From: Bifidobacterium aesculapii
GTDB lineage: Bacteria > Actinomycetota > Actinomycetes > Actinomycetales > Bifidobacteriaceae
Assembly: GCF_001417815.1 (NCBI RefSeq)
Contig: NZ_BCFK01000068.1
Coordinates: 1 to 64,000, forward strand
Length of the DNA stretch: 64,000 nt
Direction of reading: 5' to 3'
This document shows positions 1-64,000 of the stretch, one piece after another. The translations under genes and the position numbers were made by a program. The notes beneath the pieces are model-generated. The model saw nothing but the letters and a program-made list of their open reading frames with translations. It had not been told where the DNA came from and did not search any database. Position 1 is the stretch's first letter, and the number at the start of each line of letters is the position of its first letter.

Positions 1-10
1 TTGGGCTCAC

Positions 11-120
11 TGTGTGGAGCACTGGCGCTCCACACGACATTGCTCAGGTGCTTGTGTGGAACATCTCTGCCCCACACAAGAGATTGCCCCGAATGTGTGG
101 TGCGATGTTGCTCCACACAT
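11..120. repeat. three tandem GTGTGG/CCACAC hairpins
   Basis: Three units begin with TGTGTGG at 11, 53 and 94 (period 41-42 bp), and each folds on itself. GTGTGGAGC at 12-20 pairs with 27-35; CTTGTGTGG at 51-59 pairs with 72-80; ATGTGTGG at 93-100 pairs with 113-120. Loops differ while stems are kept, which suggests the structure or a bound palindrome matters. The tract lies about 260 bp upstream of the first glycosidase gene; the function is unknown. The rest of 121-340 shows nothing I can name. Confidence 0.7.
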
Positions 121-340
121 GATGGTGAAGCGCGTATTTTTCGCGCTGCGCGCAAGAAAATGTTATCAAACTGTTATCTGCAAAACTGGGATTGAAGTGG
201 TCTGATACGTGGGAGACTCCTACAATAGCGCTTGTCGCTCATTGGAGAGAACGATGAGGGTAACGATGCTCTTCGTACAGGGTAATCAGTGTGGAGGAAT
301 TCCGAGCACGTGTGTACGAGTTGCATCGACTCGACAAATT

Positions 341-358
341 GATACCGAAGTCGGTATC
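341..358. promoter_or_regulatory. 18-bp palindrome, possible operator
   Basis: GATACCGA at 341-348 and TCGGTATC at 351-358 form a perfect 8-bp inverted repeat around AG. It sits just upstream of the ribosome binding site of the GH43 gene, so it could be a repressor operator (LacI or other sugar regulator) or an mRNA hairpin in the leader. No regulator gene is next to it. Confidence 0.4.
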
Positions 359-363
359 GCGGA

Positions 364-403
364 AAGAAGGAGTATATTCTAAATGTCTGTCCCCCCCCCC
401 TAG
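364..403 (+). promoter_or_regulatory. RBS, ATG and C10 tract: phase-variable start
   Basis: A strong Shine-Dalgarno AAGAAGGAG at 364-372 precedes ATG at 383 with good spacing. Two codons later comes an uninterrupted run of ten C (391-400). With ten C the ATG frame stops at TAG 401-403. With eleven or eight C it would read straight into the glycosidase. The stop overlaps GTG 403 (TAGTG), which itself has only the C run upstream and no ribosome site. This is the layout of a slipped-strand contingency locus, shown here in the out-of-frame state. A miscalled homopolymer length would look the same. Confidence 0.7.
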
Positions 404-2724
404 TGAAAATCAGTGCGTCGGCAGCTGCTATCGCATGTTGCTTCGCTTTTTCCCTGCCCGCACTTGACGGTTTGGCGTCTGCCGAGGAGACCGCAGGCGT
501 CAATCTTGTGGAAAACGGTGATTTCGAGAGCGGTACCACGGCATGGAAGCCGGGCACCGTATGGGATTCCAGCAAAGCGCAGATTGCCGCAGTGGGTGAT
601 GACGTACATGGCGGCAAAACCGCGTTGAAAGTATCTGGTCGCGCCTCCACCGACGCTGGCGTGGTTCAGTCTCTGAACGGCAAAGTGGCCAAAGGTGAAA
701 ACTACACGGGATCCATGTGGGTCAAATCCACTGAAGATGCCGTGTTCAACATCACCATCTGCTCTGGCAACGGCAGTGGCTGCGGGCAGATTGCGACCGC
801 AGCAGTGAAGTCCGGTGCGTGGTCGGAAGTCACAGGCTCCGCAGAACTGTCAGGCAACGGTGACTACGAGAGCCCGTACCTTGTGGTGGAGACCTCGTGG
901 AACAGTGGCAAAACCGGGGATTTCTTGGTGGATGACGTCATGCTGAACGGAAGCGCGTCGGAACCCATCGTTCGTCCTGAAGGAACCGCCAAAGCGGCCA
1001 AGCAGATTGGTGAATCGAATCCGATTATCGACTACTGGTATGGTGCCGACCCGTGGGCCATGGAGTATGACGGACGTGTGTACGTATACACCACCGGCGA
1101 CGCCACATCCGTCAATGCGGACGGATCGTTGACCTACGACTACGAGTATGACTCTAAAGGCAACATCAAAGACAACTCCTTCAGTTCGGTGAAGACCATC
1201 AACGTGCTGTCCACCGCCGACATGGTCAATTGGCGCAATGAAGGATACATCCGTGTAGCTGGAGAGCAGGGTGTGGCCAAGTGGGCCTCGCACTCGTGGG
1301 CTCCGGCAGTGACTCATAAGACCATCGATGGCAAAGAGAAGTTCTTCCTCTATTTCGCTAATGGAGGCAGCGGCATTGGTGTGCTAACTTCTGATTCTCC
1401 GGTGGGGCCGTGGCATGATGAGCGTGGCGAACTGCTTATCAAGGGTGGCACTCAGGCTGCGCAGGGTGTCGTGTGGCTGTTCGACCCGGCCGTGTTCACC
1501 GATGACGATGGCACTGGTTACCTCTATTATGGCGGCGGCGTGCCCGAGGGGCAGCGCGAGCATCCGAACACGGCTCGCGTCATCCAACTCGGCGACGATA
1601 TGATCAGCACTGTGGGCGACGCGAAGCCCATCGACGCACCCGCCATGTTCGAGGATTCCGGCATCGCCAAAATCGGCGACACCTACTACTACTCGTACTG
1701 CACGAACTTCAGTCACGACAAGGTAATCGACGGCCATACCATCGGCTATGGCAACATCGCCTACATGACCTCCAAGAACCCGATGGGCCCCTTCACCTAC
1801 CAGGGGGAGATCATGCAGAACCCGAGCAAGTACTTCGACGTAGGCGGCAACAACCATCATGCGATGGTCCGGCTCGGCGACTCTTGGTACATGGTCTACC
1901 ACGCGCAGACCGTGGCCAAGGAGCTGACGCAGGGTGGCAACCTCGATAAGGCACGCGGCTACCGCAACACGCATGTCGACCCGATTACCATCAACGAGGA
2001 CGGCAGTATCGCCGACATCCCGATGACGAAGAAGGGGCTCGATCAGGTCCGGAAGCTTGACGCATACCCGGACGGCGGCATCAGCGCCTCCACCATTGCA
2101 TGGGACTCCGGTATTCAGGACGCCTACGACAAGTCATCCGGCGTGCGCGTGGTCGACCTGACTGCGGACAATTCGGAAGGGCAGAAGCTCAGCAACATCA
2201 ACGACGGCGAATGGACGTCGCTGTCACAGGTCGATTTCGGTGAGCAGGGCGCGAAGTCCATCACGGTCCATGCGGCAGGCAAGGCTGGCGGCCGGATCGA
2301 AGTGAGGCTTGACGGCACCGACACCGAACCCGTGGCCGTAGTGGATATCCCCGCTGGCGACGGCGGCGTCTACAACGACTACACGGCGGAACTGTCCGGT
2401 GTGAACGGCGTACACAACGTGTTCTTCACCTTCCGTGGAGCACAGGACGACGATTCCAATCCGGAACTGTTTGACATCACCGGCTACGTGTTCACCGCGA
2501 ATGCCACCAATCCAGATCCGGATCCGGATCCGACTCCCGGTGACGGCGATCAGGGCAAGGATGATGCCGGTAAGGACGATGGCAAGGACGATCAGGATGG
2601 GGATCAGCAGCCGTCCCATCGTCTGCCGTCCACTGGCACCGCCGTGCTGGGCCTGTCCGGCGCCGTGGTGGCGTTGGCCGTTGCCGGTGTCGGTCTGACG
2701 GTTTGGCGCAAACGCCGCGCATGA
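403..2724 (+). CDS. LPXTG-anchored GH43 glycosidase (arabinofuranosidase/xylosidase type)
   Basis: Secreted wall-bound enzyme, probably removing arabinose or xylose from plant glycans outside the cell. In order: signal peptide ending ASA (about residue 27), a CBM4/9-like beta-sandwich (about 34-183), a five-bladed GH43 domain (about 205-545), a CBM6-like domain (about 600-697), an Asp/Pro/Lys linker, LPSTG at 741-745, a hydrophobic helix and an RKRRA tail. Likely GH43 catalytic residues are Asp216 (in ADPW), Asp361 (in FDPAVF) and Glu417 (in FEDSG). The open frame can begin at GTG 403, but the ribosome site fits ATG 383, out of frame by one C of a C10 run, so expression may switch. Exact substrate is not decidable from sequence. 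A second GH43 gene follows 210 bp downstream. Confidence 0.85.
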   Translation: MKISASAAAIACCFAFSLPALDGLASAEETAGVNLVENGDFESGTTAWKPGTVWDSSKAQIAAVGDDVHGGKTALKVSGRASTDAGVVQSLNGKVAKGENYTGSMWVKSTEDAVFNITICSGNGSGCGQIATAAVKSGAWSEVTGSAELSGNGDYESPYLVVETSWNSGKTGDFLVDDVMLNGSASEPIVRPEGTAKAAKQIGESNPIIDYWYGADPWAMEYDGRVYVYTTGDATSVNADGSLTYDYEYDSKGNIKDNSFSSVKTINVLSTADMVNWRNEGYIRVAGEQGVAKWASHSWAPAVTHKTIDGKEKFFLYFANGGSGIGVLTSDSPVGPWHDERGELLIKGGTQAAQGVVWLFDPAVFTDDDGTGYLYYGGGVPEGQREHPNTARVIQLGDDMISTVGDAKPIDAPAMFEDSGIAKIGDTYYYSYCTNFSHDKVIDGHTIGYGNIAYMTSKNPMGPFTYQGEIMQNPSKYFDVGGNNHHAMVRLGDSWYMVYHAQTVAKELTQGGNLDKARGYRNTHVDPITINEDGSIADIPMTKKGLDQVRKLDAYPDGGISASTIAWDSGIQDAYDKSSGVRVVDLTADNSEGQKLSNINDGEWTSLSQVDFGEQGAKSITVHAAGKAGGRIEVRLDGTDTEPVAVVDIPAGDGGVYNDYTAELSGVNGVHNVFFTFRGAQDDDSNPELFDITGYVFTANATNPDPDPDPTPGDGDQGKDDAGKDDGKDDQDGDQQPSHRLPSTGTAVLGLSGAVVALAVAGVGLTVWRKRRA
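2535..2711 (+). repeat. wall-anchor module shared with 5583-5771
   Basis: The linker, LPSTG and membrane-anchor code of this gene is base-for-base the same as 5583-5771 in the next glycosidase, except that the downstream copy has one extra 12-bp unit (GGCAAGGACGAT). The catalytic parts are not alike, so the anchors were recently duplicated or homogenised. Confidence 0.9.
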
Positions 2725-2934
2725 CCCATTGCGGAGCGGCGCGTCCGGCCCACAATTCGTCTTCGTCCCCTGACGAGTCTCCGTCAGCGGCGGCTTGATC
2801 GTCACTGACGGTCACGAGGTTCGTCGTCTTTTCTTCCAGCGGCGAACCCCACTTTGACGGTCCGGCGCGTCCTCCCACTGTGCCCGTAGGACTGTCATAT
2901 ACACAAACATGAGATAAATACGACAAGGGAATCT

Positions 2935-5784
2935 ATGAACACATCCATTGTGCTGCGCCGGCTTGCCGGCGTGGTCGCCAGCGCTGTGACGTTAGGTTTG
3001 GGCGCCACGGTATGCATCCCCGCATCGGCTGCGGACATCCCATACACGTCCGATCGAAGCTACACGACGACGGACAACGCGGACGGCACGTACTCGATTC
3101 CGCTGCTCAACTCCGACGTGCCTGACATCAGCGTGATGCGTCTGCCCAAAGACGATCCCAAGAACCAGGAAGGGCGCGACGTGTACTACATGGTGAGCAC
3201 CACCATGGAGCTCAGTCCCGGAGCCCCAATCATGAAATCCTACGATCTGGTCAACTGGCGAATCGTCACCTACGTCTATGACCGTATCTCCATGAGCGAC
3301 GCCTCCTCGCTGCGCAATGGCGCCAGCTCGTACGGAGAAGGGGAGTGGGCTCCGTCCATCCGATACCATAACGGCCGGTTCTACGTGCTGTTCAACACCA
3401 ATAACTTGGGCGGTGCGTTCATCTACTTCACCGATGACATCGAACATGGAACTTGGACCAAAGTCACGTTGGGACGCGGATTCCACGATCCGTCCTTGTA
3501 CTTCGACGACAATGACGATCCTTGGATCATCTCCGGAGTCAACGAATACAAGCTCGACAAAAGCGATCTGAAGACCGTGGTGGAGACTCATGAGAACATC
3601 ATCTCCGCAGAACAGTTCAAGGACGCGCTGGGTGAAGTGCCCCACGGATTCGAAGGCTCGCAGGTCTTCAAAATCGGCGACTACTACTACACGCCGACCA
3701 TCTACTGGGGCAAGGACGGACGCACGGTCATGCTGCTGCGGACCACCGACCTGCTGGACGGCACAAAATACGAGGCGCGTAAGTACGCGCTCAGCGGATT
3801 CGCCCAAGGCAGTCTGGTGGAAGTGGCAAACCCGGACGGCAAAGGAACACACTGGGAGGGATTCTTCTTCCGCGACACCTATCCGACCGGCCGCATCCCC
3901 GGTCTGATTCCCGCCGTATGGGGAGACGACGGATGGCCCGTCTTCGGCGACGATAACCATGTGACGGCGGGCGACGTCTACGACAAGCCGATTGCCCTGC
4001 CGGACGAACTGGAGCGTCTTGTGCGCTTGCAGGGCGTGGTGAATTCCGACGACTTCGACAACGACGCCCCGCATCAAAGCTATCAGGACCAAGACTGGTG
4101 GACGCTGGAAGAAGCTCCGGAAGCGGGTAGCAGCGAAGTGATCGTCAACGGCGAAGTCAACGGACAATCCGGCTGGGAAGGACGTGAACAGGCCAAGATC
4201 TCCCTCGGCTACACAACCAACCACAGCGCGCCGAACTCGCTGCAGGTGACCGACCGAACCGCGACAGGTGCGGGCCCCTCCCAATCGGTGAAGGGCAAGG
4301 TCATCGCAGGCGGCACGTATCAGCTATCCGCGTGGGTGCTGTACAAGGAAGGCCCGGACAACAAGACGTTCAACTTCACCATCCGGGACAAGAACAAGGC
4401 CTACGTGATGGCATCGGCGAACGCGCGTAAGGGCGAATGGACGCAGATCAGCGGCACATACACGCTGCCCGAACAATTCGACGCGGACAGTGCGGAAGTG
4501 TTCTTCGAAACACCCTGGACGGCGACCCCTGATGCGACGAACGACCTGATGAACTTCTTCGTTGACGATATCTCGATGAAGGGAGACAGCACCAAGGAAT
4601 ACGCTGTTCCGGAAGAGTATAAGCCGAACGGCTCCAACCTCGACATGGTCTGGGAGTGGGCGCACAACCCGGACAATCGGTACTGGTCTCTGACGGACCG
4701 TGACGGATGGCTGAGGCTGACCAACGGCCACACGGTATCGAAGACCGCAAAATACATGAAGGGCACGCACGGCGACCTCACCTACTTCGAAACAGCCCGT
4801 AACATGCTTTCGCAACGCACCTTCGGAGGCAACATGTCCATCGAAACCAAGATGGACGTAAGCGGCATGAAGGACGGTGATACCGCGGGCATTGCCACCT
4901 ACACGCGAAGCTTCTCCTACGCGGCGGTGCGTCAGGAAAACGGCAAACGCACGTTGGGCGTGGTGAAACGCATCTACGATAACGGCAAGAAGGACGCCGA
5001 AGGCAACATCATCGACGACACCATCGACCGTGACAAGGTCGAGTCCTTCGTGGAAGGTACCACGGTGGAACTGGGAGATCACACCGAGGTGTGGCTCAAA
5101 AGCGACAACGTGCTCGACGAAAGCAGCGGCAAACTGACCATCCGATACCTCTACAGCCTCGACGGCAGGACCTGGAATGAGTTGGGAGGGCAGCAGGGAC
5201 CCTTCGGTTACGATTGGAGCCTTTCCCACTTCAAGGGATACCGCATCGGTCTGTTCAACTATGCCAAGGCCGTCACCGGCGGCTACGTGGACTTCGACTA
5301 CTACAGCCTGAGCGACGTGCTTAGCGCCGATGGGAAAGCCGTATCCACCGACCGGTTGCAAGCGGCAATCGCCGAGGCAAAATCACTGCGGCATGACGAA
5401 TATCCTGCGGAGGACTGGGCCGAACTGCAGACACTGCTGAAGAAGGCCGAGACCGCGCTCGTCTCCAACCCCTCCACGCAGAACGAAGTCGATGCGCCAC
5501 AGCGCGCGCTGTCCGTGCAGTTGGCCCAACTGGCGGTCGACCGTGAGAAAAGCACGAATCCGAGTCCGGACCCGACTCCGGATCCCGGTGACGGCGATCA
5601 GGGCAAGGATGATGCCGGTAAGGACGATGGCAAGGACGATGGCAAGGACGATCAGGATGGGGATCAGCAGCCGTCCCATCGTCTGCCGTCCACTGGCACC
5701 GCCGTGCTGGGCCTGTCCGGCGCCGTGGTGGCGTTGGCCGTTGCCGGTGTCGGTCTGACGGTTTGGCGCAAGCGTCACGCCTGA
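2935..5784 (+). CDS. LPXTG-anchored multidomain GH43 glycosidase with FIVAR domain
   Basis: Large secreted glycosidase. Signal peptide ends SAA (about residue 33). The N-terminal GH43 domain (about 35-370) has Asp64 (VPDISVMRL) as likely base, Asp185 (FHDPSLYF) as pKa modulator and Glu240 (GFEGSQ) as likely acid. A CBM4/9-like domain follows (about 400-548), then a concanavalin-like GH43 C2 domain (about 565-790; starts VWEWAHNPDN), a FIVAR-type helical module (about 803-866), and the charged linker with LPSTG, membrane helix and RKRHA tail. The GH43 plus C2 pairing is typical of arabinofuranosidases and xylosidases. Start ATG 2935 has AAGGGA upstream. Likely works with the upstream enzyme on arabinoxylan or arabinan side chains; that is inference. 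Confidence 0.88.
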   Translation: MNTSIVLRRLAGVVASAVTLGLGATVCIPASAADIPYTSDRSYTTTDNADGTYSIPLLNSDVPDISVMRLPKDDPKNQEGRDVYYMVSTTMELSPGAPIMKSYDLVNWRIVTYVYDRISMSDASSLRNGASSYGEGEWAPSIRYHNGRFYVLFNTNNLGGAFIYFTDDIEHGTWTKVTLGRGFHDPSLYFDDNDDPWIISGVNEYKLDKSDLKTVVETHENIISAEQFKDALGEVPHGFEGSQVFKIGDYYYTPTIYWGKDGRTVMLLRTTDLLDGTKYEARKYALSGFAQGSLVEVANPDGKGTHWEGFFFRDTYPTGRIPGLIPAVWGDDGWPVFGDDNHVTAGDVYDKPIALPDELERLVRLQGVVNSDDFDNDAPHQSYQDQDWWTLEEAPEAGSSEVIVNGEVNGQSGWEGREQAKISLGYTTNHSAPNSLQVTDRTATGAGPSQSVKGKVIAGGTYQLSAWVLYKEGPDNKTFNFTIRDKNKAYVMASANARKGEWTQISGTYTLPEQFDADSAEVFFETPWTATPDATNDLMNFFVDDISMKGDSTKEYAVPEEYKPNGSNLDMVWEWAHNPDNRYWSLTDRDGWLRLTNGHTVSKTAKYMKGTHGDLTYFETARNMLSQRTFGGNMSIETKMDVSGMKDGDTAGIATYTRSFSYAAVRQENGKRTLGVVKRIYDNGKKDAEGNIIDDTIDRDKVESFVEGTTVELGDHTEVWLKSDNVLDESSGKLTIRYLYSLDGRTWNELGGQQGPFGYDWSLSHFKGYRIGLFNYAKAVTGGYVDFDYYSLSDVLSADGKAVSTDRLQAAIAEAKSLRHDEYPAEDWAELQTLLKKAETALVSNPSTQNEVDAPQRALSVQLAQLAVDREKSTNPSPDPTPDPGDGDQGKDDAGKDDGKDDGKDDQDGDQQPSHRLPSTGTAVLGLSGAVVALAVAGVGLTVWRKRHA

Positions 5785-5802
5785 CCGTAATCCGCACGGA
5801 AC

Positions 5803-5850
5803 ATACGAAAGGGGGTCGGTTCACACTGTGTGAACCGACCCCCTTCGTAT
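5803..5850. terminator. long hairpin between convergent genes
   Basis: ATACGAA-GGGGGTCGG-TTCACA is repeated inverted around a TG-rich loop, about 22 paired bases with one bulged A. It lies between the plus-strand glycosidase and minus-strand glgE, so it probably ends both transcripts. No long T run is present on either side. Confidence 0.75.
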
Positions 5851-5893
5851 CCCCTGATTACGCGAGACGGGTCAGTGAGTCAATCGAATAGGC

Positions 5894-8173
5894 TCACTCG
5901 CCGTACTCGTGCACCACGTGGAACACGTGCGCGACATCGGCCCACGGGGCGAGGGAGACGTAGTTGTCCCAGCTCCAGGCGAAATCGCGTCCGGTGAGCT
6001 CGTCGCGCATATGCGCGCCCCACTTCGGATCGACGCCGAACTCCGGCATCTCGAAGTGGACCGTCGCCTGATGCGCGTTGTGGCAGTCGAGGTTCACGAC
6101 CACGACCAGCGTCTCCGGCTTGCCGGACTTCGTGAGCTCGGCCGGCGTGTGGCGCGCGAACGCGATGATGTTCGGATCGCTCGTCTCCAGCACATGCAGG
6201 TTGTGGTAGCTGAACGCCTCCACATGCTCGCGGCGGATGCGGTTCAGCGAGGTGAGCAGTTCGGCGATGCCGTACTTGTCCGCCGAATCCCAATCGCGCA
6301 CCTTGATTTCGTACTTCTCGTTGTTGCGCTGCTCCTCGAAACCGGGGCGCTGCTTGTTCTCGATGAGTTCGAAACCGTTGTAGATGCCCCAGCTCGGGCT
6401 TCCCATCGCGGCGAGCACCGCGCGCACCGCGTGGCCGGCGATGCCGTTGTCGCGCACGTAGGCGGTGAGGATGTCCGGCGTGGTCGGCCAGAACGTGTTG
6501 TGCTGGTAGTAGCCGTCGTCGCCGTTCGTGGTCTGCAGGTACTCCTCGAGCTCCTCCTTGGTGTTGCGCCACGGGAAGTAGCAGTGCGACTGCGTGAAGC
6601 CCACGTAGCTCAGGGCGCGCATCATGCCCGGGCGGGTGAACGCCTCGGCGAGGAACAGCACCTCCGGGTGGCGCTTCGTGACGGCGGCGATGACGTCCTG
6701 CCAGAAACGCACCGGCTTGGTGTGCGGGTTGTCGACGCGGAAGATCGTCACACCCGCCTCGATCCACAGATCCATGACGCGTTCGACCTCACGCTCGATG
6801 CCGGGCATGTCCGCGTTGAAGTCGATCGGGTAGATGTCCTGATACTTCTTCGGCGGGTTCTCGGCGAACGCGATCGTGCCGTCCGGCTTGGTGCGGAACC
6901 AGTTCGGATGCTCCTTGACCCACGGGTGGTCGGGCGAACACTGCAGGGCGAAGTCGAGCGCGATCTCCAAGCCCAGATTATGTGCCTTCGCGCACAGGGC
7001 CTTGAAATCGTCCATCGTGCCGAGCAGCGGGTCGACCGTGTCATGGCCGCCGAGCTCGGAACCGATGCCGAACGGCGAACCCGGATCATCCGGACCGGCG
7101 ACCAGCGTGTTGTCCTTGCCCTTGCGGTTCGTCACGCCGATCGGGAAGATCGGCGGCAGGTAGACGATGTCGAAGCCCTCGGCCTTCGCGCGCTCCAGAC
7201 CGGAGACGGAGGTCTTCAGCGTGCCCTGCACGATCTTCTTCGTCTCCGGATCGACGTAGGCGCCTTCGGAACGCGGGAAGAACTGGTACCAGGCGGCGAA
7301 GCTGGACTTCGGGCGCTGCACGAGAAAACGCTGCGGCGCGCTCGCGGACAGGCCGTCGCGCAGCGGGTTGGTCTCATGCAGGGCGGCGACCTCGTCGCCG
7401 GTGGCGGCGGCGAGACGCTGCTCGGGGGAAAGCGTCTTGTCGGCCATGGTCTTGGCGGCCTCCTCAAGCACCTTGCGCTGCGGCGCCTTGAGCTTCGCGT
7501 CGCGCGTGTGCGCCCAGCGGTCGAGCAGCTGCGCGCCGGAGATCAGCGCGTTCTCGACATCGTCGTTCACCTTCACCTTGATGGCGGCGTCGTGCAGCCA
7601 GGAACGGTAGGTGTCCTCCCAACCTTCGACGGTGACGCTCCACTCGCCGAGCTGACGCTTGACCTGCGCGAACTCGGGCTCCCACGGCTTGACGTCGGAG
7701 TGCTCGCCGCAGGTGAGGGTCACGGCCCAACGGTCGAGGCCCGCGTTGACGCACGTCATCGGCAGACGCTGCATCTCCTTGCCGCGGTGGTTGCGCACGA
7801 CCGCGGTCGCGCCGACCTTCGTGCGCCCCTCGATGAACACCTGTGCGGTGACCTCGAACGGTTCGCCGAGTTCGACGCGCGCCGGGTAGATGCCGCGCTC
7901 CTCGTTCGGGGTGACGTCAAGGATGTTGATGCGGCCGAACTGGCCCGGTTCGGTGACGGGAATCGGCTGCGCCGGGGTCTCGCCCGCGACGGTCACCGCG
8001 ATCTGGGCCGGCTGCGCGGCCTTGCGCCTGCGCGTAGTGGTATGTGTGGCAGTGCGCTTCCTCGTGGTCTTCGCGGCTCGGGCGCCCTTCTTCGCCTCGT
8101 CCGCGGTACTGCTCTCTGCTGCCTTCGTATCAGCCATGGCGTTACTCATCTCGCTGCTGGTCGTCTTCGACAT
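5894..8173 (-). CDS. glgE: alpha-1,4-glucan:maltose-1-phosphate maltosyltransferase
   Basis: GlgE extends alpha-1,4-glucan using maltose 1-phosphate (GH13_3), the actinobacterial route to glycogen-like polymer. The protein has a Lys/Ala/Thr-rich N-terminal tail (1-75), the beta-sandwich N domain (about 80-205) and a TIM barrel. Visible catalytic residues are Asp481 in FRVDNPHTKP (nucleophile) and Glu510 in FLAEAFTRP (acid). At 759 residues it is longer than usual because of the basic tail. Start chosen at the ATG at 8171-8173, which has GGAGG just upstream; an open frame continues to 8437 but without a ribosome site and across DnaA boxes. No treS or mak gene is adjacent. Confidence 0.9.
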   Translation of the reverse strand: MSKTTSSEMSNAMADTKAAESSTADEAKKGARAAKTTRKRTATHTTTRRRKAAQPAQIAVTVAGETPAQPIPVTEPGQFGRINILDVTPNEERGIYPARVELGEPFEVTAQVFIEGRTKVGATAVVRNHRGKEMQRLPMTCVNAGLDRWAVTLTCGEHSDVKPWEPEFAQVKRQLGEWSVTVEGWEDTYRSWLHDAAIKVKVNDDVENALISGAQLLDRWAHTRDAKLKAPQRKVLEEAAKTMADKTLSPEQRLAAATGDEVAALHETNPLRDGLSASAPQRFLVQRPKSSFAAWYQFFPRSEGAYVDPETKKIVQGTLKTSVSGLERAKAEGFDIVYLPPIFPIGVTNRKGKDNTLVAGPDDPGSPFGIGSELGGHDTVDPLLGTMDDFKALCAKAHNLGLEIALDFALQCSPDHPWVKEHPNWFRTKPDGTIAFAENPPKKYQDIYPIDFNADMPGIEREVERVMDLWIEAGVTIFRVDNPHTKPVRFWQDVIAAVTKRHPEVLFLAEAFTRPGMMRALSYVGFTQSHCYFPWRNTKEELEEYLQTTNGDDGYYQHNTFWPTTPDILTAYVRDNGIAGHAVRAVLAAMGSPSWGIYNGFELIENKQRPGFEEQRNNEKYEIKVRDWDSADKYGIAELLTSLNRIRREHVEAFSYHNLHVLETSDPNIIAFARHTPAELTKSGKPETLVVVVNLDCHNAHQATVHFEMPEFGVDPKWGAHMRDELTGRDFAWSWDNYVSLAPWADVAHVFHVVHEYGE

Positions 8174-8302
8174 GGCGACCTCCTCCTTACTTCTGACGCG
8201 TGACCGCGCTGTCGTCATATGGACGGACGCACGGTCTGGATGTGCCACGGCACCCATTGTAGGGACGGGTATGCGCAATATTCGGGGCCGCAGGCCCGCC
8301 AC

Positions 8303-8406
8303 TGTGGATAACCCGGTGGAAGGGCGACAACGTTTGTGGAAAACCTCGCCATATGCACCCCCGAATCGGCGCGATGTGGATAAGCAACCGTTTGGGGTTA
8401 TCCACA
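8303..8406. promoter_or_regulatory. cluster of four DnaA boxes
   Basis: Consensus boxes TTATCCACA occur as the reverse at 8303-8311 and 8375-8383 and forward at 8398-8406. A TTTTCCACA box lies reversed at 8335-8343. They fill the gap (8174-8556) between divergent glgE and the stalk surface protein, 151-254 bp before the latter's start. No dnaA, dnaN or gyrB is nearby, so this is not evidently oriC; it may titrate DnaA or regulate the flanking genes. Confidence 0.75.
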
Positions 8407-8556
8407 ACACGCGCGGGCGAGGGGGCTCCGACCACAATCCCCGGAAAACAGGCGCACGATGGGGCGCGTCTGCCAGTCTGGAAGGGTCCGCCGGCGGTCA
8501 GCGCGGACGACACGGACGGGACGCCGCGCGGCGCCCCACGACAGGGAGGAACGGTT

Positions 8557-10710
8557 ATGTTCGAGGAACACGATGGCAGGCCAGATGTCTCACATGACGG
8601 AACCATGCACGGTTCGGCGTCCGCGCGGGGAGGCCCGCCGGGCGCGTCGAGGCCACGGCCTCGCGGCGGACATCGGGAAGCCGGCATCCTGCACGGTTGC
8701 CGTAACGCGGCGCGTGCGGCGGCCGAAACCATGGCGGCGCTGCTCGCCGCGACGGCGATGGTGCTATGCGCCGCTCCAACGGCCTTCGCCGCAGGGCTTC
8801 AGCTCCCACCGGACAACACGTACCTGAACTACGCCATCGACGGCGACACGCTCTCCATCGGCGCCATCCGCAAGACCGGCGACGGGCGTCTCGTCTACTG
8901 CATGGAAGCGGGCAAGAAGTCCACGAGCGACTACGGCTCGTCAAGCATCGTCGATGACAGTCAGGCCGCGAGGAACATCGCATGGCTCACCGACCACTAC
9001 AGGGAGCATCGCGACGCACGCACACACGCCGCGATCGGCATCCTCGTACACGATCATTTCGACACGAATCCCGCGCAATGGCAACGACACTATGCCCAGA
9101 TCCGACAGGAACACCCCGGACTCGACGCCCGCGCGGCGGAACTGTGGGCCGAAGCCGAAGCGCGCGTGCCCACGGGCATCAGCGTCACATCGGATGTGGT
9201 CGACGGCATCCGCAGCGGATGGGTGGACGTGCGCGTCGTCAACGCGCGTGGTGAGGCCATCGCCGGCATCGGATACAGCCTGCGCATCGAAGGCCCCGCG
9301 CAGTTCGACGCGTCCGACGGCCACGCGGCGGGCGCGGTCGTCACCGGCACCACCGACATACGCACGATACGCCACACCTGGTCCGCGACCGGCAAAGGCG
9401 AGGTGAAGGTGCACTCCAGCTACGAGAACCTGCGTCTCGAACGGTTCGACAGCAACCAGGACTACATCGGATTCGGCAGGCAGGACAGCGTGTCCAACGT
9501 GGGCGTCGCCTTCCGCGTGCGCAAGGACTTCACGCCCACGCTCGCCACCGTCACGTCAAGCAAGATCGTCGACGCGGGTCAGCCCGTCGCCGACGAGGTG
9601 ACGTCCGGCACCACCGGCGACGACAGCCACTGGCCTGAAGGAATGGAGTTCGTCGCCGACGGATACTACTTCGACGACATCGCCTCCGACCGTCTCGTAG
9701 ACCGTATGGAACCACAGGCGGGCGAAAGCGTCGAGGACTTCCTCGCGCGCGTCGAACGCCGCGGCTACACGCCCGCCGCGTGGGGCAAGGCCACGTTCAC
9801 CGGCTCCGGGCAACAGGTGACGGCCCACGCGAAGACGAAGAAAGGCGAACCGTACCGGGCGCCGGCGCGAGGCGGTATCGGCACCTGGGTGTGGGCGTTC
9901 GACGCGTCGAAGCAAAGCGACAAGGCGAAAGGGTATCTGCTCGCCGACACGGTCACGCCGTTCCTCGACGCCGCGGAGAGCAACTCGAACCGTGCGAAAG
10001 TGGAGGTCGAATCGAACGCGACCGAACATTCCGCGCAAGTCGGGTCGCATCTGAGCGACACGATCACGGTCAGCGGATTCCCGGACGACCACGGCTCGTT
10101 CGCCGGGGACGAGACCTACGGGATCGGCGCCGATCAGCCGCTCGCCCAGGTGAGCGTATGGTGGTCGGGCGATCCGAACGACCCCTCCAACGACGATGCG
10201 TTCAAACCCGAAGGAGCCCAGGAACCCAAGGAGGACGCCAACCACCGGCTCGTGGGCACATGGGACTATCCGGCCGTCAACGGGCGCATCCGCGTGGGCG
10301 CCGGTTCGCCCGACGCACACGGCGAACCGGTCGAGATCATCGCCGAAACGCACGGCTGGTACGTGTTCGTATGGAAGTTCGCCGGCGACGACCGTGTGAT
10401 GCCCGCCGCCAGCCGGTACGACGACAAATGGGAGCACACGCGCGTGACCGAGGACGAGCCGTGCGAGCCGGAGGAGCCTTGTGAACCGGAAGAGCCGTGC
10501 GAGCCGGAGGAGCCATGCGAACCGGAGGAACCGTCGGAACCGGAGGAGCCGTGCGAGCCCGGGGAGCCCGGTGAACCGAGGGAGCCGTGCGAGCCCGAGG
10601 AACCGCTGCCGGTCACTGGCGTGAACGTGGCGGCGGCGTTCGGCATCGGCGTCTCCGCGCTCGCGGTCGGCTCGTTCATGCTCGCCGTGATCCGTCGCCG
10701 CAGCCTGTAA
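8557..10710 (+). CDS. LPXTG surface protein with Cys-Glu-Pro repeat stalk
   Basis: Cell-wall protein of unknown function, 717 residues. Start ATG 8557 has GGGAGG 8 bp upstream. Signal peptide hydrophobic core around residues 55-75 ends AFAA. A domain with VYCMEAGKK and THAAIGILVHDHF follows; this resembles thioester-type or related actinobacterial adhesin heads, but the Gln normally expected in the second motif appears as His, so I do not claim a thioester. Beta-rich repeats come next, then a stalk of EPEEPC units: six Cys and one Ser at the repeated position, encoded by near-identical 18-bp units at about 10455-10605. LPVTG, a hydrophobic helix and RRRSL end the protein. Cysteines in a Gram-positive wall stalk are unusual. 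Likely adhesin by inference. Confidence 0.75.
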   Translation: MFEEHDGRPDVSHDGTMHGSASARGGPPGASRPRPRGGHREAGILHGCRNAARAAAETMAALLAATAMVLCAAPTAFAAGLQLPPDNTYLNYAIDGDTLSIGAIRKTGDGRLVYCMEAGKKSTSDYGSSSIVDDSQAARNIAWLTDHYREHRDARTHAAIGILVHDHFDTNPAQWQRHYAQIRQEHPGLDARAAELWAEAEARVPTGISVTSDVVDGIRSGWVDVRVVNARGEAIAGIGYSLRIEGPAQFDASDGHAAGAVVTGTTDIRTIRHTWSATGKGEVKVHSSYENLRLERFDSNQDYIGFGRQDSVSNVGVAFRVRKDFTPTLATVTSSKIVDAGQPVADEVTSGTTGDDSHWPEGMEFVADGYYFDDIASDRLVDRMEPQAGESVEDFLARVERRGYTPAAWGKATFTGSGQQVTAHAKTKKGEPYRAPARGGIGTWVWAFDASKQSDKAKGYLLADTVTPFLDAAESNSNRAKVEVESNATEHSAQVGSHLSDTITVSGFPDDHGSFAGDETYGIGADQPLAQVSVWWSGDPNDPSNDDAFKPEGAQEPKEDANHRLVGTWDYPAVNGRIRVGAGSPDAHGEPVEIIAETHGWYVFVWKFAGDDRVMPAASRYDDKWEHTRVTEDEPCEPEEPCEPEEPCEPEEPCEPEEPSEPEEPCEPGEPGEPREPCEPEEPLPVTGVNVAAAFGIGVSALAVGSFMLAVIRRRSL

Positions 10711-10747
10711 TCCCCATATCTTCCATCCCCGGCTTCTCTATCTCCAT

Positions 10748-10803
10748 CTCCGCGCGATTTTGGTGCGCCAATCGGGTGATTTGCGCACCAAAATCGCGCG
10801 GAG
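10748..10803. terminator. 21-bp perfect inverted repeat
   Basis: CTCCGCGCGATTTTGGTGCGC at 10748-10768 is repeated inverted at 10783-10803 around a 14-base loop. It follows the surface protein gene by 37 bp and probably terminates it, though T runs are short. The perfection of the arms is more than termination needs. Confidence 0.6.
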
Positions 10804-10819
10804 TATGAAGAATAAACGA

Positions 10820-10852
10820 AAGGCGCCGGAAATCATTGTGATTCCCGGCGCC
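10820..10852 (-). terminator. terminator of tRNA-fMet
   Basis: AAGGCGCCGG and its complement pair over about 16 bp with one mismatch around a TTG loop, 6 bp beyond the 3' end of the minus-strand tRNA. On that strand it is followed by TTTCGTTTATT, as expected for rho-independent termination. Confidence 0.75.
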
Positions 10853-10858
10853 TTGTAT

Positions 10859-10935
10859 TGGTAGCGGGGCAAGGATTTGAACCTTGGACCTCTGGGTTAT
10901 GAGCCCAGCGAGCTACCGAGCTGCTCCACCCCGCG
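10859..10935 (-). tRNA. initiator tRNA-Met (CAT)
   Basis: 77-nt cloverleaf on the minus strand with encoded CCA end, anticodon loop CTCATAA and T-arm GGTTCAAATCC. The three G-C pairs GGG/CCC flanking the anticodon loop and the unpaired C1-T72 position mark it as the initiator (fMet) tRNA and not an elongator. Confidence 0.95.
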
Positions 10936-10963
10936 ACGGCTTGTCTTTGTGACAGCTCTATCT

Positions 10964-10991
10964 AAGATACGGGCTTAAGCGTATATGTCAA
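10964..10991 (-). promoter_or_regulatory. promoter of tRNA-fMet
   Basis: On the minus strand TTGACA (10991-10986) and TATCTT (10969-10964) are separated by 16 bp. The expected start is about 20 bp before the tRNA 5' end. This is among the best sigma70-type promoters visible in the window. Confidence 0.7.
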
Positions 10992-11093
10992 GCTCTCGCG
11001 TCTTCGGCGTGTCGCGCGTATGATAATCGGCCATAACAAAGAAGTATGACCGCGGATTATGCCGCATATCCGCACGACGGCCATAATGAAGAC

Positions 11094-12128
11094 ATGCCTA
11101 TCAAGATCCCCAGCGGCCTTCCGGCCAGAGCCATACTCGACTCGGAACGCATCTTCGCGCTCGAGAAGCCCGAGGCGGAGCGTCAGCGCGTCCGCCCGCT
11201 CAAACTGGTGATCCTGAACCTCATGCCCAAGAAGATCGAGACGGAGACCCAGCTGCTGCGTCTCATCTCCAAATCCCCGCTGCAGGTCGAGGTCGACTTC
11301 ATGAAGACCTCCACGCACGAGTCCACGCACGTCTCGGCCGACCATCTGCTCAAGTTCTACGAGAATCTCGACGCGTTCGCCGACAACTACTACGACGGCT
11401 TCGTCGTCACCGGCGCGCCGGTCGAGCATCTGCCGTTCGAACAGGTCGACTACTGGGAGGAGTTCAAGACCATACTCGACTGGGCGTCGACGCACGTGTT
11501 CTCCACGATGTACCTGTGCTGGGGCGCGATGGGCGCGCTCTACGAACGCTACGGCGTGCGCAAGGTCGACTACGCCGAGAAGATCTTCGGCGTCTTCCCG
11601 CAGTACCTGCAGGACGAATACTGCTTCCTGACGAACGGATTCGACGAGATCGACCTCCAGCCGCATTCGCGTCTCGCCGGTGTGAACGAGGACGACGTGC
11701 GCGCGAACCACGATCTGCAGATCCTCACCTGGGGGCCGCAGTCCGGCCCGGGACTCATCGCCACGCGCGACTTCTCCGAGGTGTTCGCGCTCGGGCACTG
11801 GGAGTACGGCAAGTACACGCTCGCCGAGGAGTACGAGCGCGACATGGCGAAGGGCATGACGAACGTGCCGTTCCCGGTCAACTATTTCCCGCATGACGAT
11901 CCGTCCATCGAACCGCTGTTCGCATGGCGCGCGCACGCGAACCTGCTGTGGCGCAACTGGCTGAACTGGGTGTACCAGACCACGCCGTACGACTTGAGCG
12001 AGGTGCCGGATCTGCGTGCGCAGAAGCGTCTAGGCACGGACCGGTCCATCCGCCACGAGCCGGGAGGCCCCCGCAAGGACGATTTCGCGCCGTTCGCGTA
12101 CGACGGATACGGCGTGATCCGCGGCTGA
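11094..12128 (+). CDS. metA: homoserine O-acyltransferase, predicted acetyl-CoA type
   Basis: First committed step of methionine synthesis: acyl transfer to the homoserine hydroxyl. The protein aligns along its length with MetA. Counting from ATG 11094 (MPIKIPSGLP), the catalytic Cys142 (LCWGAMG), His235 and Glu237 (GHWEYG) fall at exactly the E. coli numbers, which supports this start over the ATG at 11046. Position 111, known to set acyl-CoA choice in this family (Gly for succinyl, Glu for acetyl), is Glu here (GAPVEHLPF). It is therefore probably a homoserine acetyltransferase despite the usual succinyl label. 344 residues; no riboswitch is evident upstream. Confidence 0.92.
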   Translation: MPIKIPSGLPARAILDSERIFALEKPEAERQRVRPLKLVILNLMPKKIETETQLLRLISKSPLQVEVDFMKTSTHESTHVSADHLLKFYENLDAFADNYYDGFVVTGAPVEHLPFEQVDYWEEFKTILDWASTHVFSTMYLCWGAMGALYERYGVRKVDYAEKIFGVFPQYLQDEYCFLTNGFDEIDLQPHSRLAGVNEDDVRANHDLQILTWGPQSGPGLIATRDFSEVFALGHWEYGKYTLAEEYERDMAKGMTNVPFPVNYFPHDDPSIEPLFAWRAHANLLWRNWLNWVYQTTPYDLSEVPDLRAQKRLGTDRSIRHEPGGPRKDDFAPFAYDGYGVIRG

Positions 12129-12144
12129 CGCGCGTCTCGCGCGA

Positions 12145-12200
12145 CGGGACGTGCGCGACGCGCGACAGGACGTCGCGTGCGCGTCGCGCCACACGTCCCG
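12145..12200. terminator. large GC hairpin after metA
   Basis: CGGGACGTG at 12145-12153 pairs with CACGTCCCG at 12192-12200, and the interior GCGCGAC/GTCGCGC tracts can pair further. It may end metA. The rest of 12201-12557 contains ATGGTCAC direct repeats (12243-12290) and the leader of the ATP synthase operon, but no convincing promoter or gene. Confidence 0.45.
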
Positions 12201-12557
12201 CGCGTCGCGCGCCGCGTGTCGCAGTTCGACAGGCGGACAGCATGATGGTCACTATGTGGACTGTCGATATGGTCACAATATGGTCACGAAAAGCGGCGAC
12301 GCCCCTGCGCGGACACGTGACGAACCGCGGCGGCGCAACGTTAAATGCGACAACACGCCGGATTCCCGGCTATTTGGAATTGTCCCAAGACAGGCCAATA
12401 ATCACAGTCAGTCATTCGGAGCCGAATGCCGGTCCGGCTCCATGCCGCGCCGACGGCTCCGAAGAGGGAAGACGGACGACGGACGTTACTGACGTGTCAC
12501 ATTCGCCGGCCCGATTGGTCTAAACTGACACCTGACCAGAAGAAGCAGGAGGCGCGA

Positions 12558-13653
<1,096 letters not shown>

Positions 13654-13705
13654 TCGAAAGCCCATCAGAAACGCATTTCCAAGGACATGAAAGGAGGAAG
13701 ACGCT

Positions 13706-14227
13706 ATGGTGACCGAAGCGGCAAGCGGCGTTGAGCTGTTCCTGCCGGAGACTTATGACATCGTGTGGTCTCTGATCATCCTCGTCATCGTCGCCGTATT
13801 CTTCTACAAGTTCTTCCTGCCGAAGTTCCAGGCCGTGTTCGATGAGCGCGCCGCGAAGATCGAAGGCGGCATCGCCAAAGCCGAACAGGCCCAGAAGGAC
13901 GCCAACGAGGCCAAGGCCAAGTACGAGGCCCAGCTGAGCTCGGCCCGCGTCGAAGCCTCCAAGATCCGCGACGACGCCCGTGCGGAAGCCGCCCACATCG
14001 TCTCCGATGCGCGTACCCGCGCCGAGGCCGATGCGGCGCAGATCACCGCCAACGCCCAGCGTTCGCTCGAATCGCAGCAGCAGCAGGCCCTCGTCTCGCT
14101 CAAGGGCGAGGTCGGCACGCTCGCCACCGCTCTGGCCGGCAAGATTCTCGGCGCCAAGCTCGAGGACAAGGACGTGCAGACGTCGATGATCGATTCGATG
14201 CTTGACGATCTGGACGCCAAGAAGTGA
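13706..14227 (+). CDS. atpF: ATP synthase F0 subunit b
   Basis: Peripheral stalk subunit of 173 residues. One N-terminal membrane helix (about 18-38, IVWSLIILVIVAVFFYKFF) is followed by a long charged, Ala/Lys/Glu-rich helix that should form a coiled coil as far as the C-terminal region contacting delta. AAAGGAGG is well placed before ATG 13706. Confidence 0.95.
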   Translation: MVTEAASGVELFLPETYDIVWSLIILVIVAVFFYKFFLPKFQAVFDERAAKIEGGIAKAEQAQKDANEAKAKYEAQLSSARVEASKIRDDARAEAAHIVSDARTRAEADAAQITANAQRSLESQQQQALVSLKGEVGTLATALAGKILGAKLEDKDVQTSMIDSMLDDLDAKK

Positions 14228-14255
14228 ACATCCGCAACGAGAAAGGGAGGTGACC

Positions 14256-15086
14256 ATGCGAGGAGAGGCATCTCGTATTGCAGACCGCGAGTCGCGTGAT
14301 TCGCTGGCCCCGAAGCTGCGCGACACCCGTGAGGACGCGTGGCGGATCGGCAACGAACTGTTCACGATCACCCGTGTGCTGGATGAGAACATCGCGCTGG
14401 AACGCGCGCTGACCGATCCTTCCCGCCCGGTCGCCGACAAGGTGGCCGTCGTCAGGACGCTCGTCGGCGACCGCGTGCACCCGATGACGATGGAGATCAT
14501 GACCGATCTGGTCGGCCGCCGCTGGAGCAAGGCGCGGCACATCGCCAACGCCGTCGAGGACTTCGGCGTCGACGCGATGATGTACTACGCGGACGCCACC
14601 GGCGCCACGCTGAAGGTGTCCATCGAGCTCTCCCAGCTGAATTCCGCCCTGCTGACCCTGCCGGTCGTGCGCGCCAAGCTGTACGACGACCAGGCCACCA
14701 GCGAGGCGCGCGTCGCGCTGTTCCGCGAGCTGTTCGGCGGCAAGGGCCTCAACAAGGTGACCATGCGCCTCGCCGAGCACGCCACGTGCAACCTGCGCCG
14801 CCGCCGCTACCTGGAGACCATCCAGTGGCTGATCAACAAGTTCACGCGCCACATGGGGCAGTCGATGGTCACCGTGACCACCGCCACCCCGCTGACGAGC
14901 GAACAGATCCACCGCCTGGAGAAGATCTATTCGGCGAAGGTCGGACGCACGGTGCACATCAATTCCGTGGTGGATCCGTCCGTGCTGGGCGGCATGCGCG
15001 TCCAGGTCGGCGACGAGGTCACGGACAACACCGTGGTCGCACAGCTCGAACATCTGCATCGTACGGTGAAGGCCGGCGCGAACTGA
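14256..15086 (+). CDS. atpH: ATP synthase F1 subunit delta
   Basis: Stator subunit joining the b stalk to the top of F1; 276 residues, the long actinobacterial form. The C-terminal signature VQVGDEVTDNTV and the helical N domain are recognisable. ATG 14256 follows GGGAGGTG; the in-frame ATG at 14202 overlaps atpF and lacks a ribosome site. Confidence 0.93.
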   Translation: MRGEASRIADRESRDSLAPKLRDTREDAWRIGNELFTITRVLDENIALERALTDPSRPVADKVAVVRTLVGDRVHPMTMEIMTDLVGRRWSKARHIANAVEDFGVDAMMYYADATGATLKVSIELSQLNSALLTLPVVRAKLYDDQATSEARVALFRELFGGKGLNKVTMRLAEHATCNLRRRRYLETIQWLINKFTRHMGQSMVTVTTATPLTSEQIHRLEKIYSAKVGRTVHINSVVDPSVLGGMRVQVGDEVTDNTVVAQLEHLHRTVKAGAN

Positions 15087-15198
15087 GCCGGGACCGACCC
15101 CATCCCCATACGCCGCGGCGCGTGCGTGCGCAACGCCCGCTGCGCGGCTGAACACAACAGACTTGCACTGAGCAAGAAAACCAATTGAAGGAGTGATC

Positions 15199-16827
<1,629 letters not shown>

Positions 16828-16830
16828 GCC

Positions 16831-17751
16831 ATGGGCTCGCAACTCGCATTGAAATCACGCATCCACTCCACCGAGTCGTTGGAGAAGATCTTCAACGCCC
16901 AGGAGATGATCGCGTCTTCGCACATCGCCAAGGCACGTGACGTCGCCTTGAACGCGAAGCCGTACACCGATGCGATTTTCGATGCCGTGCAAGCGTTGGT
17001 GGCACACACCCATATCACGCATCCGATCGCGGTGAAGGACGAGAACAACCCGCGCGTGGCCGTTCTCGCCCTCACCTCGGATCGTGGCATGGCCGGCCCG
17101 TACACCTCTTCGATCATCCGCGAGACCGAGTCGCTGCTGGCTCGTCTCGAGGGTGCCGGCAAGAAGCCGGAGCTGTTCGTGTACGGGCGTCGCGGTTCGA
17201 CGTACTACAAGTACCGCAACCGTGACGTCGCGGCCACATGGGAGGGCGACACCGACCAGCCCGGCGTGGAAATCGCTGAGACGATCTCCAACACCCTGAT
17301 GGACGCCTACATGAAGCCCGCTGACAAGGGTGGGGTCTCCGAGCTCTACATTGTCTACACCGAGTTCATCAACATGGTCGTCCAGAAGGTTCGCGTGCTG
17401 CGCATGCTGCCGGTGGAGATCGTCGGTGCGCCGACGGCCCGCGCCTCCGAGGAGGAGGCCTCCGATTCGTCCGACGTCTCGCCGCTGTACGCGTTCGAGC
17501 CGAGCCTCGACGAAGTGCTGGATGCGATTCTGCCGAAGTACATCCAGTCGCGTATCCACGAGTGCCTGCTGACCGCCGCCGCCTCCGAGACGGCGAGCCG
17601 TCAGAACGCCATGCACACGGCGACGGACAACGCACGCAATCTGGTCGACGACCTCACGCGCAAGCTCAACGCCTCGCGTCAGGCCTCGATCACGCAGGAA
17701 CTTACCGAGATCATCGGCAGCGCCGACGCGCTGAATACAAAGGAAGAGTAG
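16831..17751 (+). CDS. atpG: ATP synthase F1 subunit gamma
   Basis: Central rotor shaft, 306 residues. N-terminal helix (LKSRIHSTESLEKIFNAQEM) and C-terminal helix (SRQNAMHTATDNARNLVDDL) would form the coiled coil inside F1; the middle Rossmann-like part is typical. Begins 3 bp after atpA, so translation is probably coupled. Confidence 0.95.
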   Translation: MGSQLALKSRIHSTESLEKIFNAQEMIASSHIAKARDVALNAKPYTDAIFDAVQALVAHTHITHPIAVKDENNPRVAVLALTSDRGMAGPYTSSIIRETESLLARLEGAGKKPELFVYGRRGSTYYKYRNRDVAATWEGDTDQPGVEIAETISNTLMDAYMKPADKGGVSELYIVYTEFINMVVQKVRVLRMLPVEIVGAPTARASEEEASDSSDVSPLYAFEPSLDEVLDAILPKYIQSRIHECLLTAAASETASRQNAMHTATDNARNLVDDLTRKLNASRQASITQELTEIIGSADALNTKEE

Positions 17752-19247
<1,496 letters not shown>

Positions 19248-19248
<1 letters not shown>

Positions 19249-19544
19249 TGGCTGGATCGGAAAAGACCACGATGAAGGTGAACATCGTCGCCGCCGACCA
19301 CCCCGTGTGGCACGGCGAGGCGAAAAGCGTGACCATCCCCGCCTCCGAAGGCGGCATGGGCATCCTGCCGAACCATGAGCCGGTGCTCACGGTCATCAAG
19401 CAGGGGACGCTCACTGTGGTCGAGCCCGACGATGACCGTCACATGTTCGAGGTGACCGACGGATTCATCTCCTTCGATTCGAACAAGCTCACCGTGGCCG
19501 TCGAGCGCGGCCGCGACGTGCAGCACACCAGCACCGAGCAGTGA
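19248..19544 (+). CDS. atpC: ATP synthase F1 subunit epsilon
   Basis: Small regulatory rotor subunit of 98 residues that inhibits ATP hydrolysis. The beta-sandwich signature (MGILPNHEPVLTVIKQG) is clear; the C-terminal helical part is short, as in many actinobacteria. ATG overlaps the atpD stop, which decides the start. Last gene of the operon. Confidence 0.93.
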
Positions 19545-19592
19545 GCCGAGGCGCGTCGTTCCGGCGGCGCACCCGCTCGCGTTCAGCTGCTT

Positions 19593-19634
19593 CAGGACCC
19601 CGACCATGCCCCGCATGGCTGGGGTCCTGCTTTT
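19593..19634 (+). terminator. terminator of the atp operon
   Basis: CAGGACCCC at 19593-19601 pairs with GGGGTCCTG at 19621-19629, with CCATGC/GCATGG extending the stem inside, followed by CTTTTG. A standard intrinsic terminator 50 bp after atpC. Confidence 0.85.
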
Positions 19635-19640
19635 GTGTTT

Positions 19641-20067
19641 CCCATGGTGCGGTAAATCACCCATGGTGCGGTATGGGGAAACCGCATGATTCCGGGCTTA
19701 TGAAGAAATGGTGTTACCGCACCATGGGAGGGTGGGCACTTTGGGTGGATGGGGTGGAGCGCCTGTTCCCAACTTATCCAGATTCAGCGGCGGGGAATAC
19801 GGAGAACGGCCCATTGCTCCGTACAATCCGCCGCTGGGACATGGTCAGTGACCGATATTACGGAGGACAACCCTTTGCTCCGTACAATCCGCCGCTGAGC
19901 GGTCGGCAGCGGCGGAAATTACGGAGCAGCGGCCTTATCTCCGTACAATCCGCCGCTGGTTGGTTTGCTTCTTCCTAGGGTCGGGGCCGTAATGGCGTTT
20001 GCGGTCCCCTGATCTGAGAAACCGCATGACTCCAGTGTTATGGAGAAATGGTGTTACCGCACCATGG
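19641..20067. repeat. CCCATGGTGCGGTAA family with 47-bp direct copies
   Basis: CCCATGGTGCGGTAA at 19641-19655, a second copy near 19660-19673, and inverted copies at 19714-19728 and 20054-20067. The 47 bp at 19681-19727 recur at 20021-20067 with five differences. The inverted arrangement encloses a candidate stem-loop. No open frame here looks like a gene; first part of the repeat-rich gap 19545-21316. Confidence 0.7.
19785..19958. repeat. three 61-bp hairpin repeats
   Basis: CTCCGTACAATCCGCCGCTG occurs at 19817, 19878 and 19939, exactly 61 bp apart. In units 1 and 3 each copy pairs with a preceding CAGCGGCGG and TACGGAG, giving a two-step stem. Unit 2 keeps only the TACGGAG/CTCCGTA part. 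The kept pairing with changing loops argues for a structured repeat and against random low complexity. Confidence 0.75.
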
Positions 20068-20236
20068 AACGAGTTGCACATACCAATGCCTGGGGGAGTA
20101 CTGGTACGCTGCGCCTTTAGTTGCTGCGAGGCACGCCGGCCCACTGCGGCAGTCGTATGCGGATATGCCGTGTCCCATGCCGGGGCGTACGAGGACATAA
20201 CGCCCTGAGATCAGACAGTCCCATATTTGTTCGACC

Positions 20237-20450
20237 GTGTAGCCCATGTCTGTGTTCGGTTGGCGATTCCGTGCAAGTCCGGTCGTGTAGCCCATGTCTG
20301 GTTCGGTTGGCGATTCCGTGCAAGTCCGGTCGTGTAGCCCATGTCTGGTTCGGTTGGCAATCCCGTACCTGTCCGGTCGTGTAGCCTCACGATTGCGTGA
20401 TCGAGTAGTCCCATGTCTGTTCGGTTGGGAAGCCTCCTGTTTGCCTGACC
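20237..20450. repeat. 47-bp tandem repeat, four copies
   Basis: Units start with GTGTAGCCCATGTCTG at 20237, 20285 and 20332 and degenerate from 20379 onward, with a last partial GTGTAGCCC at 20451. The first three are nearly identical over their whole length, so there are no unique spacers. No coding signal. Confidence 0.8.
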
Positions 20451-20489
20451 GTGTAGCCCCTTGTCGTGAACCTCGGCGGTTCAGGGTAT

Positions 20490-20583
20490 GACCTGCGCGA
20501 TTGGACGGTCAACCTGCGCAGTCCAAGTCACAACCTGCGCAATCCGGAGAGTAGCCTGTGCAGTCCGGGCCCCAACCTGCGTA
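20490..20583. repeat. 21-bp phased repeat (AACCTGCGC)
   Basis: AACCTGCGC or a close variant recurs at 20490, 20511, 20532, 20553 and 20574, exactly every 21 bp (two helical turns), with the bases between largely free. Further related motifs follow in reverse near 20711-20760. The phasing would place sites on one face of the DNA. Confidence 0.6.
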
Positions 20584-20796
20584 CGGGGGTGCTGAAAGAA
20601 GCCCGCCGTAAGACTTCGGAACACAAGCCACATAACGCGAAAAGACCGGAATTCCAAGGAAACCTCCGGCATCGCCCCACCCGGCGCAAGCCGGCTTTCA
20701 CGACCCCTATGTGCAGGTTCTCCACCAGATTGCGCAGGTTCGAGACCGAACCGCGCAGATTCGCTCTCAGATCGGGGGTCTGTCTGTGCCAAGCGT

Positions 20797-21060
20797 TGTT
20801 TTCGTTCCAAGCTTGGAACGGTGGTGACGCTGAGGGGGCTCTTAGTGTCGTTTTGGTTCCGAGTTTGGAACGGTGCTAACGCTGTTGGGATGAAAGCGAT
20901 GCCGGCAAGGTTTTCGGTGTTCCGTGGCGGCGCTGTTGTGCCAGGTGCGTTGTTTTCGTTCCGGGTTTGGAACGATGGTGACGCTGAGGGGGCTCTTAGT
21001 GTCGTTTTGGTTCCAGGCTTGGAACGGTGCTAACGCTGTTGGGATGAAAGCGACGCTGAC
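20797..21060. repeat. duplicated ~104-bp block with four GTTCC-N6-GGAAC palindromes
   Basis: A block at about 20797-20900 is repeated at about 20951-21054. Each carries two 16-bp palindromes of type GTTCC(A/G)(A/G)G(C/T)TTGGAAC, at 20804, 20856, 20958 and 21010, so the palindromes lie 52 bp apart inside each block. The first is a perfect palindrome. Possible multi-site operator or REP-like element; neither flank has a matching gene. Confidence 0.7.
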
Positions 21061-21160
21061 GGGCTTTCCCATGTCTCCCAGCGCCGATTCCGTTCCAAGC
21101 GGGTCGTTTCCATGAACCACCAACCACGAAAACAGCGATGGCGTTCCACCCCAGTATGCC

Positions 21161-21264
21161 GCGCCGTAAACTCGTTGATGAATTGGCTCACCCGCAGACC
21201 CGCTTCGCGAGACACTCCCCCCTGGCAAGGGGAGCCGAGAATGAGATAAACGAATTTGCGGCGC
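21161..21264 (+). mobile_element. MITE-like element, copy A
   Basis: About 104 bp with imperfect 16-bp terminal inverted repeats (GCGCCGTAAACTCGTT and the reverse of AACGAATTTGCGGCGC, 14 of 16 matching) and an inner GACCCGC/GCGAG and CTCCCC/GGGGAG hairpin core. Copies B (22203-22305) and C (33911-34013, opposite orientation) share ends and core. Too short to code; likely a non-autonomous or REP-like element. Confidence 0.65.
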
Positions 21265-21316
21265 TGGACTCTGATTGATGCCCGGGAGAAGCATGGCGTG
21301 CGGTAGAGTGCACGGT

Positions 21317-22153
21317 ATGCGCATTCTCGTCGCCGATTGCTCCGCCGAATACTCCGGACGCCTCAACGCCTCGCTGCCGTTCGCCAAGCGCGTGCTGCTC
21401 GTCAAGGCGGACAACAGCCTGCTGGTCTTCTCCGAATTGGGCTCGTACAAGCCGCTGAACTGGATGGCCGCGCCCTGCACCATCCGGGAGATCACCCCGG
21501 ATACGCAGTCTGAAATCACAGGGGGGAACCCCGCCGTTACCGGGCTTACCGCCGGTACCGCATCGGCAGACGGTGCAGGACCTGTGACGGATGCTTCCAC
21601 CAGCACCGGCGGCGAGTTCTCTGCGACCTCTGCGGCCTCCGCAAATCCGGCAACACCGGCAACCCCCGAGAAGATTCTGCGCGTCACTGCGGATAAGACC
21701 TCGGATGTGCTGGAGGTCTCGCTGTACCACGTGTATTCGGACGAATCCTACGATCTGGGCGTCGACCCCGGGCTCGTCAAGGACGGCGTCGAGGATCATC
21801 TCCAGCAGTATCTCGCCGAGCAGATCCACCGCATAGGCGAAGGCGCCAAACTCGTGCGCCGCGAATACCCGACCGCCATCGGCCCGGTCGACATCATGGC
21901 CGTGAACGCGGACGGCGAGCACGTCGCCATCGAGATCAAACGCCATGGCGGCATCGACGGCGTAGAACAGCTCACCCGCTACTGCGAACTGCTCAACCGC
22001 GATCCGCTGCTCGCACCCGTGCACGGCATATTCGCCGCGCAGACCATCACGCCGCAGGCCCGCGTGCTTGCCGAGGACCGTGGCTTCAGGTGTCTGATCC
22101 TCGACTATGAGGAGATGAAGGGCACGCAGGACGACGCCCTCCGCCTGTTCTAG
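21317..22153 (+). CDS. nucS: mismatch endonuclease NucS
   Basis: NucS/EndoMS provides the non-canonical mismatch repair of actinobacteria lacking MutS/MutL, cutting both strands at mismatches. RecB-like nuclease residues Asp192 (GPVDIMAV), Glu206 and Lys208 (AIEIKR) are in place. 278 residues, longer than usual because of a Thr/Ala/Ser-rich insert (about 62-118) between the N-terminal DNA-binding domain and the nuclease domain. ATG 21317 chosen by the family start MRILVADCSA; no strong ribosome site. Flanked on both sides by copies A and B of the MITE-like repeat. Confidence 0.9.
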   Translation: MRILVADCSAEYSGRLNASLPFAKRVLLVKADNSLLVFSELGSYKPLNWMAAPCTIREITPDTQSEITGGNPAVTGLTAGTASADGAGPVTDASTSTGGEFSATSAASANPATPATPEKILRVTADKTSDVLEVSLYHVYSDESYDLGVDPGLVKDGVEDHLQQYLAEQIHRIGEGAKLVRREYPTAIGPVDIMAVNADGEHVAIEIKRHGGIDGVEQLTRYCELLNRDPLLAPVHGIFAAQTITPQARVLAEDRGFRCLILDYEEMKGTQDDALRLF

Positions 22154-22202
22154 CCCCCACGGGTCGCGTCCCCGACTTCGCAGCCCCGGCTCGTGGTATC
22201 TC

Positions 22203-22305
22203 GCGCCGTATATTCGTTGGTGAATTGACCACCCCTCAGTCCCGCTGCGCTGGCGGGCTCCCCTGACAAGGGGAGCTGGGAATGGGATGAACGAATTTGC
22301 GGCGC
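22203..22305 (+). mobile_element. MITE-like element, copy B
   Basis: Same ends as copy A (GCGCCGTATATTCGTT at 22203-22218 and AACGAATTTGCGGCGC at 22290-22305), same orientation, same inner CTCCCCTG/CAAGGGGAG hairpin. It lies 50 bp after nucS, so nucS sits between two direct copies. Confidence 0.65.
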
Positions 22306-22375
22306 AGGGCACTAGCCTACGGCAGTCCCCGTCTCTTGCGGCCACGGCACAGTACGTTTCCTGTGAGCATATGAA

Positions 22376-22405
22376 AAGGCTCCCCTGGAGCAACAGGGGA
22401 GCCTT
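22376..22405 (-). terminator. terminator of the FKBP gene
   Basis: AAGGCTCCCCT at 22376-22386 pairs with AGGGGAGCCTT at 22395-22405; on the minus strand TTTT follows. It stands 175 bp beyond the stop of the minus-strand isomerase gene, leaving a long 3' untranslated part. Confidence 0.8.
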
Positions 22406-22430
22406 GCGTTTCGGCAGTACCGCGCGGGTC

Positions 22431-22502
22431 CCAGCCGCGGCCGCAATTCCAGCCGCGGCCGCAATTCCAGCCGCGGCCGCAATTCCAGCCGCGGCCGCAA
22501 TC
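22431..22502. repeat. four 18-bp repeats with NotI palindrome
   Basis: CCAGCCGCGGCCGCAATT repeated four times without gap (22431, 22449, 22467, 22485; last base differs). Each unit holds the 8-bp palindrome GCGGCCGC. The tract lies in the transcribed tail of the minus-strand FKBP gene. Copy number is probably unstable. Confidence 0.85.
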
Positions 22503-22579
22503 GCGGATTCAGCGCCTCGATCGCGGCGTGCGCGGCCCGCATGGCCCGTGCGCGGCCCGCGCAGTCGCACGGCACCGGA

Positions 22580-23566
22580 TCAGTACGCGCCGAGGATGTC
22601 GATGACGAAGACGAGCGTGGACTTCGCCGGGATCGAACCCTGTGCGGTGTCGCCGTACGCCTTGTCCGGCGGGATGATCAGCAGCACCTGCGAGCCGACG
22701 GTCTGGCCGCGCAGGCCCTCCTGCCAGCCGGTGATGACCTGATGCTGCCCGTTCGTGGAGTCGCTGAACAGATCCGCGTCAAGCGTGGTGTTCTTGTCCC
22801 ACGAGGAGTCGAACTGCGTGCCGTCGGTCAACCAGCCCGTGTACTTCACCACGGCGGTGTTCGATTCGGTGAGCTTCTTGCCCTTGCCCTTGACGAGCGT
22901 CTGCACGACCAGCGAATCCACGGAGCCCTGGCCGTTCATGTCGATGGACGGCTTGCCGTCCTTCGCGCGCGTCACCTTCGGCAGGTTCGCGGGCACGTCC
23001 GTCACCACGTCGCCGGTGGCCTTGGTCAGGTCCTTGGAGCGCGAGACAAGCGTGTAGGCGAGGATGTACGAGGTGCCGGCGCTGTTCGCGTCGTTGATGC
23101 CGAACACGATGGTGGAGTTGAGCTTGAGGCCCACCATCTTCGTGTAGGGCGCGATCTGCTTGAGGTTCGAGTCGGACAGCTGAATCGAGCAGTCGGGAGT
23201 GTTCTTCTCCCACGAGCTCATGAGCTCGGAACCGTCCTTCGCGTTGAGCGCGATGCCTTGGGCGCACACGCGGTCGCCCTTCTCGATGGTTTCGCCGTCG
23301 CCGTTCTGCACGACGGCGTACGTGTTGTTCTGCACGGTCATCGGCGTATTGAACTTGATGGTCGGCTTCTTGCCGAGCTCGCCGGTCGCCGTCACGCCGG
23401 CGATCTGGTCCATCTTCGTCGAGGAGCTGGTGGAGGAGTCGGTGGAGGACTTCGAGGAGTCCTTCGTGTCGTTCGAGGAGCCGCATGCGGCGAGCGTCGC
23501 GCACATGGCGAGCGAGCAGACGGCCGCCAGGGCGGCGCGGAAAGCGGAATGAGAAGTGTTGCGCAT
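22580..23566 (-). CDS. FKBP-type peptidyl-prolyl isomerase lipoprotein
   Basis: Exported folding helper. Signal peptide with lipobox LAAC places it on the outer face of the membrane after lipidation, followed by a Ser/Thr/Lys/Asp spacer. An FKBP-like but degenerate region (about 75-190) precedes a canonical C-terminal FKBP domain (about 220-328) with VVKYTGWLTDGTQFDSSW, ITGWQEGL and LLIIPPDKAYG. 328 residues. Start ATG at 23566 is set by the signal peptide; an open frame runs on upstream but overlaps the divergent gene. The double-domain layout is common in bifidobacterial FKBP lipoproteins. Confidence 0.88.
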   Translation of the reverse strand: MRNTSHSAFRAALAAVCSLAMCATLAACGSSNDTKDSSKSSTDSSTSSSTKMDQIAGVTATGELGKKPTIKFNTPMTVQNNTYAVVQNGDGETIEKGDRVCAQGIALNAKDGSELMSSWEKNTPDCSIQLSDSNLKQIAPYTKMVGLKLNSTIVFGINDANSAGTSYILAYTLVSRSKDLTKATGDVVTDVPANLPKVTRAKDGKPSIDMNGQGSVDSLVVQTLVKGKGKKLTESNTAVVKYTGWLTDGTQFDSSWDKNTTLDADLFSDSTNGQHQVITGWQEGLRGQTVGSQVLLIIPPDKAYGDTAQGSIPAKSTLVFVIDILGAY

Positions 23567-23645
23567 AGGAACCACCCTAGCCGTCAACCGCGATTTTCGC
23601 CCTCTCTGCGGGCTCTCAGGTCGGGATTGTAGAATGGCTCGTATT

Positions 23646-25040
23646 ATGAGTGTTGAGGAATCCAAGAACGAAAGCGAGAACGTCGCGGCGGACGCATACG
23701 CCTTCGGCGACGACTCCCGTGGGAACGATGCCGCAACGGCCGCGTCGTTCGCTACGTCCGGCGCGGGTGCGCCGTCCGCTGCCTCCGACGGGTCCGTCAC
23801 GTCCGATGAGTCCGTCAAGACAGATACGTCCGTCACCTCCGATGAATCCGTCAAGCCCGCGAAACCGCGCAAGTCGCCGCGTTCCGGCAAGTCCGGCGGC
23901 GTGCATGACCGCCGTCGTGCCCTCGTCATGCGCGGCATCGTCACGCCCGCCATCGGCCTGCTCGCGGTCGCAGCGGTCGCGCTCGGTCTGCTGAACGCGA
24001 CGATCTGGCAGCCGAGCCGCGTCATCACCGCCGATGCGAAGGTGAGCGGCGCTCGCTATATCGTCACTGATCCGAACGTGCTTGGTCTGGTCGACAGCGA
24101 CGTGCGTCTGGACGTCGACGTGAACGGCGGCGGCGACGTGTGCGTCGCGTCCGCCTCGTCGAAGGATGCGGCCGGGTGGCTCTCCGGCGCCGCGTACACG
24201 CGCGTGACCGGCATGTCCGATTGGGCGACATTGTCCAGCGAGCAGGTGAAGGGCGGCAAGGACGATGCCGCGGACACGTCTGCAGACACCGCCGCAGGCG
24301 AGTCCGGCGACACCGCGGACGATGCCGCGAACACCGCGAATACCACGGATGCCGCCGCGGACGTCGCGTTCAAGGACTCCGACATGTGGTCGTCCGTCAA
24401 GTGCGGCAAGGGCGAGGCCTCGCTGAAGACGACCGCCGCCGACGCGACCGACGTCGCCATCGTCGATCTCGGCAAGACCACTACGGCCGACCTGTCGCTC
24501 ACCTGGACGCGCCGGACGCTGCCGGATTACGCGACGCCGATGTACTTCATCGGCGGTCTGCTTGCCGTGCTTGCCGTGCTCACCGCGACCGTGTTCGCGA
24601 TGCCGCCGCACAAGCGCCGCAAGCGTGTCGTCGAAAGCGAACCCGTGAACGTCGAGGACGAGGTCTCGTTCGGCGAGGCCGTCGCCGGCAGTCTCGGCAT
24701 CCGGCCGAGCTACGCGCCGAAGACGAAACGTTCGGGAGGCCGCCGGCGCCGCCACGCGCCCGGCGCCGACACCGGCACCATGGCGCCGGTCGCCGCCGAG
24801 GCGCCGGTGGTCGTCGACCCGTCCGCGCGCAACCTCGTCGCCGACGCGGAGGCCGCGAACGGCGAAAGCGCGCCGAGCGTCAACGACGAGGCGACGTCGG
24901 TCATCTCGCCGGACGAACTGCAGGCGTATTTCGCGCGACTCGCGCAGGAGGTCGGCGACGATACCACCGCCGTGAACAACGATACGGATGGCGCGAACGC
25001 CACGGACGATGCCGGAACGAAGGGGGAGGAGACCCGATGA
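23646..25040 (+). CDS. two-pass membrane protein of unknown function
   Basis: 464 residues, no family recognised. An Asp/Ser/Thr-rich cytoplasmic N-terminus is followed by a first membrane helix near 98-120, an extracytoplasmic domain with an Ala/Asp/Thr low-complexity patch, a second helix near 298-318 (MYFIGGLLAVLAVLTATVFA) and a long charged cytoplasmic tail. TAGAAT at 23629-23634 sits only about 12 bp before the ATG and no ribosome site is seen, so the mRNA may be leaderless. Overlaps the next lipoprotein gene by ATGA, so the two are co-translated and probably form one envelope unit. Confidence 0.6.
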   Translation: MSVEESKNESENVAADAYAFGDDSRGNDAATAASFATSGAGAPSAASDGSVTSDESVKTDTSVTSDESVKPAKPRKSPRSGKSGGVHDRRRALVMRGIVTPAIGLLAVAAVALGLLNATIWQPSRVITADAKVSGARYIVTDPNVLGLVDSDVRLDVDVNGGGDVCVASASSKDAAGWLSGAAYTRVTGMSDWATLSSEQVKGGKDDAADTSADTAAGESGDTADDAANTANTTDAAADVAFKDSDMWSSVKCGKGEASLKTTAADATDVAIVDLGKTTTADLSLTWTRRTLPDYATPMYFIGGLLAVLAVLTATVFAMPPHKRRKRVVESEPVNVEDEVSFGEAVAGSLGIRPSYAPKTKRSGGRRRRHAPGADTGTMAPVAAEAPVVVDPSARNLVADAEAANGESAPSVNDEATSVISPDELQAYFARLAQEVGDDTTAVNNDTDGANATDDAGTKGEETR

Positions 25041-26050
25041 ACGCACGCATGACCACCATCGCGGCCAAACTCACGGCCCTCGCGCTCGCCGCCGGCATGC
25101 TCGTCTCCCTCGGCGCGTGCGAAGGCCAGGTGCCGAAGGTCGCGACGGCCGAATCCGCCACCCGCACGCCCGACCTGACCGTCGCGCAGGAGAAGAAGAT
25201 CCGCAACAGCATCCTCGACGTGATCGACGCGGCGAACGACGCGAAGAACGCGGACGGGCTGTCCTCGCGCCTGACCGGCCCGCAGCTTGAAGTGCGCACC
25301 AGCGAGCTCGCCATCGCGGCCGCGACCGGCACGCTCGACGCGAAGGCAGCGATCCCGCGCGACATCACGCAGACCGTCATCCCCGTCAACGACGGATGGC
25401 CGCGTAGCGTGTTCACGATCACCACCACGACCGCGGACCAGCAGTCGAAGCGACTGCTCGTCATGACGCAGGATTCCGCCCGCCAGAACTACAAGCTGTG
25501 GGGTGTGGCGCGCCTGTTCCAGGGCGCGAAACTGCCGAAGTTCGAAGTGCCGAAGCTCGGCACCGAGATGGGCGAGGCCAAGGACTCCAAGCTCGTCGCC
25601 ACCCCGCAGGACGCGGTCGACTGGTACGCAGACCTGCTCAACAAGGGCGACTCCAGCGAATACAAGAGCAAGTTCGCCGACGACCTCTTCCGCTCCGACC
25701 TCGCACAGCTGAACGCGACCGTCCAGCAGGGCATGGAGGCGAACAAGGGCACGCAGCAGCAGGAGTTCACCGTGGCGAAGAACCAGCTGAAGATCATGCG
25801 CTCCACCGACGGCGGCGACCTGGTCGTCGCGCGCATCGACTCCACGTGGACGCGTCAGGCGGGCGAGGGGCGCGAATCGCTGCCCGCCTCCGACGCGGAG
25901 AAGGCGCTGTTCGGCAACGGCAAGGCCACCAGCACGATGAAGGTCACGTACGTCAACGTCATCGCGATGTACATTCCACCGGCCGGTTCCGACGCGAAGA
26001 TCACCGCGGTCGGCGCCGAACGGCAGCCCGTCAAGGTCGAGGCGCTCTGA
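25037..26050 (+). CDS. lipoprotein partner of the upstream membrane protein
   Basis: 337 residues with a signal peptide and lipobox LGAC (near residue 27). The mature part is a soluble domain of mixed helix and strand with no motif I can assign. Start ATG 25037 overlaps the stop of the membrane-protein gene (ATGA), with GGGGGAGGAG upstream. Same-operon membrane protein plus surface lipoprotein suggests a complex; function unknown. Confidence 0.65.
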   Translation: MNARMTTIAAKLTALALAAGMLVSLGACEGQVPKVATAESATRTPDLTVAQEKKIRNSILDVIDAANDAKNADGLSSRLTGPQLEVRTSELAIAAATGTLDAKAAIPRDITQTVIPVNDGWPRSVFTITTTTADQQSKRLLVMTQDSARQNYKLWGVARLFQGAKLPKFEVPKLGTEMGEAKDSKLVATPQDAVDWYADLLNKGDSSEYKSKFADDLFRSDLAQLNATVQQGMEANKGTQQQEFTVAKNQLKIMRSTDGGDLVVARIDSTWTRQAGEGRESLPASDAEKALFGNGKATSTMKVTYVNVIAMYIPPAGSDAKITAVGAERQPVKVEAL

Positions 26051-26119
26051 CCGGGTTTCATGCTCGGCGATACGCCGCCGCACCGCTCCGATGCCGTCAC
26101 TAGTATTGGTGGCGGCATC

Positions 26120-26224
26120 GTTCGTATGGCACGTTCGTATGGCACGTTCGTATGACGGTGCGGGAATCGTCGCGGACGTCGCATAAGACACGACAAGATA
26201 CGACGACACACGACAAGATACGAC
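26120..26224. repeat. two short direct-repeat sets upstream of the thioredoxin-like gene
   Basis: GTTCGTATGGCAC occurs at 26120 and 26133 with a partial third copy at 26146. ACACGACAAGATACGAC occurs at 26188-26204 and again at 26208-26224, 20 bp apart (two helix turns), ending 16 bp before the ATG. Possible tandem binding sites for a regulator, or recent slippage. A similar GTCGTG/CTTGTCG-rich stretch lies at about 47005-47085 before the DAG-kinase gene. Confidence 0.5.
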
Positions 26225-26239
26225 AAGTGGAGGCATGGC

Positions 26240-27205
26240 ATGGCCGATCAGCCGAAGTTCAATCCCGGGGTCTCGTTGGCGGGAGCCGTCGATCTGGAGG
26301 CGCTCGCGCATCAGGTGAAGGCGGAGCCGGGGCAGGCCGGCGGTGCGCCCGCGGCCGGCGGTTACGTCATCGACACCACCGAGGCCACGTTCCAGGCGAT
26401 GGTGACCACCTCGGCCACGTTCCCGATCCTCCTGTTCCTGTGGATCCCGACCGACGACCGTCTCTTCCCGATGGCGCGCGCGCTCGCCGACGCGGTGAAC
26501 GCGATGAACGGCCAGATCCAGATGTCGCGCATCGACGTGAACGCGAACCCGTCCATCGCGCAGGCGCTGCAGGTGCAGGGCGCGCCCGCGCTGTTCGCAC
26601 TGATCGGCGGGCGCCCGATGCCGCTGCTGCAGGGGCTGCCCTCCGACGACGAACTCACGCAGATCAAGGAGCAGGTGCTGCCGAAAATCGTCGCGATGGC
26701 GCAGCAGGCCGGCGTGAACGGCACCGCGCCGTACGCGGGCGACCCGTCGGACGACGGCACGGACGGCGCCGGTGCCGTCGCCGCCGACGTCGTGCCTCCG
26801 GAGCATCAGGAGGCGCACCAGCTCGCCCAGGCCGGCGACTACGCCGGCGCCGCGGCCGCGTATGCCACGGTGCTGGAATCCGATCCGCACGACGCGCTCG
26901 CCGCGCGCGAACGCGCGAAGGCGCTGCTGCTCGCGCGTTCCGCGGACGCGGACGTGCGCGAGGTGCGCGCCGCCGCCGCGGCCGCTCCGGACGACGTGGA
27001 GGCGCAGCTCGCCGTCGCCGACGTCGACATGATCGGCGGGCAGATCCAGGACGCGTTCGACCGTCTGCTCGACTTCGTGGCCGCCGGCCACAAGGCCGAC
27101 ATCGAGCCGGTGCGCAAGCGCCTGCTGGAGTATTTCGCGATTCCCGAGCCGACCGACGCGCGCCTCAAGGCGGCCCGTCGCCGTCTCGCCACGCTCATGT
27201 ACTGA
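26240..27205 (+). CDS. thioredoxin-like TPR protein (CnoX/YbbN type)
   Basis: 321 residues. The thioredoxin fold (about 45-155) is recognisable by the cis-Pro region (VQGAPALFALIGG), but the redox CxxC is replaced (LWIPTDD), so it is not an oxidoreductase. The C-terminal half consists of TPR-like helices (about 195-320). This layout matches YbbN/CnoX, a holdase that hands clients to chaperones. GTGGAGGC precedes ATG 26240. Convergent with the CYTH gene. Confidence 0.78.
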   Translation: MADQPKFNPGVSLAGAVDLEALAHQVKAEPGQAGGAPAAGGYVIDTTEATFQAMVTTSATFPILLFLWIPTDDRLFPMARALADAVNAMNGQIQMSRIDVNANPSIAQALQVQGAPALFALIGGRPMPLLQGLPSDDELTQIKEQVLPKIVAMAQQAGVNGTAPYAGDPSDDGTDGAGAVAADVVPPEHQEAHQLAQAGDYAGAAAAYATVLESDPHDALAARERAKALLLARSADADVREVRAAAAAAPDDVEAQLAVADVDMIGGQIQDAFDRLLDFVAAGHKADIEPVRKRLLEYFAIPEPTDARLKAARRRLATLMY

Positions 27206-27293
27206 GCGTTGGAATACGGAATCGGCCGTTGGCCGATGACGTGTTGTTGGCGGCATTGCCGGCCGTGGTCTCTCCCCAGTCGGCTACGCCGCC

Positions 27294-27314
27294 GGCCCCC
27301 TCGTCAGAGGGGCC
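27294..27314. terminator. hairpin between convergent genes
   Basis: GGCCCCCTC at 27294-27302 pairs with GAGGGGCC at 27307-27314. It probably terminates both neighbours. The wider stretch 27258-27320 resembles the hairpin core of the MITE-like elements but lacks their terminal repeats. Confidence 0.5.
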
Positions 27315-27337
27315 GCGCCAATCGCGCATCAGCGCCG

Positions 27338-27967
27338 CTAATCCGCCATGCGGTTGCGGCCAAAGAACTGTTGGAAGTGCGGGCCGTTCTCGGCCAGTTC
27401 ACGCTCGAAGTCGTCTCGCCATTCGCCGAACGGCCGCGCCGCCAGCCCGTCGTTGTTGAACCGCGGCTGGTCGGTGATCTCCGTGACGCAGAACTTCGGG
27501 ATCGTGAGATTCGTCACCGGGGTGGCGCGTTCCGCCTCGGCGACGACGAGCGGCGCATTCGTTCCGCCGAACACGTCGATGCTCCAGCCGTCCTCCGCGA
27601 TCCACACGGAATACCGGTTCTTGATGATCAGACGGCCGCCGCGGCGCATGAGCTCGACCGCGATGCGCGTGTCGATTTCACGTTCCGCCTCGTAGCGCGT
27701 GCCGCCCACGGACGGCCCCTTCACGGTGACGTAGGCGCGTGAGAAATCGTCGCAATGATCCTCCAACACCGCGCGCGGGTCGAGGTCGGGGGTCATGTCG
27801 ATGCGCAGGTGACGGGCCTTGAGCCGCACGCGCAGCGCGTAATTGTCCTCGTAGACGAAATAGTTCTGCACGATGAGCGTCGGCGTATCGCCGTCGTCGT
27901 ATTCGGGCGGCAGCTCACGGCAGAAGAACCGCCGCTCGAACTCGAAATCGTTCACAGTCTCGGACAT
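27338..27967 (-). CDS. CYTH-domain protein (triphosphate tunnel fold)
   Basis: 209 residues. An N-terminal EFERRFF (EXEXK-like start of the CYTH fold), RVRLKARHLRI and YEAEREID, with alternating charged strands, fit a tunnel metalloenzyme of the CYTH superfamily, which hydrolyses triphosphates such as inorganic triphosphate or thiamine triphosphate. The exact substrate cannot be told. Single gene between ureG (same strand, 73 bp) and a convergent neighbour. Confidence 0.65.
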   Translation of the reverse strand: MSETVNDFEFERRFFCRELPPEYDDGDTPTLIVQNYFVYEDNYALRVRLKARHLRIDMTPDLDPRAVLEDHCDDFSRAYVTVKGPSVGGTRYEAEREIDTRIAVELMRRGGRLIIKNRYSVWIAEDGWSIDVFGGTNAPLVVAEAERATPVTNLTIPKFCVTEITDQPRFNNDGLAARPFGEWRDDFERELAENGPHFQQFFGRNRMAD

Positions 27968-28040
27968 AACCCCAGTGTAGCTTCCGTGGTTCCGCGAACA
28001 CCGCGGAAATCGCGGTGCCGCGGGAACCGGACGCGGCCGG

Positions 28041-28649
28041 TCACATGTCTTCGAACAGGACGCTCTTCTTGATCCACGCGATCACGTCGTCGACGCCCGC
28101 GCCGCCCATCAGATCGGTGAAGATGTACGGGCGTCCGTGGCGCATCTTCTCCGAATCGCGCGCCATCACGTCGAGATCGGCGTGGACGAGCGGCGCGAGA
28201 TCGGCCTTGTTGATGACGAGCAGGTCGGAGCGCGTCACGCCCGGGCCGCCCTTGCGCGGGATCTTGTCGCCCTCGTCGGTGGCGATCACGTAGATCGTCG
28301 CGTCGGCGAGGTCCGGGCTGAACGTGGCGGACAGGTTGTCGCCGCCCGATTCGACGAACATGATCTGCACGTCCGGGTGCGTGCGCGCCATCTCCTCGCA
28401 CGCCTCCAGGTTCATCGAACAGTCCTCGCGGATGGCGGTGTGCGGGCAGCCGCCGGTCTCCACGCCGACGATGCGGTCCGGCGCGAGACGTGAATGTTCG
28501 ATGAGGAACTCCGCGTCCTCCTTCGTGTAGATGTCGTTGGTGACCACGCAGATGCTGTACTCGTCGGCCATCTTGCGGGTGAGGCGTTCGATGAGCGCGG
28601 TCTTGCCGGAACCGACCGGGCCGGCCACGCCGATGCGCACATAGGACAT
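28041..28649 (-). CDS. ureG: urease accessory GTPase UreG
   Basis: SIMIBI-class GTPase that drives nickel delivery to apo-urease. 202 residues: P-loop GPVGSGKT at 10-17, the metal-binding Cys68-Pro-His70 motif (GGCPHT) and NKAD guanine motif are intact, so it should be active. Third gene of a minus-strand ureE-ureF-ureG set. A short hairpin (27990-28008) follows. Normally acts with UreD/H, UreF and UreABC, none of which except UreF is in this window. Confidence 0.95.
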
Positions 28650-28767
28650 GATGTTCGCTCCTTGATTGGGTTTGTGGTGTTGTGGTTTGTGAGTGGTGTC
28701 GGATTGTTGGGTTTGCCGGGTTGTCGGGATCGCCGTTGCGGTCGCGCTGCCGCGCCGATCGACGCGT

Positions 28768-29607
28768 TCAGCTCATGTAGAGCCGCGAGTAGAGCGTTTC
28801 GTGCTGCATGGCCGCGATGTCGAGGTAGGCGCCGGAGATGCCCAGATCGTCCGGTCTGAGCGTCATGGCGATGTCGACCGCGCGCACGAGCCGCGGGAAC
28901 GAATCGTGCAGCGCCACCTGACCCGCGTACTGGCTCAGCGGGATCGCCTTCGCCGCGCACATGGTCAACGCGCTCAGCAGCGAATACCCGTAGGTGACGG
29001 CCGCCTCGCGCACGTCGGGCGCATGGTCGGCCGCGTACAGGCCCATCGCGATCGCGTGCACGCCGCGGCAGCGGCCCTGCGCGATGAGCGACGCATACAG
29101 GTCGAGCTTCGGCGAGCCGTACAGCGAATCCGCGGCGCCCTCGAGCCGTTGGCGTTCGGTGCGGTGCTCGTGGACGGCGATGATCTGCCCGTCGCGCTCG
29201 TCGCCCTGCCTGCGGTCGTCCATCTGGCGGACGAGCTTGAGCAGTCGCGTGCACATGCGCTCGCTGCCTTCACGGATCTCCCGCGCCGACTGGAGCGCCG
29301 AGGAGAGGGCGTCGAGCTCGACGATTCTGCGTTCCAGTCCGTCGGGCGAGAGTCGCCCGTCCGTGCCGTACCGGCCGGCGAGCGTCATCTGCCCGAGCTC
29401 CCGGTACGGCGCGACGGCGAGATAGTCGCGCACGTACTGTTCGAAATCGCCGCCGGTGCGCAGGAAGTCGCGCTGCACGAACGTCTCCATGCCGTTCGAC
29501 AGTGCGAACGCGCCTACCGGGAAGACGCTGTCGCACACCTGCAGCATGGCGAGGTGACGCGCCAGCGCGTCGTTGCGCGCGGCGATGTCGGCGATGGGCG
29601 TGGTCAT
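28768..29607 (-). CDS. ureF: urease accessory protein UreF
   Basis: All-helical scaffold that links UreG to the UreD-urease complex. 279 residues with the family start [20 protein letters not shown]. Start ATG 29607 lies 22 bp beyond the ureE stop; the open frame upstream of it overlaps ureE. Longer than many UreF proteins, with an extra charged stretch after mid-length ([14 protein letters not shown]). Confidence 0.92.
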
Positions 29608-29629
29608 CTTCGGTTTCCTGCCGCGCCGC

Positions 29630-30358
29630 TCAGTGCGTGTGCCATGTGCGGCCGCCGTCGTGGCTGTGCGAGCCATCCGGGCGGTGCAGAACGCCGTTCG
29701 ACTCGTATTCGTCGGGCTTGAGCTGGTACGGGTGGTCGTCGTCGACGCCGGACTCCTCGACGACATGATGATGGTGATGGTCGTGCGTGTCGTGCGCGTC
29801 GTGCTCGTGTGCGTGACCGGTGTGCTCGCCGGCGGCAAACGCGGCGTCCGCCTCGGCCTCCTGCTCCTCCTCGGCGACGTCCCCGGTGGTCTTGTTCGTG
29901 CCGGGGATGATGGTGCCGGAACCGGCATGCGCCTTGACGATGAGGAAGCCGTCGAACCCGCCCTCGATGATGTGCGGCTCGTAGCCGATCTTCTTCGTGT
30001 ACTCCATCGTCGGATGGTCGTAGGGGACGAGCACGCGGTCGTCCTCCACCTTGAGGCTCAGATGGCGGTTGCCCAGCTCGAAGCACAGGCGGCCCATCTC
30101 CTTCATCGAATCCACCGGGATCTCGATGAGCTGCGCCGTCCTGATGCGCGCGAAGTAGCGTTTGTCGTCGGTTTCCGCGAGCACGTCGCCGTCCTTGATG
30201 GTCCGGCCGACCATCACGCCGAACTCGGTGCCGTCCTCGGCGACCTTGCGCATGCGCTTCTTGTCCGTTTCGAACCAGTCGAACTCGATCGGCACGTTGA
30301 GCTTGCCGTCGTCGTACCGCTGGCTGATGACGTTGCCGGTGATCTCCTTGGCGATCAT
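29630..30358 (-). CDS. ureE: urease accessory nickel chaperone UreE
   Basis: 242 residues. UreE N domain and metallochaperone domain (about 1-150) are followed by an acidic and His-rich tail with eleven His in about 25 residues (around GHAHEHDAHDTHDHHHHH) and more at the C-terminus (SHSHDGGRTWHTH), suited to store or pass Ni(II). Start ATG 30358 has AGGGGCGG-type purines upstream (AAGGAGGGG on the minus strand). First gene of ureEFG, divergent from the nickel/cobalt ECF transporter. Confidence 0.93.
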   Translation of the reverse strand: MIAKEITGNVISQRYDDGKLNVPIEFDWFETDKKRMRKVAEDGTEFGVMVGRTIKDGDVLAETDDKRYFARIRTAQLIEIPVDSMKEMGRLCFELGNRHLSLKVEDDRVLVPYDHPTMEYTKKIGYEPHIIEGGFDGFLIVKAHAGSGTIIPGTNKTTGDVAEEEQEAEADAAFAAGEHTGHAHEHDAHDTHDHHHHHVVEESGVDDDHPYQLKPDEYESNGVLHRPDGSHSHDGGRTWHTH

Positions 30359-30836
30359 CCGCCCCTCCTTTTCACGGGTCTCGCCACGGGTTTGCCGTGG
30401 GGTTCCTGGCGGATGCGCGGCTGGTCGCGGGTGTGTGCCGTGCCCCTGTTGTGAGGGAGGCGCCATGCCACGTGGTTGCCGTGTCCGCTGTTCGGACAGC
30501 AAGTGTAAGGGAGCGGATGCGTCGTTATGTAACGGGCATGTGGTGTGGCGTTCGGAATATGTGCGGGAAAATGGTGGGATTATTCGGCCGTAACCGGATT
30601 CCCGTCGAGGTACGTCATGGCGTGTCGCCAATGATTGCAGTATGTCGGGCGGCGGCGTTCGCAGGCTGCATCATGGATGTGGTATTACGTATCCGTCCGA
30701 TTGGAGGGCGTCCGGGCGTCTCCGAGTGGTCGAGGGATGACCGGCCGCCATGTCCACGATGCGGACACCACCCTTGTGCGGCGTCCTCCAGCCGATTCGG
30801 CCGGCTCGGGAGGAAGACCAGAGAAAGGAACCCGAC
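30359..30836. promoter_or_regulatory. divergent control region ureE / cbiM with TGTCCG-N5-CGGACA
   Basis: This 478-bp gap separates the minus-strand ureEFG from the plus-strand transporter. The clearest motif is the palindrome TGTCCG-CTGTT-CGGACA at 30482-30498. It could be a metal regulator site controlling both units. No NikR-type consensus, riboswitch or gene was found here. Confidence 0.35.
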
Positions 30837-31991
30837 ATGATCGGTGCCTCATACGAACCGCAGGGCGTGTCCCTCGCGATGCACATTCCCGACAACTTCA
30901 TCTCGCCGTCCACCGGCGCCGTCTTCTGGGTCATCATGATCCCGGTCTGGGTGCTGTGCCTGCGCCACGTGATGCGCGACGCCACCCCGCAGAAGATGGC
31001 GTACCTCGGCGCGGGCGCGGCGTTCTCGTTCCTCATCATGATGTTCAACGTGCCCACGCCCGGCGGCACCACCGCGCACGGCGTCGGCGGCGCGCTCGTC
31101 GCGATCCTGCTCGGACCGCAGTACGCGACCGTCGCCGTGTCCGTCGCACTGCTGCTGCAGGCGCTATTGTTCGGCGACGGCGGACTCATCACTCTCGGCG
31201 CGAACTGCTTCAACATGGCGTTCGTGCTGCCGTTCGTCGCCTACGGCCTGTACGTGGCGCTGCGCAAGGCGCTGCGCGCCGGATGGAAGGAACGCGTGGC
31301 CGAATTCGTCGCCGGCTACATCGGCATCACCCTGGCCGCGTTCTGCGTCGCCCTCGAACTCGGCGTGCAGCCGCTGCTGTTCCGCGACGCCTTCGGGCAG
31401 GCGCTGTACTTCCCGCTCTCCTTCGCCGTCACTATCCCCGCGATGCTCATCCCGCACCTCGCCGTCGCCAGTGTGGTCGAAGGCCTGATCACCGTCGTCG
31501 TCGTCGAATTCGTGCGTCGCACCGCGCCGGAGATCATCGAACGCCACGCGCGCGTCGCGGATGTTGCGGCGGCGGGTGCCGCGGGTGCCGCTGGCACAGG
31601 CTCGGGTGTCGCGGGTGTTGCAGGTGTTGCGGGTGTTGCGGGCACATCTGCGCCGCGCCGCGACGGGCTGCGCCGCTCCGCGTGGATCGCGCTCGGCGTG
31701 GTCGCGCTGCTCTCACCGCTGGGACTCCTCGCCACCGGTGACGCGTGGGGCGAGTGGGGCTCCGAGGACTTTATGGCCGCCACCGGGCTCGACTACGTGC
31801 CGCAGTACATCGCGCATGGATTCACGTGGAACGCGCTCCTGCCCGACTATTCGCTCGCCGGCCTGCCCGACGTCGCCGGGTACATCCTCTCCGCGGTCAT
31901 CGGCATCGCCGTGCTCGTCATCGTGTTCCGCCTGCTGGCGCTGGCCGTGCGCGGCGGCGGCAGTGGTGCCGCGGCGGCCAAGACGGCGTGA
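30837..31991 (+). CDS. nickel/cobalt ECF transporter S component, CbiM-CbiN type fusion
   Basis: 384 residues. The CbiM/NikM substrate-binding membrane domain (to about 225) is joined by an Ala/Gly/Val repeat linker to a C-terminal PDGLE/CbiN-like domain with two membrane helices, as in NikMN fusions. ATG 30837 has GAAAGGA upstream. However, in this family the N-terminal Met-His binds the metal, and that motif (MHIPDNFIS) starts at ATG 30879, 14 residues later, so the working N-terminus may be 30879. Context with ureEFG points to nickel over cobalt. Operon with the T and A components. Confidence 0.85.
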   Translation: MIGASYEPQGVSLAMHIPDNFISPSTGAVFWVIMIPVWVLCLRHVMRDATPQKMAYLGAGAAFSFLIMMFNVPTPGGTTAHGVGGALVAILLGPQYATVAVSVALLLQALLFGDGGLITLGANCFNMAFVLPFVAYGLYVALRKALRAGWKERVAEFVAGYIGITLAAFCVALELGVQPLLFRDAFGQALYFPLSFAVTIPAMLIPHLAVASVVEGLITVVVVEFVRRTAPEIIERHARVADVAAAGAAGAAGTGSGVAGVAGVAGVAGTSAPRRDGLRRSAWIALGVVALLSPLGLLATGDAWGEWGSEDFMAATGLDYVPQYIAHGFTWNALLPDYSLAGLPDVAGYILSAVIGIAVLVIVFRLLALAVRGGGSGAAAAKTA

Positions 31992-32015
31992 CCGGGGACG
32001 TGGGGGAAGTCATCC

Positions 32016-32951
32016 GTGGAGGAATCCGTGGGGGAATCGCGCGGAAGTGGGGCGCACGGCGGTGAGCCGCGCGGCCCTGAGGAGCGTGCGGTGCGCACTG
32101 AGTGCGCGACAGATGCGCGGCGACGTGCTGATTGTGCGCCCGCGGGTCTTCCTTCGTGGCTGCGCGGCGCCGAACACTACGAACCCCTGCCGGACCGTAC
32201 CTCCTTCATCCAGCGCAATCTCGGGCATCTCGGCGGCGTGCTCGCGCAGGTCGGCTCGTCGCTGCAGATTGGGCGCAGTCCCGTCGACCGGATGCTGTGC
32301 GCCGTGAACCCCGGATTGAGACTCATCGGCATCGTCGTGCTCATCGTAGCGATGAACATGACGCGCAACATGCTGTTCTCATACGTGATGCTCGCCGTCG
32401 TGCTCGTCATGCTCGCCGCCCGCCCCGCGCGCATGATCCGCGCGCTGCTGCCGCCGGTGCTCGCGGTGTGCGCGCTGAGCGCGGTGGTCGCGCTGCCGGG
32501 CGTGTTCGTCGGGCAGTACAGCGCGCCCGTGCGCCTGGTCGTGCGCGCGTTCGTGGCCGTGTCGATGGTGGTGGCGTTGGCGCGCACCGTGCCGTGGAAC
32601 CGGCTGATGGCCGGGCTGCGGTCCGTCGGATGCCCGAACGCCGTGGTGTACATCTGCGACGTGACCATCCAGTTCATCGACATTCTCGGCCGCGCGATGA
32701 TGCAGCTGCTCGACGCGCTTCGTCTGCGCAGCATCGGGCGTGACCGCACCAAGCTCACCTCCGCGGGCCGTCTCATCGGCGTGCTGTTCCTCACCGCGAA
32801 CAGGCAGGCGCGGCGCATGGCCGAGGCGATGGTCTGCCGCGGCTTCGACGGCGTGTACCACGTCCGGCGCGAGCGGCTGCTCGACTGGCGCAACGGCGTG
32901 TACGCGGCGTGCGTCGCGATGATGACGGCATTGGCGGTGTACGCGGGATGA
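32016..32951 (+). CDS. cbiQ: ECF transporter transmembrane T component (CbiQ/EcfT)
   Basis: Coupling membrane subunit of the metal ECF transporter. About five membrane helices. The two short Arg motifs that dock to the ATPase are seen as ALRLRSIG and AMVCRGFDG near the C-terminus. 311 residues from GTG 32016 (GGGGAAG upstream); the first 60 residues are not conserved-looking, so a later start is possible. Lies 24 bp after the CbiM-type gene. Confidence 0.82.
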   Translation: MEESVGESRGSGAHGGEPRGPEERAVRTECATDARRRADCAPAGLPSWLRGAEHYEPLPDRTSFIQRNLGHLGGVLAQVGSSLQIGRSPVDRMLCAVNPGLRLIGIVVLIVAMNMTRNMLFSYVMLAVVLVMLAARPARMIRALLPPVLAVCALSAVVALPGVFVGQYSAPVRLVVRAFVAVSMVVALARTVPWNRLMAGLRSVGCPNAVVYICDVTIQFIDILGRAMMQLLDALRLRSIGRDRTKLTSAGRLIGVLFLTANRQARRMAEAMVCRGFDGVYHVRRERLLDWRNGVYAACVAMMTALAVYAG

Positions 32952-33041
32952 GCGTGTACGGCGCGGGCACAGGGAGCCGCGATGGCGGGGCGGGAACGGT
33001 ATGGTGAGTGACGGGTACGGAGAGTGCGGAGGTGGCCGCTG

Positions 33042-33854
33042 ATGGTCGATGACGGGAGGCGCGTGGGTCGCGTGGGTTTCGTGGGTCGTTGGAATCGTGC
33101 GAATCGTGCGAATCGCGGGAATCACGGTGCCGTGTTCGACGCGGCAGGGGAGTCCGGGCCTCTGGTGGAGCTGGACCATATCGGATTCTCATACCATGAC
33201 CCGTATGGAGCCGGAGCTGATTCACAGGAAGCGGACACGGTGCTGCGCGACTTCTCGATGACCATCCGGCGCGGCGAATGTGTGGCGCTGCTCGGGCCGA
33301 ACGGCGTGGGCAAGACCACTATCATGCGCATCATCAACGCGTTGGAGTTCCCCGATGCCGGCACCTACCGGTTCTGCGGCACGGCGGTGACGAGGGTGCG
33401 CGTCGAGGAGCGCAACAGCTTGTTCGCGAAGGCGCTGCACCAGCGGATCGGATTCGTGTTCCAGAATTCCGATACGCAATTGTTCTGCCCGTCCGTCGCG
33501 GAGGAGATCGCGTTCGGGCCGATGCAGATGGGATTGGACGAAGCCGAGGTGCGTCGTCGTGTCGACGACATGATTGCGCTGTTCGGACTCGAACGGTTGC
33601 GCGACCGTGCGCCGTACCGCCTGTCCGGCGGGGAGAAGAAGCGCGTGGCCATCGCCTGCTGTCTATCGATGAACCCCGATCTGCTCGTGCTCGACGAACC
33701 CACCGACGGTTTGGACGAGCGCAACACGGACGTGGTGGTGCGGGTGCTGCGCTCCTTCGTGGAGGCCGGCAAGACGGTGCTGCTGTCCACGCATCATCAC
33801 GACATCGTGGAGCGACTGGAGGCGCGCGTCGTACGGGTCGTGCCGCAGGAATGA
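33042..33854 (+). CDS. cbiO: ECF transporter ATPase (CbiO)
   Basis: ATP-binding subunit powering metal uptake. 270 residues from ATG 33042, chosen because GGAGG lies 10 bp upstream. Walker A GPNGVGKTT, Q-loop VFQNSDTQLF, signature LSGGEKKR, Walker B LLVLDEPTDGLD and switch HHH are intact. The N-terminal 40 residues contain an Asn-Arg-Ala repeat patch (RANRANRGN) outside the fold. Only one ATPase gene is present, so it probably acts as a homodimer. Confidence 0.9.
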   Translation: MVDDGRRVGRVGFVGRWNRANRANRGNHGAVFDAAGESGPLVELDHIGFSYHDPYGAGADSQEADTVLRDFSMTIRRGECVALLGPNGVGKTTIMRIINALEFPDAGTYRFCGTAVTRVRVEERNSLFAKALHQRIGFVFQNSDTQLFCPSVAEEIAFGPMQMGLDEAEVRRRVDDMIALFGLERLRDRAPYRLSGGEKKRVAIACCLSMNPDLLVLDEPTDGLDERNTDVVVRVLRSFVEAGKTVLLSTHHHDIVERLEARVVRVVPQE

Positions 33855-33910
33855 CGGGACGTAAGTGGTGCGAGGCCGGTGAGCGATGTGCGTGGCGTGG
33901 CTAGCATCCT

Positions 33911-34013
33911 GCGTTGAAAAATCGTTTATCCCATTCCCGGCTCCCCTTGTCGGGGGAGCCGGCCCGCGAAGCGGGTCTGAGGGGTAGCCAATTCATCAAC
34001 GAATTGACGACGC
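33911..34013 (-). mobile_element. MITE-like element, copy C (inverted)
   Basis: Reverse-oriented relative of copies A and B: the reverse complement begins near 34013 with an AATTCGTTGATGAATTGG block, then GACCCGCTTCGCGGG and CTCCCC/GGGGAG hairpins, and ends in a degenerate terminus at 33911. It lies 57 bp after cbiO. The outer repeats match A and B less well (about 11 of 16 at the left end). Confidence 0.6.
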
Positions 34014-34095
34014 GAAATACTAGTGGCTGATGCGCGTGGTGATGGATGGGATCGCCTCAGCACGGCGTGGCAAGGGCGCGCGGATGGGTTATACT

Positions 34096-34205
34096 GTTAC
34101 CCGCGTCGGGCCATGCTTAAGCCCCGGGCTCCATTTTTTGCCGCCGCGAGCGGCCCTTGCGCCGACAGGCGCTTTCATGGTTCGGCGCTTTTCTCTTATC
34201 CTCGC
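34096..34205 (+). ncRNA. candidate small RNA with terminator
   Basis: TATACT at 34090-34095 is a good -10 box, though no -35 is obvious. GCGCCGA at 34159-34165 pairs with TCGGCGC at 34192-34198, followed by TTTTCTCTT, a good terminator. Inside, GTCGGGCC (about 34105-34112) can pair with GGCCC and CCGAC near 34152-34165 in an alternative fold. No plus-strand gene starts or ends here, so a transcript of about 105 nt is suggested. The rest of 33855-34340 shows nothing else. Confidence 0.35.
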
Positions 34206-34340
34206 GGTGCGAGTACTGAGGCGTCCGTACCGCGGCGCCGTTACTGCGTGCGGCACCGGTACCGCACGAGTACTGCGTGCGGCACCGGTACTGCAGTGCC
34301 CGCAGGTTTCTTATTCCTGCCTGCGCCGCCCGCCGCGCCG

Positions 34341-35147
34341 CTACTCCAGTTTGCCGCGCCTCCAGAGGGTCGCGGCGTGGTGGAAGTCCTTGGCCGTGAC
34401 GAACAGGTTCGCCGCCGTGTGCATGAGACGCGCCGCCTGGCCGGCACGGGATTTGGCGTGATCGTTCCGGTCGTTCCGATTGTTTGCGGAATCTTCCTTG
34501 CCCGATCTCGCAGTATCGCCGGCCAGCATCGTCGCCTGCCCCGCGAGATGCTTCGCCTCGATGCGCAATCCTAGCGCCACCACGTCGGTGAACGCCGCCG
34601 CGCGTTCCATCGCCACGGCGAAATCACCGGTGAACGCGCCGGAGAGAATCGAATCGGCAAGACGCGCGATATCGTCCTCGGTCGGAGCCTGATCGACGCC
34701 GGCGATTGCGGACGCGGACGTCGCGACCGGCTCGCCGACCCGCCACAGGCGCGCGATTGCGTCACGATGCGCGCGCATCCACGTACGCAGCATGTACAAG
34801 CGCCACAGCACGCCGGGAAGCGAATCGGCCGGCGACGAACTCCACAATTCGGCGATGTCGTCCACGCCTTCACGTTCGACGACCGTGAGCACGCGTTCGA
34901 CGACCATCGGATCCTCGCTGTGACGCACGCGGTCGAGGAGGGCCGCGGCGGACGAATGCGCCATCTCGTTGATGGCGCCCGGATCGCGTCCGCCCGCCAT
35001 CTGCTCGAGCAGGGCGGGCGCGAGCTGACCGGGGCGCGACGGGCGCGGCGAGGAGCCGGGCGTGGGGACGAAGCCGGAACGGGAGGCGAGCACGGAACCG
35101 TTGCCCGTGTTGCCGGTGCTTCCAGTGGCGGAGAAACTAGTAGACAA
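34341..35147 (-). CDS. helical protein of unknown function, coupled to the NUDIX gene
   Basis: 268 residues from a TTG start at 35147, chosen because AGAAGG lies 9 bp upstream and the reading frame overlaps the 3' end of the MutT1-like gene by 11 bp, implying coupled translation. The sequence is helical, Ala/Arg-rich, without membrane segments or known motifs; residues about 215-250 are low complexity (NNRNDRNDH). Starts further in are possible. I do not recognise the family. Confidence 0.55.
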
Positions 35148-36429
35148 GCGGAATGACCTTCTGGATATCGATGATGCGGGGGCCCCTCGGCGTCTCGATG
35201 ACGAACATCGCCAACGCGCTGCCGGTGGGCATGTAGGGCGACTTGGCGAGCAGACGCTTCGCGAGCGCTTCGGAGACGCACAGGCCGCGCAGATGGTTGA
35301 ATATACCACCGATCACCGGCCGGTGCATGCAGATCGCCGTGGGTATGCGGTGGGCGAGCGCGTACTCGATTTCCGAGAGGAAACAGTCCCATGCGCCTTG
35401 AGGGTCCGCGGCGAACGCGTCCTCGGTGAGCGGGTCGAGTTTGACCATGTCGCGTCCGGTCTGCCAGGAGAACGTCTCCAAGGTCTCCATGCAGCGGATC
35501 CACGGCGAGGTGGAAAGACGGACGGGGTTGAAGCAGGCGAGCTCCTGGGTGAGGGCGAACGCTGCCGCGGCGCCGCGTGGCGTGATCGGGCGGTTCGCGT
35601 CCGTGCCTTTCCAGGATTTGCGCGCCTCCGCCTTGCCGTGGCGCACGATGATGATCGGCACGGCGTGCGCGGCGCCCTCCTGCAGGCGGTCGATGAACAG
35701 GGCGAGGATCTCCTTGTCCGTGGAGTGGGTGAGCTTCTTGCGCGCCTTGTCCGGGGTGAGCCAGATCACGTCGTCGATTTCGCCCACATCGGCGCGGTGC
35801 ACGGGGCCGAGCGCGGCGCTTCGCTTGAGCTTGTCGACGGGGGAGATCGCGGTGGCCATCCAGAAACGGATGTGCTTCGTGTTCACGTTCGGCGCGTAGT
35901 TCTTGGTGTGGCGCTGTTTGCTGCCTTCCTCGGACTGCGGGTATTCGATGTCGCCGAGGTACGGGCCGAGCGCCACAGCCTGACCCGTCTCCTCGCCTAT
36001 CTCGCGCACGGCGGCGTGCATATGCGATTCGTTCGGGTCGACCTTGCCTTTCGGCCAGCTCCAGTCGTCGTATTTCGGGCGGTGGACGAGGCAGACTTCG
36101 ATGTCGTCGAACAGCGGGGTGGTGCGGGTGGTGTCGGTGTTTGTGGATGCTGGGGTTGTGGTTGCGCTGGTGGTTGTGTGTGTTGCGGTTGCGCTGGTCG
36201 TGGCTGCGTTGCCGGTGACTGCGCCGCTCGTGGTCGATTGTGTGGTGCCGGATACCGTCGAGGTATGGCGGAGGCCTTCGGCTGTGGCGTTGGTTCCTGA
36301 TGTGTGATGTTTGCCGGTGGTCGTCATGACCAGTGAGGAGCCTTCGTCGGCGCGCCATCGTGCAACGTCGTCCGGCAATCGGCGGCGTCGGTACAGGATG
36401 CCGCCCGCCGCTTCCACGATCTTGCTCAT
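35137..36429 (-). CDS. MutT1-like NUDIX hydrolase fused to histidine phosphatase
   Basis: 430 residues. The NUDIX box (about 128-150: GKVDPNE then REIGEETG) and a C-terminal phosphoglycerate-mutase-like phosphatase with RHG at about 263-265 (IIVRHGKAE) match mycobacterial MutT1, which cleans 8-oxo-GTP and related nucleotides and splits dinucleoside polyphosphates. Unusual here is a Thr/Ser/Ala-rich insert of about 70 residues (about 36-105) between the first strand and the NUDIX core. ATG 36429 preferred to GTG 36441 because GAAGGG is at correct distance. Downstream of ppk on the same strand, so phosphate and nucleotide metabolism sit together. Confidence 0.85.
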
Positions 36430-36490
36430 TTTCTTGCTCACCCTTCGATTGTACGTGGTTCTCTACGTAGTTTCTCCGTAGGAACGGCGA

Positions 36491-36518
36491 AGGCCGACCC
36501 GTAGAGGGGCCGGCCTTC
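36491..36518. terminator. hairpin upstream of the MutT1-like gene
   Basis: AAGGCCGACCC at 36491-36501 pairs with GGGGCCGGCCTT at 36507-36518 with one bulge. Possibly a second stop for ppk transcripts or a leader structure of the next gene. Confidence 0.45.
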
Positions 36519-36524
36519 AACTGC

Positions 36525-36538
36525 GTTAACGTTAACGA
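36525..36538. promoter_or_regulatory. CGTTAACGTTAACG palindrome, LacI-type operator candidate
   Basis: A perfect 14-bp palindrome with central CG, as favoured by LacI-family regulators, about 96 bp before the MutT1-like start. No LacI gene is in the window. The AT-rich core stands out in GC-rich surroundings. Confidence 0.35.
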
Positions 36539-36692
36539 ACTGCCATGCCCATCATACGCCGCCGGCGCCGGTTCGTCGTGTTCGGGGGAGGGAAGTCCCA
36601 CCTGCGGGACCGCTATGCGGGCATCTATATGGGCATCGGCGTCCGTGGGATGTGGCTGAGGACGTGCATGTGCGGAATCGGTAGTTGCTGGT

Positions 36693-36737
36693 GATGGCCG
36701 GTAACACGATGGCCGGTAACACGATGGCCGGTAACAC
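36693..36737. repeat. three 15-bp tandem repeats
   Basis: GATGGCCGGTAACAC at 36693, 36708 and 36723 without gaps, the last running directly into the ppk terminator stem, which begins with the same bases (ACACGATG). Confidence 0.85.
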
Positions 36738-36780
36738 GATGCGCCCCCGCGGGCTTCCTGCTCGCGGGGGCGCATCGTGT
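36734..36780 (-). terminator. terminator of ppk, 18-bp perfect stem
   Basis: ACACGATGCGCCCCCGCG at 36734-36751 pairs perfectly with 36763-36780 around an 11-base loop, 75 bp beyond the ppk stop. No T run follows, so it may act with a factor or as a 3' stabiliser. Confidence 0.65.
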
Positions 36781-36854
36781 CGATTGGATTCGGTCATGGT
36801 TCACGGCTCAACCGAACGGACCAAGACTGCGAACGGGCCGTGAACCGTTCCGGT

Positions 36855-39092
36855 TCAGCTGTGGTTGCCGCGACGGCGGGTGTGCCTGCGAATCAGGTAC
36901 TCCTGGCAATCCACCAGCGGGCGGCCTTCCTCGTCCTTGGAGTGGCGCTCGTAGGAGCCGTCCGGCAGCATGTGCCAGCTGGAGGTGGAATCGGCCATCT
37001 GCAGGTCGATGTAGTCCAGCAGCTCCTGGATCTGCTCGGGCGCGGTGATGCGCACCAGTGCCTCGACACGACGGTCGAGGTTGCGGTGCATCAGATCGGC
37101 GGAGCCGATCCACACCTCCGGGCCGGACAGCGGGCCTTCGCCGATCTGCGGGCCGTCCGCGTTGCAGAACGCGTAGATGCGGCTGTGCTCGAGGAAGCGG
37201 CCGAGGATCGAACGCACGCGGATGTTCTCGGACAGGCCGGGAACGCCGGGCTTGAGCGAGCAGATGCCGCGCTCGACGATGTCGATCTTCACGCCGGCCT
37301 GCGAAGCGCGGTACAGCGCGTCGATGGTCTTCTCGTCCACCACGGAGTTGACCTTGATCTTGATCCACGCCTCCTTGCCGGCGCGGGCGGCGTCCTCCTC
37401 GCGGCGGATGCGCTGGATGAGGCCGGTGCGGATGGTGCGCGGGGCGACGAGCAGACGGTGGAAGCTGGACTTCGGCGCGTAGCCGGAGAGCTGGTTGAAC
37501 AGGCGGGTCAGATCCTGGCCGACCACCGGATCGCAGGTGAGCAGACCCAGATCGGTGTAGATGCGGGCGGTCTTCGGGTTGTAGTTGCCCGTGCCCACGT
37601 GGCAGTAGCGGCGCAGGCCGTCGGCTTCCTGACGAACCACTTCGATGAGCTTGCAGTGGGTCTTGAGGCCGACGATGCCGTACACCACATGCACGCCCGC
37701 GCGTTCGAGCTTGCGGGCCCACGCGATGTTCGCGTCCTCGTCGAAGCGGGCCTTGATCTCCACCAGGGCAAGCACCTGCTTGCCGGCGTGCGCCGCGTCG
37801 ATCAGCGCGTCGATGATCGGCGAGTTGGAGCTGGTCCGGTAGAGCGTCTGCTTGATGGCCAGAACCTTAGGATCCGCAGCAGCCTGCGCCAGAAAGGCCT
37901 GCACAGACGTGGAGAAGGAGTCGTAGGGGTGGTGCAGCAGGATGTCGCGCTCGCGGATGGCGGCGAAGATGTCCTGCGCGCGGCTCGACTCGACCTCGGC
38001 GATCTGACGGTTCGTGGTCGGGATGAACGGGCGGTTCTTCAGGTCCGGACGGTCGATGCCGCCGAGCTCGAACAGCACGGTCATGTCGAGCGGGGCCGGC
38101 AGACGGTACACCTCCTCCGGGGTGACGCCGAGCTGGTCAGCGAGCAGCTGGGAGAGGAACGGGCTGGTCTGGTCGGAGATCTCCAGGCGGATCGGCGGTC
38201 CGAAGCGGCGACGCAGCAGTTCCTTCTCCATAGCGTTGAGCAGGTTCTCGGCGTCATCCTCTTCGACGTCGATGTCCTCGTTGCGGGTGACGCGGAAGGA
38301 ACGCGCCTCCTTGATGATCATGCCCGGGAACAGGGATTCCAGATGGGCGATGATGAGGTTCTCCATCGTGATGAAGCCGTAACGCTCCTCCTTGGACTCC
38401 TCATCGGTCATGTCGTCGACCGGCACCAGACGGTTGAGGTTGCCGGGGATCTTCACGCGGGCGAAGTGGGACTTGCCGGAGGCCGGGTTCTCGACGATCA
38501 CGGCGAGGTTGATGGAGCCGCCGGAGATGTACGGGAACGGGTGGGCGGGGTCCACGGCGAGCGGGGTGAGCACGGGGAACACCTGCTGGCGGTAGTAGCG
38601 CGACAGGCGCTCCTGCTCGGCGGTGGTGAGCTTGTCCCAGCTGAGCAGCACGATGTGCTGTTCGGCAAGGGCCGGGAACAGCTTGTCGATCACGTAGTGG
38701 GCGTGCTCGTTCTGCAGCGCGTGAGCCTGCTCGCTGATCGAGCGCAGCAGCTGGCGCGGGCTCAGACCGGCGGCGGAGGGGACGGCGATGCCCGAGTCGA
38801 TGCGGCGCTTCAGGCCGGCCACGCGGACCATGAAGAACTCGTCCAGATTGTTGGCGAAGATCGCCGCGAAGCTGGTGCGCTCCAGCAGCGGCTGTGCCTC
38901 GTCTTCGGCGAGCTCGAGGACGCGCTTGTTGAACTTGAGCCAGCTGAGCTCGCGGTCGAAGAAGCGGTCGGTCGGCAGCGGGGCCTCGCCCTCCAAGGTC
39001 TCGCGCCTATCGTTCTTGTCGGTTTCGGCGATGTGCTCTGCGATTTGGCTTCGCAGAATCGCTTTCGATGGTGCGTCAAAAATCTGTGCCAT
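36855..39092 (-). CDS. ppk: polyphosphate kinase 1
   Basis: PPK1 makes polyphosphate from ATP through a phospho-histidine. 745 residues: N-terminal helical domain beginning [20 protein letters not shown], then the head domain and two phospholipase D-like C-domains. The autophosphorylated His is likely that of [17 protein letters not shown], and the second motif ([16 protein letters not shown]) is present. Start ATG 39092 is preferred; in-frame ATG codons further upstream add residues without family support. Followed by repeats and a strong hairpin. Confidence 0.94.
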
Positions 39093-39174
39093 GATTGTCA
39101 TCCTATGCCTTGAAACGGTTGCGCCGCTGGTGTACGCGCCAAAGTTCAACGCGAGTTCACATTTTGGGCCATGT

Positions 39175-39216
39175 CTGCCGTGCGGGACGCCGTCCGTGCG
39201 GGGTGCCGCACGGCAG
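39175..39216 (-). terminator. terminator of the tadZ-A-BC operon
   Basis: CTGCCGTGCGG at 39175-39185 pairs perfectly with CCGCACGGCAG at 39206-39216, 63 bp after the last tad gene of the minus strand and before ppk. Confidence 0.65.
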
Positions 39217-39278
39217 CCCTGTGCGACTGGCGGTAGAGGCGAGGCAGGGTGGCCGGGAACTGTTCGCCTTCCTCACAC

Positions 39279-40535
39279 TCACATGGCGAATGAGACGATC
39301 GCGGGAATGACGCCGATGAACATGAACGCCGGCAGGAAGCACAGGCCGGTCGGGGCGAGCAACCGTACCGACAGTGCGGCCGCCGCCTGTTCGATGGCGG
39401 CCGTCTTGTCGCGTTCGTAGCGCTCGATGGCGAGTTCGAGGCGCCCCGTCGGCGATGAGCCGTGCTTCCACGCTTCGCCGAGGCAATCGCGGATAGGGTC
39501 GGCCGGCATGCCGCCGGCGCCGCCGATCCATGCCTCATGCCAGGTCGCGCCGCGCGTCAGCGCGAATCCCGCCGCACGCAGCCGCGCGGGGCGTGCGTCT
39601 TCCGCGATACGGGAGTCTTCCGCGGTGCGTCCGCCATGCGTCGTCCGCTTCGCCGTTCCGGCTGGCCCAATGCGTCCGGTGCGTGCCTGCCATCCGGCTC
39701 GTACGGAAACGGAGTGCCCGGCGTATGCGGTTCGTGCCGTAGTCGTGCCGACGTCTTCCGCGAAGGCATCACCCACGGCGATGAGTGCGCCGGGTATCGA
39801 CGCCCCTTGGACGAGCACGGCTTTGAGCATGGCCATCGTGATGGGCAGGTCGCTGTGCGGCGCACGCGCGGAGAACTCGCCCAGCAACCGTCGAGTCCAT
39901 GCCAGTCCCGCTACGTACCATACGGTTCCGGCGGTGAGGCAGAGCAATCCTCGCGGCGAACCGAGCAGGAACGCGATCGGGCGCGCTCCCAGCAGTTCGC
40001 CGAGCAGGACGGTCACGCCCGGCAGCGCGGTCAGCAGCCGGATCGTCGCCTTCGGCATGGCGAACGTCTGCCGTCTCAACTCGTCGGTGCGCCGGGCGCG
40101 CCGTTGGTCGTCGGCCGCGGCCTCCAGGCATCGCGACAGTGCGCATCCCGCTTTCTCGCTGAGACGGCATGCGGCGCTGAGGCGTCGTGCCGTGGCGGCG
40201 ATGTCGTGGTCGGATTCGTCCGCCGTGGCGCGCGCCCGAAGGACGGCTTCGGCGCGTGCGGCCGTCACCCGTGGCGTGGCGAACCGCATGCCGCCCTGCT
40301 CCTCGAACGCTTCTACTACGTTGCCGCCGCTTTTCACCTGTGCGATGAGTGCGGCGATCGTCGCGTCGATGCCGATCCGCTCGGGGACCGCCGCGGCGCC
40401 CGCCCTGCCGCCGTGCGCATGGCGTCGGATCGTCAAGGAGGTGCGGAGGGCGGGTATGAGCGCCGCCACCGTGCCAAGCGCGATGGCCGATATGGCGATG
40501 ATGGTGAGCGTGGCCGTGGTCATATCGATCTCCAT
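39279..40535 (-). CDS. TadB-TadC fusion, inner-membrane platform of Flp pili
   Basis: 418 residues in one uninterrupted frame. An N-terminal membrane helix and a first GspF-like domain (about 60-215) are followed by further helices and a second GspF-like part (about 220-418) ending in hydrophobic helices (LLAPTGLCFLPAFMFIGVIP). In most tad loci these are two proteins, TadB and TadC, so this looks like a natural fusion. The middle (about 285-325) is Arg/Thr-rich and poorly conserved, where the junction would be. Starts 1 bp after the tadA stop. Confidence 0.7.
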   Translation of the reverse strand: MEIDMTTATLTIIAISAIALGTVAALIPALRTSLTIRRHAHGGRAGAAAVPERIGIDATIAALIAQVKSGGNVVEAFEEQGGMRFATPRVTAARAEAVLRARATADESDHDIAATARRLSAACRLSEKAGCALSRCLEAAADDQRRARRTDELRRQTFAMPKATIRLLTALPGVTVLLGELLGARPIAFLLGSPRGLLCLTAGTVWYVAGLAWTRRLLGEFSARAPHSDLPITMAMLKAVLVQGASIPGALIAVGDAFAEDVGTTTARTAYAGHSVSVRAGWQARTGRIGPAGTAKRTTHGGRTAEDSRIAEDARPARLRAAGFALTRGATWHEAWIGGAGGMPADPIRDCLGEAWKHGSSPTGRLELAIERYERDKTAAIEQAAAALSVRLLAPTGLCFLPAFMFIGVIPAIVSFAM

Positions 40536-40536
40536 G

Positions 40537-41622
40537 TCATATCGGTCTCCATTGTTGGGCGAAACGCGGCCAGTCCCGGGTGTATTGCGCGGGGCCGTCT
40601 CCCGGCCACAAGGACAGCGGGCGCCCGGTCAATCCCGCGCCGGCCAGCCCCGCGCCTGCCGCTCCTGCATCTGAGCAGAGCAATCCGATCTGCGCGATTC
40701 TGCGACGCCCGTGCTCCCGCTCCAGATGCAGCACCGCGTCGAAGGCGCCCTGCGCGAGCATGGCCGTCGCCTGCGGGGTAAGACCGGCGAGCAGACCGAG
40801 CGCCGTCAGCCGGGAGGGGACGCGTGCCACCCCGTCGGCGTGTAGGGTGGTCATGCCGCCGTGATGGCCGGAATTGTAGGCGCGCAGCAGATCGGCTATC
40901 TCCTCGCCGCGGCATTCGCCCAGCACCACGCGGTCGGGCCGCATGCGCAGCGTCGCCTTCACCAGTTCCGGCAGGCCGACCGCCCCGGCGCCCTCCACGT
41001 TCGCCTCGCGCGTGACCATCGAGACATGGTCGGCGAGCGGCAACGCGCCGAGTTCGCGCACCTCCTCCACGGTGACGATGCGCTCCTGCGGGTCGCATTC
41101 GGCGAGCAGCGCCTTGAGCAGTGTGGTCTTGCCGGCGCCGGTGCCGCCCGTGATGAGCACCGTGCCACGTCTCGCGACAAGACCGCGCAGCACCGGCATC
41201 CACTCCGCCGGGAACAGCCCTCGGCGGTGCAGTTCCGTCAGTGTGGCCGCTGTGCGGTCCGGCAGGCGGATCGATATCGCCGCGCCGTGGGGCACGATGG
41301 GCGCGATCACCGCATGCACGCGCACGCCGTCCTCGCTGGAGGCGTCGGCGATGGGGCGTGCGTCGTCGAGACGGCGGCCGAGCTGCGCGCACAACTGCAC
41401 CGCGTAGTCGCGCACGACCCCGGGATCGCGGAACGGCATGCGCGGTTCCCGTTCACGCATGCCCTCGCCGAAATCCGCCCAGACGCGACCGTCGCAGGTC
41501 ACTGCCACGTCGGTGACCTGCGGGTCCCGGACGATCACGTCGAGGGGTCCGAACGCGATGGAGGCTCCCGGCCTGTGCCGGGGCGACATGCGCCGCCGTT
41601 CGACAAGGGCCGTGCGGTTCAT
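40537..41622 (-). CDS. tadA: pilus assembly ATPase TadA (CpaF)
   Basis: Secretion-type hexameric ATPase powering Flp pilus assembly. 361 residues: Walker A GGTGAGKTT at about 159-167, Asp box VTVEEVRELGALPL, Walker B-like MRPDRVVLGECRG and His box SGHHGGMTTLHAD are intact. Overlaps the tadZ stop by 4 bp (ATGA). Confidence 0.93.
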   Translation of the reverse strand: MNRTALVERRRMSPRHRPGASIAFGPLDVIVRDPQVTDVAVTCDGRVWADFGEGMREREPRMPFRDPGVVRDYAVQLCAQLGRRLDDARPIADASSEDGVRVHAVIAPIVPHGAAISIRLPDRTAATLTELHRRGLFPAEWMPVLRGLVARRGTVLITGGTGAGKTTLLKALLAECDPQERIVTVEEVRELGALPLADHVSMVTREANVEGAGAVGLPELVKATLRMRPDRVVLGECRGEEIADLLRAYNSGHHGGMTTLHADGVARVPSRLTALGLLAGLTPQATAMLAQGAFDAVLHLEREHGRRRIAQIGLLCSDAGAAGAGLAGAGLTGRPLSLWPGDGPAQYTRDWPRFAQQWRPI

Positions 41623-42839
41623 GCCGATCGCCGCCTTCCCCTGGTCGTGGGCTCCTCACCGGCGGCGGGACGGCGTCCGCCCGTCGCCCTGATCTCGTCG
41701 GCCAGGGCGCCGACGGCGCGGCGGTTGTGTTTGGGCACTGAGCGGATGCCGAGCCCCTCCAGCATGTCCGCGCACAACGAGGGCGTGACGCGCAACGGGC
41801 CGATCACGTCCTCGCCGAGATAGGCGATCGCCTCCGTCAGTGCCATGGACGACGCCGTACGGTGCCGAGGCGCTCCGCGTGGCTCGACACCGACGATGAC
41901 GGGCGGCTCGCCTCCCACGCCCGCACCGTCGGTCGCGCCGTGCAGCCATTCGAGATGGGCTTTCGCCCGTGCCATGCCCAGCACGGTGAGGTCGACGACC
42001 ATGACCTGCCGTGCCTTGGCGAACGGCGGCACGTGGGGTATGGCGCCGCCCCTGCCGGCATCCACCAATACGACGTCGTTGGCGTCGGCCAGCGCTTCCG
42101 CCGCCGCCTCCAACTCCCACCAATCGGGGCGTCCGCCACGCCATGGCGTGTGGGCGAGCACGTGGATGCCGTCCCATTGCGGCAGTTCATGGTTCAACGC
42201 CTCGCCCTCGATATGACCGAGCGGCGCGTCGAGGTCCTGCAGCGTCAGACCGGGCTCATGCTCGATGCCGAGGAGCACGTCGAGCCCGCCGCCGTCCAGG
42301 TCAGCGTCGAACAATGCGCACTCCATGTCGCGGCCGTGCAACGTCAAACCGGTGAGCGCCGTCAATGTGCTGGTGCCGATGCCGCCGCTGGGCGAGGTGA
42401 ACACGACGACGGTGCCGTGTGGTTCCGCGCCGGCGGCGTCGTAGCGCACGCCGCCCGCACGTGTGGAGCCGGAGTATGGCGTCTGGGCGCGTGACGCCTC
42501 GGTCCGTCTGGGCATGGAACGGCGGTGGACGGGGCTGGAAATCGCGTGACTGCGCGTCTTCGGGCGCAACGGCGCCGGGGAACGGTGCGGCTTCGTACCG
42601 GTCACGGTCGCCGCGTCGCGAATCGTAGTCCGCGGCGGACCGTATGCGGATGATGATGCGCGCGGCGGGGAATCGGACTCGCCGTCGCCCGTGCGCATGA
42701 CGTAGTAGCGGCGGGGCGGCGGCCGGTCCGCCGTCGTCGCGACGACGGGCGGAGGCGACGACTCCGGGCGTGCGGGGGCGGTCTGAGCCGCGGGGCGTGC
42801 GCCCGGAGGTGGTACCGGTAATGATGCTGTCACGTTCAT
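41619..42839 (-). CDS. tadZ: TadZ/CpaE-like ParA-fold localisation protein
   Basis: 406 residues. A long Pro/Arg/Ser-rich N-terminal half, probably disordered, precedes a MinD/ParA-like domain (about 150-400). Its Walker A is atypical (SPSGGIGTST, lacking the usual Lys), as known for TadZ proteins, which place the pilus machine in the cell. Start ATG 42839 has no strong ribosome site, so the N-terminus is uncertain. First gene of the minus-strand tad operon; three DnaA-box-like motifs lie 89-141 bp upstream. Confidence 0.78.
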   Translation of the reverse strand: MNVTASLPVPPPGARPAAQTAPARPESSPPPVVATTADRPPPRRYYVMRTGDGESDSPPRASSSAYGPPRTTIRDAATVTGTKPHRSPAPLRPKTRSHAISSPVHRRSMPRRTEASRAQTPYSGSTRAGGVRYDAAGAEPHGTVVVFTSPSGGIGTSTLTALTGLTLHGRDMECALFDADLDGGGLDVLLGIEHEPGLTLQDLDAPLGHIEGEALNHELPQWDGIHVLAHTPWRGGRPDWWELEAAAEALADANDVVLVDAGRGGAIPHVPPFAKARQVMVVDLTVLGMARAKAHLEWLHGATDGAGVGGEPPVIVGVEPRGAPRHRTASSMALTEAIAYLGEDVIGPLRVTPSLCADMLEGLGIRSVPKHNRRAVGALADEIRATGGRRPAAGEEPTTRGRRRSA

Positions 42840-42927
42840 GATTCGATTGAACAGCGCGGGGTGATTCGCGCACAAGCCGTACGGGCAATGTGGACGGAGC
42901 CCATCCGAATCGGCGTGTTGCGGAAGA

Positions 42928-42980
42928 TTATCCACCGTTTTCGGCTGGTTATCCACATTTGGGTGCCATGCTCGTCCACA
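42928..42980. promoter_or_regulatory. DnaA boxes upstream of tadZ
   Basis: TTATCCACA at 42949-42957, TTATCCACC at 42928-42936 and a weaker TCGTCCACA at 42972-42980. They lie in the 684-bp gap before tadZ, which otherwise holds the candidate rod-shaped RNA on the plus strand (from about 43310). Confidence 0.6.
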
Positions 42981-43275
42981 ATTGAAAAGTCCCTTTGGGG
43001 AAGACTGTGGGGTGGGTAGGGATTCGCGATCCGTTGATGTCCGGGCGGGACGGAAGGAACGTCGGTGCGAGATCGGCACGGACATGAAGCGACGGGCGCG
43101 GGGGCGAACCCGGCGCCGGCCGGATATGAGGGCTCAGCGACACGCCGTCGTCCGGTCGAACCGCACAGAACAGCACGGATCGCCGTCGTGAAGCGAACAT
43201 GAAAGGCCATCCGAGTTCGTTTCACGCCTCCGAACGATCAATTGCGAAAAGAAAGGAACAACTTCCTGATGCGGG

Positions 43276-43304
43276 TTGCGGGCCCGGGAACGCGCGCCTA
43301 GATT
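43276..43304 (+). promoter_or_regulatory. promoter of the candidate rod RNA
   Basis: TTGCGG at 43276-43281 and TAGATT at 43299-43304 with a 17-bp spacer. The expected start is near 43311, exactly where the first paired bases of the RNA begin. Confidence 0.5.
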
Positions 43305-43310
43305 ATGGAG

Positions 43311-43475
43311 TACAAGAACAACCGAACAGAGCAGAGCCCACAAAGTGTAATGGTCACGAGGACCGATACGTTGGACGGGCATTGGAAAGACTTACCGTTG
43401 CGACGATGATGTTGTGTTGAGATTCTGCTTTCCAGGTTGAGCTTGTAGAAAAGACCCGCTTCGGCGGGTCTTTTC
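43311..43475 (+). ncRNA. candidate 6S-like rod RNA
   Basis: The 5' and 3' ends pair in a long interrupted stem: TACAAG 43311-43316 with CTTGTA 43442-43447, CAACC 43319-43323 with GGTTG 43435-43439, GCAGA 43331-43335 with TCTGC 43424-43428, CACAA 43339-43343 with TTGTG 43412-43416, AATGGT 43349-43354 with ACCGTT 43394-43399. Internal loops separate these helices. A textbook terminator follows (AAGACCCGC-TTCG-GCGGGTCTT, 43451-43472, then TTCG). No plus-strand gene precedes it, so the terminator belongs to this RNA. The rod with central bubbles and the size of about 165 nt recall 6S RNA or mycobacterial Ms1; identity is inferred from shape only. Confidence 0.55.
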
Positions 43476-43523
43476 GTATATAAACGGCCCGCTGTACGAT
43501 GGGGAGGGGACAGGGAGGCAATC

Positions 43524-44432
43524 ATGGCACTGACGCTGGAACACCAAACCGATTATCCGATGGCCGCGAAGGTCTATTTCACCCGTGACATCAGCCCGGC
43601 CGGCCTGATTCGCGTCTACGAGGCGCTGGGCGCCAGACCGCACGGCAAAGTGGCCGTCAAACTGAGCTCCGGGGAAGGCGGCAACACGCATTACCTCCAG
43701 CCCGCACTCATCAAGGACCTCGTCCAACGGTTCGACGGCACGATCGTCGAATGCAACACCGCCTATGCGGGCACGCGCGACACCTCCGAACACCATTGGA
43801 AGACGATCAGGGAGCACGGGTTCACGGACATCGCCCCCTGCGACATCCAGGACGAGGACGGCGAGATCGAGATTCCGGTCGAAGGCGGCCGGCGCATCAC
43901 CGCCGACATCGTGGGGTCGCACTTCCCGAACTACGACTACTACGCCGTGCTCTCCCACTTCAAGGGGCACGTGATGGGCGGTTTCGGCGGCGCGCTGAAG
44001 AACATCTCGATCGGCATGGCCTCGTCGCGCGGCAAGAAGCGCCTGCACTCCGGCCAGGACGAGATCCTCACCCAGCCGTTCAGCGGCGACCAGGACGCCT
44101 TCCTCGAGGCGATGGCCGAAGCCGCGACCGCCGTGTTCAACGCGCTCAAGGGCGACATGCTCTTCATCAACGTGATGAACAACCTGTCTGTCGACTGTGA
44201 TTGCGACGGGCACCCGAGCGCGCCCGTCATGGCGGACATCGGCATCTGTGCCTCGCTCGACCCGGTGGCCGTGGACCAGGCGTGCGTCGACATGGTCTAC
44301 GTGTCCGAAGACGACAAGGAGCCGCTCATCGAACGCATCGAATCCCGCCACGGCATCCACATCATCGAACACGCCGTGGAGATGGGATTGGGGTCGCGCG
44401 AATACCGGCTCGTCGACCTCGACTCCCGCTGA
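43524..44432 (+). CDS. DUF362 protein
   Basis: 302 residues of the DUF362 family, whose members are often linked to iron-sulfur or redox proteins but have no settled reaction. This one lacks a ferredoxin (CxxCxxC) extension; its only Cys-rich spot is VDCDCDGH. Family features seen are VAVKLSSGEGGNTHYLQP, LSHFKGHVMGGFGGALKN and DPVAVDQACVDMV. GGGAGG precedes ATG 43524. First gene of a three-gene operon with an ECF S component and a DUF1893 protein, placed between the two halves of the tad locus. Confidence 0.8.
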   Translation: MALTLEHQTDYPMAAKVYFTRDISPAGLIRVYEALGARPHGKVAVKLSSGEGGNTHYLQPALIKDLVQRFDGTIVECNTAYAGTRDTSEHHWKTIREHGFTDIAPCDIQDEDGEIEIPVEGGRRITADIVGSHFPNYDYYAVLSHFKGHVMGGFGGALKNISIGMASSRGKKRLHSGQDEILTQPFSGDQDAFLEAMAEAATAVFNALKGDMLFINVMNNLSVDCDCDGHPSAPVMADIGICASLDPVAVDQACVDMVYVSEDDKEPLIERIESRHGIHIIEHAVEMGLGSREYRLVDLDSR

Positions 44433-44512
44433 GGGGAATCCGGCGGAAACGCGCGAAACAAACGAAACACGGCATAGGAAACAGAGCACAGGGAACAGAA
44501 GGAGCATCAATC

Positions 44513-45100
44513 ATGTCCGTTTCATCCGCACAGGCCCGCATCGACATCCGCACACTGCCGTCGGCGAAGGTCCAGACCGTCGCGGCCGCGCTCGCCGTCG
44601 TCGCGGCCGTCGCGCTGCCGCAGATCTTCCATCTCGCTGGCGCCTCGCTCGGCCTCGGACCGATGCTGGGGCAGACGCTGCTGCCGATGCACCTTCCCGT
44701 GCTGCTGGTGGGTCTTCTGGCCGGGCCGTACGCCGGCGTCGCCACCGGAGCACTCGCACCGGTCATCAGCTTCGCGCTGACCGGCATGCCGATGGCGCCG
44801 ATGGTCCCGTTCATGGTCATCGAACTCGCGTCCTACGGCTTGTCCGCCGGACTGCTGCGCGGCGTGCGGCTGCCGTCCGCACTGCCTTCGCCCCTCGGCT
44901 GGCTCGTCAGACTGTTCGGCGCGCAGATCGCCGGCAGACTGGTCGACGCGCTCGCCATCGCCGTGGCCGTCGCCTTCCTCGGCAACACGACCATGACCGT
45001 CGCGTCCGTGTGGGCCGCGGTCCTGACCGGCCTGCCGGGCCTCGTGCTGCAGTGGGTGGCCGTTCCCGCGATCATGTTCGCCGTGGACCGCAGGCGTTGA
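44513..45100 (+). CDS. ECF transporter S component, substrate unknown
   Basis: 195 residues, about six membrane helices, with the alanine- and glycine-rich helix faces typical of ECF S components (ALPQIFHLAGASLGLGPML). It lacks its own T and A genes here, so it should use a shared (group II) energising module. AGAAGGAG is well placed before ATG 44513. The substrate cannot be read from sequence; co-location with DUF362 suggests a cofactor or cofactor precursor. Confidence 0.75.
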   Translation: MSVSSAQARIDIRTLPSAKVQTVAAALAVVAAVALPQIFHLAGASLGLGPMLGQTLLPMHLPVLLVGLLAGPYAGVATGALAPVISFALTGMPMAPMVPFMVIELASYGLSAGLLRGVRLPSALPSPLGWLVRLFGAQIAGRLVDALAIAVAVAFLGNTTMTVASVWAAVLTGLPGLVLQWVAVPAIMFAVDRRR

Positions 45101-45104
45101 CGCC

Positions 45105-45554
45105 ATGACCTCCGATGTGGAGCGCGCGGCAGACGTGCTGCGGTCCGATCCCGCAATTGGTTGCGTGGCCTGCCGCGGCGGGGACGGGACCGGCGAATCC
45201 GATGAGATCCTCACCGGATTCGGACGTGGCGTACGGCCGCTGCTGCAATGGCTCGCGGACGGCCGCAGCCTCGTCGGGTATTCGGCCGCCGACCGCGTGG
45301 TCGGCAAAGGGGCCGCGCTGCTGTACGCGCGTCTCGGCGTCGTGGCCGTATACGCCGAAACGATGAGCGAGGCCGGACTGTCCACGCTTGGCGCGCAGGG
45401 CATCGCCGCCTCCTATGGCACCCTGGTGCCGGTGATTCTCAACCGTGCGCGGACCGGCGTCTGCCCGATCGAACGGTCCGTCGCCGCCATCGACGATCCC
45501 ATCGCCGCCGAACCCGCCATCCGCGCAGCCGTCGCCGAACTCATGCGACGCTGA
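45105..45554 (+). CDS. DUF1893 protein
   Basis: 149 residues of the DUF1893 family, of unknown function. The core VVGKGAALLYARLGVVAVYAE and the final ICPIER-like block (GVCPIERSV) are recognisable. Starts 4 bp after the ECF S component gene, so it is surely co-transcribed with it. Confidence 0.75.
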   Translation: MTSDVERAADVLRSDPAIGCVACRGGDGTGESDEILTGFGRGVRPLLQWLADGRSLVGYSAADRVVGKGAALLYARLGVVAVYAETMSEAGLSTLGAQGIAASYGTLVPVILNRARTGVCPIERSVAAIDDPIAAEPAIRAAVAELMRR

Positions 45555-45567
45555 CCGGCGCGACCAC

Positions 45568-45609
45568 TTATCCACAATGATGTGGATGACACGCCCGGGA
45601 TGTGGATAA
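45568..45609. promoter_or_regulatory. DnaA boxes upstream of flp-tadEF
   Basis: TTATCCACA at 45568-45576 and TGTGGATAA at 45601-45609 are perfect boxes; TGTGGATGA at 45581-45589 has one change. Three sites in 42 bp, 140-180 bp before the Flp pilin gene and right after the DUF1893 stop. Confidence 0.7.
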
Positions 45610-45748
45610 CCCGGGGGCTCTGACCACATTGCCCGGAACGCATTGTGCTCCGGGCTCCTTTCCATGCACAGTGGAGTGACCGATCGGTACCCGTAACCAC
45701 CCAACAACCACAAATCGGCAGCTGCCACCTTGAAGGAAAGGAACTCCA

Positions 45749-46039
45749 ATGGACACCGCCATCCCCGTCAACGGCGAAGGGCAGGCAGGCATCTTCATCC
45801 GCGCCAGAGAACGGGCCGAGCGTCTCCGTGAGACGTGCCGTGCCAGACTGTGCGTGATGGACGCCCGAATGCGCACCCTCTCCGCCGAACCCGAGGAAGG
45901 AGCCGCGACCGCGGAGTATGCGGTCGTGCTCGTCGCCGCCACGGGATTCGCCGCATTGCTCGTCGCCATACTGAAATCCGATGCCGTGCGCAAGATGCTG
46001 CTCGACATCGTCAAGAAGGCATTGATGATGGGAGGATGA
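45749..46039 (+). CDS. flp: Flp-type IVb prepilin (DUF4244-like)
   Basis: 96 residues. The processing site GAATAEY fits the Flp pattern GXXXXEY and is followed by a hydrophobic helix (AVVLVAATGFAALLVAIL) that packs in the pilus core. The leader before the cut is unusually long (about 50 residues) and charged. GAAAGGA precedes ATG 45749. Major pilin of the tad system; the prepilin peptidase is not in the window. Confidence 0.82.
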   Translation: MDTAIPVNGEGQAGIFIRARERAERLRETCRARLCVMDARMRTLSAEPEEGAATAEYAVVLVAATGFAALLVAILKSDAVRKMLLDIVKKALMMGG

Positions 46040-46040
46040 C

Positions 46041-46481
46041 ATGATTGCATGGTGCCACCCCCAACAGCGGGCGCGCCGGCCGCCGCGGCAGACTGCGGCC
46101 GTCTCTTCCCCTCGCCTGCTCCCCGCCCTCTCCGGCGCAGGGCCTTCGGGCTCCGACGCCGGTGCCGTCACCGCGGAATTCGCCACGGTGCTGCCCGCCG
46201 TGGTGGTCATGGCGGTGCTGCTGCTGTCGCTCGCGCGCACGGTGATGGTGTCCATCGGATGTCAGGACGCGGCGTCCGCGACCGCGAGGGAACTGGTCGC
46301 CGCCGGCTCGGACGCCGGCCCTTCGGCCGCCGCGTCGGCGGTGGGCGAAGACGGCGTCACCGTCAGCATCGCCCGTGACGGCGAACTGGTCACCGTCACC
46401 GCTCGATGCCCGGTGATTCCCGACCCGATGGGCGTGCTGCCCACGAAGGTCGAGGCCCGGGCCGTGGGGGTGGTCACGTGA
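46041..46481 (+). CDS. tadE: TadE-like pseudopilin
   Basis: 146 residues with the TadE signature GAVTAEFATVLPAVVVMAVLLL (a pilin-like helix near 41-62) and a small extracytoplasmic domain with two Cys. Starts 1 bp after flp, with GGAGGATGAC as ribosome site inside the pilin's end. Minor pilin of the Flp system. Confidence 0.82.
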   Translation: MIAWCHPQQRARRPPRQTAAVSSPRLLPALSGAGPSGSDAGAVTAEFATVLPAVVVMAVLLLSLARTVMVSIGCQDAASATARELVAAGSDAGPSAAASAVGEDGVTVSIARDGELVTVTARCPVIPDPMGVLPTKVEARAVGVVT

Positions 46482-46954
46482 GAGCGCGTACCAGAACCCA
46501 CGCGGGGCTGGACTCCGGCGCAGGGGCCGTCGTGGAGCCTCATGCGGAATCCCATGTGGAATCCCGCGCGCTGCTCCGTGGAGGACGGCAGGCGGATGAA
46601 GGTTCCGGCACGCTCGCCGGCGTGGCGCTCATCATGCTCGCAGCCGCGTTGATGTCGTCCGTCGCCGTCGCAGGCCGTCTGCTGACGGTCCGCGCGGCGG
46701 CGCGCTCCGCAGCGGATCTGGCCGCGTTGTCTGCGGCGGTGGCATTGCGCGACGGTGCCGCCGACCCGTGCATGGTCGCCGGAACGGTGGCCTCCGCACA
46801 TGCCGGGAACCTTGCGTCCTGCACGGTGGGAGGCGAACTCGGCGGCGATGTGACGGTGAGCGTGGGCATCGACACGCGGGTTCCGTTCATGCCGCACATC
46901 GTCGTCGATGCACGCGCCGGGCCGGTGCCGTGCGCGCCGGCCGGCACGCCGTAG
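46478..46954 (+). CDS. TadF-like pilus/secretion protein
   Basis: 158 residues from GTG 46478, which overlaps the tadE stop (GTGA). A pilin-like hydrophobic segment GSGTLAGVALIMLAAALMSS and a short C-terminal domain with two Cys match the TadE/F-like proteins found after TadE in actinobacterial tad loci. The N-terminal 45 residues are charged and cytoplasmic. Last gene of the plus-strand pilin set. Confidence 0.72.
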   Translation: MRARTRTHAGLDSGAGAVVEPHAESHVESRALLRGGRQADEGSGTLAGVALIMLAAALMSSVAVAGRLLTVRAAARSAADLAALSAAVALRDGAADPCMVAGTVASAHAGNLASCTVGGELGGDVTVSVGIDTRVPFMPHIVVDARAGPVPCAPAGTP

Positions 46955-47125
46955 GCGATTGAACGGCTGCGGATGATGGCGGGACGACAGGCGAAGGCCC
47001 TCAAGGTGCGTCTTGTCGCGTCGCTCATGTCGTACCTTGTCGTGCCGTGTCGCGTCGCGCATGCCAGACCGTGTCGTGTCATACGGTTCTGGCGGTTTCG
47101 CCCATCGTGCGGTTATCGTGTGGGT

Positions 47126-48271
47126 ATGACTGAGCAGAGCGAGGATTACGGCGTGGTCGCCATGGTCGGCAACCCCTTGTCCGACAAAGGGCGCGGAGCC
47201 AGGATCGGGAAGCGGGTGCATGCGTTGCTGTCCGAAGCGGGCGAACGGCACGGGTTCCGCGTCATCGACCTGACGGGAAACAGTTTCAACGATTCCCTGG
47301 CGAACGTCCGCAGACGTTCGGACGACTATGACCATCTCGTCGTGGTCGGCGGCGACGGCATGGTGGCCCTCGGCGCCAACGCCGTGGGATCCAGCGGCAA
47401 AACGCTCGGCATCGTCGCCACCGGTTCGGGCAACGACTTCGCTCGAGGGCTGAAACTGCCGGTCAATCGTATCGAAACCGCAGTGGAGGGCATCGTCGGC
47501 GCGATCGTGCGAGGCACGCACATCGACGTGGACATGGGCCATGTGACGGCGCTCGCCGGTGCCGTCGCCACCGACCCGACCATGGGCGAGGAACTGCCGG
47601 CCATGCCGGGGCAGACCGCGGGGGAGCCGGCGTTCGACCGCTACTATGCGGGCATGCTGTCGTGCGGACTCGACGCGAGCATCAACGACCGGGCCAACCA
47701 TTCGCGGCTTCCGGGCGGCTCGCTGCGCTATTTCGCCGCCGTGCTGGCCGAGGTGACCCATCTCAGGCGGTACGGATACCACGTGAAGGCCACGTTGGCC
47801 GACGGTCGCATTGAGGAGTACGACCTCATCTCCCCGATGCTCACCGTGGCCAACTCGCGGCATATCGGCGGAGGCCTGGAGGTGTCACCCTACTCGCGGT
47901 TCGACGATGGTCTGCTCGATCTGGTGTGGATCGACCATATGCCGGGGCCTTTGGAGATCGCGGACGCGATTTCCAAAGGGTACAACGGCAAACTGCTCGG
48001 GTCGAGGGTGTTCGGCTGGAAGCGGGTGCGCGGCGTCGAGATCTCACGGGCCGGCGAAGGCGATGAGCCGCCGGTGCTCATGGCGGACGGCGAGTACATC
48101 GGGCGGTTGCCGGTCGCGGTGCGGTCGTGCGGTCGCGCGTTGCGCGTGCTGGCGCCTCCGGCGGTGGCGTGCCTCCAGGGGCGGGAGCACGGCGAGGAGC
48201 AGGTGCTCGCCATGCTGCGGCGTGACGGCCGTGACCCGGTGACCGGTTTGTTTGACGACGATCGTCGGTGA
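47126..48271 (+). CDS. diacylglycerol kinase-like lipid kinase
   Basis: 381 residues with the catalytic DAGK domain: nucleotide loop VVVGGDGM and the GSGNDFARGL motif. Such enzymes phosphorylate diacylglycerol or related lipids at the membrane. Start ATG 47126 by family; the 170-bp upstream gap has repeated GTCGTG/TGTCGCGTCG words and no ribosome site, so a leaderless mRNA is possible. Confidence 0.85.
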   Translation: MTEQSEDYGVVAMVGNPLSDKGRGARIGKRVHALLSEAGERHGFRVIDLTGNSFNDSLANVRRRSDDYDHLVVVGGDGMVALGANAVGSSGKTLGIVATGSGNDFARGLKLPVNRIETAVEGIVGAIVRGTHIDVDMGHVTALAGAVATDPTMGEELPAMPGQTAGEPAFDRYYAGMLSCGLDASINDRANHSRLPGGSLRYFAAVLAEVTHLRRYGYHVKATLADGRIEEYDLISPMLTVANSRHIGGGLEVSPYSRFDDGLLDLVWIDHMPGPLEIADAISKGYNGKLLGSRVFGWKRVRGVEISRAGEGDEPPVLMADGEYIGRLPVAVRSCGRALRVLAPPAVACLQGREHGEEQVLAMLRRDGRDPVTGLFDDDRR

Positions 48272-48422
48272 CGGTGCGTTGGTGACGGTGTGTCGGTGAC
48301 GGTGCGCGTGAGGAGCGCCGCCTGCGCCGCGGCCGAGATGCCTCACGAGGCTTGCGGATGGTGCGTCTGCGGGCGGAACCGTCTACGGATGGGGCGCCTG
48401 CGGGCGGGAACCAACACGGGAC

Positions 48423-49019
48423 CTACAGAAAGGAGGTGATGTGCAGGGTCTGCGCGATGATGCTTCTCATGGTCGCGTCGGTCATGTCGGGGTGCGATCG
48501 CAGCAGCGAGATGAGGCCGACGATCAGCATGAAGAACGTCTCGTGCACGTTCGTGATCGGCAGTCCATGGTGAATCTCGAAATCGTGGACGGTGGCCCGC
48601 TCGAACCAGTCGGCGATGCGGTCGGCGATGCGGTCGATGAACCGGATGTACAGTTCGGCGTTGCCCTCATGGATCATACGTGCGGAGAACGGGCTTTCGT
48701 CGGCGATCAGCGCGCGGGTCAGGTGCACGATGTCGTCGAGCGCCTTGTCGATGTTGCCGGTCTCACGGGTGGAGTCCCACTCGGCGAGCTTGGCCAGGAT
48801 CTCCTCGACCACGTCGTCGAGAACGGCGTCCGCCACCGCGTCCTTATCGGGAAAATAGTGGTAGAACAACGATCTGGTCATATGCACGCGCGCGGCGATG
48901 TCGCTCACGGTGATTTTGGAGAAGCCCTTCTCCATGCAGATCTCCCGTGCCGCGCGCACAATCGCGAGGCGTCGTGCGTCTCCTTTGCCGGTCATGGTTG
49001 ACGTCGTGTCAATGCTCAT
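48423..49019 (-). CDS. TetR-family transcriptional regulator
   Basis: 198 residues. The TetR helix-turn-helix is clear (ITVSDIAARVHMTRSLFYHYF, residues about 36-56), followed by an all-helical ligand domain. Start ATG 49019 from family length. Its target is unknown; it lies between the lipid kinase gene and dnaX, and no nearby palindrome is convincing. Confidence 0.85.
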   Translation of the reverse strand: MSIDTTSTMTGKGDARRLAIVRAAREICMEKGFSKITVSDIAARVHMTRSLFYHYFPDKDAVADAVLDDVVEEILAKLAEWDSTRETGNIDKALDDIVHLTRALIADESPFSARMIHEGNAELYIRFIDRIADRIADWFERATVHDFEIHHGLPITNVHETFFMLIVGLISLLRSHPDMTDATMRSIIAQTLHITSFL

Positions 49020-49289
49020 ATGTCCAGTGTATGCAGGGCGCGGCGGCGGACACGCGTGCGCGTGGGCCGCATGCCGTGCCGCGCGATGCCGGAACACGAT
49101 GCCGGTCCGTGCATCGCACATCGCACGTCGTGCGCGTCAGCCTCCGACGTGACGTGCGCCGGTGGAAACCGCCTCGAGTGTGACGTGCGCCGGTTGGGAT
49201 AGATTAGAGGGCAGTGTGGTCGGGCGGCTGGATTCGGCCGGATTGAAGGCTCCGACCGGCGCCGCTAGGAAAGAAAGTAGGAACAAGCG

Positions 49290-52085
49290 ATGGCTTTGGC
49301 GTTGTACCGCCGTTATCGGCCCGACACCTTCGCGGGAGTGATCGGCCAGGACCAGGTGACGGTCCCGCTCATGCGCGCCCTCGACGAAGGCAAGCTCACG
49401 CACGCCTACCTGTTCTCCGGTCCGCGCGGCTGCGGCAAGACCAGTTCGGCGCGCATCCTTGCGCGGTGCGTGAACTGCGCGAAGGGACCCACCTCCCACC
49501 CGTGCGGCGAATGCGAATCCTGCAAGGACCTCGCCACCGGTGGCCCCGGTTCGATCGACGTGGTCGAGATCGACGCCGCCTCGCACAACGGAGTCGACGA
49601 TGCTCGTGAACTGCGCGAACGTGCTGGATTCGCGCCGGCGCGCGACCGCTACAAGATCTTCATTCTCGATGAGGCGCACATGGTCACGCCGCAGGGCTTC
49701 AACGCCCTGCTCAAGATCGTCGAGGAACCGCCCGAGCATGTGATGTTCATCTTCGCCACCACAGAACCGGACAAGGTGATCGGCACGATCCGTTCGCGCA
49801 CCCACCACTACCCGTTCCGGCTCGTGCCCGCCGAAGTGATGGGACCGTATCTGGAGAAGATCTGCGAACAGGAGCACATCAAGGCCGAGCCGGGCGTGCT
49901 CAAGCTCGCGATGCGCGCCGGCGGCGGTTCGGTGCGCGACACGTTGTCCGTGCTGGATCAGCTCATGGTCGGTTCGGTCGATGGCGTGATCACGCATGAT
50001 GCGTCGGTCGCGCTGCTGGGTTTCACGCCGGAGGCGCTGATCGGCGAGGCGGTCGATGCGGTGATTGCTGCCGACGGCAAGGCGCTGTACGGCGTGATCC
50101 AGAAGGTCGTGGTCGGAGGGTTCGACCCGCGCCGGTTCGTCGAGGACCTGCTCGCCCGCGTACGTGACCTGCTCGTGCTCACGTTGGCCGGCGACCGCGC
50201 GGAGAACGTGCTGTCCGACACCGCCGAGGGCGAAGACATGGCCGATCTGCACCGTCAGGCGGCCGCGCTCGGACTGGGGCCGCTTACCGCGATCGCCGAC
50301 ATCATCAACACGACGCTCGGCCAGATGACCGGTGCGATCTCGCCGCGCATGCGCTTGGAACTGCTCGCCGCCCGTCTGCTCGCCGGCCGCGAGCACGGGT
50401 TCGCGACGGCGGCCGCCGGTGCGGCAGGCGTGAACGCCGGTGCGGGTGCGCCGGCACCCGGCGGCATGCCTGGTGCGGCGGCCTCCGGCGCGTCTTCGGC
50501 GGGTGCGCATGGCGGCTTCGCCGGTGCTTCGACTGGACCGCGTGGAGGCGGTTTCGCCGGTGCCACGATCGGGCCGCATGGTGGCGGCTTCGCCGGTGCG
50601 GCCCGTAACCAGCATCAGGAGACCGCGCGCCCGCAGGAACGTGGGGGAGCGGCCGCAGCCGCCACGGCTTCGTCGGCTTCGGATGTCTCGGCAACGCCCG
50701 CGTCCTCGGCGGCTCCGAATACCTCGGTGGCTCCGGCGACTGCGTCCGTCCAGTCTGCCGCGCCCGCCCAGTCCACAGCGTCTGTCCAGTCCGCGGCACC
50801 CGCGCAGTCTGCTGCCTCCGCACAACTCGACACCCGTACCCCCGATCAGAAGTGGGATGCGATGCTCGCCACGCTGCCTGATGACGTGCGCCGCTATGTG
50901 GCGCGCGATAAGGCGCGCATCAAGTTCGTCGCCACATACCCGAAGACCGGTCGCCCGCGAGTGTGGCTGCGTTTCGACACCGCGCTGAACAAGTACGCGT
51001 TCGCGCTTGCCGTGGCCTCCGAACCGGTGGATGGCACGAACAAGGTGGTCGCGATCGTGCGTGCCGAAGTGCGCAAGGCGTTCGGCGAACAAACCGATCT
51101 CGCACCCACGCCCAGCACGGACGACGGCCGTAAGACACCGCCGTTCAGCAAACTGCCGCCCAACGAACAGCAGAAGATCAAAGCACAGCTGCTGCAGGAG
51201 AACCTGCAGGCCGCCGCGGCGAAGAACCGGCCCGGCGACGCGGCCGGCACCGCGAGGGAACAGGAGGGGCAGTCGTCTGCACAGCACGGCGACGCACCGT
51301 CCTCCACGGACGACGACAGCCATCGAGCCCGAACGTCATTGTCGGCACTGCCGGACGACGACCCATGGGCGCAGCCAGCACCCCGCCCGCAGGCCACGGC
51401 GCCTGCGGACCACGGCACCGCCGAGCATCATCACAAGCATGTCGCCGTACCCGATCTGAGCGACGACACGGACCCGTGGGCGCAGCCGACGCCACCCCGC
51501 CCCGCACACCAGGGAACGACGCAACCGCAGTCGTCGCCGGACCCGTGGGCCGGCACGCAGCAGACGCAGAGCGCTGACGCGGCACCCGCCGTCCCCGCCG
51601 AGGCGCCGTCCCCGGCGCGGCCGCAAGCGTCGCCCGATCCGTGGAACCCGCAGACGCCGGCCGCCGGTCCGCGGAACGCGCCGGCCGCCGCCCCGCAACG
51701 TCCGCCCGTCGCGAACCGACCTGCGGAACCGGACGACCCGTGGCAGGACGTGCCGCCGCCCGACGAGCCCGACGATCCGTGGAACCCGGCTCCCCGCGTC
51801 GCAGGCATGCCGGACGCGGCGTCCACTGTGTCCGGCACGCCCGGCGCGGCCGGTACGTTCGGCGTGGCCGCCGCCGTGCAGCAACAGTCCGCACGTCCGA
51901 CTGCGCCGCAGGTCTCCGCCGATGAGGACGAATACTCGATGGACGACGAATCGCTCGGCAGCGCCGTGGCGATGAGCCGTGACGAACTGCGCAGACTGTT
52001 CGAGGTGAAGAACGTCGAGACCTTCGCCGCCGACGACCCGCGCAACCCGCGCAACATGCACGCGGCACCGAAACACGACGAATAA
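49290..52085 (+). CDS. dnaX: DNA polymerase III gamma/tau subunit
   Basis: Clamp-loader subunit. 931 residues: AAA+ core (about 1-370) with Walker A GPRGCGKT (44-51), zinc-binding Cys60, 63, 72, 75 and 78, DEAH box and sensor RTHHYPFR; then a long Ala/Gly/Pro-rich tail with Gly-Phe-Ala-Gly repeats, a folded patch (about 510-610) and Asp-Pro-Trp-Ala repeats (DDPWAQP and variants) to the end. No slippery site for a gamma form was seen. Possible -10 TAGATT at 49200-49205; GTGACGTGCGCCGGT is repeated at 49149 and 49180 in the upstream gap. Followed by recR, the usual pairing. Confidence 0.95.
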   Translation: MALALYRRYRPDTFAGVIGQDQVTVPLMRALDEGKLTHAYLFSGPRGCGKTSSARILARCVNCAKGPTSHPCGECESCKDLATGGPGSIDVVEIDAASHNGVDDARELRERAGFAPARDRYKIFILDEAHMVTPQGFNALLKIVEEPPEHVMFIFATTEPDKVIGTIRSRTHHYPFRLVPAEVMGPYLEKICEQEHIKAEPGVLKLAMRAGGGSVRDTLSVLDQLMVGSVDGVITHDASVALLGFTPEALIGEAVDAVIAADGKALYGVIQKVVVGGFDPRRFVEDLLARVRDLLVLTLAGDRAENVLSDTAEGEDMADLHRQAAALGLGPLTAIADIINTTLGQMTGAISPRMRLELLAARLLAGREHGFATAAAGAAGVNAGAGAPAPGGMPGAAASGASSAGAHGGFAGASTGPRGGGFAGATIGPHGGGFAGAARNQHQETARPQERGGAAAAATASSASDVSATPASSAAPNTSVAPATASVQSAAPAQSTASVQSAAPAQSAASAQLDTRTPDQKWDAMLATLPDDVRRYVARDKARIKFVATYPKTGRPRVWLRFDTALNKYAFALAVASEPVDGTNKVVAIVRAEVRKAFGEQTDLAPTPSTDDGRKTPPFSKLPPNEQQKIKAQLLQENLQAAAAKNRPGDAAGTAREQEGQSSAQHGDAPSSTDDDSHRARTSLSALPDDDPWAQPAPRPQATAPADHGTAEHHHKHVAVPDLSDDTDPWAQPTPPRPAHQGTTQPQSSPDPWAGTQQTQSADAAPAVPAEAPSPARPQASPDPWNPQTPAAGPRNAPAAAPQRPPVANRPAEPDDPWQDVPPPDEPDDPWNPAPRVAGMPDAASTVSGTPGAAGTFGVAAAVQQQSARPTAPQVSADEDEYSMDDESLGSAVAMSRDELRRLFEVKNVETFAADDPRNPRNMHAAPKHDE

Positions 52086-52142
52086 CCACGCCGAAACGAC
52101 TACCACGGTTGACGAACCAACCGACGGAAGGGGACGAACCTT

Positions 52143-52745
52143 ATGGCATTGGCGTACGACGGCGCGATCCAGCGCCTCATCGACGCATTCAACAAACTGC
52201 CCGGCATCGGGCCGAAAGGCGCGCAGCGCATCGCATTCCACCTGCTCAGCGCCGACGAGCAGGAGGCCGCCGACCTGGCCGACGCCATCACCGAAGTCAA
52301 AGCGAAGGTGCGGTTCTGCGACGTGTGCGGCAACGTGTGCGAGACGAGCCCCTGCCCGGTATGCGCCGACCCGCGCCGCGACCGCACCACGATCTGCGTG
52401 GTCGAAGAGCCGAAGGACGTGATGAGCATCGAACGCACGCGCGAATACCGCGGCCTCTACCATGTGCTCGGCGGCGCCATCAATCCGATGGCGAACGTGG
52501 GACCAAGCGACCTCAACATCGCGAAACTGCTCGAACGGCTCAAGACCGACGAAGTCAAGGAAATCATCCTCGCGCTCGACCCGAACATCGAAGGCGAGGC
52601 GACCACCACGTATCTGAGCCGTCTGCTCGGGCCGCTCGGACTCAAGGTGACCAGACTCGCCAGCGGCCTGCCGGTAGGCTCCGACCTCGAATATGCGGAC
52701 GAGATCACGCTCGGACGTGCGCTCGCCGGCCGCCGCGAGGCCTGA
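52143..52745 (+). CDS. recR: recombination protein RecR
   Basis: Works with RecF/RecO to load RecA at gaps. 200 residues: helix-hairpin-helix [17 protein letters not shown], zinc finger Cys59/62/71/74 and a Toprim domain with [16 protein letters not shown] is upstream. Lies 57 bp after dnaX in the conserved order. Confidence 0.96.
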
Positions 52746-52761
52746 GGCCTAGTCGGCGGCC

Positions 52762-52815
52762 GGCTTCTCTTCGGCGGAAGGCTACTCTTCGGCGGAAGGC
52801 TACTCTTCGGCGGAA
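52762..52815. repeat. three 18-bp tandem repeats after recR
   Basis: GGCTACTCTTCGGCGGAA repeated at 52762 (one change), 52780 and 52798. Each unit holds TTC-GGC-GAA self-pairing bases. It lies just beyond recR; no clear terminator is formed. Confidence 0.8.
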
Positions 52816-53006
52816 GGCCGCCGGATCAGCGTGTCGTTCGCGGGCTGGCGTTCGGCGGGGCGGTCGTACGGCCAGAACGCGGCGTGGTGCATGATGCACA
52901 TCGTGTTGCGCCTGCGTCACGGCAGCAGCGCCACCCAGCCCATGAACAGCACGGCGAGCCCCGTGCCGATGCCGATGTTGCGCGAGTCATGCACGTCGTT
53001 CGGCTC

Positions 53007-53845
53007 GGCGCCGGCACCGCGAATGCCGCGGAAGGTGATGCAAACATCAGCGGCAATGCCATCACGGTCATCTCGACCGACGATCAGCAGCTCTACACGC
53101 AGCCGGTCGATACGAACAACCTGCAGAGCAACCTATGCACGTTCAAGTATGTGGAGTTCGCCAAGTACGTGGCCAACGGTGCCGGTGGCGTGCAGTTGGA
53201 GGGCGTTGCCACCGCTGACGCCGTCAACGACGCTTTCACCGCCGTCGGATACGACGCGTCCAACACTACCTACAGGACCCAGCAGGACTGGCTGGGCAGC
53301 ATTGCGTTAACCGCGCAACAGACCACGGAGTTCGTGAACGCGCTTAAGGATTCCGCGATTACCGACATCACTCCTACCGCCTCCAACGATGGCACGACCC
53401 TGACCTTCACCTTCACCGAGGGCGGCCTGTACCTGATTGTCTATCAGAGCGGTGAACTCACTATTGAGGACAACGCCACCCACAAGCTTGTGTGGGCGGC
53501 CAACAAGCCGTTCCTCGCCGGTACCGCCATCACGGGTGCCAATCCGAATGTGAACAATGCCACCGGTGTCCTCGGAACAAACATCGTTGATGCGAAGTCC
53601 ACGGAGCAAGAGACGTTCAAGGCCGGTTCCGTCTCTTGGCAGAAGGCCGGCACGGACGGCGTTGCGTTGACCGTGCTGAATTCAAGGTGTACGAAGGCGA
53701 CGTGAGCTCTCTTTCCGCCACGCAGCTGCCGCTGACCGGCGCCGCGGGCACCATCCTGTTCTCCGCCGTCGCCGTGCTCCTCGCCGCTGCCGGCGTGACC
53801 GTGTTCCTCAAGTCCCGTTCCACCAAGCGCTCCCTGCGTGCGTGA
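53007..53845 (+). pseudogene. decayed sortase-dependent pilin
   Basis: The frame from 53007 begins inside a signal-peptide end (AGTANAAEGD) and reads a typical pilin N-domain, but the start codon and hydrophobic signal core are gone. Near 53673 one base is missing: the pilin motif GAEFKVYEGD reappears only in the +1 frame, and the original frame ends at 53705. In the new frame the text jumps within ten residues from FKVYEGD to QLPLTG and a normal membrane anchor ending at 53845, so most of a C-terminal pilin domain is deleted. Upstream (52916-53000) the minus strand reads the tail of an unrelated membrane protein (TGLAVLFMGWVALLP), marking a deletion junction. No sortase gene is present here. 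Confidence 0.8.
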
Positions 53846-53894
53846 GTTGGATTGGTGACTGACAGCCGGTGATTCACACCGTGCATTGACTATA

Positions 53895-53925
53895 GGCTGG
53901 CCGGCCCGCAACGGGTCGGCCAGCC
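53895..53925 (+). terminator. terminator after the pilin remnant
   Basis: GGCTGGCCG at 53895-53903 pairs with CGGCCAGCC at 53917-53925, with CCCG/CGGG inside, followed by AAATT. A relic of the pilin operon end or terminator for upstream transcription. Confidence 0.65.
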
Positions 53926-54028
53926 AAATTCGTCGTACAATGATTTATGAAACGTACTAAGGCATATGGGCAACGGCGCTTGATGGAATCAGGCCTTGAC
54001 CACATACATCAGGGGGATTAAGACAAAT

Positions 54029-55921
54029 ATGAGCGCGGGTGATTTCACACCGTATGTGGAGAACATCGGTAATATCTTCGGCAGGAATAACAATTGGTTC
54101 GAAATACCGAGGTACCAGCGTGATTACTCGTGGACGAAGGAGGTGGTGGAGACTTTCTTTGATGACATCATCTCCCATATCGCCTGCCAGGAAGGACGTT
54201 TGATTCCGACATCCTATTTCCTCGGCACCATTCTCCTGCGGGGAGAATGGGATAAGTCGCATGTCCATTTTGACGTCGTCGATGGTCAGCAACGTTTGAC
54301 GACCACATACCTGTTGCTGGGAGCGCTTGCACATCGTCTTAGTCAATTATCGGAAGCCAGCAAGAATAAGGATCCGGAGGTGAGTAGAAAATCTGCCAAA
54401 CTTGCCGACATGATTGTCGAACAGAAGCTGAAGACGCAGGAGATCTACGAGTCCGATATCAAGAACACGCTTGTCCTGCAGACTGGCAATGAGCTGTTGG
54501 AGAAGCTGGTATTCGACGTGCCCTCGTCGCGCAGGTCATTGAAGGCGAATTGCGAGGCGGAGCAGTATCTTCTGGATGCCTATGACTATCTGTATGCGCA
54601 TCTGGAGGAGAAACAGCTGGAAAAGAACCTTCCAGAGGGGGCGGAGTATCTTCAAAGGCTCAGCGTCGTCTATGAACAGATTATGACACCGAAGGTCATC
54701 ATCATCTCGGTGACCTCGGAAGATCAGATCAATGAGATTTTCGAGGCCATCAATTCCAAGGGAAGCCATCTGAAATCCGTTGACCTCATCAAGAACTTCG
54801 TGTTCTCGCATCTCTCTCCACAGCCAAGGGACCGGGCAAAGGGACAATGGATTGCAATCAAAGACAATCTGACCAATAACAAGAAGTCACAGCGCGTTCG
54901 CACCCCTTGGGTTCCTCTGGAGGGATACTTCGATTTGTTTTGGAAGGTGACGCAGCCGAAAAGCGACCAAAAAACTCTGTACGATAAGTTCAAAGAGCGA
55001 TATGAGAACGCATCCTCAGCTGAGCTTGAGCGATTCCTTGAATTGGCCGAGAGCTACTCACAGGTAGTGGCCGATATGCATGGTTTCACCGACTATCAGT
55101 CATTCTCCAAGACATACCGCATGGCAATTAGGAGGAACCTGTATGCGTCCGTTGATGTCCTGTTGTTCAAACAGTCATTCGCTCTGATTTCCGCTTTAAT
55201 CTGGGCTTCCCGGCAAAAGGCCATCAGAGAGAGGGAGCTATGTCAGACATTGGATTTTCTGCTGGCGTTCAATATACTGCATACGCTAACCGACCGTTCG
55301 ACTAACCGCTTGACGAATCTGTATTATTCATACGCGCGAAGGGTGTTCTTCGCAAGTACCAATGGCAAAACTGATGGTTCGGAAAGTGTGCGGGGCATCG
55401 TTAAAGAGATGCAGGCCGATTTCGCAGAAAAGCTCCCACAGTGGGATAGAAAGGCGCTGGATGAAGCGTATCTGAGGAAGGAGAAGGACTTCCAATACAC
55501 CAACAAGCATAAAAGTAGGGTGCAGGACATGCGTAATGTGCGTGTTGGCGAGGTGCTGCGCATCCTGTTCGTGAAGAGTCTGAATGATTGGGGTGTCCCT
55601 GCGAATTTTGTGTGGAATGTGGAACACATTCTGCCTGATTCGCCAACATTGAATTCGTACACCCATCAGATGGGCAATCTGCTATGGCTGGAACGTCAGT
55701 TCAATAAAGAGAGCGGAATTGACGAAGTGCAGGATAAGGCCAGGCATTATCGCAACTCGCATAACGAGGTCGTACGGTCCTTGGTGGCGTCTGGATTCTT
55801 CGACAAGTTGGATAATGCCGATGAACAAGGACGTACCGAGCTCATCGAACATCGTACGAATGACATTATCTGGGCACTGTACCAGGTGGTCGATTCGCAT
55901 CGCGATTCGCCGACTGACTGA
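54029..55921 (+). CDS. DUF262-DUF1524 protein, GmrSD-like defence nuclease
   Basis: 630 residues. The N-terminal DUF262 part has IPRYQRDYSW (27-36) and the DGQQR motif (85-89, VVDGQQRLTT) used for NTP binding and hydrolysis. The C-terminal DUF1524 part has an HNH-like nuclease motif around His533 (WNVEHILPDS). This one-chain layout is that of GmrSD-type modification-dependent restriction enzymes that attack phage with modified DNA. AGGGGG stands before ATG 54029. Base use is visibly more AT-rich than neighbours, suggesting gain by transfer. No methylase is adjacent, as expected for type IV systems. Confidence 0.8.
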   Translation: MSAGDFTPYVENIGNIFGRNNNWFEIPRYQRDYSWTKEVVETFFDDIISHIACQEGRLIPTSYFLGTILLRGEWDKSHVHFDVVDGQQRLTTTYLLLGALAHRLSQLSEASKNKDPEVSRKSAKLADMIVEQKLKTQEIYESDIKNTLVLQTGNELLEKLVFDVPSSRRSLKANCEAEQYLLDAYDYLYAHLEEKQLEKNLPEGAEYLQRLSVVYEQIMTPKVIIISVTSEDQINEIFEAINSKGSHLKSVDLIKNFVFSHLSPQPRDRAKGQWIAIKDNLTNNKKSQRVRTPWVPLEGYFDLFWKVTQPKSDQKTLYDKFKERYENASSAELERFLELAESYSQVVADMHGFTDYQSFSKTYRMAIRRNLYASVDVLLFKQSFALISALIWASRQKAIRERELCQTLDFLLAFNILHTLTDRSTNRLTNLYYSYARRVFFASTNGKTDGSESVRGIVKEMQADFAEKLPQWDRKALDEAYLRKEKDFQYTNKHKSRVQDMRNVRVGEVLRILFVKSLNDWGVPANFVWNVEHILPDSPTLNSYTHQMGNLLWLERQFNKESGIDEVQDKARHYRNSHNEVVRSLVASGFFDKLDNADEQGRTELIEHRTNDIIWALYQVVDSHRDSPTD

Positions 55922-55947
55922 TTTGGCGGTTTGTCGGACGGCCCTAC

Positions 55948-55991
55948 ATGTGTGAAGCCCGGTGGCTGTTGTGCCGCTGGGCTTCACACAT
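55948..55991 (+). terminator. terminator of the DUF262 gene
   Basis: ATGTGTGAAGCCC at 55948-55960 pairs with GGGCTTCACACAT at 55979-55991; GTGGC/GCCGC pair inside the loop. Confidence 0.75.
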
Positions 55992-56178
55992 AGGAGGAGG
56001 GAGTAGAAGTTCCGAGGAATCGTCGCTTAAGTCATCGTCGCTGGACCGCGTTCATTTTGGTGGTTTCCCGGTGACATTGTTCGGGCTATCGCAAATGCGG
56101 AGCGCGCGCGAAGGTTCGCCGGTCGACTGGTATGTCATGGAAACGGAGGCATCTTACGAGTCGATGGCGTGTGTGGCG

Positions 56179-57336
56179 TCAGTCGTCCGGCAATCCCAGC
56201 GTCATGCGGATGTAGGCCGCGTGCTCTCGCAGATATTCCCGCAGATAGGGAATGGCGAAATCGACCTTCCCATAGCCTTTCTCCTCGATGACCTGTGCTT
56301 CAAGGAGCCGCATGCGGTAGATGCCAGCGTATTTCACATCCTTGCCCATGCGCTCGGCTATGACCGATGTCGAGGATGGGCCGTCGTCTTGGGCCATGGC
56401 TAGGAGATACGTCTTGTCGATGGGGGAGAGGCCGTCCAGTTCAGGGCCGTGGACGGTGTCGCCCAAACGGCTGAGCGCATCCGCCACGCCGAGTTCGGCA
56501 TCTTCCACCGTCACCGCGACGGCATCACCTTTCATGTTCGCCGTGCGGCGTCTGGCTCTGTGCCAGATGTGGTATCCGACCAATTGAATCATGAACGGGT
56601 AGCCGGCGGTCGCGTGAGTCGCGATACGTAGCGGTTCTCCGACAAGCGGTATTCCCGTGGAGTCGAATGTGTCAGCCAGTGCCTGCGACACTGCGGTCAG
56701 AGGGACATCCCCCAACCGTTCCGGTTGCGCCCGGCGGAGAAAAGTCATGACATCGTCGTTGAGCCATTTCGAAGACATCGAAGGCAGTCCGGCGAATACG
56801 AATGCGATATTCCGGTCTTCGCTGGTCAGATGCTGCGATGCCGTGGCTATGGCGACCATGTCCGAACGTTCGGCCGCCTGTGCTTCGTCGATGGTCACCA
56901 GCAGTCCGCCACCATGTTTCTCTAATTCATCGAGACGCAGACCCATAGCTTCGCGCAGCGTCAGCGGCAGCTGCGTCTTCTCGTAGTGGATGCCGCCAAG
57001 GCTCCCTCCCACGTTCATTACGCTGACGGAGGGTTCGAACGAGAAGCTGAAGCTTCTCTGCTTCGGCCGCAGCCTGTCGAGCAGGCGTCGCGCCATGCCT
57101 GCCGATGCGGTTTCGCTGATGACTTGCCATCCTCGTTGTTCGGCCATCCGCTTGAATTCGGCCAGTATGACGGTTTTGCCGATGCCTCTCGCCCCCGTGA
57201 CCCGCATCAGGCGGCCCGGAGCGCCGGAACCATTGTCTAACCCCTCTTCGAAATCCGCAAGCACCATATCCCTGCCGATGAGCACCGGCGGCACATGCCC
57301 TGCACTCGGTTTGAACGGGTTCATTTTGGCTACCAT
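56179..57336 (-). CDS. AAA ATPase (ORC/Cdc6-like, AAA_16)
   Basis: 385 residues. Walker A VTGARGIGKTVIL and Walker B GGGLLVTIDEAQ, then a winged-helix-like C-terminal part (about 300-385, MGKDVKYAGIYRMRLLEAQV). Such stand-alone ATPases are widespread in actinobacteria, often strain-specific, and of unclear role. ATG 57336 and 57324 are both possible starts. Its promoter region has three TCTAAAA repeats exactly 10 bp apart. Neighbour of the GmrSD-like gene in an AT-richer island. Confidence 0.7.
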   Translation of the reverse strand: MVAKMNPFKPSAGHVPPVLIGRDMVLADFEEGLDNGSGAPGRLMRVTGARGIGKTVILAEFKRMAEQRGWQVISETASAGMARRLLDRLRPKQRSFSFSFEPSVSVMNVGGSLGGIHYEKTQLPLTLREAMGLRLDELEKHGGGLLVTIDEAQAAERSDMVAIATASQHLTSEDRNIAFVFAGLPSMSSKWLNDDVMTFLRRAQPERLGDVPLTAVSQALADTFDSTGIPLVGEPLRIATHATAGYPFMIQLVGYHIWHRARRRTANMKGDAVAVTVEDAELGVADALSRLGDTVHGPELDGLSPIDKTYLLAMAQDDGPSSTSVIAERMGKDVKYAGIYRMRLLEAQVIEEKGYGKVDFAIPYLREYLREHAAYIRMTLGLPDD

Positions 57337-57356
57337 ACGGCCATGATACCGCGAAA

Positions 57357-57384
57357 TCTAAAACAATCTAAAAGTTTCTAAAAC
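57357..57384. promoter_or_regulatory. TCTAAAA repeats with 10-bp period
   Basis: TCTAAAAC/G occurs at 57357, 57367 and 57377, one per helical turn, 21-48 bp before the ATPase start on the minus strand. One-face phasing suggests cooperative binding of a regulator, perhaps the ATPase itself. Confidence 0.45.
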
Positions 57385-57389
57385 GGTTT

Positions 57390-57429
57390 CGGCGGGGGAG
57401 AGCCGCCCGAAGGCGTCTCTCCCCCGCCG
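57390..57429 (-). terminator. terminator of the Pro/Ala-rich membrane protein gene
   Basis: CGGCGGGGGAGAG at 57390-57402 pairs perfectly with CTCTCCCCCGCCG at 57417-57429, 24 bp after that gene's stop; on the minus strand some T residues follow. Confidence 0.8.
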
Positions 57430-57452
57430 TCTGCCGCGGCATGCTTGGCGGC

Positions 57453-58403
57453 CTATGCGGCCGTCGGGTGCAGCGAGGAGTACACCTGCGACACCCACGT
57501 CATGAACGGGTCGTCGCCGGTGAGCGGCGCGTAGCTCACATCGGTGTGCATCGCGTGTGTCTGCGGATCGATGATGATGCGCAGCTCGGTCGGCTCGTCC
57601 ACATGGTATTTCGCGCAGACCGCACGATAGTCATCCATCAGGGAGCGTCCCATCTCGAAGAACTTGCCACGCGACTCCTGAGGCGTGTTCTTGAGCAGGT
57701 CACCGGATGCGGTGAGACCGTCGTCCACATGGAAGAAGCAATCCCACTTCGACTGTCCGTCAAGCACCATCGCATGCACGTACGCAGTGTGCACGCGGCC
57801 GCTCGCCAAAGCGTTCGGGCCGAACAACGACAACGCCAGATGCGCCATCTGCACCTGCAACTGTGCGGTCTCCTGGGCGAACGGGTCCGTGGCGCCGGCC
57901 GACACGTTCGAGGCGGGAGGAACCGTCGCGTTGCCGGGCGTCGGTGCCGGTGTGGTCGGTGCCGGTACGGCTGGTGCTGGAGCGGGTGCCGGTGCCGGAG
58001 CGGGTGCGGTGGGCGATGCGTTCGGGGTGGGTTGCGGCGTGGCGTATGGTGCCGGTGCAATCGGTGCGGAAGCTGTAGGCGCGGTCGGGTACGGTGCCTG
58101 TACACCCGGTGCCGCAGGATATGGCGTGGTCGGTGCGCCCGGTGCCGCAGGCGTCTGCGCCGCTGCCTGCTGCTCCTCTTCACGCGCCTTCTTCATGTTG
58201 TACAGCAGCTGGCACACCCACACGACGGCGAGCAGCACATCGAATCCAAGTCCCAGCACGATGCTGTCGTATGCGCTCGCCGTATAGAACGGCGCGGCGA
58301 CGCCGATGATGATGCAGATCGGCAGCATCACCCACGTGCGCCGCAGCTTGCCTTTGTAGTTCATGTTCCAGTAAATGGGTGATTTGTCCTTCTTGCCCGC
58401 CAT
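57453..58403 (-). CDS. Pro/Ala-rich membrane protein, unknown function
   Basis: 316 residues. Two membrane helices near the N-terminus (about 25-42 and 48-68), a charged turn (KKAREEEQQ), a long Pro/Ala/Thr linker (about 80-165, including an Ala-Pro run), then a soluble C-terminal domain (about 170-316) with WDCFFHVDDGL and ELRIIIDPQT. No family recognised with confidence. The cytoplasmic C-domain on a flexible tether could be a sensor or adaptor. Single gene with its own terminator. Confidence 0.6.
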   Translation of the reverse strand: MAGKKDKSPIYWNMNYKGKLRRTWVMLPICIIIGVAAPFYTASAYDSIVLGLGFDVLLAVVWVCQLLYNMKKAREEEQQAAAQTPAAPGAPTTPYPAAPGVQAPYPTAPTASAPIAPAPYATPQPTPNASPTAPAPAPAPAPAPAVPAPTTPAPTPGNATVPPASNVSAGATDPFAQETAQLQVQMAHLALSLFGPNALASGRVHTAYVHAMVLDGQSKWDCFFHVDDGLTASGDLLKNTPQESRGKFFEMGRSLMDDYRAVCAKYHVDEPTELRIIIDPQTHAMHTDVSYAPLTGDDPFMTWVSQVYSSLHPTAA

Positions 58404-58655
58404 GGTGACCTCCTTGTCATTGCCGCCGAGCGGCGGCCGCCGTCCGGCTCGGGGATTCCGGCGTACCGCGCTGATGCCGAATCCCTATCGTGTTCTCCAC
58501 TGTATGCCGGATTGCCGCGCGGCGAGGGACGTGGGCTATGTGCCACGCCATTGTTCATGTACTGTTCATATGCCGCGGGCGGCGTGCGTCTACTGTGCCG
58601 TCCGCCGTGCAGCGTGGGATGGGGGCGGTGCCCGCGTAAAGATGCAGAGACGACG

Positions 58656-58685
58656 AAAAACCCGGCTGTCGGGGCCGGGTCTTTC
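58656..58685. terminator. orphan intrinsic terminator, stronger on the minus strand
   Basis: ACCCGGC at 58660-58666 pairs with GCCGGGT at 58674-58680. On the minus strand it is followed by TTTTT, but no minus-strand gene lies upstream of it (dnaB is plus). It may end an unannotated antisense or small RNA starting in 58690-58900. The remainder of 58404-58972 shows no gene. Confidence 0.5.
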
Positions 58686-58959
58686 GAGAAGGAGAGAGGA
58701 AGAAGAAAGGTGTTCAGTTATGGTTATGAGACCGGAGGAAGGGAGCGGTCCCGCCGATTCGCGATTGCCTCGTCCAGCTGCAGTGTCCGGGGCTTTCGTT
58801 CGCCGGTGACTCCTATATAACCGCTCGAACCTCAACGCCACGATGCGAACCTCTGGGAAACCCGATGCGCTTACCTGAAAACACGCTGAACGAGTCGCGT
58901 CCGGAACACGCGGAGCACTCGGGCACCGGTACAGATGTATCGGTTTCTGTGTGGGATCC

Positions 58960-58965
58960 TATACT
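58960..58965 (+). promoter_or_regulatory. -10 box of a likely leaderless dnaB mRNA
   Basis: TATACT ends 7 bp before ATG 58973, so transcription would begin at or next to the start codon. No Shine-Dalgarno is present, consistent with leaderless translation. The -35 is weak. Confidence 0.5.
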
Positions 58966-58972
58966 GAAGCCT

Positions 58973-60436
58973 ATGGCTGAGGAACCTTGGAATGACGAGC
59001 CGCATGACGGCGGCAACGGCGGTCGCAACACCGACCGTGCCAACCGTGGCGGCGGGTACGTGCCGGGCGCGACCGGCACGCCGGTGAGGGACGCGCTGTT
59101 CGACCGTGTGCCCCCGCACGACGATGACGCGGAGATGGCCGTGCTCGGCGGCATGCTCATGAGCAAGGACGCCATCGGCGAGGTCTCGCAGATGATCGAG
59201 GTCACCGACTTCTACCAGCCGAAGCACCAGACCATCTACGAGGCCATCATCAACCTGTTCTCCGCGAGCCAGCCCGTCGACGCGGTGCTGGTCGCGAACG
59301 AGCTGCTCAAGAACGGCGACCTCGACAAGGTGGGCGGCGTCGACTACCTCCATTCGCTCGTGGCCGCCGTACCCACCGCCGCGAACGCCACCTACTACGC
59401 GGAGATCGTGCACCAGCGCGCGATCCTGCGCAACGTGATCGCCGCCGGCACGAAGATCGCGCAGCTCGGCTACTCCGCCGAAGGCTCCCAGGCCGAGGAC
59501 GTCGTCAATCTCGCGCAGGCCGAAGTGTACGAGATGAGCGTGGGCAAGGTGCGTCAGGATTATTCCGCCATCTACCCGGTGGTGTCCGACGCGCTCGACC
59601 AGATCAACAAGCTCCAGCAGGGCCTCATCAACAAGGGCGTGCCCACCGGATTCCGCGACATCGACGATCTGACGCAAGGCCTGCAGCCCGGCCAGATGGT
59701 CGTCGTCGCAGGCCGACCGGCCATGGGCAAGTCCACGCTCGGCATCGACTTCGCGCGCGCCGCCTCCCTGCACCACAACATGACCACCATCGTGTTCAGC
59801 TTGGAGATGAGCAAGGTGGAGCTCGCGCAGCGCATCATCTCCGCCGAGACGAACATTCCGCTCGGCGCCCTGCGCCGCGCCGACGAGATCACGCCGGAAC
59901 GCTGGAACACGCTCAACGGTTTCTGGACCAGACTCGAGAACGCGCCCCTGTTCATCGACGACAGCCCGAACATGAGCCTCATGGAGATCCGCGCGAAATG
60001 CCGCCGCCTCAAGCAGACCAACGATCTCAAGCTCGTCGTCATCGACTACCTGCAGCTCATGACCTCCGGCAAGCAGGTCGAAAGCCGCCAGCAGGAGGTC
60101 TCCGAGTTCTCCCGCGCCCTGAAGCTCCTCGCCAAGGAGCTCGAAGTGCCGGTCGTGGCGCTGTCCCAGCTCAACCGTGGCCCGGAAATGCGCAACGACA
60201 AGAAACCGCAGCTCTCCGACCTGCGTGAATCCGGCTCGATCGAGCAGGACGCCGACGTGGTGTTCCTCGTGCACAGGCCGGACTTCTACGATAAGGAGGA
60301 CCGTCCGGGCGAGGCCGACATCATCATGGCCAAACACCGTAACGGTCCGACCGAAACCTTCCACCTGGCGTTCCTCGGCGCCACGTCCAAATTCAAGGAC
60401 ATGCCGCAGGACTACAACAGCAATCAGGGGGTGTGA
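58973..60436 (+). CDS. dnaB: replicative DNA helicase DnaB
   Basis: Hexameric 5'-3' helicase at the fork. 487 residues: N-terminal helical domain after a Gly/Asn-rich start, then a RecA-like domain with Walker A GRPAMGKST (about 249-257), Walker B LVVIDYLQLM and the SQLNRGPE motif. No intein. Start ATG 58973 fits family length and the adjacent -10 box; an open frame reaches 58865 but crosses that promoter. Followed at once by murT. Confidence 0.93.
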   Translation: MAEEPWNDEPHDGGNGGRNTDRANRGGGYVPGATGTPVRDALFDRVPPHDDDAEMAVLGGMLMSKDAIGEVSQMIEVTDFYQPKHQTIYEAIINLFSASQPVDAVLVANELLKNGDLDKVGGVDYLHSLVAAVPTAANATYYAEIVHQRAILRNVIAAGTKIAQLGYSAEGSQAEDVVNLAQAEVYEMSVGKVRQDYSAIYPVVSDALDQINKLQQGLINKGVPTGFRDIDDLTQGLQPGQMVVVAGRPAMGKSTLGIDFARAASLHHNMTTIVFSLEMSKVELAQRIISAETNIPLGALRRADEITPERWNTLNGFWTRLENAPLFIDDSPNMSLMEIRAKCRRLKQTNDLKLVVIDYLQLMTSGKQVESRQQEVSEFSRALKLLAKELEVPVVALSQLNRGPEMRNDKKPQLSDLRESGSIEQDADVVFLVHRPDFYDKEDRPGEADIIMAKHRNGPTETFHLAFLGATSKFKDMPQDYNSNQGV

Positions 60437-60438
60437 CC

Positions 60439-61935
60439 ATGGCATGGAATTCGTTCGCCACGCCGGCCATCGGCAAGGCCGTGCGCTGGGCGTCTCGCGC
60501 GCTGCATCACGGCGGCTCCGCACTGCCCGGCAGAGTCATCGAAACCATCGACCCGCGGTTCCTCGCACGCACGCTCGGCACGTTGCCGCTCGGCGTCGTG
60601 CTCGTCTCCGGCACCAACGGCAAGACCACCACCACCCGCATGGTGGCCTCCATGCTCGCCGACCTCGGACTGAAGGTGTTCACCAATCCGACGGGCTCGA
60701 ACTTCACGCGCGGCGTCGCCTCCGCGCTGCTCGAACAGGTGAGCATGACCGGCCGCCTCGACGCGGACATCGCCGTGCTCGAACTCGACGAAGCGTACGC
60801 CGTGCATTTCGTGCGGCAGGTCAAACCCCGCTACGCGCTGCTGCTCAACGTGATGCGCGACCAGCTCGACCGGTTCGGTGAAATCGACAACACGGCCCGG
60901 CTGCTCGGCCACGTCGCCGAAGCCACGACCGGAACCGTCGTGCTCAACCGGGAGGATCCGCGCATCGCCGGCCTCGCCGCACTCACGCCGCAACACACGC
61001 AGGTGCGCTACTTCGGCCTGTCCGACGACCTGAAACGTTTCTTCCCCTCGGACGACGACATGGCCACCACCGTCAGCGTCGAATCGGAAGAATCAGGGAA
61101 CGACGGTACGGGCGCCGCATCCCTCCCGGCGGAAAACCCGGGCGACGGTCGTGATCCCAACGCAATCGAGCTGCCCGCCGACGTCACACTCACCGCAGTC
61201 GGCGACCACAAGGCCACGTTCCGCATCGACGGCGGCGACCACGCCACCGACGTCAGGCTCGAAGGCGTGTACAACCTGTACAATGCGGCCGCCGCGCTCG
61301 CCGTCGTCCGTGCCGTCGTCGCGGACGCGCCGCACGACGCGGCCCGCGACGCCGCCGCGACCACCGGCGGCGAGACAGCCGTGCGCGGGCAATCCACGTC
61401 GAATGGCAAGAAAGCAAGCGACGGGTTCCGCGCGCGGTTGGAACGGTTCGCGCAATCCGACACGGATGCGCTCGTACGCGCCGCCTCACGCGTGACGCCC
61501 GCGTTCGGACGCGGCGAGGTCATCGACGTGCTCGGCTCGCCCACCGAACTGCTGCTCGTCAAGAATCCGATGGGATTCCGGCTCTCCCTCGCGAGCTTCC
61601 CGCCCGACGACGCCGACACGATGATCGTCATCAACGACGAGTATGCGGACGGACGCGACATGAGCTGGCTGTGGGACGTGGACTTCACGTCGCTGCGCGC
61701 CGGCGGCGTCGCGATGGTGTCGGGCGTGCGCGCATGGGACATGGCGCTGCGATTGAACTACGATCAGGTGCCGGTCGACAAGACCGACACCGACATCGAA
61801 TCGGCGCTCAACCTGTTCGTGCACACGAACCAGGGCAGACGCAAACACATCTACTGCACGTATACTGCGATGCTCACCGTGCGCGCCGCGCTCGCACGCA
61901 TCGCCGACGTCGCCGACGCCGGCGTAGGCAAGTGA
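60439..61935 (+). CDS. murT: lipid II isoglutaminyl synthase, Mur-ligase subunit MurT
   Basis: MurT with GatD amidates the D-Glu of the peptidoglycan stem to D-isoglutamine. 498 residues: P-loop SGTNGKTTT (57-65), central Mur-ligase fold and the C-terminal DUF1727 domain. The Cys4 zinc ribbon of Staphylococcus MurT is absent: only one Cys remains (HIYCTY), and its place (about 215-240) is an acidic, Gly/Asn-rich loop. A second low-complexity Ala/Thr patch lies near 295-330. Starts 2 bp after the dnaB stop. Confidence 0.88.
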   Translation: MAWNSFATPAIGKAVRWASRALHHGGSALPGRVIETIDPRFLARTLGTLPLGVVLVSGTNGKTTTTRMVASMLADLGLKVFTNPTGSNFTRGVASALLEQVSMTGRLDADIAVLELDEAYAVHFVRQVKPRYALLLNVMRDQLDRFGEIDNTARLLGHVAEATTGTVVLNREDPRIAGLAALTPQHTQVRYFGLSDDLKRFFPSDDDMATTVSVESEESGNDGTGAASLPAENPGDGRDPNAIELPADVTLTAVGDHKATFRIDGGDHATDVRLEGVYNLYNAAAALAVVRAVVADAPHDAARDAAATTGGETAVRGQSTSNGKKASDGFRARLERFAQSDTDALVRAASRVTPAFGRGEVIDVLGSPTELLLVKNPMGFRLSLASFPPDDADTMIVINDEYADGRDMSWLWDVDFTSLRAGGVAMVSGVRAWDMALRLNYDQVPVDKTDTDIESALNLFVHTNQGRRKHIYCTYTAMLTVRAALARIADVADAGVGK

Positions 61936-61965
61936 CCGGGCGCGACAGGACGAAGGACGATACCC

Positions 61966-62718
61966 ATGGGCAAGACGATCGACGTGATGTCCCTCTACCC
62001 GAAGGACATGAACATCTACGGTGACTCCGGCAACGTGCTCACCGTGACGCGCAGGCTCGCGCTGTACGGGTACGAGCCGCGCGTCACCGCATACAATCAG
62101 GGCGACGCATGGCCTGCACACGTGGACATGATCCTCGGCGGCGGCGGGCAGGACACCGGCCAGAAGAAGATCATCGACGACTTCTTCCGCCGCGCCGACC
62201 TGCTGCGCACGCTCGCCGCGGACGGCGTGCCGATGCTGATGATCTGCGGCATGTACCAGCTGTTCGGCGAATACTTCGAAACCGTCGACGGTACGAAACT
62301 CGACGGCATCGGCGTGATCCAGGCGCATACGGTGGGACGCGACGTGCGCATGATCGGCAACCTCGTCGAACACTCCGACGAGTTCGGCGACATCATCGGC
62401 TACGAGAACCATTCCGGCCAGACGTTCCTGCGCGCCGGCGTGGAGCCGCTCGGGCACGTCGACCAGGACGGGCGCGGCAACAACGGCGAGGACCACACCG
62501 AAGGCGCGCGCATGAACAATGTGATCGGCACCTACATGCACGGTTCGCTCCTGCCGAAGAACCCCGCCATCGCCGATTACCTCATCCGTGTGGCCGCCGA
62601 ACGGCGTTACGGCGAATTCGGCACCGCCGACCAGACCGCCGACCAGCGTGAGGAGCTCGCGCGCATCGACGCCATCGCCGACAAGGCACGCGCCGTCGCC
62701 GCCGCACGGCCGAGATGA
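61966..62718 (+). CDS. gatD: lipid II isoglutaminyl synthase, glutaminase subunit GatD
   Basis: Class I (CobB/CobQ-like) glutamine amidotransferase that feeds ammonia to MurT. 250 residues; catalytic Cys94 (MICGMYQLF) and His192 (TYMHGSLLPKNP) are in place. 30 bp after murT, hence one operon. Confidence 0.92.
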   Translation: MGKTIDVMSLYPKDMNIYGDSGNVLTVTRRLALYGYEPRVTAYNQGDAWPAHVDMILGGGGQDTGQKKIIDDFFRRADLLRTLAADGVPMLMICGMYQLFGEYFETVDGTKLDGIGVIQAHTVGRDVRMIGNLVEHSDEFGDIIGYENHSGQTFLRAGVEPLGHVDQDGRGNNGEDHTEGARMNNVIGTYMHGSLLPKNPAIADYLIRVAAERRYGEFGTADQTADQREELARIDAIADKARAVAAARPR

Positions 62719-62942
62719 GACGGGCGGCGCGCGAATCTAGGGCCGAGGCGACCGGCGCGTGCAGCCAGGCCGGAGCGGGGCCTGCAAAGACGGAACGCGC
62801 CCGACATGCCGCTGGGCGGGCCGGGAATTCAGGGAAAACTCCGGGTGTCGCCCAATAACCGGACTCCATGTAGGGGAGTACGCTAGACGGTACGAGCGTG
62901 TGGCAGCAAGCCGCACGCAACCTTCACGAAGGAGGGGCAGCA

Positions 62943-63230
62943 ATGGCTGACTTCGATTTGGGCGACGGCCTGCGCAAGGTCGTTCTGGCGGGCATCGGCG
63001 CCCTCGCCACCGGATACGAAAAGGGAAGCGAACTCGTCGACGATCTCGTCAAGAAAGGCGAACTGACCGTCGAGCAGGGCAAGAGCCTCAACACCGAGCT
63101 CAAGCGCAAGGTGGGTGAGTCGCTCGTCAACGATGCCGCCAAGGACGACGCGAAGCGCGCAGCCAAGGCGGAAGGCGCCGAGGCTCCCGCCGCCGAAGCG
63201 GAAGGCGCGGACAAGCCGTCCGAGGCCTGA
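62943..63230 (+). CDS. phasin-like small protein
   Basis: 95 residues: an amphipathic helical N-half (LRKVVLAGIGALATGYEKG, DDLVKKGELTVEQGK) like small phasin/PHA-granule-associated proteins (COG3937), and an Ala/Glu/Lys-rich tail. AGGAGGGG precedes ATG 62943. In organisms without PHA such proteins are of unknown role; here it lies just before an ABC1/UbiB-type gene. Confidence 0.65.
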   Translation: MADFDLGDGLRKVVLAGIGALATGYEKGSELVDDLVKKGELTVEQGKSLNTELKRKVGESLVNDAAKDDAKRAAKAEGAEAPAAEAEGADKPSEA

Positions 63231-63264
63231 CCGCCACGGCGGACGGTAGTACCACGTGCGAGAC

Positions 63265-64000
63265 ATGACGGACACGACGACGGAAGACAAGACGAAGAAG
63301 CCGGCCCGGCCTGAGGAAGGCGGGGCCGGTTCGTCGTCTGCGAATCACACCACCGGGCAATCCGCCGCAGCCGGACGATCCGCACCATCGGCCGACTCGG
63401 TTCGCGCGACCTCGGAGCAATACCCGGACGAGCATGGCCGGGCATCATACGTGTACCCGGTAGGCGCGTACCCGGCGTACGCGGAGACGATCGGACTGTT
63501 CGGGGCACGACGTGACGATTTCGCCGCCCGATACCATCTGACGCGACGCAGCAAAGCGAAACGTCTCGCGCAGATCGTGGGCATCGTCAACCGATTCGAC
63601 GCGCTCAAAGGCCTGACGCCCGTCAAAATGCGGCTCATGTTCGAGGCGCTCGGCCCCACATTCGTCAAAGTCGGGCAGATCCTGTCGATGCGTTCCGAAA
63701 TGCTGCCGCAGAGCTTCTGCGACGAACTCGCCAAACTGCGCGCCGACGCCGACCCCATGCCCTATGAGGTGGTGGTCGATACGCTCGCCACCGAATACAA
63801 CAGGTCCGTGGACGAAGTGTTCGCGCATATCGACCCCAAGCCGCTGGGCTCCGCCTCGCTCGCCCAGGTGCACCGCGCCACACTCGTCACCGGCGAGGAC
63901 GTGGCCGTCAAAGTACAGCGCCCCGGCGTGCGCGAAACCATGGCGCAGGACGTATCCATCATGCGGTCCATCGCCAAAGGCGCCACCAGGATGTTCCGCA
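63265..64000 (+). CDS. ABC1/UbiB-family atypical kinase (partial)
   Basis: Start of an ABC1/AarF/UbiB protein, running off the window after 245 codons. After a charged, disordered N-terminus come the family hallmarks KVGQILSMRSEMLP (KxGQ motif) and the Ala-rich loop PLGSASLAQVHRA, then VAVKVQRPGV with the ATP-site Lys. These atypical kinases act on lipids or lipid-soluble cofactors. ATG 63265 has no clear ribosome site; GTG 63256 is an alternative. Confidence 0.82.
   Translation, partial: MTDTTTEDKTKKPARPEEGGAGSSSANHTTGQSAAAGRSAPSADSVRATSEQYPDEHGRASYVYPVGAYPAYAETIGLFGARRDDFAARYHLTRRSKAKRLAQIVGIVNRFDALKGLTPVKMRLMFEALGPTFVKVGQILSMRSEMLPQSFCDELAKLRADADPMPYEVVVDTLATEYNRSVDEVFAHIDPKPLGSASLAQVHRATLVTGEDVAVKVQRPGVRETMAQDVSIMRSIAKGATRMFR

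Follow-up and report, generated by a model that had tools for sequence, protein, structure and literature searches.

A cytosine tract behind the start codon of a predicted wall-anchored GH43 enzyme: a candidate slipped-strand switch in a bifidobacterium

When the best start codon of an otherwise intact gene for a surface enzyme leads through a run of ten cytosines straight into a stop codon, is the gene broken, misassembled or started elsewhere, or is it one state of a switch? The window considered here, by which we mean the whole stretch of 64,000 nucleotides that was analyzed, comprises bases 1 to 64000 of contig C68 in a 2.69-Mb draft assembly of 93 contigs, and the gene lies on its forward strand. 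We assign the genome to Bifidobacterium because the three nearest named orthologs belong to that genus and because tract positions in two genus mates agree with coordinates published for B. pseudocatenulatum DSM 20438 (G060) and, to within a few bases, B. dentium NCTC 11816 (G027). We favor, at a probability of roughly 0.7, the reading that this is a slipped-strand contingency locus caught in its OFF state, an assessment drawn from the architecture of one assembled allele and from comparison with other loci.

Reading frames around the tract and the enzyme behind it

The proposed slippage site, C10 at 391–400, is the only G/C run of more than six bases in the window. It is separated from the ATG at 383–385 by five bases (TCTGT, 386–390) and begins eight bases from the A of that codon; the first-pass annotation had located the run correctly and had given the spacing as six. 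As deposited, the leader frame at 383–403 reads ATG TCT GTC CCC CCC CCC TAG and would yield MSVPPP* as the OFF product, in agreement with the earlier statement that the frame closes at TAG after six codons. This stop (401–403) shares one base with a GTG at 403–405, and the resulting TAGTG (401–405) is a possible site of low reinitiation. By translation, the three frames behind the tract extend 0, 21, and 773 codons, the longest of them without an internal stop, and ATG383 is joined to it only when the tract changes by +1 (C11) or −2 (C8); C10 is OFF and so is C9, where the stop comes a few codons later. The earlier claim that C11 or C8 opens the full enzyme stands as far as the joining of frames goes, while the 773 residues it gave are the length of the form that starts at GTG403, the C11 product amounting to 7 + 773 = 780 residues. 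Two marks of contingency loci are present together: a G/C tract of about eight or more bases lies between the start and the body of the ORF, and its length decides between a truncated and a full product of an intact ORF. The leader mRNA fold is ordinary (z −0.90), and consensus promoter and terminator scans were uninformative.

The 773-codon ORF (403–2724, forward strand) carries, by Pfam and translation, a signal-peptide-like start, CBM_4_9 (residues 34–168), GH43 (206–535), CBM_6 (575–698), and a wall anchor. The GH43 assignment rests on PF04616 at 104.9 bits against a curated cut-off of 32.2, and the N-terminal stretch reaches 2.26 on a crude hydrophobicity index for which a threshold of 1.9 was used. 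An LPSTG sortase-type motif at 2623–2637 of the forward strand (found by translation, DNA coordinates derived by hand) precedes a hydrophobic stretch and a basic KRRA tail, which completes the three elements of an LPxTG-like anchor; from these features the protein is predicted to be a secreted, LPSTG-anchored GH43/CBM6 enzyme. The nearest solved structures, 3c7g (E 5.5e-132) and 3c7e (6e-132), cover residues 197–681 and are deposited as Endo-1,4-beta-xylanase; we take both to be arabinoxylan arabinofuranohydrolases, and the similarity to them suggests that arabinoxylan is probably the substrate. They share with the window enzyme the combination of GH43 and CBM6, whereas the N-terminal CBM_4_9, the wall anchor, and the C tract are additions of the latter.

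A second GH43 protein, with GH43_C2, CBM_4_9, and a similar LPSTG tail, is encoded immediately downstream (2935–5784, forward strand; Pfam, translation), and farther along the window homoserine O-succinyltransferase and ATP synthase subunits indicate ordinary chromosome. Upstream, at 11–119, stand three palindromic 25-mers of the form TGTGTGG...CCACAC spaced by 41–42 bp. The same pattern has 42 forward and 31 reverse matches genome-wide, in clusters, against 0 for a control pattern, and it is a dispersed repeat family.

Start codon, assembly, and expression without switching

The choice of start codon bears on every account of the locus. The ribosome binding site AGAAGGAGT (365–373, forward strand) forms an anti-SD duplex of −9.2 kcal/mol before ATG383, a value equalled at 5 of 300 random positions, and the same test returns 0 kcal/mol before GTG403, which bears out the earlier description of the ATG as the start with the good ribosome site. 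In addition, the orthologs in genome G043 and in three named species have approximately 14 residues more before the aligned signal-peptide core than the GTG403 start gives, so the GTG403 form would be without most of the signal-peptide n-region. If initiation were normally at GTG403, with leader and C run incidental, the product would begin with a short yet possible signal peptide (MKISASAAAIACC...), but the missing SD and the missing n-region make this very unlikely, and ATG383 is the favored start on these sequence features. Leaky constant expression, in which every C10 cell makes some enzyme through TAGTG reinitiation, −1 frameshifting on the C run, or transcriptional slippage, draws more support: the TAG and GTG overlap by one base, the shift needed would be −1 on CCC codons before the stop, and recoding at contingency loci has been reported for Neisseria. 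It would nevertheless explain neither why a hypermutable run is kept nor why tracts recur before signal peptides, and we regard it as improbable as an account of the locus, while as background expression it could coexist with switching. Least probable is a decaying gene, an accessory enzyme put out of frame by a run that arose by chance. The window gene is indeed sporadic: the search of the other 111 genomes in the genus set gave a single close ortholog, and orthologs are also present in the three named species. Against decay, the ORF contains no stop, the domains and anchor are intact, and the SD is strong.

Whether the run itself could be accidental or misread depends on the company it keeps. 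G/C runs in the window number 46 of five bases, 2 of six, 0 of seven to nine, and 1 of ten, and C10 is an outlier in this spectrum. Dinucleotide shuffles of the window did not reject a chance run, since 22 of 100 reached the observed two nine-base matches (the mean of the shuffles was 1.0); for the whole genome, about 0.17 such tracts would be expected in 30-nt leaders if 2,200 genes are assumed and the 7 runs away from contig ends are taken as input. We consider a chance run disfavored by the run spectrum and the position, though the shuffles leave chance open. Of the 19 runs of ten or more in the assembly, 12 are found no farther than 150 bp from the end of a contig, mostly amid G- or C-rich sequence resembling assembly junk. 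The C10 is at a distance of 391 bp from a contig end, and for that reason its exact length carries more doubt than it would in a finished genome. Proximity to the end of a contig, in a draft where most long runs are contig-end junk, counts against the switch; such junk is not favored as the origin of this tract, whose flanks are an ordered SD, leader, and ORF. If the assembly were instead off by one and the true tract fixed in frame, for example as C11, the gene would simply be on. The 93-contig draft and the nearby contig end lend themselves to such an error, and passages of Penno et al. (PMC9187656) describe both a B. breve pilus tract at which most cells differ from the annotated length and Illumina trouble at G-tracts. 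We nonetheless hold this to be unlikely given the clean and ordered flanks, and a C run of ten or eleven at this place would still be prone to slippage.

The slipped-strand reading remains the one we prefer, with a strong SD at ATG383 and an intact 773-codon ORF a single length change away in its favor. If translation starts at ATG383 only, ribosomes on a C10 message would halt after six codons and those on a C9 message a few codons later, whereas a slip to C11 or C8 during replication would put the signal peptide and all of the GH43 enzyme in frame with the ATG, and a fraction of the cells would then display a surface-anchored, probably arabinoxylan-trimming enzyme. From C10 one gain would turn the gene ON and a single loss would leave it OFF; because C9 is also OFF, ON switching from C10 should proceed mainly by additions. 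ON cells could for this reason be rare in culture, where at one G10 tract from the literature only approximately 0.1% of cells had gained a base, and this weighs against the reading.

Orthologs and similar tracts in the genus

If the switch were an old property of the enzyme, its orthologs should share it. The sole close relative in the genus search of the other 111 genomes is at 71% identity in G043, which we take to be B. longum JCM 1217. Its gene (L009) has a G10 at 3691–3700. That tract belongs to a separate leader ORF of 15 codons, with a TGA that adjoins the main ATG, and it sits inside a 12-bp hairpin immediately ahead of the ribosome site (fold z −3.67, a stability reached by 0 of 200 shuffles). 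Direct frame fusion at this G10 fails, as no tract length joins leader and main ORF, so any effect of the tract would have to arise in some other way; the leader is a possible candidate for length-dependent translation control of another type. The orthologs of B. primatium, B. pluvialisilvae, and B. saimiriisciurei, at 78–82% in the best segment, show a plain SD-ATG, and their gene starts are free of tracts; one of these three (L040) has a C10 1,133 bp upstream, in another context. The tract check covered the eight relatives listed except L042, L043, and L045. The first-pass annotation had proposed comparison with orthologs as a check, and its outcome does not favor the switch: with three orthologs tractless and the G043 tract unable to fuse frames, the switch is not conserved with the gene, and this counts against it. 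A same-species comparison was sought in plasmid and viral collections, with no match.

The layout, rather than the gene, recurs. We surveyed 124 listed runs of ten or more from 16 single-contig genomes together with selected loci of the window genome, a set of 131 distinct tracts in 130 loci, and a subset of these shows SD and ATG, a short basic leader, the tract, and then a signal-peptide core, in front of pilus-like proteins, other surface proteins, and a GH110-like enzyme. Searching 112 genomes for SD-ATG-N5-35-G10 gave 65 windows against 13 in the reversed control (48 distinct tracts in 23 genomes), and SD-ATG-N0-30-C10 gave 19 against 3 (13 distinct tracts in 12 genomes), where sums and distinct counts were made by hand, overlapping windows are non-independent, and a single genome (G015) contributes 14 of the 48 G tracts. 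From the 61 distinct tracts we kept the 45 whose downstream ORF reached 120 codons or ran off the end of the available sequence, and dropped the 16 with a shorter one. A signal-peptide-like stretch follows the tract in 29 of these 45 loci (27 G, 2 C); among background windows the count is 10 of 210. One of the two C loci is the window GH43 gene. The other encodes an acyltransferase, and there a membrane helix is the likelier reading of the stretch. Nine of the 45 are deposited in frame, 8 among the 39 G loci and 1 among the 6 C loci; of these nine, L238 has a stop in its leader.

A Pfam scan of 32 downstream proteins, in which one tract is represented twice (as L158 and L222), left 11 without a match. 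The matches were mainly adhesin-like (SpaA, PKD, LRR, VWA, bacterial Ig-like, and Listeria-Bacteroides repeats), with two solute-binding proteins, an acyltransferase, a DNA methylase, a sialic-acid-type esterase, a prophage-type GH25 lysin, and one GH110-like enzyme making up the others. Glycosidases are therefore a minority of the class.

Several of these loci are of interest in their own right. C10 lies a few codons past an SD-led ATG before an N6/N4 DNA methylase (L255) and an acyltransferase (L256), both out of frame as deposited; acyltransferases and DNA methylases are typical phase-variable kinds. In the window genome itself (G000, contig C50), a G9 at 1553–1561 of locus L092, in the coding frame and in frame as deposited, marks a candidate switch in a membrane acyltransferase-like protein whose NCBIfam match is weak and below cut-off. 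Contigs C23 and C27 of G015 (L223, L267–L271) carry 14 genes with near-identical leaders of SD, ATG, about 7 codons, and then G10 or G11, 12 of the 14 out of frame as deposited and most encoding small secreted proteins with Ig-like or Listeria-Bacteroides repeats; this array is a dense set of candidate switches and apparently unreported. Repeated MTDYPLR- or MSETFR/MGEAFR-G10 leaders stand before prophage-like proteins at L226, L232, L235, L276, and L277, one of which carries a GH25 lysin domain, and these are possibly switched phage genes.

Precedents in pili and glycosidases, and what a switch would mean

That G/C runs switch bifidobacterial pili, as the first-pass annotation stated, is shown for B. 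breve in passages of PMC9187656, where tract length decides fusion at the pilus loci bbr_0113 and bbr_1889 of strain UCC2003. The leader ORF of bbr_0113, as described there, is 24 nt long, SD-led, and ends in a 10–11-base G/C tract. Both pilus loci as described resemble ours in having an SD start, a short leader ORF, the tract, and a second ORF in another frame without an SD, and the window locus has the same short SD-led leader with no SD at the second ORF. They differ in that the B. breve tracts are G on the coding strand and serve pilus genes, whereas ours is C on the coding strand and serves a GH43 enzyme: where the pilus switches have a pilin as the first gene of a sortase cluster, Pfam finds GH43 and CBMs here. 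Length mixtures, moreover, are proven in those B. breve passages, while the window locus is known from one assembled allele. In culture the reported pilus G10 was approximately 93.4% G10, 6.5% G9, and 0.1% longer, and in mice additions and omissions each came to approximately 10–12% (same passages of PMC9187656). A C tract is described in passages of PMC3224659 for Propionibacterium acnes PPA2127, where it lies at the 5' end of an actinobacterial surface gene, as ours does, and differs in length among strains, one of them frameshifted; PPA2127, in contrast to the window gene, is an adhesin and not an enzyme.

Tracts also touch other glycosidases of the family. Locus L188 of G010, presumably a B. 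bifidum genome, encodes an extracellular GH110-like protein (Pfam GLAA-B beta-barrel and beta-helix matches) whose signal peptide contains a G10 that is in frame in the deposited sequence. Ten Gardnerella-like genomes of 1.5–1.8 Mb were searched for sialidases, and 7 of them gave 10 BNR_2 matches; seven of the ten loci stop short of the gene start, two are tractless at that point, and the last, L288 of G057, has a C12 between signal peptide and enzyme and is out of frame as deposited. We infer that L288 is NanH3, the Gardnerella sialidase in which slipped-strand mispairing was reportedly found by Kurukulasuriya et al. in 2021. NanH3 and the window enzyme are both extracellular glycosidases from one bacterial family, and slipped-strand mispairing is the mechanism in question for each, but NanH3 is a sialidase acting on host glycans rather than a GH43, and the L288 tract comes after the signal peptide, not right behind the ATG. 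Slippage in nanH3 is in print and is noted in the review PMC11868660, and passages of PMC11287997 report many variable homopolymers in Gardnerella genomes, with pullulanases among the associated genes. The novelty that the first-pass annotation implied for a switched glycan-foraging enzyme was hence overstated, and its proposal of a phase switch gains from the anatomy, the recurrence in the genus, and the B. breve precedent. For GH43 specifically, we found no report of slippage switching in the open-access literature, and the passages on bifidobacterial G-tracts concern pili. With its strong anatomy, the locus would represent a known kind of switch with a new target.

More tentative, and in our judgment somewhat short of even odds, is the proposition that slippage switches in the starts and signal peptides of surface genes are genus-wide and include polysaccharide-degrading enzymes among their targets, such as the GH43 enzyme here, the GH110-like enzyme of G010, and the G057 sialidase. 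Bifidobacterial genes with out-of-frame starts at G/C runs should not be called pseudogenes before length variation is considered. If the switch at this locus works, a commensal's surface enzyme for plant fiber would be set by random slippage and not by sugar sensing alone, so that annotation or a single culture may misjudge what a strain eats, and public-goods foraging could be put to the test inside a single clone. If the genus-wide reading is true, a clone would be divided between cells that make the enzyme and cells that live on the sugars it releases, and the foraging of shared polymers would be a stochastic division of labor selected by diet.
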